In this document: piece after piece, positions 1 to 54,481 of the stretch
Layout of the letters: each line of letters begins with the position of its first letter
How positions within the stretch are numbered: the first letter of the stretch is position 1
Assembly: GCA_005893275.1 (NCBI GenBank)
Contig: VBOW01000023.1
Location: forward strand, 1-54,481
Source of the DNA: Candidatus Eisenbacteria bacterium
GTDB taxonomy: Bacteria; Eisenbacteria; RBG-16-71-46; SZUA-252
Direction: 5' to 3'
Length of the DNA: 54,481 nucleotides
The notes under the pieces: model-generated
The model's input: only the letters and a program-made list of their open reading frames with translations
The model's database searches: none
What the model was told of the DNA's origin: nothing
Translations under genes and position numbers: made by a program

Positions 1-99
1 TTGCCTAAAGCGGCGCGTGGCCCGCGCCGCAGGGCTATACATCCCTGTCGGGGTCGCGGCAGTGTACGGGATTTCTAAACTCAAAATCCATCCCCAAAA

Positions 100-115
100 T
101 GTTTCACGTGAAACA
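100..115. other. parS site 1 (ParB-binding centromere)
   Basis: TGTTTCACGTGAAACA is a perfect match to the widespread bacterial parS palindrome bound by ParB/Spo0J. The palindrome extends one base each way (99-116). Its position next to rsmG near the origin is where parS clusters normally occur. The parA and parB genes themselves are not in the window. Confidence 0.95.
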
Positions 116-255
116 TACCTGCAACTCACTGCAAATAGGCGAATTCATCCCCCGGTAGGCAGGGAAAGCGGCTCTAGCGGGGCTTCCGCGTGAGGTGGGC
201 CGCACAGTCCTTCCAGGGAATCGCCCCTTGCCGGGCGTCGCGGATTGTTGGCTGC

Positions 256-800
256 CCAGGGGCACGCCTCGATGCGGGGGGCGGCGGCCAGAGGGGCCCA
301 GATGGGGAGCGGCGGTCCGGGGCACGCCTCGAATTGGGGGACCGCTGCGGGCAGGAACCGGTCGGTGCCCCGATGGGGAGGCCGCAACGGAGAGGGCCAC
401 CCCTCGATTGGGGCGGCGGCCCAGGCAGATCTCGATGCCGCGGATCGCTTCGGCCAGGCCCAGGCCCCGATGGGGGGCAGCGGCCAGGGGCACGCCTCGA
501 ATTGGGGGACCGCGGCGGGCAGGAACCAGTCGGTGCCCCGATGGGGAGGCCGCGGCGGAGAGGGCCACCCCTCGATTGGGGCGGCGACCCAGGCAGGTCT
601 CGATGCCGGGGATCGCTTCGGCCAGGCCCCGGGCCCCGATGGGGGGGCAGCGGCCAGGGCACGCCTCGAAGTTGGAGGCGGCGGGCAGGGTCACGTCTGG
701 ATGGGGGGGGTGGTGGCCAGGCCCAGGCCCCGATGGGGGGCAGCGCCCGGGGGCACGCCTCGCGAAGCCGGGGGCCGCAGCGGCCGGGGGTCACACCTCG
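256..800. repeat. G-rich tandem repeat, 168-bp period
   Basis: Units begin near 292, 460 and 628. The landmarks GGCACGCCTC (321, 489), CGATGGGGAG (371, 539) and the block around CGATGCC (433, 601) all recur at an offset of exactly 168 bp. The first two units differ by only a handful of substitutions and no indels; the third unit decays after about 40 bp. A shorter submotif, roughly GGCACGCCTCG preceded by CGATGGGG, also recurs near 262, 660 and 755. The plus strand is strongly G-enriched in short runs of 4 to 8. 168 is a multiple of three, so the repeat stays open in frame, but no start or ribosome-binding site supports a protein. Confidence 0.8.
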
Positions 801-988
801 AAGCCGGAGGCCGCCGCGGGCAAGGACAGGGCGGCGTCTCTCCGGCGAGCGAGCACGCCAGCCAGATTGGCCCGGAACGCGCCTAATCCACCCCCGGCAC
901 CTAGCCAAAGCCCCACGGTTTGGGAGGTCAGCACCACTTTCCTGCGGCCGATAAGATTAAGCGACGTACTTGGAGCCCATTATGGGCA

Positions 989-1004
989 TGTTTCACGTGA
1001 AACA
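989..1004. other. parS site 2 with extended palindrome
   Basis: A second perfect TGTTTCACGTGAAACA. Here the palindrome extends to 26 bp (984-1009; the added outer arms are GGGCA on the left and TGCCC on the right), so this site is more symmetric than site 1. It lies 60 bp beyond the rsmG stop codon. The two sites are 889 bp apart with the G-rich repeat between them. Confidence 0.95.
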
Positions 1005-1756
1005 TGCCCTGACGGGGGCCCGTGAGCCGGACGGGGGCCTGTGGGCCCCGCGCCCCATGATGCGTGGGTCACCTTGGCCTGCGCTGGTCTACCCCGCTGG
1101 CCGCCTGGGGTGGGCCGGGGGGGAAGTATCCCCGAAGCAACTTCCCCCCGAACGCGCCCTCATGAACGGCAGCCCACCCCCCTAGCACACCGAGCCGCGA
1201 GACGAGTCGATCGGGTGAGGTGTCCATTCCGAGGAAGTAGATCCACTGGGCGCTCGGGCTCGCCACCCGTTCCGAGGAACGGAGGATCTCGGGCAGATCC
1301 CCCAGCGCCCTGATAAGGACATTTTGGTGGGGCTCGGCGGTCCAGCTGCGCCCGTACTCTTCGAGCCGCCCGCAGGCGACGGTCACGTTTCGAAGCCCCA
1401 ATTCGCGCCCCGCCCGCTCGAGGAATCCCGCCTTCTTCTCGCGCGATTCGAGGATCGTGAAGCGTGTACGAGGCCAGACGATGGCGAGCGGTATGCCTGG
1501 GAACCCGCCGCCGCTGCCGATATCCAGCGCGGACGATGGCGGCGGAGATTGAAGGTCGATGGGATTCAGCGAGTCGAGGATATGCCGGGTGAAGAGCACG
1601 GTACGATCACCTCGGGCGACGAGCGAGAGCTGGGCTACCTGCGTGTAGACCAGCTGCGCGAATCTGGCGAGGAGATGGAGGGCATCCGGCGTCAGCGCGC
1701 CGGATGCAATTCGCTCCGAGAGGCGGTCCCTGAACTCGCCGAAGTCCGGCTCGAGG

Positions 1757-3666
<1,910 letters not shown>

Positions 3667-3670
<4 letters not shown>

Positions 3671-5097
3671 TTTCCGATGCAGAACTGCGAGAAGATGGCC
3701 GCGACCACATCCTCATCGACGCCGCGGCCTACGATTTCACCGAGCATGTGGCGGGCTTCGGTCAGGTCGACCGCGATCAAATCATAGGAGGTGCCCTCCC
3801 TGAGCCCCCGCTCCCCCCGCTCCAGAGCCTCAGCGGCCCGGCGCAGCAGCGTTTCCTGCCGGACGCTCGTCGTCGGCAGCTCCTCGCCGGCGGCATCGCC
3901 CGAGATCCGCCGGAGCGAATCGCGAAGCGCGTCGCGAAGCGGCTCCGCGCCGCCCGGACGAACGGCCACCGTCTCGACCTCCGCGAGGAGCTGATCCTCG
4001 GGAATCTCGAATCCCCGCTCGTGCGCGGCCCGAGCCGGTCGGGCGGCCCCCGCCGCTCCGGCGTCGCCGCCCGCATGGGCGCGGGCGAGGTCCGCCTTGT
4101 TCCAGGCGACCACGAGCGGGCGGTCGGCGACCACCTTCATAGCGGCACGATCTTCGTCGGCGCTGGGCTCGGACCGGTCCAGCACCAGAACCGCCAGATC
4201 GGCGCGGCGGGCGGCGTCGTTCGTGCGTTCGAGCCCGAGCCGTTCCAAGGGATCCGCGGAGGAACGGACGCCCGCGGCATCACACAAACGCACTTCGATC
4301 CCCTCCAGCCAAATCGACTCTTCGACCGTGTCGCGGGTTGTCCCGGGGATTTCGCTCACGATCGCGCGCTCGTAGCCGACGAGCGCGTTCAGGAGGCTCG
4401 ACTTTCCGACGTTCGGTCTTCCCAGGAGAGCGACGCGGACGCCTTGCTCCCGCCGCCGGGCTGCCGGCAGGCGCGAGAGCCACTCCCGAAAGGACGCGGC
4501 GAGCCCGGCGCACCGGTCGGCGAGCGCCGGGCCATCGAGGGATTCGTCCACGTCGCTCGGGAAATCGATCCGCGCCTCGATCTCCGCGAGCAGCCGCACG
4601 AGATCGCGGTCCAGACCCGACACGCGCCGCGACAGCGCCCCGCCCAATGCAGCCCCCGCCGCCCGGACCGCGCGCTCGGAGCGCGCCTTGACGAGCGCCG
4701 CGACCGCTTCCGCCTGCGCGAGATCGAGCTTCCCGTTCCGGAACGCGCGTTCCGTGAATTCGCCCGGCCTCGCCGCACGCGCACCCTCCGCGATCAAAGA
4801 TTCCAAGATCGCGCCCGGGATCACGTTCCCGCCGTGGGAAGAGATCTCGACCACGTCTTCACCCGTGTAGGAGCGCGGAGCGCGGAAAATCGAGAGCAAG
4901 ACGGTGTCGAGCGGCGAGCGGTCTACGTCCAGGAAGCTTCCGAGGAGAATTCGGTGGGAGGCGCTACACTCCGGGGAGCGCCGGCCGCGGAACCGGCGTG
5001 TCGCGATCGGGAGGGCCGAAGGGCCGCTCATCCGCACGATCGCGACGGCGGACTCTCCGGGCGCCGTGGCCAATGCCACGATCGTGTCGTTTTCCAC
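3667..5097 (-). CDS. mnmE: tRNA modification GTPase MnmE
   Basis: MnmE (TrmE) is the GTPase partner of MnmG in U34 tRNA modification. The 476 residues show the N-terminal folate-binding domain starting [19 protein letters not shown], then the G domain inserted in a helical domain. G-domain motifs are P-loop GRPNVGKSS (226-234), TTRD (253-256), DAAG (273-276) and NKAD (333-336). The protein ends FCIGK, and the terminal C-(I/L)-G-K with its catalytic cysteine is invariant in the family. The G4-to-helical linker carries an alanine-rich stretch (about 343-360) that is probably a local insertion. It overlaps mnmG by ATGA and follows khpB by 18 bp. Confidence 0.97.
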
Positions 5098-5115
5098 CTT
5101 CGGCCATGCCTCGTC

Positions 5116-5928
5116 TTACTCGCGCGACCCGGCGCGCTTCTCTTCTTCACGCCGGATGATGACCCGCTTGAAAAGGCCATCCCCGACGCTGACGCTCGAG
5201 AAGCCGCCGACCTCCGCCACTTCCAGGTGCACGATGCGACGCTCGATCGCGGAGAGGGGCTCCGTCGAGGCCTCGGCGCCTGTTTGCTCCACTTCCTCGA
5301 TGAGCGTGCGGGCCAGCTCGCGAAGGCTTTCCACGCGGCGATCGCGATATCCCGCGACATCCACCTCCACGCGCGGAATCGCATCCTCGGGCGCGCGAGC
5401 CCGCAGCATCCGCGCGACCAGATGCTGGAGCGCGGCGAGCGTCTCGCCGTCGCGGCCGATGAGGAACTGGTCCTTCTCTCCGGATTGGATCGCAACCCGG
5501 ATTCCATCGCGCGTACGTTCGGCGCTCACCGTGGACGGGAAGCCCATCTGCTCGACGATCCCCGCGGTGATCGAGCGCACCGCTTCGACGAGCTCGGGTG
5601 TGATTTTCGAAGGGTCGAGCGGGGGGGGCGGCGGGCCGTACGTCTCGGCGGGCGCGCCGCGCCGGCCGCCGCGATGAGCCTCCTCCCCCACGGCGGACGC
5701 CTGACGTCGGACCGCGCCGGCGGGAATCCGGCCCCCGTCGGGAGACGAGGCGGGATCGCGACGCCAGGCGCGTACCTTCACCGGGCGAAATCCGCCCAAG
5801 GAATTGGCCGAGCGGCCCGGATCGAGAACCTCGATCGCGAGATCCTTGGGACTGATGCCCAGCCGGTCGGCCGCCTGATGCACCGCGTCTCCGTAACTCG
5901 CAGCTTCGACCTGTATCGAATCGCCCAT
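5116..5928 (-). CDS. khpB: RNA-binding protein KhpB (Jag/EloR family)
   Basis: KhpB/Jag is an RNA-binding protein encoded next to yidC in many bacteria; with KhpA it influences cell elongation in Gram-positives, but its exact role here is unknown. The 270-residue product shows the three expected parts. These are an N-terminal Jag-N domain (about 1-50), a long charged and proline-rich linker (about 55-105), and then a KH domain with the loop LIGRDGETL (157-164, GxxG core). The R3H domain follows, with RRIVH (230-234, R-x3-H). It lies in the rpmH operon, 30 bp downstream of yidC. Confidence 0.93.
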   Translation of the reverse strand: MGDSIQVEAASYGDAVHQAADRLGISPKDLAIEVLDPGRSANSLGGFRPVKVRAWRRDPASSPDGGRIPAGAVRRQASAVGEEAHRGGRRGAPAETYGPPPPPLDPSKITPELVEAVRSITAGIVEQMGFPSTVSAERTRDGIRVAIQSGEKDQFLIGRDGETLAALQHLVARMLRARAPEDAIPRVEVDVAGYRDRRVESLRELARTLIEEVEQTGAEASTEPLSAIERRIVHLEVAEVGGFSSVSVGDGLFKRVIIRREEEKRAGSRE

Positions 5929-5958
5929 GTTCGCTCGGTGGTTCGCGCGCCGGCCGCC

Positions 5959-7671
5959 TCAGCCCTGCGCGGCGAGCTTGCGGTCTTCGGCCAGATTGAC
6001 CAGATACTGCTGCAGGGCCGACAGAAGATTGTTCACGGTCCAGTACAAGATTACTCCGGACGGAAAAGTATACATGAAGAAGAGCATGAAGAGAGGCATC
6101 ACATACATCATGCCCTTCTGGGCCGGGGCGACAGGCGTCTGGGCCTGCAGCAGATACGTGCTGGCCGTCATGATGATGGGCATGAGATGGATCGGGAAGC
6201 CGCCGACCCTGGCCAACACGTCGGGCGCCGAGAGATCTCGAATGTAGCCGACGAACCCCGAGGCCCGAAGCTCCACCGAGAAGAGGAGCACGTTGTAGAG
6301 CGCGATGAAGACGGGCACTTGCAAGAGCATGGGCAGGCATCCGCTCATCGGGTTGACCTTGTTTTCCTTGTAGAGAGCCATCATCGCTTGGTTCAGCTTC
6401 ATCGGATCGCCCTTGTACCGCTCCTGAAGCTCTTTGATCTGGGGCTGGAGGTGGTGCATGACCTTCATCGAGCGCAGACTGGATTGCGTGAGCGGGTAGA
6501 AGAGAAACTTGGTCCCTGCGGCCAGGATGATGATCACGATTCCGTAGTTGGGGATCACCTTGTAGAGCAGGTTCAGGCACGTGAGCATGAGCACGCTGAT
6601 GCCGCGCATCCACTTCCAGCCCAGGTTGGCGACTTCGTCCAAGCCGGAGCCAACCGCCGCCAGCGTCTCGTAGTGGATGGGCCCCGCGTAGATGCGCGTG
6701 TGGCGCACGACCTCGGCCCCCGGAGGAGCCGCTCCGACGAACCATGCTGTCACGAGGCCCAATCCCGCGCCGCGGAAGACGACGTCGGATACGGTTCCCG
6801 AGTCGGGGATGACCGCGGCGATGAAATACTTGCTGCGGCTCGCCACCCAACGGACGTTTCCCGGGGGGACGATCCGCTCTCCGTTGGGACCAAGCTTCCC
6901 CGAGGGCACGCTCTCGAGCTTCGTGCCGAGGAGAGCCACGGCCTGCAGCTGGTCGTGCTTGGCGGAAGTCTCCGTGATCGGAAGGGGTGTCCCCCACCCG
7001 ATGCGGTACCGGACGGGCCCCAGCTCGGGCGGCGCCGAAACCCGGATGTCGCTCTCGAGGAGCCGCCGGTCCCGGCCCAGCCGATAGCTCTTCGAGACGC
7101 GGATGCCGCTCGAGTCGATCGCATCGAAGGTCAGCGCGCCGCCGAGCGGGTCGTCTTGGGCGAGCCGAAAGGGAGCGTTCGAGAAATCCATCGCGTCCGC
7201 GCCGGCCTCCACGATGACTTGGAGCGCGCGAGCGCTGGGCGGCACGAGGTCCAAGGGCGCGTTCCGGACTTGGTCTTTGAAGGGGTCCAGAATCCAGTGG
7301 GAGATGGAGCCCCCTTCGCTCGTGAACTCGACCCTGAAATGCTCGGTCCTCAGCTCGCGGGTCTGGATCGGCGCCGGTTCGACCCTGGCGCTCCTCAGGA
7401 CGGTTCCCGTGGACAGGATGGCCGTGGCAGCGCCCCCGGAAGCCCCGCTCGAGGAGGCACCGGTGGAGACGCCGGCCCCGCCTCCCGCCGGAGCGGACGG
7501 CTGCGTGGTCCCTTGGGGCCCGGGGCCCGACGGGGCGGGCTGCCCCGGCGCGCGGGTCCCTTGGGAAGGGACCGGTTTTTGTCGCGGGCGGTAGAACTTG
7601 GGTGAGATCACTTGGTCCAGAAGCAGGACCATCATGATCATGACCATCGCAAGGAGGACTTTACGATCCAT
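5959..7671 (-). CDS. yidC: Membrane protein insertase YidC
   Basis: YidC inserts and folds inner-membrane proteins, alone or with Sec. The 570-residue length with a large periplasmic domain is the Gram-negative (didermic) type. The first transmembrane helix is at about residues 6-20, followed by a Pro/Gly/Ala-rich linker (about 30-90) and a beta-rich periplasmic domain to about 345. The conserved five-helix core is C-terminal and contains SGCLPMLLQVPVFIALYNVL and the terminal FPSGVILYWTVNNLLS segment typical of the family. The didermic architecture supports an outer membrane in this organism. It is in the rpmH operon between yidD and khpB. Confidence 0.96.
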   Translation of the reverse strand: MDRKVLLAMVMIMMVLLLDQVISPKFYRPRQKPVPSQGTRAPGQPAPSGPGPQGTTQPSAPAGGGAGVSTGASSSGASGGAATAILSTGTVLRSARVEPAPIQTRELRTEHFRVEFTSEGGSISHWILDPFKDQVRNAPLDLVPPSARALQVIVEAGADAMDFSNAPFRLAQDDPLGGALTFDAIDSSGIRVSKSYRLGRDRRLLESDIRVSAPPELGPVRYRIGWGTPLPITETSAKHDQLQAVALLGTKLESVPSGKLGPNGERIVPPGNVRWVASRSKYFIAAVIPDSGTVSDVVFRGAGLGLVTAWFVGAAPPGAEVVRHTRIYAGPIHYETLAAVGSGLDEVANLGWKWMRGISVLMLTCLNLLYKVIPNYGIVIIILAAGTKFLFYPLTQSSLRSMKVMHHLQPQIKELQERYKGDPMKLNQAMMALYKENKVNPMSGCLPMLLQVPVFIALYNVLLFSVELRASGFVGYIRDLSAPDVLARVGGFPIHLMPIIMTASTYLLQAQTPVAPAQKGMMYVMPLFMLFFMYTFPSGVILYWTVNNLLSALQQYLVNLAEDRKLAAQG

Positions 7672-7689
7672 GGCATGGCCGCGATCCGC

Positions 7690-7935
7690 TCAAGGGACCG
7701 GGTCGTAACCTCCGGGATGAAACGGATGGCAGCGAAGGACGCGGCGCACGATCAGCCAGAGCGCGGTCCGCAGCGGGCGCCGGGCAATCGCTTCTTCGGC
7801 ATATCCGGAGCAACTCGGCTCGAAACGGCACGAGCGCGGCAAGGAGGGTGAGATCGCCACGCGGTAGAAGCGGATCAGGCACAACAAGAGGCGTCGGAGC
7901 CCGAAGGACGTCCTCCTCCGCGCCGAGACGCTCAC
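7690..7935 (-). CDS. yidD: Membrane protein insertion efficiency factor YidD
   Basis: YidD is a small membrane-associated protein that helps YidC-dependent insertion. The open frame extends upstream to 8160 only as an out-of-frame shadow of rnpA. I place the start at the GTG 7933-7935, which overlaps the rnpA stop as GTGA and gives 81 residues, the usual family size. The signature runs [20 protein letters not shown] followed by GYAEEAI, and the C-terminus is [13 protein letters not shown], both diagnostic. The gene is 18 bp upstream of yidC. Confidence 0.93.
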
Positions 7936-8279
7936 GCGGGCTCCCGCCTCAGAAGATCGCCCATCTCCCCCGAGACCTCTTCGAGGGTCGCGATCGAGCA
8001 GGCGCTCCGTGCGATCCAGATCCGCCAGACAGCCCGGTCGCGCACGTGAGGGGAAACCTTTCGGAACGCCTCCCTGAGGAGCCGCTTCGCGCGATTCCTC
8101 CGGACGGCGGGGCCGACCCTGCGGCCCGCCACGAAGGCAGCCCGGCCGTGGTCCGGGCACCGCGGCATGCTCACCAGTGTCATCAAGCTGCCGTGAATCG
8201 ACTTCCCTGACTGATACACTTCGCGGAATTGCCAGCCTTGGTGCAGGCGGCGATCGCGCGGTCGAACCGCGCCGGGCAT
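7932..8279 (-). CDS. rnpA: Ribonuclease P protein component
   Basis: RnpA is the protein subunit of RNase P, which matures tRNA 5' ends. The signature [20 protein letters not shown], containing the conserved RNR helix, is intact, as is the N-terminal [17 protein letters not shown] segment. I chose the ATG at 8279 (115 residues) because it leaves the usual short N-terminus. An in-frame ATG at 8336 would overlap the end of rpmH by 32 bp and add 19 residues atypical of the family. The RNase P RNA gene is not in the window. The stop overlaps the yidD GTG. Confidence 0.92.
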
Positions 8280-8304
8280 CCTGGCCTCGAGCCTTGGGGC
8301 GACG

Positions 8305-8439
8305 CTATACCGTGAGGCGTTTGCGGCCTCGATCACGGCGGCGCTTCAGAACGGCGCGGCCGCCTCGCGTGCTCATGCGCTCGCGAAAGCCGTGCACCTT
8401 CTTTCGGCGGCGATTGTGGGGCTGAAACGTGCGCTTCAC
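8305..8439 (-). CDS. rpmH: 50S ribosomal protein L34
   Basis: This 44-residue gene is easily missed because it is short and starts with GTG (8437-8439). The product begins (V/M)[18 protein letters not shown] and ends with the basic GRKRLTV, with [15 protein letters not shown] between, a full-length textbook bacterial L34. It is the first gene of the leftward operon, and a sigma70-like promoter lies 51 bp upstream (8490-8518). There is no strong Shine-Dalgarno; GGCAATCAGC precedes the GTG. Confidence 0.96.
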
Positions 8440-8489
8440 GCTGATTGCCTCTGACGTTGGGAATGGGATGGACTGAACACGAGCGCCGG

Positions 8490-8518
8490 AGTGTAACGAA
8501 ACACTCCTGATCGGTCAA
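8490..8518 (-). promoter_or_regulatory. Sigma70-type promoter of the rpmH operon
   Basis: Read on the minus strand: -35 TTGACC (8518-8513), a 17-bp spacer and -10 TACACT (8495-8490), about 50 bp upstream of the rpmH GTG. Spacing is optimal and each box matches the E. coli consensus at four or five of six positions. A small inverted repeat, AGTGT-6-ACACT (8490-8505), covers the -10 and part of the spacer and could be an operator, or may be chance. Confidence 0.65.
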
Positions 8519-8737
8519 ATGCGAAAGCCCAGCGATCGCAGCCGATACCCTCTCGCAAAAATTTTCGTTGCGCGCCTCGAAACCGCGGGCGTACTCTGCG
8601 CGACGCGAAGGCCGAGGGCGTGAATGCTTCTGTCGCGCTCCGGGTCCTCACCACCGGGCTTCCCCCGCGCGAAGGCGGCGCGCCCCTTCACCCGGACCTA
8701 AGAGTTGTGAGTATTATTCAAGCTGAGTTCCCTTTAT

Positions 8738-8776
8738 CGGGGCGTAACGGACACGAGCCTCGCCCGTTACGCCCCG
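8738..8776. repeat. 13-bp perfect inverted repeat upstream of dnaA
   Basis: Left arm CGGGGCGTAACGG (8738-8750) pairs perfectly with CCGTTACGCCCCG (8764-8776) around a 13-nt loop. ATTCTTTTG follows, so it could end leftover transcription toward dnaA as a weak-tailed terminator. It sits only 8 bp from the first DnaA box, so a role in dnaA regulation or origin architecture is equally possible. Confidence 0.75.
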
Positions 8777-8783
8777 ATTCTTT

Positions 8784-8830
8784 TGTGGATAAATATGTGG
8801 ACAAGCTGTGGACACCCTGTGTGTGGATGG
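8784..8830 (+). promoter_or_regulatory. DnaA-box cluster upstream of dnaA (four tandem sites)
   Basis: TGTGGATAA (8784-8792) is the exact reverse complement of the TTATCCACA consensus. It is followed at roughly 12-bp steps by TGTGGACAA (8796-8804), TGTGGACAC (8807-8815) and TGTGGATGG (8822-8830), all in the same orientation. The spacing of 11-15 bp puts them on roughly the same helix face. They directly precede, and the last nearly touches, the dnaA start, which suggests dnaA autoregulation and/or an origin subregion. Confidence 0.8.
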
Positions 8831-8837
8831 GGATGAC

Positions 8838-10172
8838 ATGATGACGATGGAGACAACGGTGGCCGGAGACATCTGGCAGGGCGCGCTCGAAAAAATTCAA
8901 TCCCACATCTCAAGCCAAACGTTTGAAACGTGGTTTCGCTCTCTCGGTCCCCTCGAGTTCGACGGCTCCGCGTTGGTTCTGGAAGTGCCGAGCCAGTTCT
9001 ACGTCGACTGGCTGGACCACCATTACCGCAGCCTCATCGAGTCCTCGCTCGCCGCGACCGCGGGGCGTCCGCTCGCGCTTTCCTTTCACGTCCGATCCAC
9101 GGAAGCCCCGGTTTTCGAGGAACGCCCGCGCGGGCCCCTACCCGGCAGGATCGAGTGTTACCTAAGCCCGCATAACACGTTCGAAACCTTCATCGTCGGC
9201 AGCGGAAACCAATTCGCCCACGCGGTGGCGCAGGCGGTCGCCCAGAGCCCGGGGGAACGCTACAACCCGCTCTTTCTCTACGGCGGGGTCGGGCTCGGTA
9301 AGACCCACCTCATGCACGCGATCGGGCATCAGGTGCGCGCCACCCGCCCCCAGGCCCGGGTCTTTTTCGTGAGCGCCGAAAAGTTCATGAACGAGATGAT
9401 CTACTCGATCCAGCACGCCACCACGCTCGAGTTCAAGAGCCGCTACCGCACGGCCGACGTTCTCCTCATCGACGACATCCAGTTCCTCGCTGGGAAAGAG
9501 AGCACGCAGGAGGAGTTTTTTCATACATTCAACACGCTCCACGACGCGCATAAGCAGATCGTCCTCACGAGCGACGGCCCGCCGAATGCGATGACGGCGA
9601 TCGAGGAGCGCCTCGTCTCGCGGTTCACCTGGGGCGTGGTCGCCGATCTTCAGGCGCCCGATCTCGAAACGCGCGTGGCGATCGTGAAGAAGAAGGCGGA
9701 GCTTCAGGGCAGGAACATACCGAACGAGATCGCTCTCCTCCTCGCGAGCAACATCAAGAGCAACATCCGCGACCTGGAGGGATCGCTGTCGCGCCTCCTC
9801 GCGTTCTCGGACCTGATGAGTCACGAGCTGACGATCGAATTCGCGCAGGAGGTGTTGCGCGACCAGATCAAGCCCGATCTCGCCCGAATCGACATCTCCG
9901 ATATCCAAAGGCTCGTCGCGAGGCATTTCAACGTCACGGAAGAATCGATTCGCGGCAAGCGCCGCACCGACGTCATCGCCTTCCCACGTCAAGTGGGCAT
10001 GTACATCGCCCGCGCGATCACCGATCTCTCCTTTCAGGAAATCGGCGCCAAATTCGGCGGCCGCGATCATTCCACCGTGCTTCACGCCTGCAATAAGATC
10101 GAAGGTCTGATGACGACCGACCGCGAGCTCAGGACCGTCGTCGAGGATCTCATGGCGAGCCTCAGCACCTAG
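8838..10172 (+). CDS. dnaA: Chromosomal replication initiator protein DnaA
   Basis: DnaA is the AAA+ ATPase that binds DnaA boxes, melts the origin and recruits helicase. I start at ATG 8838 (444 residues); ATGs at 8841 and 8847 are also possible. A GTG at 8808 is in frame but lies inside the DnaA-box cluster. N-terminal domain I begins at DIWQGALEKIQSHISSQTFETW. Linker domain II is very short. Domain III has Walker A GGVGLGKTH (about 149-157) and Walker B LLIDDIQFL (about 209-217). C-terminal domain IV carries the signature GGRDHSTVLHACNKI (about 406-420). Confidence 0.97.
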   Translation: MMTMETTVAGDIWQGALEKIQSHISSQTFETWFRSLGPLEFDGSALVLEVPSQFYVDWLDHHYRSLIESSLAATAGRPLALSFHVRSTEAPVFEERPRGPLPGRIECYLSPHNTFETFIVGSGNQFAHAVAQAVAQSPGERYNPLFLYGGVGLGKTHLMHAIGHQVRATRPQARVFFVSAEKFMNEMIYSIQHATTLEFKSRYRTADVLLIDDIQFLAGKESTQEEFFHTFNTLHDAHKQIVLTSDGPPNAMTAIEERLVSRFTWGVVADLQAPDLETRVAIVKKKAELQGRNIPNEIALLLASNIKSNIRDLEGSLSRLLAFSDLMSHELTIEFAQEVLRDQIKPDLARIDISDIQRLVARHFNVTEESIRGKRRTDVIAFPRQVGMYIARAITDLSFQEIGAKFGGRDHSTVLHACNKIEGLMTTDRELRTVVEDLMASLST

Positions 10173-10612
10173 ACCTCGAGCCCGGACTTCACGACCGCGC
10201 CGATGGTCTCGCGTTTGTGGATTCGAGCTGGAACGCCGGTGGACGGACCGTGGATAATTCCGGAGAATCGCCGGCCGCGCCGCGGATGGCGCACAACTCA
10301 GGGCTTATCCACAGCAAGCCACACCCCATCAGGCGCGTAGGTTTGGTTGTATTTATTTGCCGCACAACAAATTAACTCATCTCTTGTCGCACTTATCCGC
10401 ACAATCCACAGGCCCTATTACTACGGCTTCTATTCAAGGAACCTGATCTTTGTAGCCGGACACGAGAAGACCCAAAACCGGAGGGCTTTCCTATTGTGAA
10501 AATACACCTCTCCAACTATACTTTTTTGAGACTCGAGACCCTCTCCCAGACCGACTGCAAACCCTAAGCCAGTAAAGGATTAACGGAGATGATCACTGCC
10601 CAGGAAGTGGCT
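10173..10612. other. Putative oriC (dnaA–dnaN spacer)
   Basis: This 440-bp gene-free spacer is the most likely site of initiation. It contains one perfect DnaA box, TTATCCACA (10305-10313), and near-matches TGTGGATTC (10216-10224), CGTGGATAA (10249-10257), TTATCCGCA (10393-10401) and CAATCCACA (10402-10410). Between them, about 10334-10385 is markedly AT-rich for this genome and is the best unwinding-element candidate. The right end holds the dnaN promoter. Together with the box cluster upstream of dnaA, this is a bipartite origin layout like that of Bacillus subtilis or Helicobacter. Confidence 0.8.
10494..10522 (+). promoter_or_regulatory. Sigma70-type promoter of dnaN
   Basis: -35 TTGTGA (10494-10499), a 17-bp spacer, and -10 TATACT (10517-10522), followed by a run of T. 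It lies about 90 bp upstream of the dnaN ATG. Both boxes fit the sigma70 consensus well and spacing is optimal, so dnaN-recF-dciA-gyrB probably has its own promoter rather than relying only on dnaA readthrough. Confidence 0.65.
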
Positions 10613-11746
10613 ATGAAATTCTCGATCGCGCAGACCGAGTTGCTCGACGCTTTGCAAGTGGTTTCCAGCGCCGTTCCGACGCGGACGACACTCCCGGTCT
10701 TGTCCAACATTCTTCTCGAAGCATCCGAGGACCGGATCGAGATGCGTGCGACCGATCTGGATCTCGCGATCTCAACGCGCGCGCGCGCCAGTGTCAAAGA
10801 CGTGGGCACGCTGACCGTGCCCGCGAAGAAGCTCTTCGAGCTGGTGCGAAAGCTCCCCAAGGAAGAGCTTAAGATCGAAGCGAAGGATCTGACGCTGAAT
10901 GTGGAAAGCAAAGGCGGCCGGTACAAATTCCTCTGCATCCGCCCCGAGGAATTTCCCGCGATCCCGACGGTCACTCCGGACGTGGAGGCATCGCTGGATG
11001 CGGATCTCCTGGAGCGGCTGATCCGGCGCACGATCTACTCCGTCTCGACGGACGAGACCCGTCCGGCGTTGAACGGCTCGCTCTTCCAGATCCGCGACGG
11101 CGAGCTGAGGATCGTCGCCACCGACGGGCACCGCCTCTCCAAGGCTTCCTGCAAGCCCCCGGGTGGCATTCCCACACCCCCCAAAGGGGATGTGATCGTG
11201 CCCCTCAAGGCCTTGAATCAGGTCCTGCGTCTGCTCTCGGGGGCCGCCCAGCCCGTTCAGATCGGCATCTCCAAAAATCACGCGCGATTTGCGATCGGGG
11301 ACACAACGCTCACGACGAAGCTGATCGAAGGGCCATTCCCGAATTACGAGCAGGTGCTTCCGAAGCAGAACAACAAACATCTAAGAGTGAAGCGGGAGAA
11401 TTTCGCCCAGGCGCTCGAGCGGGTCTCGGTGTTCTCGGACAGCCTCACGCGCCAGGTGAAGCTCTCCCTTCGCCCGAACCGCCTAACGCTGATCGTGCAG
11501 ACCCCCGACCAGGGAGAAGCGACCGAGGAGCTCGACGCCCAGTACGGCTCGGACGATCTCGACATCGGGTACAACGCCGCCTACTTGCTCGACATTCTCC
11601 GCACGGTGGACAGCGAAGAGGTCGACATTCGTCTCAATACGCCGGTGACGGCAGGTCTCATCGCGCCCGCTGCCCTAGGGGACAAGGGGAGCTCCGCGAA
11701 GGAAGATCTCCTCTGTCTCGTGATGCCCCTCCGCCTGGCGAGCTGA
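10613..11746 (+). CDS. dnaN: DNA polymerase III beta subunit (sliding clamp)
   Basis: DnaN forms the ring clamp that tethers DNA polymerase III to DNA. The 377-residue product starting MKFSIAQTELLDALQVVSSA has the three clamp-type repeats, with PVLSNILLEA near the start and RPALNGSLFQ near the second repeat. The protein ends CLVMPLRLAS, where the family's usual end is close to 'ymiMPmrl'. I chose ATG 10613 over the in-frame ATG at 10589. It gives the conserved MKF start and has AGGAAG 5 bp upstream, whereas the GGAG before 10589 directly abuts its ATG. recF follows 10 bp downstream. Confidence 0.97.
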   Translation: MKFSIAQTELLDALQVVSSAVPTRTTLPVLSNILLEASEDRIEMRATDLDLAISTRARASVKDVGTLTVPAKKLFELVRKLPKEELKIEAKDLTLNVESKGGRYKFLCIRPEEFPAIPTVTPDVEASLDADLLERLIRRTIYSVSTDETRPALNGSLFQIRDGELRIVATDGHRLSKASCKPPGGIPTPPKGDVIVPLKALNQVLRLLSGAAQPVQIGISKNHARFAIGDTTLTTKLIEGPFPNYEQVLPKQNNKHLRVKRENFAQALERVSVFSDSLTRQVKLSLRPNRLTLIVQTPDQGEATEELDAQYGSDDLDIGYNAAYLLDILRTVDSEEVDIRLNTPVTAGLIAPAALGDKGSSAKEDLLCLVMPLRLAS

Positions 11747-11756
11747 CCCGGAACGC

Positions 11757-12862
11757 GTGCGACTTCAATCCATCGAGCTTCGCGAATTCCGGAACCACAG
11801 AGAGGCCAGGTTCGACCTGTGCGGGGATTCCGCGCTGGTCACGGGCGAAAACGCATCAGGGAAAACGAACCTGATCGAGGCGGTCGTGCTGCTCTCGATC
11901 GGAAGATCGTTCCGCGGCGCGCGGGATCCCGCCATGGCGCGGCGAGGCGCGGATCTCTTCGAGGTCCGCGGTCGGGTAGAAAGCAGGCTCGGGGTCACGA
12001 GCGAGATCGTCACGCGCGGCGGGACGGGACCGAAGGAAGTATTCGTGGACGGCTCGCCCCTCGACCGGATCACGGACCTGCTGGGACGATTCTGCACCGT
12101 CCACTTCTCGGTCGAGGATGTGGCGGTCTTGAACGGCGGGCCGGCCTCCCGCCGGCGCTTCCTGGACGTGGCCCTCTGCCAGCTCGAGTCGGCTTACGTG
12201 GGAGCGCTCCGCGAGTACACGGCGGCGCTCAAGCAGCGAAATCGCCTCTTGCTCGCGGACCGGCACGGGCCCTCCGCGGATCCCGGCGAATGGTCGGCCT
12301 GGGAAGAGATCCTTGCCCGGGCCGGCGTGGCACTCGATCGCCGCCGCCGGACGCTTTGCGCGGAAATGGACCGCAATCTGCGGGAGCTGTCCAAGCAGGT
12401 GGACAAGGCGCTCGATCCCACGCTGGAGTATCGGGACGGATTCGCGGATTCCGGGGCTTCGGAGGAAGAAGAAGTGACGTCCCGGTTCGAGGATCTCGAA
12501 CGAGCCCGCTCCCGCGATCGGAGAATGGGCTGGACGATGCACGGTCCGCACCGGGCGCGCCTTTCCTGTGGCATAGGAGGAGAGGAGCTTGCGGAGGGCG
12601 CCTCCCGCGGGTATTCGAGGCTCTACTCGATTCTCCTGAGGCTCGCGCTCGCGCGGGTGTTTGAGGAACGGCAGAACGACCCGCCGGTGGTTCTCCTCGA
12701 TGACCCCGAATCGGAGTTGGATCCTCGCTGGATCGGCCGGGTCCTGAAGCTCGTTCCGGAGTCGAGCCAGGTGCTCGTGACGGCGTGCCGAGAGCTTTCG
12801 GAGACGCCGGCGCGGTTCCGCCGGCTGCCGATCGACCTGGCCGCCCTTGCGTGGAGCGCCCC

Positions 12863-12866
<4 letters not shown>
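11757..12866 (+). CDS. recF: DNA replication and repair protein RecF
   Basis: RecF is an ABC-type (SMC-like) ATPase that acts with RecO and RecR to load RecA at single-strand gaps. The 369-residue product starts at GTG 11757, 10 bp after dnaN, and has LRLQSIELREFRNH-type family opening residues. Walker A is GENASGKTNLIEAV (about 30-43). The C-terminal region carries the D-loop/Walker B segment VVLLDDPESELD, where the canonical form is LLDDVxSELD. The ABC-signature region lies around SRGYSRLYSILLRLA. The stop overlaps dciA by GTGA. Confidence 0.95.
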
Positions 12867-15162
<2,296 letters not shown>

Positions 15163-15209
15163 GGCCGCGTCCGTCGTCGTCGGCCGAACCTTGAAGGAGA
15201 TTTTGATCC

Positions 15210-17648
15210 ATGGCCACGCGTGAGAAAGTCGTTCCGATCTACGTCGAAGACGAGATGCGGAACTCCTACATCGACTATTCGATGTCGGTCATCATCTCGC
15301 GCGCCCTTCCCGACGTCCGGGACGGCCTGAAGCCCGTCCACAGGCGGATTCTGGTGGCGATGCGCGAGCTGAATCTGCTCCACGACCGCCCGTTCCGGAA
15401 ATCCGCCAAGATCACCGGCGACGTCACGGGGAACTACCACCCACATGGGACCGCGGCCGTTTACGAGACCATGGTTCGCATGGCGCAGACCTTCTCGATG
15501 CGCTACCCGCTCGTGGACGGGCAGGGAAACTTCGGTTCCGTCGACGGTGACGCCCCGGCGGCCGAGCGATACACCGAGGCACGGCTCACCGAGTTCGCGG
15601 AGGAGATGCTCCGCGACATCGAGCGCGACACGGTCGGCATGCGGCCGAACTACGACGAGTCGCGCGAGGAGCCGGTGGTGCTTCCGGCCGGGGTGCCGAA
15701 CCTCCTCGTCAACGGCTCGGCCGGCATCGCGGTGGGCATGGCGACGAACGTGCCGCCGCACAATCTCCGGGAAATCGTGGATGCGATTCACCACGTCATC
15801 GATCATCCCGACTGCGAGGTGGACGAGCTCCTGTCGTTGGTGCAGGGGCCCGATTTTCCGACCGGCGGCGTGATCTACGGCCGGCAGGGGGTCCAGGATT
15901 GCTACCGCACCGGTCGGGGCCATATCACCGTGAGGTCCCGCGCCACGATCGAGGAGATCAAGAAAGACCGCGAGGCGATCATCGTCAGCGAGATTCCCTA
16001 CATGGTGAGCAAGGCGGCCCTCCTCGAGAAAATCGCGGACCTGGTCAAGGATGGCCCGCTCGACGGGATCTCCGATCTTCGCGACGAGTCCGATCGCGAG
16101 GGCATGCGGATCGTGATCGAGTTGAAACGCGACGCGCAGCCCAAGGTCGTCCTGAACCAGCTCTTCAAGCACACCCAGATGCAGACGACGTTCGGCGCCA
16201 ACATGCTCGCCCTCGTCGGCAACCGGCCGCTCACGCTGACCCTCAAGGAGATGATCGAGCACTACATCGCGCACCGCCGGGACGTCGTGGTCCGGCGCAC
16301 GCGGTTCGATCTCGCGGAGGCGGAACGGCGCGCGCATATCCTCGAAGGGCTGAAGATCGCCCTCGACCACATCGACGAGATCGTGGCCCTGATCCGCGCG
16401 GCAGCGGACACCGACGGCGCCCGGACCGGGCTCATGAGCCGCTTCGGGCTGAGCGAGGTCCAGGCGAATGCGATCCTCGAGATGCGGCTGTCCAGGCTCA
16501 CGGGCCTCGAGCGGCAGAAGGTCGAGGACGAGTACCTCGAAGTGATCCAGCTCATCGACCAGTTGAAGGCGATCCTCGAATCGCCGGCGAAGGTCCTGCA
16601 GATCATCAAGGACGAGCTGGCGGCGGTGCGGGAGCGGTTTGGAGACGAGCGCCGGACCGAGATCGTCGCGGGCTCCGGGGAGTTCGAGGCGGAGGACCTG
16701 ATCGCCGAAGAGGACATGGTGATCACGATCTCCCACGCGGGGTATATCAAGCGCCTTCCGGTGACCACGTACCGAAGCCAGCGCCGCGGCGGGCGCGGCG
16801 TCACGGGTGCGGGGACCCGCGAAGAGGATTTCATTGAGCACCTGTTCATCGCCTCGACCCACAGCTACATCCTCGTGTTCACAGACCGCGGGCGCGTCTA
16901 CTGGCTCAAGGTTCACGAGGTTCCGCAGGGGGGGCGCACCGCGAAGGGCAAGGCGATCGTCAACATGGTCGAGATGTCGCAGCAGGAGCGGGTCGCCTCC
17001 GTGCTCCCGGTCAAGGAGTTCCAGGACACCCACTTCATCATGATGTGCACGGCGAGGGGGACCGTGAAAAAGACGCCTCTCTCCGCCTACTCGAATCCGC
17101 GGCGCGGCGGCATCGTGGCGATCGGCGTGGAATCGGAGGATTCTCTCATCGACGCGGTCCTCACGGACGGCTCCCAGGACATCATTCTTCAAAAGAGAAA
17201 CGGCAAGGCGATCCGCTTCAACGAGCAGGACGTTCGGCCGATGGGACGCACCGCCTACGGAGTGCGTGGGGTCACGCTCGAGGAGGACGACGCGGTGGTC
17301 GGCATGATCGCGGTGAAGCGGGAAGCCGCGCTCCTCGTGGCGACCGAGAACGGCTACGGCAAGCGCTCACCGATTTCCGACTACCGGATCACGGGGCGCG
17401 GCGGGAAGGGGATCATCTCCATCCAGGCGACCGAGCGCAACGGGAGGGTCGTGGCGGCCCTGGAGGTGATCCCGACCGACCAGGTCATGCTCATCACGCG
17501 CGGCGGGATCGTCATCCGCACGAAGGTCTCCGAGATATCCGAGATCGGACGCAACACCCAGGGAGTCCGGCTCATCAACTTGGAGGCGGGGGACCAGCTG
17601 ATCGACGTCGCCAAGGTGGAGGAGAAGGACGAGGGAGAGGAGGTGTAG
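15210..17648 (+). CDS. gyrA: DNA gyrase subunit A
   Basis: GyrA cleaves and rejoins DNA through the active-site tyrosine Y121 in ERYTEARLT. The 812-residue product has the winged-helix/tower breakage-reunion domain and a C-terminal beta-pinwheel whose first blade contains the gyrase-specific box QRRGGRG (about 527-533). This marks it as gyrase A rather than ParC. In the quinolone-resistance-determining region the sequence is [17 protein letters not shown], so the positions of E. coli S83 and D87 are Ala (82) and Glu (86). A good Shine-Dalgarno (GAAGGAGA) precedes ATG 15210. Its last codons contain the ribosome-binding site for rex. Confidence 0.98.
17638..17645 (+). promoter_or_regulatory. 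Perfect Shine-Dalgarno that decides the rex start
   Basis: AGGAGGTG is fully complementary to the 16S anti-Shine-Dalgarno. It lies within the last gyrA codons, with AGGAGG ending 5 nt before the CTG at 17649 (just after the gyrA TAG, 17646-17648). No ATG, GTG or TTG is in position to use it, which argues that the CTG is the start. Confidence 0.75.
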
Positions 17649-18302
17649 CTGGATCCGAGGATCTCGACCTCCACGGTTCGGAGGCTCTCCGATTACTACC
17701 GGGTCTTGGAGGAGCTCGAGCTGGAAGGCGTCAAGACAATTTCCTCGCAGGGGCTCGCCCATCTGAGCGGCGTCACGTCCGCGCAGGTCCGCAAAGATCT
17801 CTCCTACTTCGGCAACTTCGGAAAGCGCGGGCTCGGCTATAACGTCGCGCGGCTGAGGAAGGAGATTCGACTCATCCTGGGCTTGAACCGGCGATGGAAG
17901 GTGGCCCTGGTCGGCGCCGGGAACATCGGCTCGGCTCTCTTCTCGTACAAGGAATTCCGTCGGCAGGGATTCGATTTTGCCGCCGTCTTCGATGTGAGCC
18001 CCGACCGGGTGGGCCAGCGGTGGCGCGACCTTCACATCCTCAACGTCGAGTCTCTGCAACAGGAGACCGAGCGACTGGGGCTCGAGATCGGGGTGATCGC
18101 CGTTCCCGCGCGCGCGGCTCAAGCGGTCGCCGACCGGATGGTCCATGCGGGAATGCGTGGCATCCTGAACTTCGCCCATCGGAAGCTCTTCGTGCCCCCC
18201 CGGGTCGCCTTGAGAAACGTGAACCTCGCGGTCGAGCTCGAAAGCCTTTCGTTCTCGATCAAAGCCCTTCTCGCCCGGCCCGCGCGCCGGGCGCGCCGCT
18301 GA
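17649..18302 (+). CDS. rex: Redox-sensing transcriptional repressor Rex, probable CTG start
   Basis: Rex is a homodimeric repressor that senses the NADH/NAD+ ratio and controls respiration and fermentation genes. The winged-helix DNA-binding half contains SAQVRKDLSYFGNFGKRGLGY; the Rossmann half has VGAGNIGSAL (about 88-97). The first conventional start is TTG 17706, but family homology runs further upstream. The preceding 19 codons encode DPRISTSTVRRLSDYYRV, which matches the conserved 'iPkaTikRLplYyryL' N-terminus. These codons begin at CTG 17649, immediately after the in-frame gyrA TAG, with a perfect Shine-Dalgarno. The 217-residue length is then normal. No canonical Rex operator was recognised nearby. 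Confidence 0.9.
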   Translation: MDPRISTSTVRRLSDYYRVLEELELEGVKTISSQGLAHLSGVTSAQVRKDLSYFGNFGKRGLGYNVARLRKEIRLILGLNRRWKVALVGAGNIGSALFSYKEFRRQGFDFAAVFDVSPDRVGQRWRDLHILNVESLQQETERLGLEIGVIAVPARAAQAVADRMVHAGMRGILNFAHRKLFVPPRVALRNVNLAVELESLSFSIKALLARPARRARR

Positions 18303-18321
18303 AGCGCGCCCTCGTCCGCCC

Positions 18322-19239
18322 ATGACGGATCGGGCGGGCAGGTCCGCCGCCGCGACCCGCCGGATCGCCGAGGGGGCGCTGCTCCTCATCGCGGCGATCT
18401 GGGGCACGACGTTCCCGCTCCTCCGCATCACGCTTCAGAGACTCTCCCCCTACGACGTCATCGCGCTCCGGTTCACGATCGCCGCGATCGTGCTGGCCCT
18501 GATCTACCCGAGGCGGCTCAGCCGGATGGGGCCGGCCGCGGTATGGGACGGCGTCCGCACGGGCCTCTTCATGGTCGCGGGCTACCTCACCCAGGCCATC
18601 GGGCTCACCACCATCAGCACGCCGCGATCGGCGTTCCTGACCGGAACGGCCGTGGTCGTCGTGCCGCTGGTGTCCTTCCTCGTCTTGCGCCTGGGAGTGG
18701 GGCTCGGCGAGGCGGCGGGGGTCGGTCTCGCGTTCCTGGGCCTGGCGTTTTTTTACGCCGACGCGGGGCTCACGCTTCGTGCGGGGGACCTCTGGACCCT
18801 TGCCGGCGCCGCGGCGTTCGCGGCCCAAGTCGTCTACACGAATATCGCGGCCCGACGAAGCGATCCCTTCGCGGTCTCGGCGCTGCAGGCGGTGGTCGCG
18901 GCCGCCGTCGGCTGGATCTTCGTCGGGGTGCATGGCGGGCTTTCCGTTCCGATCCGCTCCGTTCCGTGGGGCACGATGCTCTACCTCGCGGCCGTCGCGA
19001 CCGCCTTCATTCTCGTGCTCCAGACCTGGGCGCTTGGAAAGACAAAGCCGGTTCGGGCCGGGGTGATCTACTCGATGGAGCCTGTTTTTGCCTCGATCTT
19101 CGCGATGACCTTTTTCGGCGAGGGCATGAGCGCGCGCGAAGCGGCGGGCAGTGTCGCGATTCTCGCCGGGGTGCTCGTCGCCGAGCTCAGGAAATCCGCC
19201 CCGGGAAGCGGGGCTTCGGTAAGGAAGGCCCGGCCCTAG
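18322..19239 (+). CDS. EamA/DMT-superfamily transporter
   Basis: A 305-residue integral membrane protein of the drug/metabolite transporter superfamily. It has about ten hydrophobic segments in two EamA repeats. The first repeat has the typical LLIAAIWGTTFPLLRITL, where the family often shows 'WGsnf', and the second repeat ends VIYSMEPVFASIFAMTFFGE with the conserved EP-hA-hh pattern. The substrate cannot be told from sequence; members export amino acids, nucleosides or other metabolites. It starts 19 bp after rex on the same strand. It ends directly against a convergent gene with no intergenic bases (TAG then TCA). Confidence 0.88.
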   Translation: MTDRAGRSAAATRRIAEGALLLIAAIWGTTFPLLRITLQRLSPYDVIALRFTIAAIVLALIYPRRLSRMGPAAVWDGVRTGLFMVAGYLTQAIGLTTISTPRSAFLTGTAVVVVPLVSFLVLRLGVGLGEAAGVGLAFLGLAFFYADAGLTLRAGDLWTLAGAAAFAAQVVYTNIAARRSDPFAVSALQAVVAAAVGWIFVGVHGGLSVPIRSVPWGTMLYLAAVATAFILVLQTWALGKTKPVRAGVIYSMEPVFASIFAMTFFGEGMSAREAAGSVAILAGVLVAELRKSAPGSGASVRKARP

Positions 19240-20019
19240 TCAGCGCGACCCGGCCGGCTGCGGGGGGACCGGTGGCCGGGGCGTCACCGGCAACGCCCGG
19301 GCAAAGGCGCGGAACGGCTCCTCGAGGGCCAGGGCCAGCTCCGGGGGCGGCGGGTATCCCTGACTCTCCGGCGGGACCGCCTGGGGGCCGACCTCCACGG
19401 TGACACCGGGCGGCGCGCCCGGCAGGACAGAGGCGAGAATCGGCTTCGAGTTCTCGCTCGAGCCTTCGTACGCGGCGCTCATCACGAGCTCCGACCTCGA
19501 CACGTCGTAGAGATGAACCTGGACGCTCGCGTCCCTACCGGTGATCCCCATCGCGTACTCCGGTCGGATCACTCCGGTGTCGGCGGCCGAGACGCCCCGC
19601 GCCGAATTGCGTATCCGTTCTCTTGTAACCCGGGCGAGCACCACGAACCGGGCCTTCCCCCGCAGCGAATCGGCGATCTCGCGGAGCGCGGCCGAGTCCA
19701 GCGTTCCCTGGTACTCGTAGGCGAGGAGAATCCGGCGATAGCGCTCCGGTCCGAGCACGCTCCGGACGCTGTCGGCGCGGATCAGCGGGATGTCCCGACG
19801 TTCCTCGGCCAGAGTTCTCTCCAGCATGGCCACGAGGGGCGGGCGGACCTGGTCGGGCTCCTGGTATTTCACCACGCCCAGGACCGCAATCTTCCCCTGG
19901 CGCAGGTCGGCCTCCGTGAGCCCCGTGTCCAGGCGCAAGAGGGTTGATTCCGAGGCGCATCCGGCGAGGGTCCCGCAAAGAAGGAAGCCCGCGAGCGCGA
20001 TGCGTTGCGGCGGCTTCAT
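19240..20019 (-). CDS. Predicted lipoprotein of unknown function
   Basis: The 259-residue product begins MKPPQRIALAGFLLCGTLAGC, a clear lipoprotein signal with the lipobox LAGC, so it is likely anchored in the envelope. The long frame running upstream to 20652 is a shadow of the aminotransferase. The mature part looks like an alpha/beta protein, with KIAVLGVVKY, a conserved-looking ARFVVLARVTRERI, and a segment VQVHLYDVSRSELVMSAAYEG. This pattern resembles envelope proteins that report on or assemble a peptidoglycan or outer-membrane apparatus, but I do not recognise the family. The C-terminal 30 residues are proline-rich. It lies 44 bp after the aminotransferase on the same strand. Confidence 0.7.
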   Translation of the reverse strand: MKPPQRIALAGFLLCGTLAGCASESTLLRLDTGLTEADLRQGKIAVLGVVKYQEPDQVRPPLVAMLERTLAEERRDIPLIRADSVRSVLGPERYRRILLAYEYQGTLDSAALREIADSLRGKARFVVLARVTRERIRNSARGVSAADTGVIRPEYAMGITGRDASVQVHLYDVSRSELVMSAAYEGSSENSKPILASVLPGAPPGVTVEVGPQAVPPESQGYPPPPELALALEEPFRAFARALPVTPRPPVPPQPAGSR

Positions 20020-20063
20020 GGGACGGAGTGTACGCCATGCGGTTCGGGGCGGCGCGCCGCGGT

Positions 20064-21338
20064 TCACGGGAAGCCGCCGGTCACCTCGTCCAGCGCCTGC
20101 GTGAGCGCGATCGCGATCTCGGCGAAATGGTGCGGATCCGAGACGAGCGGCGGGGCCACGAGCAGGTGGTCCCCCCGCTCCCCGTCGGCCGACCCGGCTC
20201 CCGCGTAGATCAGAACCCCTCGATCGCGGCAGGCTGCCTCCATTCGCTCGGCGATCCCGAGCTCGCGCGGGAACGGGGTCCCCGACCGGTCCGCCTGAAG
20301 CTCCACCCCCCGGAGAAACCCGAGCCCGCGCACGTCGCGGACGTGGGGATGCCGCGCGAGCGGAGCGAGCGCGCCGGCGAGGAGCGTTTCTTTGCCGCGC
20401 ACCCGCTCGTGGATCTTCTCCTCGCCCAGCGCCGAGAGCACGCGCCGGCCCACCGCGCACGCGATCGGATTGCCGCCGTAGGTCTGAGCGTGGACGAAGG
20501 GGCCGTCCGGCGAGGAATCGAGCGCCGTGGCCACGCGACGGGCGAGGAGAACGCCGCCGATGGGCGCGTATCCCGCACCCGCGCCCTTGCCGAAGACTAC
20601 GACGTCGGGGACGGCGCCCCGGTCCTCGGCGCCCTCGGCGAGTCGCGTCCATGCGAAGAGCCCGCCGACCCGGCCGAACCCGGTCAACACCTCATCCGCG
20701 ATCCATAGCGCGCGCCCCGCTTCGCAGGCGTCGCGGAGCCGGGTGATAAAGCCGGGGGGCGGCACCGGCGCGCCCAGGCCGGCCGCGGGAATGGTCTCGG
20801 CGATCAGCGCCGCGGCGCCTGCCACCTCCTCTTCGAGCGAAGCGCCGGCCCCCTCCGCGAACGCCTGCGACCCACCCCCCAGCACCGCCTCGAAGGGCGC
20901 GCGTCGGGGGCGGTAGTCGGTCACCCGCAGCGCGCCGAGGGTCGCTCCGTGATAATGGCCGCGCACGTGCGCCACGCGCGTCCGATCGGGATGCCCGATG
21001 GCGCGCTGGTAACGGAAGGCGGCCTTGAGGGCGACCTCCACCGCCTCGCTTCCGGAAGACGTGAAGAGCACGCGTGAGAAAGGAGGGCCCGCCGCCTCGA
21101 GAAGCGCCCGGGCGTACCGTTCGGATTCCTCGCTTTCGAATGCGGCAGGACGGGCGAAGGGCAGCCGCGAAGCGGACTCCGCCATCGCGCCGGCGAGGTC
21201 CGCGCGGCCGTAGCCCAGCTGCACGCAGAAGGCTCCCGAGATCGCGTCGAGGTAGCGGCGGCCCGCCGAATCCCAGACGTGCACACCTTCGGCGCGGACG
21301 AGCGTGGAGCGGGGCGATGGCGAAGCGGACTCGGCCAC
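20064..21338 (-). CDS. Class-III pyridoxal-phosphate aminotransferase
   Basis: A 424-residue class-III (ornithine/acetylornithine/adenosylmethionine-8-amino-7-oxononanoate type) aminotransferase. Motifs are FTSSGSEAVEVALKAAFRY for phosphate binding, GHYHGATLGAL, the acidic IADEVLTGFGRVG that contacts the cofactor pyridine nitrogen, and FGKGAGAGYAPIGGVLL with the Schiff-base lysine. The start is GTG 21338. The exact amino donor cannot be assigned. The family includes beta-alanine–pyruvate, taurine and 4-aminobutyrate transaminases, and the ADEV-GFGR segment fits an omega-amino acid or adenosylmethionine-type enzyme. No biotin or lysine-pathway gene is adjacent. Confidence 0.85.
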   Translation of the reverse strand: MAESASPSPRSTLVRAEGVHVWDSAGRRYLDAISGAFCVQLGYGRADLAGAMAESASRLPFARPAAFESEESERYARALLEAAGPPFSRVLFTSSGSEAVEVALKAAFRYQRAIGHPDRTRVAHVRGHYHGATLGALRVTDYRPRRAPFEAVLGGGSQAFAEGAGASLEEEVAGAAALIAETIPAAGLGAPVPPPGFITRLRDACEAGRALWIADEVLTGFGRVGGLFAWTRLAEGAEDRGAVPDVVVFGKGAGAGYAPIGGVLLARRVATALDSSPDGPFVHAQTYGGNPIACAVGRRVLSALGEEKIHERVRGKETLLAGALAPLARHPHVRDVRGLGFLRGVELQADRSGTPFPRELGIAERMEAACRDRGVLIYAGAGSADGERGDHLLVAPPLVSDPHHFAEIAIALTQALDEVTGGFP

Positions 21339-21371
21339 GCCGGCGACAATGCCAGCGCCGGAGGGGGAAGG

Positions 21372-22868
21372 CTAGCCCGAGTTCGTGGCGCGCGTGGCGG
21401 CGCGCTCCAGGGCCGAAAGGCTGGAGGAAGCGAGGCGTATCGCCGAGGCCAGGAGAAGGCATGCTTCGGCGCGGGAGAGGTTCTTGTTCGATTGCGCGAG
21501 CGATTCGAACCCGGGATCGAGCATCGGAGCCGGCTTGACCGGGACGACCTTGGCCTGCCGCACCCTGGCCTGGACTCCACGGGCCGCGGCCTCCTTGGCG
21601 GCCCGGGCGGCCCTTGCCGCGGCAAGCTTTCTCCGTGCTTCGGTTTCGGCGGAGGCGAGCTTCTGCGCCTCGTGCTCGGCGGCGATGGCCGCCTCGCGCC
21701 CCGCGAATTCCTCGTTGAAATCGCGCGCGAGCTGCTCGGTCGCGATCTGGGCCAGGCACTGGCCTCGGGCGGTGCGGCGGTCCAGGCACCGGAGCACCAG
21801 CTCGAGCGCGTCCGACCGGCTCAGGCGATCGCTCGCGCGCTGTCGGGAGCGCGCGGCGTCATCCAGGATTCCGGAATCCACGAGCGCGTCGAGATTGGAC
21901 CCGAACTCGTCCTTGGTGAACGGGGTGCCGAGGTGGAAGACCGAAACGAGGGCCGCGCAAAAGGCTTCCCGCGAGATGGATTCGTCCGGATCGAAATGCC
22001 CTTTGGAGCCGATCATCACGCCGTCCTTGATCGCGGCCAAGGCGTAGCGGAATTGCCAGCTCCCGGGCTCCAGGTCTTCGTAGCGGATCACACGGTCCTG
22101 GAGGAAGGCGAGCGGATCGACCGTATGCGGGACGACCGTCTGCGCCGGCTCTCCATCCGCAAACTCGGCTTCCGGATCCAAATCGTCGTCGGCGTCGGCG
22201 AGATCGGTGTTTTCGTCGAGCCGGGTCGTGCGGATTTCAAGATGCAGGTGCGGGGCGGTCGCGCGCCCGGTCCGACCCACCTTGGCGATGGGTTGCCCCG
22301 CCGCGACGACCTCCCCCTTCTTGACCAGAACGGACCGCGGCATGAGATGCGCGTAGAGAGAGTAGACGATGTCTCCGTTCGGCAGCCTGTGGCGGATCAC
22401 GACCCGGTTTCCCCAGCCGGTGCGCCAGCGGTAGGACATCCGGTACCGGGTTCCATAGGTGTAGATCCGCTGGCCGTTCACGATCGTCGGCAGCTTGATC
22501 CTCTGCGGCTTGCGAACTTTGATGAGGGCGTTGCCGTCGCTCACCTCGACGACCCCCGCCGCGACCGATCGGACGACATGACCGCCCGAGCCATTGGAGA
22601 GATCCACGCCGTAGTGGATCCTCTGCGGCCGGTTCTTGCGGGCGCGGCGCACGGCGAGGTAGCGATCCGAAACGTGGAATCCGTCCCGCTCCCCGGCGGC
22701 CGGTTTCGTGAAATCCTGCTCGTCTCCGATCGGATAAACGAAGGCCCGGGCGGTGGGGGTCGAGGGGTCATCAGCCCTGGCCGTCGGGGCGGGAAGGAAG
22801 GGGAAAAGGAGGGTCGCGGCAATCAGGGAGCGACACGCCCCGCGAACGATCGTGCCGCCCCCCCGCAC
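21372..22868 (-). CDS. M23-family metallopeptidase with SLH-like region
   Basis: A 498-residue exported protein (signal peptide about 1-32, GTG start 22868). The N-terminal half is an M23/LytM zinc endopeptidase that would cut peptidoglycan cross-links. Metal ligands are visible in HYGVD (H85, D89) and in APHLHLE (H207, H209). A catalytic-domain insert of about 30 residues separates these motifs more than usual. Residues about 272-330 resemble an S-layer-homology module (YALAAIKDGVMIGSKGHFDP, with aromatic/glycine/aspartate spacing). A charged alanine-rich coiled-coil-like stretch follows (about 380-440). It lies 3 bp after the D,D-carboxypeptidase, so the two probably form a cell-wall remodelling operon. 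Confidence 0.85.
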   Translation of the reverse strand: MRGGGTIVRGACRSLIAATLLFPFLPAPTARADDPSTPTARAFVYPIGDEQDFTKPAAGERDGFHVSDRYLAVRRARKNRPQRIHYGVDLSNGSGGHVVRSVAAGVVEVSDGNALIKVRKPQRIKLPTIVNGQRIYTYGTRYRMSYRWRTGWGNRVVIRHRLPNGDIVYSLYAHLMPRSVLVKKGEVVAAGQPIAKVGRTGRATAPHLHLEIRTTRLDENTDLADADDDLDPEAEFADGEPAQTVVPHTVDPLAFLQDRVIRYEDLEPGSWQFRYALAAIKDGVMIGSKGHFDPDESISREAFCAALVSVFHLGTPFTKDEFGSNLDALVDSGILDDAARSRQRASDRLSRSDALELVLRCLDRRTARGQCLAQIATEQLARDFNEEFAGREAAIAAEHEAQKLASAETEARRKLAAARAARAAKEAAARGVQARVRQAKVVPVKPAPMLDPGFESLAQSNKNLSRAEACLLLASAIRLASSSLSALERAATRATNSG

Positions 22869-22871
22869 GCG

Positions 22872-23885
22872 CTAGTCTTCCCCTGGAGCCGCGATGCTTT
22901 GCGGCAGTCCGAAACGGAACGTCCAGTCGAGGAGCCTTCTCGCTTCCGCGAACCGGAGCCGGTTGCTCGGCGCCCCGAGAAGGACGGCTGTTACCTCCGT
23001 TCCGGAGGGGGTCTCGACAAGCGTGGCGAGGCAGTAGCCGGCCTCGCTGATGAACCCGGTCTTCCCGCCGGTGATACGCCACTTGCTCCGGAGCAGCCTG
23101 TTCGTATTCACGAGCCGGTGGAGCTTGCGGTCCGAGGCGAACGTGTAGGTTTGTTTCTGCATGATGGAGCCGACGATCGGGTTCGAGGCGGCGGTGCGCA
23201 ACAGGGCGGCGATGGCCTGGGCGGTCGCCACGTTTTGTTCGCTCAAGCCCGTGGGCTCCACGAAACGCGCCCCCGTGAGGCCCAGCGAGTCCGCGAGCAG
23301 GTTCATTCTCCGAACGAATTCCTCGGTCGGGACGCCGCAGGATCGAACGAGCGCCTTCGTGGCGACATTATCGGAGGCCATGAGGGCCGCGTGCAGCAGG
23401 TCCCGGACGGTGATCTCCTCCCGCGGGCGGATGTGCGAGCGGCTCGAGTTCTTCACGTCTTCCCGCGCAATCTCCACGACCTGATCGAATTGCGGCCCGG
23501 TCTGGAAGAAGACGAGGGCGGTCATGAGCTTGGTCAAGCTCGCGATCGGATAGAGCTCCTCCGGATTCTTCTGGAAGAGCACGCGATTGCTGGTCGCATC
23601 CACGACGTAGGCGGCCTTCGCGTGCAGCCTCGGAATGCCATCGCGTGTCACCTGGGGCAGTGAGAAGGCCGCGTGCCGGCGGAGCCCCCGCCGCACGTGC
23701 CGGCGGGTCCGGGTCCGGGAGGCTTTCGACGTCGTGCGGGCCCCCGAAGTGGACGCGAGCGTGGCCCCGTCGGAGCCGGCCGAGCGTGCGTATTGCCAGG
23801 CCGAGGCGGTCGTAGCGTGCATCGTCGATCCCAGGGTAACCAGGAGGCCACATGCCATGGAAAGTATCGTTCGGCGACGAATCAT
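22872..23885 (-). CDS. D-alanyl-D-alanine carboxypeptidase (peptidase S11)
   Basis: A penicillin-binding-protein-type serine peptidase that trims the terminal D-Ala of peptidoglycan pentapeptides in the periplasm. All three active-site motifs are present: SLTK (S116, K119), SDN (171-173) and KTG (275-277). I take ATG 23885 (337 residues) because it begins a signal peptide, MIRRRTILSMACGLLVTLGS. An in-frame ATG at 23939 has a GGAGGG upstream and cannot be excluded. A strongly basic, Arg/Thr-rich linker (about 50-70) separates the signal from the catalytic domain. The C-terminal PBP5-type domain seems absent or much shortened. M23 peptidase follows by 3 bp. Confidence 0.9.
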   Translation of the reverse strand: MIRRRTILSMACGLLVTLGSTMHATTASAWQYARSAGSDGATLASTSGARTTSKASRTRTRRHVRRGLRRHAAFSLPQVTRDGIPRLHAKAAYVVDATSNRVLFQKNPEELYPIASLTKLMTALVFFQTGPQFDQVVEIAREDVKNSSRSHIRPREEITVRDLLHAALMASDNVATKALVRSCGVPTEEFVRRMNLLADSLGLTGARFVEPTGLSEQNVATAQAIAALLRTAASNPIVGSIMQKQTYTFASDRKLHRLVNTNRLLRSKWRITGGKTGFISEAGYCLATLVETPSGTEVTAVLLGAPSNRLRFAEARRLLDWTFRFGLPQSIAAPGED

Positions 23886-24172
23886 AGTTTTCCCAGCCCT
23901 TATCCTTTTGGATTCCTGCGAGTTATAGGAGGGAGACATGGGGACGTTCCCTCCGGGCTTATCGGACTGGGCACTCCGATATGTAGCAAAAACCGTACGC
24001 GCCAGGGTGCTGGAGACACCAAGCCCTCCACATGCTAGCACGCCGCCCGCCCGGGTCCAACTTCTTTTGGCTTTTGGGACTACGTCAGAAAGGGAGGGGC
24101 GGGTGGGCTTGAACAGTTCTCGATGGGCTCGAACCATCCAATGGAAACCCCCACCCGCCGGGTCGATGGCTT
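23886..24172. other. Spacer upstream of the S11 gene
   Basis: These 287 bp carry no convincing gene. Next to the 24173 stop there is a structured element (24098-24159, described separately). The rest probably holds the promoter and leader of the S11–M23 unit. I could not pick out confident -35/-10 boxes. Confidence 0.5.
24098..24159. repeat. 10-bp inverted repeat enclosing smaller hairpins
   Basis: GGCGGGTGGG (24098-24107) pairs perfectly with CCCACCCGCC (24150-24159) across a 42-nt interior. The interior folds again, with GAAC-A-GTTC and GATGG-7-CCATC. On the minus strand it begins 14 bp after the PDZ-gene stop and the closing arm is followed by a pyrimidine stretch, so a terminator or 3'-UTR structure for that gene is the simplest reading. 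A small structured RNA is possible. Confidence 0.6.
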
Positions 24173-24922
24173 CTAGTTTTCGTCTTGTTTGTCGTTCCGG
24201 CCGCGGTCGTCACGACGATCGCGGTCCCTGGGCTCCAACACGCCGCCCTGCTGAAGGTCGGACCGAAGATCGCGAATTGCCCGCTCGAGGCGCGCGAGAT
24301 CCTCGTCGCGCAGCTTGGACAGCTGCTCCTGAATGTCCCGGAGCTGGCGCTCGAGGTCGCCCTGACTCCTGCGCCAGATCTGCATCCGGCGCCCGCGGTC
24401 GGGTCCGCCGCCCGGACCTTCCCAGCCCGGAATCGGCGCCGGCCCAGGCATGTCCCCGCCCTCCGGGCGCGAGCCGACCTTGAGTGTCACCGTCCTCCGC
24501 ATGCCGTCCCGCCAAATCAGCACCGGCACCCTCGAGCCCGGCTCCAAGTCTTGCACGAGCCGGACAAGCTCCGAGGGATCGGGGGTCGCTTCGTGATTGA
24601 CCTCCAGGATCACGTCCCCGCGCTTGATTCCGCCGTCGTCCGCGGGGCTGCCGTCCTCGACTGAGTTCACGAGCGTTCCCTCGGTGGACTCGGGAATTCC
24701 CTTCGCCCGGCGAAGCGCGGCCGTCAGCCGCTGCACCTGGACGCCCAGGTACCCGGCCGAATCGCGCTCCTCGCCCTCGGGCGTGATGCGGATGACTTTC
24801 TTTTCGGCTCCACTCCTGGTGTCCTCGTCATCCGCGCGAGGGGCGGAGAGGGCGACCGAGGAGAGGCCCAGCCCCACAGCGAACAGGGCTGCGCCCAAAG
24901 GAATCCACTTGACCAGCTTCAT
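24173..24922 (-). CDS. Exported PDZ-domain protein with C-terminal coiled coil
   Basis: 249 residues from ATG 24922, chosen for the strong AAGGAGG 8-10 bp upstream and the signal peptide KWIPLGAALFAVGLGLSSVA. One PDZ domain (about 55-150) shows YLGVQVQ, EGTLVNSVEDGSPADDGGIKRGD and ILEVNHEATPDPSEL, the usual carboxylate-binding and GD-I-V elements as in HtrA/DegP substrates-recognition domains. No serine protease domain is present, so it is an adaptor rather than a protease. A Gly/Pro linker and a heptad-rich charged coiled coil follow (about 180-245), ending in an Arg/Asp tail. Probably periplasmic; partner unknown. Confidence 0.8.
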   Translation of the reverse strand: MKLVKWIPLGAALFAVGLGLSSVALSAPRADDEDTRSGAEKKVIRITPEGEERDSAGYLGVQVQRLTAALRRAKGIPESTEGTLVNSVEDGSPADDGGIKRGDVILEVNHEATPDPSELVRLVQDLEPGSRVPVLIWRDGMRRTVTLKVGSRPEGGDMPGPAPIPGWEGPGGGPDRGRRMQIWRRSQGDLERQLRDIQEQLSKLRDEDLARLERAIRDLRSDLQQGGVLEPRDRDRRDDRGRNDKQDEN

Positions 24923-25026
24923 TTTCACGACCTCCTTGCGGGACTGAAACTTACACGGCCACCTTCGCCTCACCCAAACACTACCGCCCGAAGTCTCCTA
25001 AAGTTCCCGCAAGGGGAGGGGGCTTC

Positions 25027-26337
25027 TTATTGGCTTGGGACCATGCGGAAGGAGGTGCAGCCCGCGCCGAGGGCGCCGATCTTTCCACACGAAGCTCCCA
25101 GGGCCGGGCTCAGATCCTTGAGGTTGAAATTACCCCCCTCGGCGTCGCAGAAAGAGGGGTTCCCGACGATCGTGTTCGCGGATGGACGGTTCCCGGTCCC
25201 GTCCATCGTGTAGATCAAGTTGCACTGGTAGCGCGGGGTGCCTTTGATGTTGAGCACCGCTTTGTTCTTGGCCGTACTGTCGACGACGAAGATGTTGCGC
25301 GTGATTTCGGGGGAGACGTCCTGAGCGAAGATTGCGGCTCCCTCGTCCGCATCGACTCCGTTCCGATAGAACGTGTTGCTGATCAGGACCGGGTTCACCC
25401 CCGCGGTGCGGCGGCCCAGCATCTGGATCGCGGCGCCGGCGGCGGTCGCGCGGTTCTTGTTGAAGATGGAGAGTTGGACGTCGAGCAAGGAGTGGTCCGC
25501 GAGCACCGCCCCGCCCGTCGCGGCGCGGTTCGCGGTAAAGAACGTGGAGCGGATACGAACGTCGGTCTTGCCCATGCCGGCCACCGCACCGCCCGCGACC
25601 GCCGATGTATTTTCGTTGAAATTGCAGTGCGCGAACCAGGCTCTGGAATCCTCCACGGAGACGCCCCCTCCCACGCTGCCGTCCGCGCGGTTCCCCTCGA
25701 AGCGGCACTCGCTCGCATAGGCCAGCTCGGACGAGACAAGCGAAATGCCCCCGCCGCTCACCCCGTGGTTTTTCCGGAAGTTTACATGGGTGAGCTGAAG
25801 CTTGGAATCGCTCGCCCGGAGCCCGCTGCCTTGGTTTTCGGAGATATCGGTATCGGAGATCTGGATCAGGGCGCACTGCCAGGCCGAGACCCCCGCTTCC
25901 CAGTTCGATCGGATATCGCAGCTTCCGATCGCGAAGGCGGTGTCGTGCAGACAGTAGATCCCTCCACCCCCCGGGGCCTTCCCGCGTTGGATCCGAAATC
26001 CATAGATCCCGCCCCGCGCGACGCCTTCCACGTGGAGGACCCTCACGCTGTCCCGGCCGTCCAAGACCGTTTCGGCCGGGCCCCCGTCGCCGAAGAGCAG
26101 GAGGCGCTTCTTGAGGATGAAGGGTCCGTAATAGGTTCCGGCGGAAACCCAGATCGTGTCCCCCACCTCGGCCGCGTCGATGGCGGCTTGGAGATGCTGG
26201 TGTTGACGCGGCACGAAAATGCGCTTGGCCCGCGCCGAATCAGGCGCGAGGAGGCCGAGGAGAAGGAGCGTCGCAAGCACGGCGGGCGCCGGACGACTCC
26301 CGCGGAGCCTGGGAATACCCTTCCAGACCGGACTCAT
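25027..26337 (-). CDS. Exported right-handed parallel beta-helix protein
   Basis: A 436-residue exported protein (signal about 15-37). It shows the Nos/pectate-lyase-like beta-helix pattern: a 'LQAAIDAAEVGDTIWVSAGTYYGPF' start as in the N-terminal cap of such proteins, followed by many roughly 22-24-residue coils with GGG(I/V)-S and N-x-A/G turns (for example GGGISLVSSELAYASECRFEGN and GGAVLADHSLLDVQLSIFNKN). The C-terminus holds a fixed cluster ending 'LSPALGASCGKIGALGAGC', typical of FCB-group surface proteins. Substrate or adhesion role unknown. Its ATG overlaps the M16 peptidase stop (ATGA, 26334-26337), so it is co-translated with M16. Confidence 0.82.
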   Translation of the reverse strand: MSPVWKGIPRLRGSRPAPAVLATLLLLGLLAPDSARAKRIFVPRQHQHLQAAIDAAEVGDTIWVSAGTYYGPFILKKRLLLFGDGGPAETVLDGRDSVRVLHVEGVARGGIYGFRIQRGKAPGGGGIYCLHDTAFAIGSCDIRSNWEAGVSAWQCALIQISDTDISENQGSGLRASDSKLQLTHVNFRKNHGVSGGGISLVSSELAYASECRFEGNRADGSVGGGVSVEDSRAWFAHCNFNENTSAVAGGAVAGMGKTDVRIRSTFFTANRAATGGAVLADHSLLDVQLSIFNKNRATAAGAAIQMLGRRTAGVNPVLISNTFYRNGVDADEGAAIFAQDVSPEITRNIFVVDSTAKNKAVLNIKGTPRYQCNLIYTMDGTGNRPSANTIVGNPSFCDAEGGNFNLKDLSPALGASCGKIGALGAGCTSFRMVPSQ

Positions 26338-29030
26338 CCGCCTCCCGGCACCGGGTCCGGGTGGCTTCCCGCGGTCACCAGCGCATAGCCGCTCGGGCCA
26401 AGATACTTCTTCGCGGCCGCGCGCACATCCTCGAGCGAGACGCTGTTGATGATGGACGAGTAGCGCGCGAGGTAGTCCATGCCGAGCCCATAGAGCTCGG
26501 CTCCAAGCAGCTGGCCCGCGACCCCGGAATTTGCTTCGAGCCTGACCGGGTACACCCCGGTCAGGAAACTCTTCGCCTCCTCGAGCTCCGTCGCCGTCGG
26601 CCCCTGTTCGTGCAGGCGCTTTACCTGGCTCCAGATCTCCGCCGCCGTCCGGTCCGCATTACCGGGATTCGTTCCCGCCCTGATCTGGATCGGCCCGGCT
26701 CCAATTCCCGCGTTCAAATTCGAATAGACACCGTAGACGAGCCCCTGCATATCGCGAAGATGATCCATGAGGCGGCTGGAGAGCGAGCTTCCACCCAGGA
26801 TGTAGGTCATGATCATCGCCGCGTAGTAGTCCGGCTCGGTTCGGGACAACCCCGGCAGGGCGTAGACGACGTCCACCTGGGACTTCCCCTCCATGCGCAC
26901 GATCCGCCGCGTCACGCCCTTAGGGAGAGCGGTGCGCGGGATCTCGAACGGGGCGGGGCTTTCGAGCTTCCGCCAGTCGCCTAACGACCGCCTCACATGC
27001 TCGAGCGTCGTATTCGGATCGACGTCTCCGACGAGGACCAACTGGACGGCGCCGGGCCCATAGTGCGCGGCGTGGAACGAAACCAGATCGTCGCGCGCGA
27101 TCGACCCGAGCGAGGCTTCGGTCCCGATGGGCGAATCGTGAAACGGGTGCCCGGGAGGGAAGAGAATCTCGTTCGCGGTCCTGGAGGCGACGAAGGCCGT
27201 ATTCTCCTCGGCGATCTTGACCCGGATGATTTGCTCGTCACGGCCCTTCTCGATCTGCTCCGGGGTAAAGGCCGGATTCCGAAGCGCGTCGGCCAGGACG
27301 CCGAGCACCGTGTCGATGTCTTCTGAGAGCGCGTTGCCGGAGAAGGTGACGGTCTCCGGGCCCGAATCGAAGCCCAGGCTCGCTCCGAGGCTCTCGAGCG
27401 CTTCGGCCTGCTCGAGCGCCGTGCGATTCAGGGTGCCCCGGTCGAGCATCGCCGCCACGAAGCTCGAGAGTCCGCTCTTCCCGGGCGGGTCGTACATCGC
27501 GCCCGCCTTCACGAGCCCCTGGATCGCGACGGTCGGGTTCGCATGATTCTCCCGGAACAGGACGACGAGGCCGTTGGGGAGCTCGAATCGGAGAGGCTGG
27601 ATGGCGGGCGACGAGGGTTTGGTCGCCGCGGCCTCACCGATGCCGTGCTCCCGGTACCGGTTCTCCGCCCGCCCGCGCAAGGCGTCCCCGACGGGACGGC
27701 CGTCCCCTCCGGCGGAGCCCGGAACGTCCAAGGTCGGGACCGGGTCGTAGTGGCCGACGGTCCGTGAGTCCTCGACGAGGTACTCACGCGCCACCCGCCG
27801 GACGTCCTGGGCAGTCACCTTCGCGATCAGGTCGAGGTAGGTATCCAGGTATCGGTAGGACGCCACGGTTTCGTAGTACCCCATCTGGTGCGCCAGACTC
27901 CGGACCGAATCCCTGGAATATGTGAACGATGCTTGGATCTGCTTCTTCGCGCGGCCGAGCTCGATCGGAGAGGGAAGCTCCTCTCTCATCCGGTCCGCCT
28001 CCGCCAGCAGCGCCTCTTCAAGGCGGCCGAGCGAGACGCCGGGTGCCGCTGTGGCCTCGGCGATCAGGAGGAAGGGATCGCGCGCCGTTTCGTTCCCGGC
28101 CTCGGCCTCCGTCGCGAGCTTTCCCTCCACGAGGGCCTGATAAAGGCGAGACGCCTTGCCGTGGCCCAGGATCATGCCCAGCACGTCGAGGGCATAGGTG
28201 TCCGGATGCAAGAGCGCGGGGGCCCTGTACGCTACCATGAGGTAGCGCGTGTCCCCGGGCTTTCGAATCTTGAACCGGCGCTCTCCCATCTGGGGTGGCT
28301 CGATCGTCACCACGGGGGGAGCCTCGGGGCCTCTCTCGATCCGGCCGAAATGATCCCTCACGAGCCCGAGCGCTCCGTCGCGCTCCACGTCGCCCACGAT
28401 GACGACCGTGGCGTTGTTGGGCATGTAATGCTTTCGGTAGTAATCGCGAATCTCGCTCGTCCGGACCGCCTCAACGTCGCTGCGCCAACCGATCGTCGGC
28501 CAGTGATAGGGGTGCGCCTTGAAGGCCTGGGCGAAGGTCTCGGTGTAGAGCGTCCGGTGAGGATTGTCCTCGTTCCGCTCGAGCTCCGAGCGAACGACGG
28601 TCATCTCGAGCCGATGCTCCTCCTCCTGGATCAGCGCGTTCGCCATGCGGTCGGCTTCGATCTCGACCGCCAGCTCAAGCCGGTCCGATGCGAGCACCTC
28701 GAAATAGTTCGTATAGTCGAGCGAAGTGGCCGCGTTGAACGAAGCGCCGTTTCGCTGCAGAAGCCGCGCGATCTCGCCTTTGCCGTGCTTCGGCGTTCCC
28801 TTGAACATCATGTGCTCGAGCAGGTGGGAGATGCCGGTGGTGCCGGCGCTCTCGTTCCGGGAGCCGACCTTGTACCAGACCATGAACGAGACCACGGGGG
28901 CTCCGCGGACCTCTTGGATCAAGACCTTCAAACCGTTATCGAGGACGGACTCGAAGACCAGGCTCTCCAGCTTCCAAGGCCCTCGAGTCGTCGGGGCGGC
29001 GGATGGGCTCACGGAGGCCGGCCCTTTCAT
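26334..29030 (-). CDS. M16-family zinc peptidase, active plus inactive halves
   Basis: An 898-residue pitrilysin-type protein with two M16 units. The N-terminal unit keeps the inverted zinc motif HLLEH (about 69-73) and the distal glutamate in VRSELERNEDNP. The second unit (from about 480) aligns in style with RFELPNGLVVLFRENHANP but has VAAMLDRGTL where the zinc motif would be, so it is the structural half. Family members degrade peptides in a closed chamber. The ATG at 29030 is chosen because it overlaps the rlmD stop as ATGA; the open frame extends to 29162. No clear signal peptide is seen, unlike many FCB homologues. Confidence 0.88.
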   Translation of the reverse strand: MKGPASVSPSAAPTTRGPWKLESLVFESVLDNGLKVLIQEVRGAPVVSFMVWYKVGSRNESAGTTGISHLLEHMMFKGTPKHGKGEIARLLQRNGASFNAATSLDYTNYFEVLASDRLELAVEIEADRMANALIQEEEHRLEMTVVRSELERNEDNPHRTLYTETFAQAFKAHPYHWPTIGWRSDVEAVRTSEIRDYYRKHYMPNNATVVIVGDVERDGALGLVRDHFGRIERGPEAPPVVTIEPPQMGERRFKIRKPGDTRYLMVAYRAPALLHPDTYALDVLGMILGHGKASRLYQALVEGKLATEAEAGNETARDPFLLIAEATAAPGVSLGRLEEALLAEADRMREELPSPIELGRAKKQIQASFTYSRDSVRSLAHQMGYYETVASYRYLDTYLDLIAKVTAQDVRRVAREYLVEDSRTVGHYDPVPTLDVPGSAGGDGRPVGDALRGRAENRYREHGIGEAAATKPSSPAIQPLRFELPNGLVVLFRENHANPTVAIQGLVKAGAMYDPPGKSGLSSFVAAMLDRGTLNRTALEQAEALESLGASLGFDSGPETVTFSGNALSEDIDTVLGVLADALRNPAFTPEQIEKGRDEQIIRVKIAEENTAFVASRTANEILFPPGHPFHDSPIGTEASLGSIARDDLVSFHAAHYGPGAVQLVLVGDVDPNTTLEHVRRSLGDWRKLESPAPFEIPRTALPKGVTRRIVRMEGKSQVDVVYALPGLSRTEPDYYAAMIMTYILGGSSLSSRLMDHLRDMQGLVYGVYSNLNAGIGAGPIQIRAGTNPGNADRTAAEIWSQVKRLHEQGPTATELEEAKSFLTGVYPVRLEANSGVAGQLLGAELYGLGMDYLARYSSIINSVSLEDVRAAAKKYLGPSGYALVTAGSHPDPVPGGG

Positions 29031-30472
29031 CGCGCCCGCAGCGCGGCGACGCATTCGATGTGGGGCGTGTGAGGGAACATGTCCACCGGCTGGATCCATT
29101 CCAGCGCGAACCGCGATTCGCAGAGGAGCGACAAGTCGCGGCCGAGCGTGCCAGGATTGCACGAGATATAGACCAGCCGCGGCGCGCCGAGGCGGATGAG
29201 CCGGCTCACCACGCCGGGATGCAGCCCCGCGCGCGGCGGATCCACGAGCACCGCGTGGATCTCCGGCCGACCGGAGGAGGCATCTCGAGGCCCCGAGTCG
29301 AAGCGGTCGCGCAGCACCTCCATCGCCTCCCCCTTCCAGAAACGAGCGTTCGCGATGCCGTTCCGCTCGGCATTTCGTTCCGCGTCCCGCACCGCGATCT
29401 CGGAAGATTCGATCCCGATCGCTTCGGCCGATCGGGTCGCGATGGGCAGGGTGAACGTGCCCGTACCCGCGTACACGTCCAGAACGCGCTCCGTCCCGGT
29501 CAGGGCGAGGGCTTCGAGCGCGGAGTCCAGAAGGCGATCCGCCTGCTCGGTGTTCGTCTGAAAGAATGAGTTGGAGGAGATCTCGAAGGTGAGGCCGCCC
29601 AAGCGTTCCAGAATCGTCGGCTGGCCCGCGAGCACGTGCTCCTCTTCTCCGAGGGCGACCTGCGCCTTCCGCCGCGTGAGGTTCAAGATCACGCTTGCGA
29701 CGGCGGGGAATGCGCCCCGCAAGGCCACCGCGAGCCGGTCGAGCGCCGGATGCGTGCCGCTCGCGACGATGTTGACCATCACCTGGCCCGTGCGCATCCC
29801 TTCGCGCACGACGAGGAATCGAAGAAGGCCCGTGTGGTTCCTCAGATCGTAGGGCGGGAGCGCTTCCCGGACCGCGAAATCACGCACGAAGGCGACGATC
29901 TCGCTCGAGACCGGCGTCGCGATATGGCAGCGATCGAGATCGAACGGTCTGTCGTAGAGCCCGCGCCGGTGGAGACCCAGCGTCAGCCGGGCCCTCTCGT
30001 CCCGGCCGAACGAGTACTCCATCTTGTTCCGGTAATGGAAGAGCTTCGGGGCCGGCAAGACCGATCGAGCGGCCACGGGGAGCCCGCCCAGGTGGGCCAG
30101 GCATGCCTCGACCTGCCGCTGCTTGTGTCGAAGCTGCTCCGAATAGTCGAAGTCCTGGAACCGGCATCCCCCGCAGATGGGAACGTGGCTGCACGGGGCC
30201 GGCACCCGGAAGGGGGTGGAGGCAAGGATCTCGACGGCCCGCGCTTCGGCGTATTGGCGCCGCCGTCGGGTCACCGTGGCCAGCACCCGGTCTCCCGGCA
30301 GGGCGTTCTCCACGAAGAGGACGAACCGATCGACCTTGGCCAGAGCTTTTCCGCCGTAGGCGAGGTCGGAGACCGTCAGCTCAAGGGTCTGACCGCGCCG
30401 GACTTCCACCAAGGTTTCGGCGGCGGCCACGGCCGGCGAAAGCCCCGCCGGGATCGGTTCGGTCGAATCCAT
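29027..30472 (-). CDS. rlmD: 23S rRNA (uracil-5)-methyltransferase RlmD/RumA family
   Basis: A 481-residue SAM-dependent RNA m5U methyltransferase. The N-terminal TRAM domain (about 20-85) contains DLAYGGKALAKVD. A 4Fe-4S cluster is predicted from C94, C100, C103 and C182 (CSHVPICGGC and RCHIA). The catalytic domain has the SAM loop DVYAGTGTFTLPIA, VDPPRAGLHP and the nucleophile C438 in SCNPGTLGRDL. RlmD modifies U1939 of E. coli 23S rRNA; the close paralogue RlmCD-type enzymes modify U747 as well, so the exact target is not settled. It starts the rlmD–M16–beta-helix operon and is divergent from the porin-like gene at 30623. Confidence 0.9.
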   Translation of the reverse strand: MDSTEPIPAGLSPAVAAAETLVEVRRGQTLELTVSDLAYGGKALAKVDRFVLFVENALPGDRVLATVTRRRRQYAEARAVEILASTPFRVPAPCSHVPICGGCRFQDFDYSEQLRHKQRQVEACLAHLGGLPVAARSVLPAPKLFHYRNKMEYSFGRDERARLTLGLHRRGLYDRPFDLDRCHIATPVSSEIVAFVRDFAVREALPPYDLRNHTGLLRFLVVREGMRTGQVMVNIVASGTHPALDRLAVALRGAFPAVASVILNLTRRKAQVALGEEEHVLAGQPTILERLGGLTFEISSNSFFQTNTEQADRLLDSALEALALTGTERVLDVYAGTGTFTLPIATRSAEAIGIESSEIAVRDAERNAERNGIANARFWKGEAMEVLRDRFDSGPRDASSGRPEIHAVLVDPPRAGLHPGVVSRLIRLGAPRLVYISCNPGTLGRDLSLLCESRFALEWIQPVDMFPHTPHIECVAALRAR

Positions 30473-30622
30473 CCTCTGATTCTACACCATCGTTTCCACT
30501 CAGGATCGGGGTCTCCGTTACCGACAGTTACGTAGGCGCGGCTTGTCCCCGGAACCGTGGGACGTACGGCCCCTGGCGGGGTGGGATGGGTGATCGCGAA
30601 ATCCGTTCAAGGAGGAACCGGA

Positions 30623-31819
30623 GTGCGATTCGTGGGTCTGCTTCTGATGCTCGGGTTCGCGCTTGGCCTGGGGCGGGCTGAGCCGGGGGAATGCGCGTCG
30701 CTCGGCCAGGTGAATTTCCAGGGCGATCTCGACCTGGTCGGCTTGAGTCGTACCGAGCAGGAGGACATCAACTCCCTCAACTTCGGCGAGAACCCGTTCC
30801 ACACGGCCCGGATCCGCCTCTTCGCGGACGCACCCGTCCAGGATCACGTCCATGTCTTCACGGAGTTTCTCTACGACGACGGCACCATGCTCGCGCGTCT
30901 CTTCGGAGGGTTCGTGCGTTTGTCGGACCCGAAAGGGCGCGACATCCATATCGAGGTGGGGAAGATCCCGCTCCACCTGGGAGCCTACCCGAACCGGTCG
31001 TACGCGCCCCAAAACAACCTGATCGGCGCGCCGCTCATGTACCAGTACCACACCGATCTCCGCACCGACCAAGCACCCGTCCGCGGCGAGGACATCGTGG
31101 CGAACCGAGGAAACGGCTACCGCTCGAGCTACCTCGCGCCGGGGCTCACCGGCGTCGGTGATTTCGAGGGGCACGCGATTCCCGTGCTCTACGAGAACTG
31201 CTGGGACTTCGGGGCCGTGTTGATCGGCACGGCCGCCCCGCTCGAGTTCGCGGTGGGGGTGACGAACGGGAGCGCCGCGGAGCCGGTGATGGGCGACACG
31301 AACAACGGGAAACAGATTCTCGCGCGGCTCGGGTTCGTGCCGGCCCCGTGGATCCGGGCGGGGATTTCCGGATCGCGGGCCCCCTACCTGTACGAGGACC
31401 TGAATGAGGATCTGCCTCCCGGGCAAACCGTGGATCAATTCATGCAAAAGCTCGCGGCCGCCGATCTGGAGCTTTCCCACGGTCGCGGCGTCCTCTACTC
31501 GGAGCTCCTCTTCAGCCGATTCGAATCGCCGTTCGTCGGCGATCTGGACGTGCGCGCGTGGTACGTCGAAGGCAAGTGGACGGTCCTGCCGGGTTGGTAC
31601 ATCGCGGGGCGTTTCGACCGCATGATCTTCGGAGACGTCACGCTCTCGGGAGGGGGCGTCGCGGCCTGGGACGCCGACCTGTGGAAACGCGAGGTGGGGA
31701 TCGGGTTCAAGCCGTCGAAGCGGCTGGTCGCGAAGCTCGTGCATCAGCAGTCCCAGATCAACGTGACGCCTCCCCTCGTACGCGCCTTCGCGGCCGCTCA
31801 GCTCTCGGTGGTGTTCTGA
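30623..31819 (+). CDS. Outer-membrane porin-like beta-barrel protein
   Basis: 398 residues. The start is GTG 30623 with AAGGAGG 8 bp upstream; the open frame runs back to 30557. A signal peptide (about 1-23, VRFVGLLLMLGFALGLGRA) precedes a protein of alternating amphipathic strands such as HVHVFTEFLYDDGTMLARLFGGFVRL and WYIAGRFDRMIFG. The last residue is F in LSVVF, as expected for BAM-assembled outer-membrane proteins. I do not recognise a specific family; it resembles phosphate- or alginate-type porins of the FCB and Proteobacteria. Its stop overlaps the cupredoxin start (TGATG), so these are co-translated. Confidence 0.75.
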   Translation: MRFVGLLLMLGFALGLGRAEPGECASLGQVNFQGDLDLVGLSRTEQEDINSLNFGENPFHTARIRLFADAPVQDHVHVFTEFLYDDGTMLARLFGGFVRLSDPKGRDIHIEVGKIPLHLGAYPNRSYAPQNNLIGAPLMYQYHTDLRTDQAPVRGEDIVANRGNGYRSSYLAPGLTGVGDFEGHAIPVLYENCWDFGAVLIGTAAPLEFAVGVTNGSAAEPVMGDTNNGKQILARLGFVPAPWIRAGISGSRAPYLYEDLNEDLPPGQTVDQFMQKLAAADLELSHGRGVLYSELLFSRFESPFVGDLDVRAWYVEGKWTVLPGWYIAGRFDRMIFGDVTLSGGGVAAWDADLWKREVGIGFKPSKRLVAKLVHQQSQINVTPPLVRAFAAAQLSVVF

Positions 31820-32496
31820 TGGTCGCCGCGACCGCGCGCGCGCGCGCCGCCCTGATTCTTCTGGCGCTGCTCGGCGCGGCCCGCGCCTCGGCCGGCGCGA
31901 TCGAGGGGGAGGTCTTGGTCGAACCCGCCGATCTCGCCATCCGCGACACATCGAAGCCGAATCCCTACGTGGGCCAGCTCAGCGCCTCCGCGCGAGCGGA
32001 GACCGCCGCCACCGTCGATACCGCCTACGGGGTCGCCTGGGTTGCCGATCCCGCCTCCGACCGGGAGCTGCCGCCTCCGCCCGCGCGGATGGACCAGGTC
32101 GGCCAGCGGTTCGTCCCTCGCATCCTCGCGGTAGTGGCCGGGCAGACCGTCGAGTTCCACAACAGCGATAACGTCTATCACAACATCTTCTCCTACTCGC
32201 CCCCGAAGCGCTTTGACCTGGGACGCTATCCGAAAGGGAAGTCAAGGAGCGTGACGTTCGTGAAGCCGGGCGCGGTCCAGGTCTATTGCGACATCCATTC
32301 CGACATGCGCGCCGACATCATCGTCGCACCGAGCCGGCGGTTCGCGCTGATCGGGCGCAGCGGCCGGTTCCGCATCGAGGGCGTCCCGGCGGGGACCCAC
32401 ACGGTCAAGGTGTGGCTGCCCAGCTCGGGCGAACGCGTCGCCAGCATCGACGTGTCCGAACGGGGCGCCGTTTCCCTACTCCCTCTCGGTCCATGA
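31819..32496 (+). CDS. Exported cupredoxin-domain protein
   Basis: 225 residues with a signal peptide (about 5-26). The cupredoxin core (about 100-170) has the mononuclear copper ligands H121 (YHNIFSY), C157 and H160 (VYCDIHSDM), and M163, the plastocyanin/amicyanin pattern. It is typically annotated as 'plastocyanin/methylamine-utilization protein'. After the core, GRSGRFRIEGVPAGTHTVKVW (about 176-198) is a carboxypeptidase-regulatory-like beta-sandwich. It probably carries or senses a copper or electron carrier in the periplasm. It overlaps both the upstream porin-like gene and the downstream histidine kinase (ATGA), forming a tightly coupled trio. Confidence 0.85.
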   Translation: MVAATARARAALILLALLGAARASAGAIEGEVLVEPADLAIRDTSKPNPYVGQLSASARAETAATVDTAYGVAWVADPASDRELPPPPARMDQVGQRFVPRILAVVAGQTVEFHNSDNVYHNIFSYSPPKRFDLGRYPKGKSRSVTFVKPGAVQVYCDIHSDMRADIIVAPSRRFALIGRSGRFRIEGVPAGTHTVKVWLPSSGERVASIDVSERGAVSLLPLGP

Positions 32497-34400
32497 AGCC
32501 GTTTCGGCTTTCCTGGATTCGACCCTCGCTCGCCGCCAAGATCGCGGCGGCCACCTCGCTGCCCATTTTGGCGGTCATGGTGGCCGCGCTCCTCGCCGTG
32601 AACTTCCGGGTCGCCGCGCAGCAGGACCGTACCGTCACCGCCGATCTATCGCGGGCCGCCCTGTCCTTCGAGAAGCAAATGGTGCACCAGGGCGAGGAGC
32701 TGAAGCGTATCGGGATCGTCATCGCGCGCGATCCGAAGTTTTTCGCGATGCTCACCCTTCCCCGGACGGATCGCGGGACCGAGTACTTCCAGGCGACGCT
32801 CGCCGGCGTCGCCGGCGATTTCCAGCATGATACCGACGCCGCGATCTTCGACGTCACCGACGAGCACGGGGTCGTTCTGGTCCGGGGCGGGCGGCCCGAC
32901 GAGTACGGCATCAACATCTCCGGGTCGAAGCTCATTCGGGGAGCGCTCTCGGGACGTCCCGTCAGCGGCTACACGGTGGAGGGGCGGAACGCCTACCGGG
33001 TCGCGGTCGTTCCGATTGTGGTCGGGGGCGCTCTGGTGGGGACTCTGACGCTGGGACAAAGTCTCGACGCCGCGCTCGCGCAGGCCCTCAAGGAAACGAC
33101 GCGCAGCGATGTCGTGTTCACGGTGGACGGGGAAATCGCCTTGAGCACCGTTGCCGAATCCATGCTCCGGAGCATGCTGCAAAAGAAGATTCGCGAATGG
33201 CGGAACCCGGACTCGCGCCGCGAGGCGGGCACGACGCTCGAGGTGGTGCCGGTGCAGGGGGAGCGCTTTCTCGCGCTTCGCGGCGAGGTGGAGGGGCCCG
33301 AGGTCGGGGGCCACCTGGGTTACGTGCTCGTGCGCTCGCTGGACCAGGAAACGCTGGTGGTGAGGCGGATCGGAGGGGATCTCTTCCTCGCGGGAGCCAC
33401 GGTCGCGCTCCTGGCGCTTCTGCTCGGCCTCGGGGTCGCGGCCGGAATCACGCGGCCGATTCGACATCTCGTGGAGGCCGCCAACGAGATGCGGGTTGGG
33501 AACTACGACTTTCCGCTGAACGTCCGATCGCGCGATGAGATGGGGCGGCTCGCGGAGGATTTTGGAGCCATGCGCGAGACCCAGCGCCACGAGATCGAGC
33601 GGCTCGGCGAGATCGACCGGATGAAATCAAATTTCATCACCATCGCCTCCCACGAAATCATTACCCCCGTCACCATGATCCGCGCGTACGCGGATATCTT
33701 GGGGGACGGCTCGCTCGGGGAGGTCACGCCGCCCCAGCGCGAAGGTCTCTTCGCGATACGCCGGGGAACGGACACGCTGACCCGCTTGGCGCGCGACCTG
33801 ACCAACATGTCTTTGATCGACCGCAACCAGCTCCCCGCCCATTTCGCCCCCTGTGACATCGGCGAGGTTCTGGAGGAGGTCGCGGTGCAGGTCGCGCCCT
33901 TCGTGACGCAGCGAGATCAGCAGCTCTCGATCGGGGCGGAGGCGGGGCTCGTCCATCCCCGCATCGATCGCGACTATCTGAACCAGGCGATCCTGAACGT
34001 CGCCATGAACGCGGTGCGCTTTACGCCAGATGGGGGCACGATCGACCTGGGAGCCCGGAGGGTCGGGGACGCGGTGGAAATCGAGGTGAGCGACACGGGA
34101 ATCGGGATCGCCGAAGAGGACCAGGAGCGGATCTTCTCGAGGCTCGTTGAGCTCAAGGACATCAACCTCCACTCCTCGGGGCTGGCGGAGTTCAACTCGT
34201 CGGGCCTCGGTCTCGGCCTCTCGATCGCGCGGGGTATCGTGGAGGCCCACGGAGGGACGATCCGCGTGGAAAGCCACGTGGGCAAGGGAAGCACCTTTCG
34301 GATTCGGCTCCCCCTCGCCGGTCCACCCTCCTACCGTCCAGAAGAGACAACCGCTTCAGACAGCCGCAGTAAAGCCGACACGACACATTCAAGCAGCTGA
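32493..34400 (+). CDS. Membrane sensor histidine kinase with Cache-like sensor
   Basis: 635 residues. Two transmembrane segments (about 15-37 and 297-320) bracket an extracytoplasmic Cache-like domain (about 40-290). A HAMP linker (about 322-375) leads to a HisKA H-box, SHEIITPVTMIRAYADIL (H387), where the usual 'SHELRTPLT' has become 'SHEIITPVT'. The HATPase domain has NVAMNAVRFTPDGG (N-box), DTGIGI (G1) and GLGLGLSIARGI (G2). It should autophosphorylate in response to an envelope signal. No response regulator is next to it in this window, so its partner is elsewhere. It starts at ATG 32493, overlapping the cupredoxin stop as ATGA. The C-terminal tail past 615 is low-complexity. Confidence 0.92.
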   Translation: MKPFRLSWIRPSLAAKIAAATSLPILAVMVAALLAVNFRVAAQQDRTVTADLSRAALSFEKQMVHQGEELKRIGIVIARDPKFFAMLTLPRTDRGTEYFQATLAGVAGDFQHDTDAAIFDVTDEHGVVLVRGGRPDEYGINISGSKLIRGALSGRPVSGYTVEGRNAYRVAVVPIVVGGALVGTLTLGQSLDAALAQALKETTRSDVVFTVDGEIALSTVAESMLRSMLQKKIREWRNPDSRREAGTTLEVVPVQGERFLALRGEVEGPEVGGHLGYVLVRSLDQETLVVRRIGGDLFLAGATVALLALLLGLGVAAGITRPIRHLVEAANEMRVGNYDFPLNVRSRDEMGRLAEDFGAMRETQRHEIERLGEIDRMKSNFITIASHEIITPVTMIRAYADILGDGSLGEVTPPQREGLFAIRRGTDTLTRLARDLTNMSLIDRNQLPAHFAPCDIGEVLEEVAVQVAPFVTQRDQQLSIGAEAGLVHPRIDRDYLNQAILNVAMNAVRFTPDGGTIDLGARRVGDAVEIEVSDTGIGIAEEDQERIFSRLVELKDINLHSSGLAEFNSSGLGLGLSIARGIVEAHGGTIRVESHVGKGSTFRIRLPLAGPPSYRPEETTASDSRSKADTTHSSS

Positions 34401-34629
34401 TTTTAAATAGCTTATACCATTCCATTCAAATAGTCGTCATGTGTTGACTGCTTCGGCGTCCGCCCACGGGCCGGATCACGCATTTTGCCCGTCGGCCACT
34501 CCTCTGTAAGACAATCACTTACATGGTATCGGCGAGATGGAAGTGCAAATGGCACGACGGCTGCTCTTACATCCCGGCGTGGTCAGTACGGAAGGTGCGC
34601 AGCAAACCCCAAATCAAGTGAGGTGTGTG
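34401..34629 (+). other. Leader region of the DGKAGW peptide genes
   Basis: This spacer after the kinase is distinctly AT-richer than its surroundings around 34395-34440. It contains an inverted repeat TGTAAG-7-CTTACA (34505-34523) that could be an operator or leader hairpin. A short open frame, ATG 34523 to TGA 34621 (32 codons, encoding a basic Trp/Cys-containing peptide), ends 8 bp before the first DGKAGW gene. It has no clear ribosome-binding site, so I do not claim it as a gene. No confident promoter boxes were found. Confidence 0.5.
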
Positions 34630-34704
34630 ATGGCAGCTCTTCTCGCGATTCTCGTGATCCTGTCGTTGGCTGGCCCAGGTCCCGACGGTAAGGCTGGCTG
34701 GTAA
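34630..34704 (+). CDS. Tiny peptide ending PDGKAGW (copy 1)
   Basis: A 24-residue open frame: a hydrophobic N-terminus (MAALLAILVILSLAG) followed by PGPDGKAGW and a TAA stop. GAGGTG lies 6-11 bp upstream of the ATG. The first 15 residues look like a short transmembrane or signal-like segment without positive charges, so the C-terminal heptapeptide may be exposed or released. I do not recognise the family. The coding claim rests on the paralogue 75 bp downstream: across the last seven codons the two genes differ at three sites, all third-position and synonymous. Confidence 0.6.
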   Translation: MAALLAILVILSLAGPGPDGKAGW

Positions 34705-34778
34705 GCGGCAAGACGAAACCCGACACCGTTCCAAACCATCGACCCGAACCGGAAAATCCGAAAGGAGGTGAAAACGAA

Positions 34779-34856
34779 ATGACCGCACTCATCCTGACCG
34801 CGCTGATCGTCGCCTACGGCACGATTAATCCTCCGGACGGCAAGGCCGGCTGGTAA
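34779..34856 (+). CDS. Tiny peptide ending PDGKAGW (copy 2)
   Basis: A 25-residue open frame with a very strong ribosome-binding site (AAAGGAGGTG, 9-14 bp from the ATG). The sequence is MTALILTALIVAYGTINPP followed by DGKAGW and TAA. The hydrophobic N-terminus differs from copy 1, but PDGKAGW is identical and homology continues past the stop (TAAGCGG). The sequence looks designed around a conserved C-terminus carried by a variable hydrophobic leader, as in many exported or membrane-associated short peptides. A rho-independent terminator follows at 34922-34960, so the two genes form a compact unit upstream of lon. Confidence 0.65.
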   Translation: MTALILTALIVAYGTINPPDGKAGW

Positions 34857-34921
34857 GCGGTGAGTAGTTACGGCTTCGCGGGTAGGGCGAACCCCTGCGA
34901 GCCGGAGTAAGGCGGATCGAT

Positions 34922-34960
34922 GGGCCATCAGCAAGGCTTCCCCTGATGGCCCTTCGATTT
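34922..34960 (+). terminator. Rho-independent terminator after the peptide genes
   Basis: GGGCCATCAG (34922-34931) pairs perfectly with CTGATGGCCC (34943-34952) over an 11-nt loop, followed by TTCGATTTT. The stem is 10 bp and the T-tract is imperfect. It separates the peptide unit from lon. Confidence 0.8.
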
Positions 34961-35068
34961 TGGGCGAAATGGGGGCGGGGGGCGACTGGTCAGCGGCAGG
35001 GAAGCTGTGATACCGTTGGCTCTCGTACCCTCGCCCTCGTTCCGTCCTTGGCGGAAAGGATCGCCTGC

Positions 35069-37597
35069 ATGAGCAAGCGACCGATGTCCGAGATCGGCCG
35101 GATGCTCGAATGCGACGTGCCCCCAGTCATGCCGGTGCTCCCCCTCATGAGCACCGTCGTTTTCCCGCTTGGGGTTACCTCGATCCAGATCCGCCTCGAG
35201 CAGTCCAAAGCGCTTCTCCGCGACTACGCCGAGCCCGACGAGCTGATCGCGCTCGTGTACAGCCCAGCCAAGAGCGAGCGGGACCTTAAGCCCGAACAGC
35301 TAAGCAGGATAGGCCTCGCCGCCCGCGTGATCCGGATTCTGAACATGCCCAACGGCAACGTCCAGGTCACGCTCGAGGGGTTGCGACGCGTCGGCGTCGA
35401 GGAGATCCTCCGTGCCGAGCCCTACATCGAGGCCCGCGTCTCCTGTCCGGTCGAACCCACGGTAGACCCGGAGCGCGTGAACTCCCTCGCGACCCGCATC
35501 TTGCAGCTCCTCAAGACGATCTCGCAGCTCGACCATTCCTACCCCCCCGAGATGGACAACATCTTCAGCATGAACCTCGGGGATCCTGGCCTCTTTGCCG
35601 ACACGGTGGCTTCGATCGTACGGCTTCCCGTCGAGGCCAAGCAGCGCGTGATCGAAACGCTGGATATAGGCGAGCGCCTGGTCCTGCTGGCCGAAGCCCT
35701 CGATAGCGAGGTGGCCCGGCTCAGCGTGGCCGAGGACGTCGTGCGCCGCGCGAGCGCCCAGGTCGAGAAGAATCAGAGGGAATTTTTCCTCCGCCAGCAG
35801 CTCGCCGAGATCCGCCGCCAGCTCGGGGAAGAGGATCCCCAGGAAATGCTCGTCCGGCAGATCCTGGACCGCGCGGATACCTTGGGCCTGCCCCAGCACG
35901 TCCGCTCGGTCGTGTACGAAGAGACCAACCGGCTTCGCTACCTGGCGCCCACTTCACAGGAGTCCGGCGTGATCCGCAACTACATCGAGTGGCTGCTCGC
36001 CCTGCCTTGGGGCAAGCCGGTGCGCCATCCGATCGATCTGGACGAGGTCACGAAAAGGCTCAACGCGGAGCACTTCGGTTTGGACAAGGTGAAGGAGCGG
36101 ATTCTCGAGTACCTCGCTGTCCTCAAGCTCAAGAACGATCTCAGGGGTCCCATCCTCTGCTTCGCCGGCCCGCCCGGCACGGGCAAGACTTCGCTCGGGA
36201 GCTCCATCGCGCGCGCCATGGGGCGCGATTTCGTCAGGATAAGCGTGGGGGGCGTTCGCGACGAGGCGGAGATCCGCGGCCATCGCCGCACGTATATCGG
36301 CTCGCGGCCCGGGAAGATCATTCGAAGCCTGCGAGACGTTCACAGCTCCAATCCGGTGTTCATGATCGACGAGATCGACAAGCTCGGCCACGACTCTCAG
36401 GGGGATCCGGCCTCGGCGCTCCTCGAGGTGCTGGATCACGAGCAGAACGCGCATTTCGTGGACCATTACATCGAGATCCCGTTCGACCTCTCCGAGACGC
36501 TCTTCATCACCACGGCGAACGTGCTCGATTTCATTCCCGCGCCGCTGCTCGATCGGATGGAAGTGATCCAGATCCCCGGCTACATGGACGCGGAGAAGAT
36601 CGAGATCGCAAGACGCCACCTGATCCCGCGGGCGGCCCGCGAGCACGGGCTCCTCGAAGGAGACATCACGTTCGACGACGCCGCGATCACGAAGATGATT
36701 CGCGAGTACTCGCGGGAGGCCGGCGTCCGGCAGCTCGAGCGCGCGATCGAAACCGTGTGCCGCAAGTGCGCGCGGCAAAGGACCACCGGATACACCGGGC
36801 AATGGAGCTTCGGCGAGGCGGACATCGAAAAGCTTCTGGGCCCTCCCTACGTGCTTCCCGAAATGGCGGAGGGACACGCCGAGGTCGGGGTCGCGACGGG
36901 GCTCGCCTGGACCACGACCGGCGGGGACCTTCTTCTCATCGAGGCGCTCAAGATGCGCGGCGCGGGGCGCGTCATCGTCACGGGGCAGCTCGGGGACGTC
37001 ATGAAGGAATCGGTTCAGGCGGCGCACAGCTACGTCCGCGCCCGGGCGGAGCTTCTCGGGATCGACCCGGAGGTCTTCGATGATTTCGATCTTCACATCC
37101 ACTTTCCCGAGGGCGCGGTCCCGAAAGACGGTCCCTCCGCCGGGATCACGATCGTGATGGCGATCGCCTCGGCGCTCGCCGAGGCCCCGATCCGAAACGA
37201 CGTCGCGATGACGGGGGAAGTGACCCTCCGCGGGAAGGTGATCGCGGTGGGCGGCCTGAAGGAGAAGATCATGGCCGCGCACCGTGCCGGCATCAAGACC
37301 GTCGTGTTCCCCTCGGATAATCAGAAGGACGTTGTCGAGGTCCCCGAATCGGTGCGCTCGAGCATGACCCTGGTTCCGGTGAGCGCCGTCGATGAGGTCT
37401 TCCGCTACGCCTTCGTCGGGGTCGCGGAGCGAATCGCCGAGCTGGAGGCGCGCAAGGCCGCCGTCGATATCCGCCGGGCCCGGAAGCGGCGGGCGAAACG
37501 CGGAAACGCGCGCAGGAAAACCCGACGCCCCGAGCCAGCGCCGCGTCAGAAAGCAGCGCGGGAGCGCTCCCCCGGCGCTCCCAAGGGGAGACGGTAG
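35069..37597 (+). CDS. lon: ATP-dependent protease Lon
   Basis: Lon (La) unfolds and degrades misfolded and regulatory proteins. From ATG 35069 the product is 842 residues; the frame runs upstream to 34946 across the terminator, which is not credible. The N-terminal substrate-binding domain starts around PVLPLMSTVVFPLG. The AAA+ domain has Walker A GPPGTGKTS (about 367-375) and Walker B VFMIDEIDKL, with ARAMGRDFVRISVGGVRDEAEIRGHRRTY typical of Lon. The protease domain shows the serine S690 in PKDGPSAGIT and the lysine of GLKEK. A strongly basic Arg/Lys-rich tail (about 800-842) is not part of typical Lon. No CIRCE-type heat-shock operator was seen. Confidence 0.95.
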   Translation: MSKRPMSEIGRMLECDVPPVMPVLPLMSTVVFPLGVTSIQIRLEQSKALLRDYAEPDELIALVYSPAKSERDLKPEQLSRIGLAARVIRILNMPNGNVQVTLEGLRRVGVEEILRAEPYIEARVSCPVEPTVDPERVNSLATRILQLLKTISQLDHSYPPEMDNIFSMNLGDPGLFADTVASIVRLPVEAKQRVIETLDIGERLVLLAEALDSEVARLSVAEDVVRRASAQVEKNQREFFLRQQLAEIRRQLGEEDPQEMLVRQILDRADTLGLPQHVRSVVYEETNRLRYLAPTSQESGVIRNYIEWLLALPWGKPVRHPIDLDEVTKRLNAEHFGLDKVKERILEYLAVLKLKNDLRGPILCFAGPPGTGKTSLGSSIARAMGRDFVRISVGGVRDEAEIRGHRRTYIGSRPGKIIRSLRDVHSSNPVFMIDEIDKLGHDSQGDPASALLEVLDHEQNAHFVDHYIEIPFDLSETLFITTANVLDFIPAPLLDRMEVIQIPGYMDAEKIEIARRHLIPRAAREHGLLEGDITFDDAAITKMIREYSREAGVRQLERAIETVCRKCARQRTTGYTGQWSFGEADIEKLLGPPYVLPEMAEGHAEVGVATGLAWTTTGGDLLLIEALKMRGAGRVIVTGQLGDVMKESVQAAHSYVRARAELLGIDPEVFDDFDLHIHFPEGAVPKDGPSAGITIVMAIASALAEAPIRNDVAMTGEVTLRGKVIAVGGLKEKIMAAHRAGIKTVVFPSDNQKDVVEVPESVRSSMTLVPVSAVDEVFRYAFVGVAERIAELEARKAAVDIRRARKRRAKRGNARRKTRRPEPAPRQKAARERSPGAPKGRR

Positions 37598-37614
37598 CCC
37601 CACGGCTCGGCCCC

Positions 37615-37995
37615 TCACGGTTTCGCCTCTCCCCGCGAGTTGAGAATCGAGTCCGCCAGGCCCCACGCAGCGAGGATCAAGAGCGGCCACGTGATGTCGA
37701 AGAAGAGGCGCCTGTCGAAATACACGTAGGCGAGCGCGACCAGGATGAGAAGAAACCCGAGCACCCGATAGAGAACCCCCGGAAGGAGTCCTCCCGAGCC
37801 GAGCAGCCGGACCCCCTCCACGGCTACCTTCGAGCGCGCGAGGGAGGGGCGCCGGGTGAACCCGACGAAGTACATGGCCATTCCGGCGAGGATGCCGTGC
37901 GAGAGATCGGGGGACCACCGCATCGGGAATAAGGCGAAGGCGCCGCAGCCGATTCCTATCAGGGCGGCGAAAATGGGAATCCAGGAAGGTCGCAT
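37615..37995 (-). CDS. Small integral membrane protein, unknown
   Basis: 126 residues with at least four hydrophobic segments (near 6-22, 32-46, 82-97 and 101-117). I chose ATG 37995 because it follows the lipoprotein stop by 4 bp and the protein then begins MRPSWIPIFAALIG. The long frame to 38109 is an overlap with the neighbour. No family recognised. Convergent with lon, separated by 17 bp. Confidence 0.6.
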   Translation of the reverse strand: MRPSWIPIFAALIGIGCGAFALFPMRWSPDLSHGILAGMAMYFVGFTRRPSLARSKVAVEGVRLLGSGGLLPGVLYRVLGFLLILVALAYVYFDRRLFFDITWPLLILAAWGLADSILNSRGEAKP

Positions 37996-37999
37996 GGCG

Positions 38000-38713
38000 C
38001 TATCCCCGGAAAGCCTGGATCGCGCAGTAGAGAGCCGCGCCCAGGATCGCCGCGCCCGAGCCGACCGTAACGCAGCCTGGAAAGTTTCCCATCGAGTTGC
38101 AGGCGTCATCTACTCTCCGGAGAAGCATGTCGGCGAGGGGGATGAAACACACGCCGAACCTCGCCCAGTTGAAACGCTCCGGGGCGCGGACCGCCGTTCC
38201 AGCCGCGGAGAGCGCATAGAGGGCGCCTTCCTTGAGCCAGAGATTGTGCTCTCCGGAGTTGACTGGCTGAAAGCCCGCCTCGAGCAAGCTCGGATCACGC
38301 CGGCGGATCAGCTCGAAGCTCTGCACTTGAGCCTTGGAGCTCACCTCGAGGAGCGCGAAGTAGACGGCGCGGGTGAGATCGTCGCGATATTGATATGGAA
38401 GGATCGTGATCCGAACCCGCCGCCCATCCGCCATCGTTCCGAGCGCGCCCACGATGCCGGTCCGAAGAAGCTCGAGCCCGGGATCTGAAGCCCGGTCCGC
38501 GATCGCGCGCACCATGAGCGGGCTCTTCGCCGCCCGGGTCGTCGCCTCGCGAATCTCGTTCTCTCCCGCGATCCATCGTGCCTCCCGGAACTCGGAGAGC
38601 CTCGGCTCAGGAGAGGAGGCGGGATCGGTGAGGCGCCGCGGGTTTTGATTCGTGCATCCGGAGCTTCCGATGGCGAGCGCGGAGACGATGAGGAACATCT
38701 CGAGACGTTTCAT
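38000..38713 (-). CDS. Predicted lipoprotein of unknown function
   Basis: 237 residues from ATG 38713, chosen for the GGAGGGG about 7-12 bp upstream and the lipobox (MKRLEMFLIVSALAIGSSGC). The mature part begins with a polar linker. It has a central region rich in R, D and hydrophobics (ILPYQYRDDLTRAVYFALLEV) and ends with two or three hydrophobic segments, including GSGAAILGAALYCAIQ. I do not recognise the family. It is in a two-gene unit with the membrane protein at 37615. Confidence 0.6.
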   Translation of the reverse strand: MKRLEMFLIVSALAIGSSGCTNQNPRRLTDPASSPEPRLSEFREARWIAGENEIREATTRAAKSPLMVRAIADRASDPGLELLRTGIVGALGTMADGRRVRITILPYQYRDDLTRAVYFALLEVSSKAQVQSFELIRRRDPSLLEAGFQPVNSGEHNLWLKEGALYALSAAGTAVRAPERFNWARFGVCFIPLADMLLRRVDDACNSMGNFPGCVTVGSGAAILGAALYCAIQAFRG

Positions 38714-38735
38714 ATCGGCACCCCTCCTGGAATTT

Positions 38736-38753
38736 GCGCGGCCACGGCCGCGC
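38736..38753. repeat. 18-bp palindrome upstream of the lipoprotein gene
   Basis: Arms GCGCGGCC and GGCCGCGC flank a 2-bp centre, about 20 bp upstream of the lipoprotein's ATG at 38713. It could be an operator or a leader hairpin of the 38713-to-37615 unit. The rest of 38714-38951 holds no recognisable gene. Confidence 0.5.
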
Positions 38754-38951
38754 CGTTGGGCGCCGAGGAGCGAGGGCACGCATGGAGCGGAGCACGATCC
38801 GTTCCAGGGAGAGCACCAACGCATGATTCCGTCGGGCGCGCGAACGGGCTGCCCTCGCGGTGATTGGAGCGGCTAGGGTGCGGGCGCGCCTGGAAGCGGG
38901 CGCCGGCCCGCGCGTCGAAGACCCGACGGCGTTAAGCCGGGAGCGAGGAGA

Positions 38952-41720
38952 TCATTTCGCGCCGCCGATACCGATTCGCTGGCCCACGGCGATCTGCACC
39001 GACCCGTCGAGATCCTTCGGCGCCGCGGGCGTGAGGTGCTGCACGCGATCGAGGCGTCCTTCCACGGACACGGCATTCTCCCCGAGGCCCGCGACACGCA
39101 GCAAGGCGACTTGAAGCCGCGCCGAGTACCGGTCTTCTCTCAGGCCGTGGAGGTCGTAGGTCCGGGAGGACCCGGCGAGGAAGGGGGTGATGAGGAGGCG
39201 GCCCGGGACCGTTTCCCACCGCGCCTCGAAGGAACCCTGGAATGTCGTATCGGTGAGATGGAGATCGCCCGAATGGTTCTGCTCCAGCCCCAGCGCGAGG
39301 GTGCTCACGACGCGCCCCGGATGACGCCGGGTGGCCACGAGCGATCCCGAGATGATTCGCCGCCTGGTCCCGGCCCTCAACGCGTCCTTGAGGAAGGTGA
39401 TGTCGAAGCGCGCGGTCGTCCGGCCTCCGAGCGGCTCGGCGGCCGTGTACTCCGTCGCGATCCTGTGCTCCGCGAAGTCGGTGTTCGCGCCCCGGTGCGT
39501 CACGCGGACGAGAGACGGGGTCACCCAGCTGTCCTCGCTAAGCACGAGCCTCCCGCCGAACGCCCCGCTCTGGACGCGCACGACCGGCTCGAGCCCGCTT
39601 CGCGCGGCGGGCTCTTCGGAGCGGAAGCTGCCGAAGAGGTCCCACCTCCAAATGCTGCGCTTCACCTGAGCGAATCCGCCGCGCCGGTCCGACAGCGCAT
39701 ACGGATTCAGCGCGGTCGCGAGCGCGGGCTGGAAGGAAAATGCCTGCGCGAGGGCATCGAATCCGGCGGCGGCGCCCGTGAGCTCCCCGCGCCACGCCGT
39801 GCGCGAGCGTCCCTCCTCGACCCCCCCGATCCTCCGGTGGCGCACCGTGGCCCCGTCGCCGACGATCGCCCAGGTCCCGGGAAGATCGACGCGGCCCATG
39901 CCGCCGTAGATGGCGCGGGTGCGCGTCCGCGTCTCGACCCCGCCCGGGGTCGGGTCCTCGTGCGTGTAGCCTCCGTAGAGCGTCGCCTGGAAACGGCCGC
40001 GCAGTAACGATCGCCGGAGCCGCGCGGCGTAAAGATCGGATTCCGCCTCGCGGACGGGGCCGCCGGAGGAGATCGGATGCGACGCGAGCGCCACGTAGCC
40101 GTCGAGGTCCCCGAGCGGAGAGGCGTGCCACGCCGCTTGGGCGCTCCTTCGAGGCACGGGGCTCATGAGGAGCGGGGTCTCGCCCGCGCCCGCCGGCGCG
40201 GCGTCGCTCCACTCGAGCGCCGCGTTCCGCGCCGCGTAGCGAAGCTTCATGTGCTGGGGGGTTCCCCGGCCGTTCCCGAGGTCGTCGAACCTGAGCCGCA
40301 TCGATAGCTCCGCCTCGAGCCGGCCCGACGCGGAGAGATCGTATCCCGCGCTCCACGCCCCCCATCCCGTCGCCGAGCGATTCAGCTCGCGGAAGCTCGA
40401 GCGCCCTTCGGCGAGCCACGTCGCCGATCCCCTGAGCCGCCGCGGGGTTTCGGGCGGCGGTTGAGGGGTTCGCCACGACGGAGATTCGAGCCCGCGGGCG
40501 GGCGGAGCGCAGAGGAAGGAGACCGGGTTCGCGGCGAGGGGCTGCGGGGCCTCGACCTGGAATTGGAGCCGGTGTTCCCCGAGCCTCCGCGTGGGGAGCG
40601 GTCCCCGCATCGCGACCTCGACCGGGCGCCCCGCCTGCATGTAGCCCTCCTCGATCGAGACGAGATCCCCATCCATATAGAAGGCGGCGCGAAACGCGCC
40701 TGTGCCGTTCCCGGTCACCACGGCGCGTGGGAGGATCGTATCGCCCATGGCGAACACGGTGCCATGGACCGGCCACTCCAAGGTCGCCGAGCGGACGAGC
40801 AGGTCGGAGCCGATCGCCGGCAGCACGCTCGCTGGGTGGCACACGACGCTCGTCGGATCGGTGCGGAAGCATGCGTCCACGACGACCGAGGAGGATGTCT
40901 CGTCCGTACCGTAGAAGGTCAGCCGCACGCCCAGCACCCCCTGGGGGATGGTGCGCGCGACGGTCTCGGGCAGCGTGACGGGCGCGACGAGGTCCGCGAC
41001 CCCGCTCCGTCGAAGGAAAACCGAGATCGGAATGGTGTACTCGTAGATCGGCGTGACGGAAGCATCGAGCGGCGTGGGCTCGGTATTGGTGACGGCGGCG
41101 GAGGGCAGGAGCTGCACGCGCGCCGACGTGAACGAGACGTCCGTGCCCGCCAGCTCGCGCACCGGGATCGGGACGGGCAAGGCGACATCCGGCGTCAGCG
41201 CGAGGTTCACGTCGCCGGCCTGCACCCGCTCCACGCGTGCCTGGGCCACGGTCGTGAAAGTATAGATCTCCGAATACCTTCCGGGCGGCGGTTCCTCGGT
41301 CCAGTTCGTGCCGGTCGTGTCCTGGACCAAGTTGAGCTTCATCGCGAAGAGGTGCCCGAAGGCGAGCGGCGAAAGCGGCGTGATGTAGAGCGTGTCTCCC
41401 AGCGTGGACCAGCGGTCTGGCAGGGTTGTAATGAGCCCGCCGCCGGAGCTCGGATCGAGATCCGCGACGGAGTAGGCGGCGTGCTTGCCGGTCGGCTGAT
41501 CGAAGACGAATTGCAAGATGGCGTTGGACGGAACGCGCGGGGCTCCGTTCGGTGGGTAAGTGGCCACGACCCTCGGCTGGCCGAGGCACGTGCCTGCGAG
41601 AAACAGAAGCGCCGCGGGGATGCCGAACGCGGTACGGCATCCTAAACGCGAGCTCAAGAGGGAAAGCCTTTCACGGGGAGGGGATTGGGATTGCGGAGGG
41701 CGGCGGCGCAAACGTATCAT
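38952..41720 (-). CDS. Large exported protein: Ig-like repeats plus beta-barrel-like region
   Basis: 922 residues. A signal-like hydrophobic segment sits at about 32-46 after an unusually long basic N-terminus, so the true start may be downstream of ATG 41720. Residues about 50-160 resemble a bacterial SbsA-type Ig-like domain (YPPNGAPRVPSNAILQFVFD). The middle (about 160-430) continues as beta-sandwich-like sequence. From about 460 to the end the sequence is aromatic/charged-alternating with R-x-R patterns (FQATLYGGYTHEDPTPGG, FGGRLVLSEDSWVTPSLVRV), which suggests an outer-membrane beta-barrel. Likely a surface protein of unknown role. Divergent from asd, whose ATG is only 10 bp away. Confidence 0.65.
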   Translation of the reverse strand: MIRLRRRPPQSQSPPRERLSLLSSRLGCRTAFGIPAALLFLAGTCLGQPRVVATYPPNGAPRVPSNAILQFVFDQPTGKHAAYSVADLDPSSGGGLITTLPDRWSTLGDTLYITPLSPLAFGHLFAMKLNLVQDTTGTNWTEEPPPGRYSEIYTFTTVAQARVERVQAGDVNLALTPDVALPVPIPVRELAGTDVSFTSARVQLLPSAAVTNTEPTPLDASVTPIYEYTIPISVFLRRSGVADLVAPVTLPETVARTIPQGVLGVRLTFYGTDETSSSVVVDACFRTDPTSVVCHPASVLPAIGSDLLVRSATLEWPVHGTVFAMGDTILPRAVVTGNGTGAFRAAFYMDGDLVSIEEGYMQAGRPVEVAMRGPLPTRRLGEHRLQFQVEAPQPLAANPVSFLCAPPARGLESPSWRTPQPPPETPRRLRGSATWLAEGRSSFRELNRSATGWGAWSAGYDLSASGRLEAELSMRLRFDDLGNGRGTPQHMKLRYAARNAALEWSDAAPAGAGETPLLMSPVPRRSAQAAWHASPLGDLDGYVALASHPISSGGPVREAESDLYAARLRRSLLRGRFQATLYGGYTHEDPTPGGVETRTRTRAIYGGMGRVDLPGTWAIVGDGATVRHRRIGGVEEGRSRTAWRGELTGAAAGFDALAQAFSFQPALATALNPYALSDRRGGFAQVKRSIWRWDLFGSFRSEEPAARSGLEPVVRVQSGAFGGRLVLSEDSWVTPSLVRVTHRGANTDFAEHRIATEYTAAEPLGGRTTARFDITFLKDALRAGTRRRIISGSLVATRRHPGRVVSTLALGLEQNHSGDLHLTDTTFQGSFEARWETVPGRLLITPFLAGSSRTYDLHGLREDRYSARLQVALLRVAGLGENAVSVEGRLDRVQHLTPAAPKDLDGSVQIAVGQRIGIGGAK

Positions 41721-41729
41721 GAGCCCTCT

Positions 41730-42839
41730 ATGCTAACAAAATCGCGCGGCGCCGCAACGACTTCGAAGCGTTCCCCTTCAAGAGGAACACGAAACGGCAC
41801 CGGGCCGAGGGCGGTCGCGGTCCTCGGCGCGACGGGGACGGTAGGGCAGCGCTTCATCCAGCTCCTCGAGAGCCATCCGTGGTTTTTCGTGGCGGAGGTC
41901 ATGGCCTCGGATCAGAGCGCGGGGAAGACCTACGCCGAGGCCGTGGGGGAGCGCTGGAAGCTTTCCACCCGTATCCCGGAGCGTGTCGCGGGGCTCAAGG
42001 TGAGAGGGCCGGGCGAAAGGCTCCGCTCGCCGATTCTATTTTCGGCTCTCGATGCCTCGGTCGCGGGGGATCTGGAGGAGCGCTACGCGCGCCAGGGGCA
42101 TCTCGTGTCCTCGAACTCGCGGAGCCACAGGCTCGACCCCTTGGTGCCGCTCGTCATCCCCGAGGTGAACCGCGACCACATCGAGCTCCTGGACAAGCAG
42201 AGGTACAACGGCGGCGGAATCCTCACGAATCCGAACTGCTCGGCGATCGTGCTCGTGATGGCGCTCGCGCCGCTGCACCGTGCCTTCGGCGTCGAGTCGG
42301 TGATCGTCACGACCTTTCAGGCTACGAGCGGCGCCGGCTACCCGGGCGTTCCGTCCCTCGACATTCTCGGAAACGTGATTCCGTTTATCGCGGGCGAGGA
42401 GCCCAAGATGGAAACCGAGACGAACAAGATCCTGGGGCGCATCGGCGCGCGAGGGATCGAATCGGCCGGGATCGCCGTGAGCGCCCAGTGCCATCGCGTG
42501 CCAGTTCTGGACGGGCACCTGGAGGCGGTGAGCGTGAAGCTCAAGCGGAGGGCCTCCTTGAAGCAGCTGCTCGGCGCGCTACGCGGATTCCGCCCGCTCG
42601 ACCGGCTCCCGCTTCCTTCCGCGCCGGCGGAGCCGCTCTTCGTGCGCGATGAAGACGATCGCCCCCAGCCGCGCCTCGACGTGGACCGTGCGTCGGGAAT
42701 GGGCGTCACGGTCGGGCGAATTCGCCCCTGCGCGGTCCTCGATTGGAAATTCGACGCCCTGGGCCACAACACCATCCGCGGCGCCGCGGGCGCCGCCATC
42801 CTGAACGCGGAGCTTCTCGCGCATGCGGGCAGAGTCTAG
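41730..42839 (+). CDS. asd: Aspartate-semialdehyde dehydrogenase
   Basis: Asd reduces beta-aspartyl phosphate to aspartate semialdehyde (lysine, methionine, threonine and diaminopimelate pathways), using NADPH. From ATG 41730 the product is 369 residues. The Rossmann motif is VLGATGTVGQRF. The catalytic cysteine is in LTNPNCSAIVLVMAL. TTFQATSGAGYPGV and SAQCHRVPVLDGH carry further catalytic and substrate residues. The pattern is that of the archaeal/fungal-like Asd subgroup. A basic, Ser/Thr-rich N-terminal extension of about 30 residues precedes the fold. It overlaps the next gene by 17 bp. Confidence 0.93.
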   Translation: MLTKSRGAATTSKRSPSRGTRNGTGPRAVAVLGATGTVGQRFIQLLESHPWFFVAEVMASDQSAGKTYAEAVGERWKLSTRIPERVAGLKVRGPGERLRSPILFSALDASVAGDLEERYARQGHLVSSNSRSHRLDPLVPLVIPEVNRDHIELLDKQRYNGGGILTNPNCSAIVLVMALAPLHRAFGVESVIVTTFQATSGAGYPGVPSLDILGNVIPFIAGEEPKMETETNKILGRIGARGIESAGIAVSAQCHRVPVLDGHLEAVSVKLKRRASLKQLLGALRGFRPLDRLPLPSAPAEPLFVRDEDDRPQPRLDVDRASGMGVTVGRIRPCAVLDWKFDALGHNTIRGAAGAAILNAELLAHAGRV

Positions 42840-43437
42840 CGCCGCGCCCGTGAGCCTGACGCGCGACTTCATCCTCGTGCGCCACGGGGAGACCGACTGG
42901 AATCGCGAGCGGCGCGTGCAGGGCGTGAAGGGCGCGTCGATGAACGAGGCGGGGCACGAGCAAGCGAAGGCCCTGGCTCGCGTGTTGTGGGAGGTGCCGC
43001 TCCAGGCGGTCTATTCGAGCGCGCTCCCCAGGGCGGTCGAGACCGCCTCTTACGTCGCCGGTCCGCACCGGCTGAACGTCATCACGGACCCGAGGCTCAA
43101 CGAAATCGATCACGGTGAGTGGGAAGGGCTCAGCGAATTGGAGCTGCCCGATATCGATCTCTACCGGAGGTGGCGCGAAGATCCCACATCGTGCGCGCTT
43201 CCGGGCGCGGAGCCTTTGGCCGCGGTTCACGAGCGCGCCGTGCAGGCGATGCGCGATATCGCAGCGCGACACCCGGCTTCCGACGGGCTCGTGGCGGTCG
43301 TCTCGCACCAGATCGTGCTGGCGCTCCTCAAGTGCCACATCCTCGATCGGCCGTGGAGCCAGATCCGCCGCCACGCGCTGGGCGTCGCGTCCTACGAGGT
43401 CCTGACGGCGGGAGAAGGTTTTGCGCCACGGCCCTGA
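42823..43437 (+). CDS. Histidine phosphatase family protein (phosphoglycerate-mutase-like)
   Basis: 204 residues, RHG family: the catalytic motif LVRHGETDWN (about 18-27) with the phosphorylated histidine, and the second histidine in VAVVSHQIVLALLKCH (about 160). The remaining conserved residues of the branch are in YSSALPRAVETA and DPRLNEIDHGEWEG. The family includes phosphoglycerate mutases, cobalamin/alpha-ribazole phosphatases and sugar-phosphate phosphatases, and the substrate cannot be fixed here. ATG 42823 overlaps asd; a GTG at 42850 is possible. Confidence 0.88.
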   Translation: MRAESSAAPVSLTRDFILVRHGETDWNRERRVQGVKGASMNEAGHEQAKALARVLWEVPLQAVYSSALPRAVETASYVAGPHRLNVITDPRLNEIDHGEWEGLSELELPDIDLYRRWREDPTSCALPGAEPLAAVHERAVQAMRDIAARHPASDGLVAVVSHQIVLALLKCHILDRPWSQIRRHALGVASYEVLTAGEGFAPRP

Positions 43438-43480
43438 TCGCGGGGAACCTGGCGGCCCAGGGAGGGGTAAACGTAAGGCA

Positions 43481-44548
43481 ATGACAGGGCTTCAGTTCCC
43501 GGTAAGATTTTGGCTGTTTCCGGCCTGCCTTCTCGTGGTGTTCGGCCCCGGGAGCGCCCGCGCGACCTCGTTCACCCAGATCACCGCGGACACGACGCGC
43601 GAGACCGATCCGGCGCCGTCGCCGGACGGCAAGTGGATCGCGTTCACGTCGGATCGAGGCGGCCACGGCGCGACCCAGATCTACCTCATGCCCGCGGAAG
43701 GGGGCGAGCCGCGCCAGCTCACCCATGAGCCCGACAGCGTTCGCACGGGCACGCCGAGCTGGGCGCCGGACGGCAAATCGCTCCTTTACGTTTCGACCCG
43801 GGGCAAGCGCTACAACGTCTATTCGATCCCGATCGATGGCGGTGAGCCGCGCCAGATGACCCATGCTCCCGGGAGCCACCGGTTCGCCAGCTATTCGGCG
43901 GACGGGAAGAAGATCGCTTTCTACTCCAACCGGGTTCGTCCGGGGGACCTCTTCGGCTTCAACATCTTCGTCATGGATTCCTCCGGCGAGGAGGAAACCG
44001 CGATGGCAGCGCAGGTGACGAACAGCATGGGCAACCCGGGGCATCCGACCTGGTCGCCCGACGGCAAATGGGTCGCGTTCGTCGCGAAGGAATACGACTC
44101 TCTGAGACAACATACGATGGAAGGCAACATCCTGTTCACGAGGTATCACCTCTACAAGGTGCGGGCCGAGGGCGGAAAGGGAATCCGCCTCACCCACGGC
44201 ACGATCGGCGGGGAGCAGTTCGAGGACACCTGGCCGTCCTGGTCGCCGGACGGCAAGTGGATCGCCTTCGGAAGGGTGATCGGAGGGAAGCGGGACATCT
44301 GGGTCTTGGACGTGGAGACCAACAAGACATTCGCGCTGACGACCGCCGGGAACTGCATCAAGCCCACGTGGGGCTATGACTCCAAGTCGCTCTACTACGC
44401 CACGGTCACCGATAGTAACGAGGACCTCTGGGTCGCCCGAGACCTCACGCTGAAAGCTCCCGCTCCCGCGCGTAAGCCGGCGGCCAAGAAGTCGAGGGCC
44501 AAAGCCCCCCCGGCAGCGTCCAGCTCCACCACGGCAACCCACAGATAG
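43481..44548 (+). CDS. Exported TolB-like beta-propeller protein
   Basis: 355 residues from ATG 43481 (the frame runs back to 43421), preceded by GGGAGGGG and AAGG. A signal peptide (about 5-30) is followed by at least five repeats of the TolB/WD40-like (PD40) pattern: PSPDGKWIAFTSDRGG, PSWAPDGKSLLYVSTRG, ASYSADGKKIAFYSN, PTWSPDGKWVAFVAKEYD and PSWSPDGKWIAFGRVIGG. These make a six-bladed-type propeller in the periplasm. The C-terminal 30 residues are Lys/Ala/Pro-rich. Binding partner unknown. Its TAG is followed in frame by the next gene. Confidence 0.85.
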   Translation: MTGLQFPVRFWLFPACLLVVFGPGSARATSFTQITADTTRETDPAPSPDGKWIAFTSDRGGHGATQIYLMPAEGGEPRQLTHEPDSVRTGTPSWAPDGKSLLYVSTRGKRYNVYSIPIDGGEPRQMTHAPGSHRFASYSADGKKIAFYSNRVRPGDLFGFNIFVMDSSGEEETAMAAQVTNSMGNPGHPTWSPDGKWVAFVAKEYDSLRQHTMEGNILFTRYHLYKVRAEGGKGIRLTHGTIGGEQFEDTWPSWSPDGKWIAFGRVIGGKRDIWVLDVETNKTFALTTAGNCIKPTWGYDSKSLYYATVTDSNEDLWVARDLTLKAPAPARKPAAKKSRAKAPPAASSSTTATHR

Positions 44549-44596
44549 CGGGGACGGGTTACGTCGCGCATCATCGTCGCGCTCCTGGGTGCGATC

Positions 44597-45847
44597 GTGA
44601 TCGTCGGCGCCGCACCGGCCTCGGCGCCACGCGCCACGCGGTCGGCGCGCCCGTCGGCGGGCCGCCCGGGGCCCGTTCCCCAGGCATTGCTCGCCGGCGT
44701 AGGGCCGCTGGCTTGGAACGCTGCCGTCAGCCGCGACCGCGGAACCGGGTCCGGCGGCGCGGCTCCGCTCTGGCCCGCCGTGCGCGTGCTGGCCCCGCTC
44801 GGCACCGAGTCTCTGTACGTGTTCCCGGCGCGGGCCCCGGCGCCGATCCTTCTCGCGTCCTGGCCACGCCAGGATGTGATGACCCACTCCGTTCGAATCT
44901 TCCCCGGATACCGCTGGATCGTCCTCGAAGCGCCGGCAGCGGATTCGAGCGGGGTCGTGGGCGAAGGGCGTCTGGCGCGCTTCTTCACCGCGGATGGCAC
45001 GCTCCGCTGGGAAACACGATCGAAGCTCGTGCCCGCCGCCCTGGGGAGGGACCTCGTGCTCGCGCCGCGTCCATCCCCGGACGACTCGATCCCGCCGCTC
45101 GTGAGAGTGATTCTACTTCCGAAAGGAGAGCCCCGAGCCTCCTGGCCGGCGGTCGCCGGCTGGGGATCGTCCTCGCCGCTCGAGAATTTCCTCGCCGCGA
45201 ATACGATCGGAATGTTCGACTCAACGGGGATCAGGCAGGACGAGCTCAGGCTCTTGAACCTCGAGGGTACGATTCTCTGGGCGCGGAGCCTCGCGGCGGA
45301 TCAGCGCGAGTTTGCGGTCAGCAACTTCGGAGACGTTTCGATCGCCAGGGAAAAGCAGCTCTTCGTTTTCGACCGCTCGGGGGGAGAAAAGCTCCGCGTC
45401 CCCCTGCCGCGAAACATCGTCGGCCGGACGGCGATCACCCCCGACGGGCGCTTCACCTTGGTCGCGGTGACCTCCCCCGTGGCCCGCCGCGCCGAGGGCG
45501 ACCTGTGGGTCGGTCTCTACGAAACCTCACGAAGGGCGCCGGTCTGGACCCGGCGCGACCTCGCGGCTCAAGCCGGAAGGGGCGCGGACGCCCTCGAGCT
45601 CTCCCTCTCGGACGACGGCCAGCGCGCGTTGGTTCGCCTCTCGACCGGCCCGGTGCTCCTCTTGGGGAGCGATGGACGGCTTCTCGCGCGGTGGCCGCTG
45701 GAGCGCGCCTCCCGAGGGGAATACGACCCGGGTCTCGTGCCGCGGCGGACCTGGCTCTCCTCCGACGGCACGCTCGTCGCGCTCACCACGCCGGTGGCGC
45801 GATCCCTCGCGGACGCTCGCGGCTGGCTCTTTCGGGTACCCCGGTAG
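44597..45847 (+). CDS. Exported propeller-like protein; true start unclear
   Basis: 416 residues if the GTG at 44597 is used. That start leaves a poor signal peptide. The codons immediately upstream, back to the TAG of the previous gene in the same frame, encode SRIIVALLGAIVIVGAAPASA, a proper signal peptide. They contain no ATG, GTG or TTG, so an ACG (44564), ATC or CTG start, or TAG readthrough, has to be considered. The mature part is beta-rich with repeats such as LLNLEGTILWARSLAADQ and TPDGRFTLVAVTSPVARR, in the style of a PQQ/WD-type propeller. Ends DARGWLFRVPR. Function unknown. Confidence 0.65.
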   Translation: MIVGAAPASAPRATRSARPSAGRPGPVPQALLAGVGPLAWNAAVSRDRGTGSGGAAPLWPAVRVLAPLGTESLYVFPARAPAPILLASWPRQDVMTHSVRIFPGYRWIVLEAPAADSSGVVGEGRLARFFTADGTLRWETRSKLVPAALGRDLVLAPRPSPDDSIPPLVRVILLPKGEPRASWPAVAGWGSSSPLENFLAANTIGMFDSTGIRQDELRLLNLEGTILWARSLAADQREFAVSNFGDVSIAREKQLFVFDRSGGEKLRVPLPRNIVGRTAITPDGRFTLVAVTSPVARRAEGDLWVGLYETSRRAPVWTRRDLAAQAGRGADALELSLSDDGQRALVRLSTGPVLLLGSDGRLLARWPLERASRGEYDPGLVPRRTWLSSDGTLVALTTPVARSLADARGWLFRVPR

Positions 45848-45895
45848 CGTCGGCTCCGCGGCGGGGCCGGTAGCGTCGGCTCCGCGGCAGGGCCG
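45841..45895. repeat. 26-bp direct repeat between convergent genes
   Basis: Unit CCGGTAGCGTCGGCTCCGCG plus GCGGGG (45841-45866) is repeated at 45867-45892 with a single change (CAGGG for CGGGG), followed by a degenerate start of a third. Each unit can fold a short hairpin (GGCTCC with GGGGCC). It overlaps the C-terminal codons of the first gene and lies immediately before the stop of the convergent lipoprotein gene, so it may act as a bidirectional terminator. Confidence 0.8.
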
Positions 45896-46360
45896 CTAGC
45901 GCACGACGAGGGTCCCCTTCATTCCCTTCTTGGCGTGGCCGTCGACGTGGCAGAAGAACTCGTACTCCCCCGGCTTCGCCGGGGTGAACCTGGCGTGCTT
46001 CGTTCGATGGAAGCTCAAGAACCCCGCGCCCCTGCTCACGGAAATCCCGGCGTCCCCGTCCATGCAGGTGAAATTGTGCGGCACGAAGAGGCTCTTGAAA
46101 TGGAGGGTCAGCTCCACCGGCTTCCCCGATTCCACGATGATGCGGCTCGGTTTGAAATAGAAGGAGTGCACGTCGACCTCGACGACTTGAACCCCCTCCG
46201 CGTTGGTCCTCGCCGTCATCTCGCTCACCGAAAGCTTGCTTCCGGATGTGCCGCATCCGTTCAGGAGGGGGAACGAGAAGAGAACGAGGAGAGCCAGCCG
46301 TCGTGCGGGAAGGAATATGCAGGCCCTGCTCAGACCGGGATCGACTTGAACACGAGACAC
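45896..46360 (-). CDS. Cupredoxin-domain lipoprotein
   Basis: 154 residues from GTG 46360, chosen because GGAGG lies 9 bp upstream; it overlaps the fabF stop by 31 bp. A CTG at 46333, overlapping the stop as CTGA, would give a shorter signal. The signal ends in a lipobox (FSFPLLNGC), so it is probably membrane-anchored. The domain resembles a cupredoxin/copper-binding C-terminal domain of cytochrome-oxidase-II style: VDVHSFYFKPSRIIV, FVPHNFTC and the terminal EYEFFCHVDGHAKKGMKG, with candidate ligands His, Cys, His and Met. It follows the ketosynthase gene, and forms the end of the SRPBCC–KS cassette. Confidence 0.78.
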   Translation of the reverse strand: MSRVQVDPGLSRACIFLPARRLALLVLFSFPLLNGCGTSGSKLSVSEMTARTNAEGVQVVEVDVHSFYFKPSRIIVESGKPVELTLHFKSLFVPHNFTCMDGDAGISVSRGAGFLSFHRTKHARFTPAKPGEYEFFCHVDGHAKKGMKGTLVVR

Positions 46361-47598
46361 GCGTTGGTTCCTCCGAAGCCAAAGGAATTTGAAATGACGG
46401 TTCGTATCGAGATCGAGCGGCCCACCCGCGGAACATAGTCGAGATCGCACTCGGGGTCCGGATGATCGAGGTTGGCGGTCGCGGGGACGAACCCTTCCGA
46501 CACCGTCAGCGACGCGATCGCCGCTTCCATCGCCCCGGAAGCCCCGAGCGCGTGCGCGTGGAGCCCCTTGGTGCCGCTCACCGGTACGCGCCGCGCCCTG
46601 TCGCCGAGGACTTCCTTGATCGCGAGCGTTTCGATGCGGTCGTTCAGCACCGTGGAAGATCCGTGCGCATTCACCGCCTCGATCTCCCCCGGCAAGAGGC
46701 CGGCATCCCGGATCGCGATCCGCATCGCGCGCGCGGCGTCCCGCCCCTGCGGCTGCGGCGCGGTCATGTGGAAGGCGTCGTTGGTGGTCGCGAACCCGAC
46801 GAGCTCGGCATAGATACGGGCGTCGCGTTTCAGGGCGTGCGCCAGATCTTCGAGGATCAGGATCGCGGCGCCTTCCGCCATCACGAATCCATCCCGCCGG
46901 GCGTCGAAGGGGCGTGAGGCGCGGGCGGGCTCGTCGTTGGCGGTCGACATCGCCTTGATCACGGTGAACGCCGCGAAGGTGAGCGGCGCGAGCGGCGCCT
47001 CGACCCCGCCGGCGATCATCGCCGTGGCCTGACCGTCGCGAATCATCCGGAAGGCTTCTCCGATCGCGATCGCCCCGGAGGCGCAGGAGTTGGAATTCCC
47101 GAGCACCGGGCCCCTCGCGCCGAAGGCGATCGCGACGTTGCACGCCCCGGCCCCCGCGAAAACCCGGATCGCGAGACTCGCGGGGACGGAGCGGAGGCCC
47201 GATTCGAGAAACGCCGCGTGGTCCGCTTCCGCGCTCGGGACGCCGCCGAGCGCCGAGCCGATCGTGACGCCCAGATCGGTTTCCGGCACCGCGTGGAGCC
47301 CCTCGCCGATCGCGAGGCCGGCGTCTTCGAGGGCCATCTGCGCCGCGGCGATCGAAAGGTGGCCGAAGCGGTCCATGCGGCCCGCGCGCTTGGGACTGAA
47401 GAAAGCGGCCGGATCGAAGGCCTGGATCTCTCCCGCGATCCGGGTCCGCAGAGCGGACGCATCGAACCGTGTCAGGGGCCCGACGCCGCGCCGGCCTGTG
47501 CGAACCCCTTCCCAGAACTCCCGGCGCCCGGTCCCGATCGGCGTGATGGCGCCGATCCCGGTCAGCGCGACGCGGCGCTTGATCGTTGGGGCAATCAC
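46330..47598 (-). CDS. fabF: Beta-ketoacyl-ACP synthase (FabF-like)
   Basis: 422 residues of thiolase-superfamily ketosynthase. Residues match the Cys-His-His catalytic set: C172 in NSNSCASGA (canonically 'TACATG'), H312 in NAHGSST and H349 in GLHAHALGASG (canonically 'SMTGHLLGAAG'). The GFGGTNA C-terminal loop is canonical. It would condense malonyl-ACP with an acyl chain. The changes around the nucleophile and the GTKGLHAHA loop set it apart from an ordinary housekeeping FabF. No acyl carrier protein or chain-length factor is adjacent. Its ATG overlaps the SRPBCC gene stop (47595-47598) as ATGA. Confidence 0.9.
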   Translation of the reverse strand: MIAPTIKRRVALTGIGAITPIGTGRREFWEGVRTGRRGVGPLTRFDASALRTRIAGEIQAFDPAAFFSPKRAGRMDRFGHLSIAAAQMALEDAGLAIGEGLHAVPETDLGVTIGSALGGVPSAEADHAAFLESGLRSVPASLAIRVFAGAGACNVAIAFGARGPVLGNSNSCASGAIAIGEAFRMIRDGQATAMIAGGVEAPLAPLTFAAFTVIKAMSTANDEPARASRPFDARRDGFVMAEGAAILILEDLAHALKRDARIYAELVGFATTNDAFHMTAPQPQGRDAARAMRIAIRDAGLLPGEIEAVNAHGSSTVLNDRIETLAIKEVLGDRARRVPVSGTKGLHAHALGASGAMEAAIASLTVSEGFVPATANLDHPDPECDLDYVPRVGRSISIRTVISNSFGFGGTNACLVFKSIPV

Positions 47599-48065
47599 GA
47601 CGCGGCGCTCCCGATCGATCCCCTCGCGCGCTCTTCGGCGAGGGCCCGGAAGCAGCGGAGCGTTTTCTCCACGATGGGCTCGATGAACCCGCGCGCGATG
47701 ACCCGCTCGGCGAACCAGCGGCCCACGACGGGAACCTTGAAGTCGAGATCGTGGTCCACCCGGGCGCGCGTGCCTCCCCGTTCGTCCGTGAAGCTCCAGA
47801 GCACCTCCATGCCCCGCGTGATTCCGCGGACGTGCCGAAAACGGATCGTGCGCGTCTCGGGATCGGCCGTCTGGAGGGCCTCCCAGAAAACCGGGATGGG
47901 TCCGCGGCGGGCGCTCATCGCGGCGTGCGTCGTTCCTTCGCGGCGGCTCAAAATACGTACGTAGCGATAGTGGGGCAGGAAGCTCTTCCAGCGGCCGAGG
48001 TCCGAGACGAGATCGAACAGGTCTCGCGAGGGCGCCTCGATCCAGATGGAGGTCTCCGAATGCAC
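47595..48065 (-). CDS. SRPBCC-family (polyketide cyclase/START-like) protein
   Basis: 156 residues with the SRPBCC helix-grip pattern: IWIEAPSRDLFDLVSDLGRWKSFLPHYRYVRIL at the start, a central WSFTDERGGTRARVDHDLDF and a C-terminal helix from PIVEKTLRCFRALAEERAR. Such domains bind hydrophobic ligands, and one subgroup cyclises aromatic polyketides. It precedes the ketosynthase and overlaps it by ATGA, so a joint role on a fatty-acid-like or polyketide intermediate is plausible but not shown. Confidence 0.8.
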   Translation of the reverse strand: MHSETSIWIEAPSRDLFDLVSDLGRWKSFLPHYRYVRILSRREGTTHAAMSARRGPIPVFWEALQTADPETRTIRFRHVRGITRGMEVLWSFTDERGGTRARVDHDLDFKVPVVGRWFAERVIARGFIEPIVEKTLRCFRALAEERARGSIGSAAS

Positions 48066-48069
48066 GGTC

Positions 48070-48549
48070 TCAACGTGGCTTCGGTGAGGAAACGTGGCGC
48101 TTCATCCGGCTCGCGACTTGATCGACCTTGACCCCGAGATCCTTCGCGATGTCGAGCCACCCGTTCCCGGCGGCCCGCATCGCGACCACGTCGGCTGGCG
48201 CCTTCCCCTTCCTGCTCGCCTTGGCGAAGCCGTAGGCCATCGCAAGCTCGCCGTATCCCAGGCCCCACGTCTCATGCTGGTATCTCAGGGAATCCTCGCT
48301 CGCGCCGAGCTGGGCGCTCAAGCGCGTCAATACGGCCGCCTCTCCCTCGGGGGTCTTGGCTTCCGCGTCGATTCTCGCCACCGTCCGCTGGATGCGGTGG
48401 AGCGCGGACTCCGGAGTGCTCTTGGTCCCCGCCGTCGCGGCGGATTTTCCAGCCACGGCACGCGCCGGAACGAGGGTCCCCGCCAGGAGGCATGCGGTCA
48501 GGGACGCGAGAGATATTCGTAGGGCTGCCTGAATGGGGCGAAGGGCCAT
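48070..48549 (-). CDS. Small exported protein, unknown
   Basis: 159 residues with a signal peptide (about 8-32). The mature part is charged and alpha-helical, with the segment GLGYGELAMAYGFAKASRKG and then ADVVAMRAAGNGWLDIAKDLGVKV, which resembles the aa-pattern of small exported proteins of unknown function in deltaproteobacteria and relatives. Ends in a basic Arg/Lys/Pro tail. It is 4 bp upstream of the SRPBCC gene, so it may belong to the same unit. Confidence 0.6.
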   Translation of the reverse strand: MALRPIQAALRISLASLTACLLAGTLVPARAVAGKSAATAGTKSTPESALHRIQRTVARIDAEAKTPEGEAAVLTRLSAQLGASEDSLRYQHETWGLGYGELAMAYGFAKASRKGKAPADVVAMRAAGNGWLDIAKDLGVKVDQVASRMKRHVSSPKPR

Positions 48550-48592
48550 GGCTCGATCCTCCCTGGATTCAACCCGAGCGCTGGGCGACGCG

Positions 48593-50344
48593 TCAGCGCA
48601 GGATAGCGATCCTCTGCGTTTCGATGCCGTCCGGCGTCTCGATGCGAAAGAAATAAACGCCGCTACCTACCGGAACACCGCGGTCGTCTTGGCCGTTCCA
48701 TCGCACGACCCGCTCGCCGGCCGGGTATCTTCCCTCCTCGATCGTGCGCACCAGCCGCCCGTGCACGTCGAAGAGCCGGACGCGCACGTCTCCCGGACGC
48801 GAGGTTCTGAGCGCAAGCCCGGCACCGCGCGGCGACGGATTCTTCGTCGTGAGGCGCGCCCCCGGTCCCTGCGCCGCCCCGAGCGCGACCTTGAGGGATG
48901 GCCCCGAGGCCGCCAGCAGGACCGCTTTGTCGATTTGCAGGAGACCCGATCCGTAGACCGGATCGTGGGAGCCCGAGGTCCCGAACTGGTTCACGGCCGT
49001 CGCGCTGAGCGCCTCCTCGATCGAGCTCTGCTTTTTCATCCCGAGCGACATGAGGAGCGCCACGGCGCCCGAGACGTGGGGCGCCGCCGCCGAGGTTCCG
49101 AAGAAGGGGAACACGCCGAAGGAGTCCGGATTCGCGAGCGATCCCGAAGATCGAAACGGCTTGATGCCCAGATTGAAGACGGCGTCCTGGACGTGGTCCT
49201 CGTTCAAGTCGGTGAAGTCGCCCCCGGGAGCCACGCAAGACAACCCCTTCCCGAACGAGGAATACGAGGCGATTCGGTTGTCCTCTCCGGTCGCGCCCAC
49301 CGAGATGACCCCGGGATATCCTGCCGGCAAGCTCACCTCGGGGTAGGCGAAATTTCCGGCCGCGGCAACGAGGATCACCCCGCGCCGTTGCGCGTAGTGG
49401 ACCGCGTCCTTTAGCGGATGAAACATGTGCGCCAGGACATTCGGCGTGGCGCCCCTGTCGCGAAGCAGCCCCAGCGGGGGAAACCCCAGGCTCAGGTTCG
49501 CGATATCGGCGCCCTGGTCGGCCGCGTAACGAATTCCCAGGACGATATTCGCCAGCGTGCCCTTGGTCTCGAAATCGAGCACCTTGATCGGCAGGATGGT
49601 GACCCCGAACGCGATCCCGGCGCTGCCTGCGATATTGTTGGCCTGCCCGGCGGCAATCGTTGCGGTCATCGTGCCGTGGCCGTTGTCGTCGTTCGGGTGC
49701 ACGTCGTCATTGACGAAATCGTGCCCGGGCAGGAAGGGGCCGGGCAGCTCCGGCGACCGGCGGTACATCGTCACCCCCGGCTTCACGTTGGGAAGCTCGT
49801 AGGGCGGGATCGGGTAATCCTCGAAGGCCACGCCGGTGTCGATCATCGCGAGGATGACCTTGGGATCTCCGGTCACAATGTCCCACGCGTCGTACGCATC
49901 GACGCTGCGCAGGTTCCAGGCCAGATCGAATTTCCCGATGACCGAATCGTTTGGGACGAAAAACCCCTGCGCGTACACGTTGGGCGCCGCGTATTCCACG
50001 TCCGGGAGAGCGCTCCAGCCATCGATCGCGTCGGACACCGACGATCCCGGCGGAAGCTCGACCTCGATCAGTCCATCGGGTGTCAGCATGCGCCGCGCGG
50101 TGGCTCCCTTCTTGCGGATCGCTTCCATCGCGCCGGTGGTGCCGACGCCCTCCTTGAATTTCACCAGCAGCTCGTTGGGGACGTAGCCGGGCTCACGCCA
50201 TTGGAACTCGGTTTCGGAGGGGATGACGTTCGTATGGGCGCGGGCGGCCGGCGAGAGCAGGGGGACCGCGAGAAGAGTCAGCGCAAGAGCCGCCGCGCGG
50301 AAAAGGCGGGGCCCGGATGAGCTGGACGGAAGAGCCGGGATCAC
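48593..50344 (-). CDS. Subtilisin-like serine peptidase with C-terminal sorting domain
   Basis: 583 residues, GTG start 50344. A signal peptide (about 15-37) is followed by a propeptide-like inhibitor region (about 50-125) and an S8 catalytic domain. Catalytic residues are D169 (AMIDTGVA), H223 (NGHGTMTA) and S418 (GTSAAAPHVSG). The C-terminal about 70 residues (from around 515) are a FlgD-Ig-like domain of the type used for C-terminal secretion/sorting: VRVRLFDVHGRLVRTIEEG, DDRGVPVGSGVYFFRIE and the terminal AILR. This module is common in FCB-group bacteria and suggests outer-membrane export. Secreted protease, substrate unknown. Confidence 0.92.
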   Translation of the reverse strand: MIPALPSSSSGPRLFRAAALALTLLAVPLLSPAARAHTNVIPSETEFQWREPGYVPNELLVKFKEGVGTTGAMEAIRKKGATARRMLTPDGLIEVELPPGSSVSDAIDGWSALPDVEYAAPNVYAQGFFVPNDSVIGKFDLAWNLRSVDAYDAWDIVTGDPKVILAMIDTGVAFEDYPIPPYELPNVKPGVTMYRRSPELPGPFLPGHDFVNDDVHPNDDNGHGTMTATIAAGQANNIAGSAGIAFGVTILPIKVLDFETKGTLANIVLGIRYAADQGADIANLSLGFPPLGLLRDRGATPNVLAHMFHPLKDAVHYAQRRGVILVAAAGNFAYPEVSLPAGYPGVISVGATGEDNRIASYSSFGKGLSCVAPGGDFTDLNEDHVQDAVFNLGIKPFRSSGSLANPDSFGVFPFFGTSAAAPHVSGAVALLMSLGMKKQSSIEEALSATAVNQFGTSGSHDPVYGSGLLQIDKAVLLAASGPSLKVALGAAQGPGARLTTKNPSPRGAGLALRTSRPGDVRVRLFDVHGRLVRTIEEGRYPAGERVVRWNGQDDRGVPVGSGVYFFRIETPDGIETQRIAILR

Positions 50345-50482
50345 AGAACCCCCATTGAGAGTGCGGAGCCCGAACTGGGGACCGCCGGCGAGGAGAAGCG
50401 CCAGTCCAGGAAAGGGGGGAGGCGCGGATCGGCTCGCTTCCTACTCTATATGGTACCACAGCGTGGCTGCCCGCACCGCCGG

Positions 50483-51559
50483 TCAGTCGAGACGAATCCG
50501 GGGTCCCCCGGGCTCGAAGAAGAGCGCGCGGGCTGGGTCGACGGCGAGCCCCACGATTTCGCCGGGGGCCGGAAGGGCCCCGTGGGGCTCGGCCTTGAGG
50601 ACGTGGCGCCCCGCTTCGGTTTGCAAATGGATCAAGGTGTCCCCGCCGAGGCGCTCCACGCGCTCGACCGTGCCGCTGGCCCCCGAATCGGAGGCCTTCG
50701 CGAGGGCCGCGGCCTCCGGACGAAAGCCCAGGATCACGCGGCCCGCGCGCGCCCCCTTCGCGGCGAGCGTGAAGGAGAGGCCCCGGGAGCGAAACGCGAC
50801 CCGTCCGCCGTCCGCCGCGAGCTCTCCTTGGATAAGGTTGATCGCGGGATCTCCCACGAACCGGGCGACGAAGAGGTCGCACGGGTCGCGATAGATCGCG
50901 TCTGGGGTTCCGATCTGGCGGACGCGCCCGCGCTCGAACACCGCGACCCGATTCCCGAGGGAGAGCGCCTCTTTTTGATCGTGCGTGACGAAGATCGAAG
51001 TCGTGCGCGTCAGGCGATGAAGGCGCGCCAGCTCCTCGCGCAGCTCCTGCCTCAGCTGGGCGTCGAGGCTCGAGAGGGGCTCATCGAAGAGAAAGATCCG
51101 CGGCCTCCGGACGAGCGCACGGCCGAGCGCCACCCGCTGGCGCTCGCCGCCCGATAGCTCCCGCGGGCGTTTGTGAAGATGCTCCGCGAGCCCCAGGGTC
51201 ACCGCCGCCTCGCGAACGCGCTGATCGGTCTCGCCCGCGGGAGTCTTCCGCGCGAGAAGCCCGAAGCCCATGTTCTCGCGGACGCTCATGTGCGGATAGA
51301 GCGCGAGCCCCTGAAACACCATCGCGACGTCGCGGTCCTTGGGCTCGAGGGTGGTGACCTCGTGGCCATCCATGTGGATCGTTCCCGAGGTCGGCGATTC
51401 GAGCCCCGCGACGAGGCGGAGGAGCGAGGATTTCCCGCAGCCGGACGGCCCGAGAACGGCCAGGAACTCGCCGTCCGCGATCTCGAGGTCGACTTTGTCG
51501 AGCGCGCGGGTGCCGTTGGGGTAGGTGAGCGAGAGGTTCTTTAACGAGAGGGAAGCCAT
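50483..51559 (-). CDS. ABC transporter ATP-binding protein, MalK/UgpC type
   Basis: 358 residues from ATG 51559 (an in-frame GTG at 51577 adds 6). Walker A is GPSGCGKSS, the Q-loop is VFQGLALYPHMSVREN, the signature is LSGGERQRVALGRALVR and Walker B is IFLFDEPLSSLDA. The H-loop is FVTHDQKEA. The C-terminal about 110 residues (VILGFRPEAA, then the VE.LGGDTLIHLQTEAG pattern) form the TOBE-type regulatory domain typical of carbohydrate importers (MalK, UgpC, MsmX). No permease or binding-protein gene is adjacent, so it may serve permeases encoded elsewhere. Confidence 0.9.
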   Translation of the reverse strand: MASLSLKNLSLTYPNGTRALDKVDLEIADGEFLAVLGPSGCGKSSLLRLVAGLESPTSGTIHMDGHEVTTLEPKDRDVAMVFQGLALYPHMSVRENMGFGLLARKTPAGETDQRVREAAVTLGLAEHLHKRPRELSGGERQRVALGRALVRRPRIFLFDEPLSSLDAQLRQELREELARLHRLTRTTSIFVTHDQKEALSLGNRVAVFERGRVRQIGTPDAIYRDPCDLFVARFVGDPAINLIQGELAADGGRVAFRSRGLSFTLAAKGARAGRVILGFRPEAAALAKASDSGASGTVERVERLGGDTLIHLQTEAGRHVLKAEPHGALPAPGEIVGLAVDPARALFFEPGGPRIRLD

Positions 51560-51664
51560 ACGGGCGAAACGTACCACGAACCCGCCGGCCGCCGGTATCC
51601 GACCCGGCGGCGCCGGGGCTCCATGCGGATCAGGTCAATTCGTCTTCCGCCGCGGCGCCGGGGC

Positions 51665-52222
51665 CTATCGATCATACAAACGACCTTTCTGATAGTGTCG
51701 GTGAGCCTCGAACAACGCCCTCTCGATGTCTCGCGCCTTGACGCCGTGCTTTTTGGCGAAGGATCGAACGATCGACAGAAACTCGTTCCAATGGTCGTAG
51801 GTAAACCCGACCCCGTTGGGTTTTCTGGTTACCGCTCCGACCCCGTGAAGCAGCTGCCAGACGCGGATGTCGATGACGCCATACCTTCGTGGATAGAGGA
51901 GCGTGAGGATCGCGGACGCCATGGGAACCGAGACGCCCCTGAGGCTGAGGAGAGCCTGAAGGCGGATCCTCTCGCTGCGTGTGCGGAGGGCCATTTTCGT
52001 GGCTCGTCGCACCCGAGCGGGACTGTTCGCCGCCATCTGCCCGATGGCTCTTGCGGATTTCCATCTGCCGATCGCGCGAAGCTCGGTCCTCGTGAGATGG
52101 CCCCGGGCACGCGCGCTCCTGAGGCGGCGAATCAGAGCGCTCGTGGACTCCTCCTCGGTCGTCGAGAGATGTTGTCGAATCAGCGACTCGAGACTCGCGA
52201 AGGAGAGATCTTCGAGCGGCAT
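51665..52222 (-). CDS. HhH/GPD-like putative DNA glycosylase
   Basis: 185 residues. The region LLSLRGVSVPMASAILTLLYPRRYGVIDIRVW resembles a helix-hairpin-helix followed by the catalytic-type segment of the HhH-GPD superfamily ('LPGVGpktA...vDthV.R'), with D in the DIR position. The lysine position of bifunctional enzymes is not obvious and the hairpin is GVSVP rather than GVG, so activity is uncertain. Could be a base-excision-repair enzyme or an inactive DNA-binding relative. It precedes and follows genes of accessory character. Confidence 0.5.
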   Translation of the reverse strand: MPLEDLSFASLESLIRQHLSTTEEESTSALIRRLRSARARGHLTRTELRAIGRWKSARAIGQMAANSPARVRRATKMALRTRSERIRLQALLSLRGVSVPMASAILTLLYPRRYGVIDIRVWQLLHGVGAVTRKPNGVGFTYDHWNEFLSIVRSFAKKHGVKARDIERALFEAHRHYQKGRLYDR

Positions 52223-52239
52223 CTCTATGCGCCATCCTG

Positions 52240-52611
52240 TTAGGCGGGTTCTTTCGCGTATCGATCCGCGCCGAGGAAGTGAAGCGAGACATAAGGCGAG
52301 GCGCCGACCACCCAGGAATCGTGTGGGATGGGCGGGATGTGGAAAAGCTCACCCGTGTGCAATTCGATGACCCGGCCATCGTCAAAGGCCGCCGTCGCGG
52401 TTCCGGCGAGGACCAGGCCCACATGCTCGATCGTGCATCGCTTCGCTCCGAGGGCCGGCCCGACGTGTTGGGACCAGCGCCACCCGGGCTCGTAGGTCGC
52501 CCGTCCGATCGTGAGCCCTCCGATGTGGACCAGCTCGAATCGGCCCTTCACCATGTGGCGGATTTCATCGGGGGTCTCGAACCGCTTCAAGATGACGTCG
52601 ATGGTTCCCAC
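52240..52611 (-). CDS. Cupin-domain protein
   Basis: 123 residues from GTG 52611, chosen for GGAGGGG about 7-12 bp upstream. A single small beta-barrel: RATYEPGWRWSQHVGPALGAK, then VGLVLAGTATAAFDDGRVIELHTGELFHIPPIPHDSWV. The order of G-(x)-H and E/H candidates for metal binding fits a mono-cupin. Function (isomerase, dioxygenase-like or sensor) cannot be told. The frame up to 52737 includes an out-of-frame stretch. Confidence 0.72.
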   Translation of the reverse strand: MGTIDVILKRFETPDEIRHMVKGRFELVHIGGLTIGRATYEPGWRWSQHVGPALGAKRCTIEHVGLVLAGTATAAFDDGRVIELHTGELFHIPPIPHDSWVVGASPYVSLHFLGADRYAKEPA

Positions 52612-52682
52612 GCATACCCCTCCGGGCGCCCGATGAGTCTGCCACGAACCGCTCCGCTCGGACGAAATACCTTCTCGCGCCG

Positions 52683-53482
52683 TCAATACAGCCCCATCCC
52701 CCCGAGGATCTTCGTCGTGATCGCGCGCGCGACCCACCCTGGAGGGCGATCATCCGCGGCCGGGGGGCGATCCGCGTAGTTGGTCACGAAAACGTAGTCG
52801 CGGTCTCCTCGGGCGACGTGTCCGACGAACCACCCCATGCCGCCGATCGGTCGGCCGTCCCGCCCGCGGATCGCGCCCGAGCCGGTCTTGCCGTGGAGCG
52901 TCCACCCCGAAGGAGACGTTGCGACGAACGTGATCTTCTTCGTCATGTCATATGCATGCTTCGACACCGGAGATCTTCACGCCAGAACCGCTCCCAGAAG
53001 CGCAGCTGCTCGTCGGGCGAGATCAAGAGGGACGACTGGAGCCAGGCCTTCGTCAAGCCTCCCGACATGTCCTCGTTGCCGTAGTGGAAGCGCGAGAGAT
53101 AGCCCTTCACCCTCTGCATTCCGAGCTGGGGCGTGAGACGCTGGGAGAACCACACGACCGAATTCTTGATCCAGCTCGCGGCGGTCTGATCGCGATTCCA
53201 CTCCTCGCGGGCCGTCCGGGTGCCGTCCCACTTCATCACCGAGCTCTCGTCCCCCAGGATGCCCGCGTCAAAAGCCATGAGCGCGAGCGGCACCTTGAAG
53301 GTCGAGCACGGCGAGATTCGCTTGGCGCAGCGACCGGGATTGAGGCGCACGAGGAGCTTGTTCGCTTTGAGGTCGTAGAGCTCGAAACAGCCGTCGCGCC
53401 CCGCGAACGCTCGCGCGAAGTTCGCCTTTGCGTGGGCCGTCGATGGGAGGAGGAGCGCGATGACGACCGCCATAATGCGCAT
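52683..53482 (-). pseudogene. Class D (OXA-type) beta-lactamase, frameshifted
   Basis: Two overlapping frames make one OXA-type serine beta-lactamase. The first (53482 to 52943) has a signal peptide and all N-terminal motifs: STFK (S60, K63), SVV (108-110) and YGN (134-136), up to FWREDL. The second frame carries on with SPVSKHAYDMTKKITFVATS, GWTLHGKTGSGA and the normal C-terminus. Restoring one C in CTC-CGG to CTC-CCGG, at about 52968, joins them as FWREDLPVSKHAYDM, the conserved class D sequence, giving 266 residues, the family's usual size. The gene therefore has a single-base deletion, either genuine inactivation or a sequencing error. GGGAGG precedes the ATG by 6 bp. Confidence 0.85.
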
Positions 53483-53501
53483 GCGGAGCCTCCCAGGATT
53501 G

Positions 53502-54146
53502 TCAGCGCCTTCCGAACTTGAGGTGCGTCACCTTGGGCGCGGCGACGGTCCGTTCGAGCTCGAGCCCATGCAGATTGTCGCCGAGGCCATCGAACAGCCG
53601 CTCCCCGCTGCCGAGGAGGTTCGGTACGAGGTTGATCTCCATCTCGTCCACGAGGCCGGCCGCGAGGTACTGTTGCGCGGCCTTCGCTCCGCCGGCCAAG
53701 GACACATCCTTGCCGACGGCGGCCCGCCGCGCTTGCTCGAGCGCCGCTTCGATGCCGCCGGTGACGAACGTGAAGGTCGTTCCGCCTTCGAGCGTGAGCG
53801 GAGCGCGTGGGTGGTGCGTGAGCACGAACACGGGGTGATGGAACGGCGGATTGGCTCCCCACCAACCGCCCCAGGGCTTCTTGGCATCCCAAGGACCTGG
53901 GTGGCCACCGAACATGTTGCGTCCCATGATCGTCGCTCCGACGTTGGCAAGCGACTCCTCCACGACCGGCGTGCTCTCGTTGATCTCTCCGCCCTGGAGC
54001 CCGTGCATCCGTCTCCAGACCGCGAGCGGAATTACCCACTCGTGCAGGCGCGTTCCGCCGATCCCGAGCGGGTTGTCCACGCTCTGGTTGGGCCCGGCAA
54101 CGAAGCCGTCGAGCGACATCGAAATCGTGAAGCGCAGCTTGGGCAC
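53502..54146 (-). CDS. RibD C-terminal/dihydrofolate-reductase-like protein
   Basis: 214 residues, GTG start. Starts LRFTISMSLDGFVAGPNQSVDNPLG, the conserved opening of the RibD-C/DHFR-like fold, and includes ATIMGRNMFGGHPGPW and DVSLAGGAKAAQQYLAAGLVDEMEINLVPNLLGSG, matching the family's NADPH-binding and loop segments. Standalone members of this family are widespread and mostly of unknown substrate. Located with other accessory-looking genes. Confidence 0.85.
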   Translation of the reverse strand: MPKLRFTISMSLDGFVAGPNQSVDNPLGIGGTRLHEWVIPLAVWRRMHGLQGGEINESTPVVEESLANVGATIMGRNMFGGHPGPWDAKKPWGGWWGANPPFHHPVFVLTHHPRAPLTLEGGTTFTFVTGGIEAALEQARRAAVGKDVSLAGGAKAAQQYLAAGLVDEMEINLVPNLLGSGERLFDGLGDNLHGLELERTVAAPKVTHLKFGRR

Positions 54147-54182
54147 GGCACTACACCTCGGCCAGGTACATACGAACCGGTC

Positions 54183-54481
54183 TCACCGCTTCCGACTCGG
54201 CGGAACCCACGTTGACGGCGCTTCGGGCCAGGCTACGTCGGGGCTGACCGGGTCGGCCTGGTCCGGGCCAAGCCGCGCGCCCTCGATGTCGGCAACGATG
54301 AAGTTCTCGGGCGGCACGGGAGCGCCCGCGAGACGTCGCAGCATCGCAAGCTGGCCCACATGGGTCATCGCATCGGAGAGCGGTCCTTGGAGTAGCCGTT
54401 CCACCGTCATGCCCTCCCGTAGCTCGGCGCCGGCCTCGATGTTACCCGCAAGATGGTGCAACATGTCGTGAAACCGAACGA
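54183..54481 (-). CDS. DinB-like protein, partial (cut by the window edge)
   Basis: About 99 residues of the C-terminal part. The segment FHDMLHHLAGNIEAG runs on past the right edge of the window, and MTHVGQLAMLRRLAG contains a histidine pattern (H-x3-Q) like the metal site of the DinB/YfiT four-helix-bundle family. A following VPPENFIVADIEGARLGPDQ is typical of a related hypothetical subgroup. Not certain that it is DinB proper. The 5' end is outside the window. Confidence 0.6.
   Translation of the reverse strand, partial: VRFHDMLHHLAGNIEAGAELREGMTVERLLQGPLSDAMTHVGQLAMLRRLAGAPVPPENFIVADIEGARLGPDQADPVSPDVAWPEAPSTWVPPSRKR

Follow-up and report, generated by a model that had tools for sequence, protein, structure and literature searches.

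The window, the whole 54,481-nucleotide stretch of Candidatus Eisenbacteria DNA that we analyzed, contains two tiny open reading frames, ORF1 and ORF2, between the genes for a sensor histidine kinase and lon. As the initial annotation had described, the two ORFs comprise 24 and 25 codons, are separated by 74 bp, and both encode the C-terminal residues PDGKAGW immediately before a stop codon. The features of the locus are:

32607–34400, + strand: gene for a dCache_3-HAMP-HisKA-HATPase sensor histidine kinase, the upstream neighbor (Pfam; homologue upstream of the pair in relatives)
34550–34565, + strand: predicted sigma-54 (−24/−12) promoter, TGGCACGACGGCTGCT (kept in 7/7 family genomes checked)
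34620–34625, + strand: ORF1 ribosome-binding site GAGGTG, weaker than that of ORF2 (sequence; kept in the family alignment)
34630–34704, + strand: ORF1, 24-aa peptide MAALLAILVILSLAGPGPDGKAGW, then stop (sequence; orthologues in G001-G007)
34687–34701, + strand: GKAGW tail codons of ORF1 (motif search, tail alignment)
34762–34769, + strand: ORF2 ribosome-binding site, AAGGAGGT (sequence; similar sites in relatives)
34779–34856, + strand: ORF2, 25-aa peptide MTALILTALIVAYGTINPPDGKAGW, then stop (sequence; orthologues in G001-G007)
34839–34853, + strand: GKAGW tail codons of ORF2 (motif search, tail alignment)
34915–34962, + strand: stem-loop with T-run, probable intrinsic terminator before lon (sequence, fold, family conservation)
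35069–37597, + strand: lon protease gene, the downstream neighbor, likely start 35069 (sequence reading; homologues in relatives)

The seven codons common to ORF1 and ORF2 differ at three sites (CCC/CCG, GGT/GGC, and GCT/GCC), all of them synonymous, and the strong ribosome-binding site claimed for ORF2 is present at 34762–34769. Beyond the stop, the DNA similarity continues for 4 bases (TAAGCGG) and then fades. When the 152 tiny window ORFs that have a ribosome site, weak or better, are compared (about 11,500 pairs), ORF1 and ORF2 are identical at 7/7 terminal residues, and all other pairs are identical at no more than 4/7. The DGKAGW codon pattern occurs twice in the window and once elsewhere in the genome, at the terminus of a larger protein. 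A longer, mechanically called ORF of 55 aa, which starts at 34537 and shares the frame of ORF1, was rejected as the gene, because it contains the sigma-54 site and is interrupted by stops in relatives. The stem-loop at 34915–34962, which is kept in most family genomes and was not reported by a simple terminator scan, probably closes a two-peptide transcript upstream of lon. Rfam gave no credible match for the window region or its relatives, and RNA folding of the window region detected no special structure in the family of the window's genome, f1 (z = −0.74). Additional genus-conserved blocks, GCATTTTGC and CTGTAAGACAA, lie 5' of the sigma-54 site, within 34400–34550, and are possible activator-binding sites.

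Conservation of the pair and of its C-terminal tail

The tandem pair is present upstream of lon in 8/9 f1 genomes, the ninth being 78% complete (all genomes analyzed are drafts of uncultured bacteria), and a histidine kinase gene lies on the other side of the pair in relatives where the contig extends far enough. Comparison with the same-genus genome G003 shows that codon positions 1 and 2 are kept, whereas third positions and spacer drift: for ORF1, 50/50 nucleotides are identical at positions 1 and 2 and 21/25 (84%) at position 3; for ORF2, 50/52 (96%) and 24/26 (92%), respectively; and for the spacer, 43/74 (58%). Across families, Gly, Lys/Arg, and Ala codons of the tiny ORFs are swapped freely for synonyms, and three stop codons are in use. 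We conclude from these codon patterns that both tiny ORFs are conserved genes and that selection acts on the peptide. Two of the outcomes that the initial annotation had named as refuting its idea, a lack of orthologues with the motif and equal conservation through third positions, do not hold for these genomes.

The initial annotation had proposed selection on a C-terminal heptapeptide behind a variable hydrophobic leader. The protein-level selection and the variable leader hold; the conserved unit, as judged by alignment of tails, is shorter, comprising the last five residues, G[KR]AGW. A search of 47 genomes of the class for GKAGW followed by a stop yields 46 matches, vs. 2 for the reversed control pattern; the corresponding search for GRAGW yields more matches but on a higher chance background; and a loose motif allowing one mismatch, applied to the window's own genome, performs no differently from its control. 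Nearly all proteins end at the Trp, and a few tails have extra residues after it. Outside the class (338 genomes), the GKAGW-stop matches that were opened are chance ORFs, and in many others the motif is followed by TGG instead of a stop. All relatives whose names were retrieved belong to Candidatus Eisenbacteria. A literature search for GKAGW returned one unrelated paper, and no described family with the tail was found, in line with the initial annotation.

Extending beyond the initial annotation, the results show that the tail is common to large lipoproteins and is linked to sigma-54 promoters and to MASE9 membrane proteins. The bearers, to judge from their sequences, are two unrelated kinds of protein: hydrophobic peptides of 16–28 aa, found in most Candidatus Eisenbacteria genomes, and about 33 proteins of 150–430 aa, most with a lipobox. 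The tiny peptides occur as tandem pairs in f1, as 16–18 aa forms in f8 (e.g., MDLLIEIVELFGKAGW), and in f7, f4, f10, and f3 (e.g., MFAAGGALIVGIMMIVAYGRAGW). At the locus upstream of MASE9-HD-GYP, f2, f6, and f11 have peptides with SRGHW, GGHAWW (three consecutive copies), SGGQSNWW, and FYRAGWGPGGP, which look like diverged relatives of the tail peptides. The GGHAWW copies terminate a 40-aa ORF (L142, G013:C8; MPKVIHSILAALLTYTISGGHAWWANGGHAWWMSGGHAWW) that, by analogy, resembles a multi-copy peptide precursor; the relative G019 has a single SGGQSNWW. At another locus (L234, G014:C52:98500-102500), three tandem GRAGW peptides precede an apparent ECF sigma factor gene, which is followed by a possible anti-sigma gene.

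Within single genomes, the two kinds of bearer can have the same variant of the tail: the rare GKGGW ends the tiny peptide of G023 as well as two distinct lipoproteins there, YRAGW is found on both kinds of bearer in G026, and GRAGW is found on both in G010. In G038 the tails of the two kinds mismatch (K vs. R). Because much of the K/R agreement follows phylogeny, only the rare variants provide independent support.

Promoters, lipoprotein domain, and candidate partner

A sigma-54-type −24/−12 element, TGGCACG-N4-CTGCT, is located 76–97 bp before ORF1 in 7/7 f1 genomes checked; the window's copy, at 34550 and 80 bp before ORF1, is the only site in the window, on either strand, that scores at least 11.9, and rpoN is present in the window's genome. 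In f7, f4, and f10, a sigma-54-like site also precedes most of the stand-alone tiny ORFs. For tail lipoproteins, the sigma-54 site beats shuffles at p<0.05 in 20/28 cases, and the score is at least 11.0 in 18/28, as compared to 3% of random windows from the same genomes, with the qualification that the tail lipoproteins are related to each other, so that combined p-values overstate independence. The scores indicate that stand-alone tiny genes and tail lipoproteins have the same predicted kind of promoter. The f8 tiny ORFs have no sigma-54 site beyond chance, except for a marginal site in G037 (p 0.04), and f8 copies therefore are probably transcribed with the upstream gene.

At f8 loci, a 13-bp long-range stem, GAGACCGRCATC/GATGYCGGTCTC, encloses the tiny ORF upstream of MASE9-HD-GYP, with the 5' arm also encoding the end of a 275-aa gene and the 3' arm preceding MASE9-HD-GYP. 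In the alignment, 90% of cells pair, vs. 32–42% when the arms are slid, the 90% being favored by the choice of the arms for complementarity; compensatory changes are found in 7/13 pairs. Two f8 loci in which no arm was clear were either omitted or re-registered. The stem extends to f3 and f6 (L124-L143 for the three families), and at f8, f3, and f6 loci CCCACC stands opposite GGTGGG, which overlaps the tiny ORF's ribosome site. The stem has no Rfam match, and nothing comparable was noticed at the f1 locus; its role may be to gate translation or to serve RNase processing. The ~275-aa gene (L095:4316-5143 and f8 orthologues) precedes the tiny ORF at every f8 locus read and has no Pfam or NCBIfam match.

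The tail lipoproteins align over a C-terminal domain that ends ...HFSxY...G[KR]AGW. In an AlphaFold model (pLDDT 79) this domain is a beta-sandwich, which Foldseek matches best to the GAIN domains of CD97 and BAI3 and to the ZU5 domain of ankyrin-G (E 0.004–0.14, probability 0.98–1.00; scores that are modest, the best E being 0.004). The domain thus models as ZU5/GAIN-like; the lipoproteins match no Pfam or NCBIfam family, and their sequence profile finds no solved relative in the PDB. The model places HFS between the last two strands, and only two tail lipoproteins, both of G040, lack an H-X-S/T (HF/S) site. ZU5, GPS, and Nup98 domains constitute one superfamily, found on bacterial surface proteins (PMC3482391); PIDD self-cleaves at HF/S and Nup98 at HFS (PMC3210808); and, according to two papers, the GPS motif is H-X-S/T and a tethered agonist is held in the GAIN domain (PMC13062082, PMC11697300). 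By analogy, the lipoprotein may self-cleave at HF/S, freeing the tail. HFS is also present in tail-less family members and so is a family feature, not proof of tail release.

The candidate partner is the MASE9 membrane domain. A MASE9-HD-GYP gene directly follows the tiny ORF in f8 and several other families; overall, MASE9 genes adjoin tiny ORFs in f2, f3, f6, f8, and f11, and, independently, MASE9-only genes adjoin ten tail lipoproteins at nine loci (f1, f8, and f10). With each genome having one or two MASE9 genes, we estimate chance adjacency at about 0.1% per gene. In f9, a single clade, 5/5 genomes lack MASE9 as well as tails. The association is incomplete: no tail protein is encoded near the MASE9-only genes of G005, G015, and G014:C20, the f1 tandem pair has no adjoining MASE9 gene, and no tiny ORF precedes the MASE9-HD-GYP genes of f1. 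G031 has a fusion of MASE9 to an apparent histidine kinase. A model of a MASE9-only protein (L089:1189-1923; pLDDT 86) resembles the ECF S-components TmRibU, BioY, and FolT (a modest match, best E 0.07). ECF S-components are ligand-binding membrane proteins, and the S-component-like fold therefore suggests a binding pocket in the MASE9 sensor domain. A literature search found no functional paper on MASE9. Exosortase was also considered as partner and was rejected, being absent in the tailed genomes G000, G001, G003, and G006 and present in tail-less f9. The neighbors of tail genes, read by eye and partly by Pfam, include histidine kinase, lon, MASE9-HD-GYP, sigma-54 activator, and TPR genes.

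A possible two-form ligand and its alternatives

The results point to an undescribed peptide signaling or tagging system in Candidatus Eisenbacteria. The reading that we favor, with a probability of roughly 0.4, is that the tail serves as an exported ligand that is free in the tiny peptides, is carried by the lipoproteins, and is read by a MASE9-type receptor. According to this proposal, for which we infer expression, export, cleavage, binding, and signal direction, G[KR]AGW would be a short recognition tail that acts as ligand outside the cytoplasm in two forms: the hydrophobic leader of the tiny peptides would bring the tail to the membrane or across it, and the ZU5/GAIN-like domain of the lipoproteins would present the tail beside its last strand and may release it by self-cleaving at HF/S. 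Sigma-54 promoters would drive expression of the stand-alone tiny genes and of the tail lipoproteins, and the MASE9 membrane domain, either by itself or joined to an HD-GYP or histidine-kinase output, would be the receptor. Against this proposal, the f8 peptides could not span a membrane, being too short, and, under the positive-inside rule, the Lys/Arg of the tail would favor a cytoplasmic tail. The proposal in its entirety, with one pentapeptide tethered on a GAIN/ZU5-like self-cleaving lipoprotein and free in micro-peptides, driven by sigma-54, sensed by S-component-like MASE9 receptors, and wired to c-di-GMP turnover and kinases, would be a prokaryotic counterpart of tethered-agonist signaling and is rather doubtful. 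A MASE9-sensed two-form ligand, if true, would be the first ligand for MASE9, a peptide-signaling system in an uncultured phylum, and possibly an instance in bacteria of tethered ligands of the GAIN/ZU5 type. Leaving the mechanism aside, there is a nearly phylum-wide family of micro-genes, below the usual gene-calling length, with a common tail, common promoters, and a testable partner.

The tail could instead be a sorting or anchoring tag of surface proteins, comparable to PEP-CTERM and belonging to a sigma-54 regulon, with the tiny peptides as minimal cargo or competitors and MASE9-only proteins as processing or export partners. A short C-terminal motif on exported proteins, the sigma-54 sites, and the membrane-protein genes that neighbor the lipoproteins all fit such a tag, and an RpoN-dependent PEP-CTERM gene, which we count in its favor, has been described (PMC9850573). 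We nevertheless consider a sorting tag unlikely: no transmembrane segment or basic cluster follows the motif, the motif is on two kinds of protein only, exosortase is missing from G000 with its five tails and is found in f9 genomes without tails, 16-aa peptides would be odd cargo, and the lipoproteins are already lipid-anchored. The small membrane regulator that the initial annotation had listed among its candidate functions is possible, if quite unlikely. Tiny peptides of this kind, comparable to CydX or MgrB, would reside in the membrane and dock by the tail on a membrane partner, with no secretion or intercellular signaling, consistent with their hydrophobic leaders, their nearly phylum-wide conservation, and their fixed position upstream of MASE9-HD-GYP in several families, but not with a leader that varies freely, with the presence of the same tail on lipoproteins, or with f8 peptides in which about 11 residues before the tail are too few for a membrane span.

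That the tail is a ribosome-arrest or leader-peptide signal regulating downstream genes in cis is suggested by the location of tiny ORFs upstream of regulators, by the f8 ORF within a covarying RNA stem, and by the Lys/Arg-Ala-Gly stretch, which recalls arrest motifs (the arrest end of SecM is RAGP). A cis-regulated downstream gene in the same transcript is possible in f8 but not in f1 or G031, where the stand-alone copies are followed by probable terminators (34915–34962 in the window). Since, in addition, the tail ends lipoproteins with nothing co-translated downstream, extra residues can come after it, and the leader is not kept as tunnel contacts would need, we regard arrest as very unlikely. 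Least credible is the toxin of the annotation's list: tiny, hydrophobic ORFs in tandem copies with strong ribosome sites would suit type I toxins, but the peptide is kept in most of the phylum, in a fixed gene order, its tail is common to lipoproteins, it has sigma-54 sites, and its conserved part is the tail, not the hydrophobic segment. Of the functions proposed in that list, a signaling peptide is the best reading.

Several known systems resemble the tail genes in part. Streptococcal SHP and ComS-XIP pheromones, which act with Rgg/ComR, are ~17–24 aa, have a hydrophobic leader and an active C-terminus, and are encoded near regulators. The tiny tail peptides likewise are short, with a hydrophobic leader, a conserved C-terminus, and genes near regulators, and export of SHP/ComS-type pheromones has been described (PMC7564271). 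In contrast to these pheromones, the tail core is nearly invariant over the phylum and is also on lipoproteins, and tail genes have sigma-54 sites and no Rgg/ComR noted beside them (by eye and partly by Pfam, with neighboring TPR genes unclassified). The tail lipoprotein resembles GAIN/GPS of adhesion GPCRs, PIDD ZU5, and Nup98 in having what models, on modest matches, as the same general fold, with H-F-S between the last two strands, and in having a candidate membrane receptor encoded beside it. It differs from these in being a bacterial lipoprotein separate from the membrane protein, in ending GKAGW, and in that its self-cleavage is putative and MASE9 is not a GPCR. The tails share with PEP-CTERM/exosortase systems a C-terminal motif family with sigma-54 promoters, and differ in the absence of a following transmembrane segment or basic residues and in an exosortase distribution that misfits. 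Bacterial ZU5 autopeptidase systems also have ZU5-superfamily domains on surface proteins, proposed to self-process (PMC3482391), but those are large toxins or adhesins with a typically N-terminal ZU5, whereas the tail lipoproteins are small, with a C-terminal domain and a fixed tail. At two loci (L241, G014:C41; L242, G020:C1), tiny GRAGW ORFs lie near genes for tail-less ZU5-like lipoproteins, an arrangement that looks as if tail and domain had been split.
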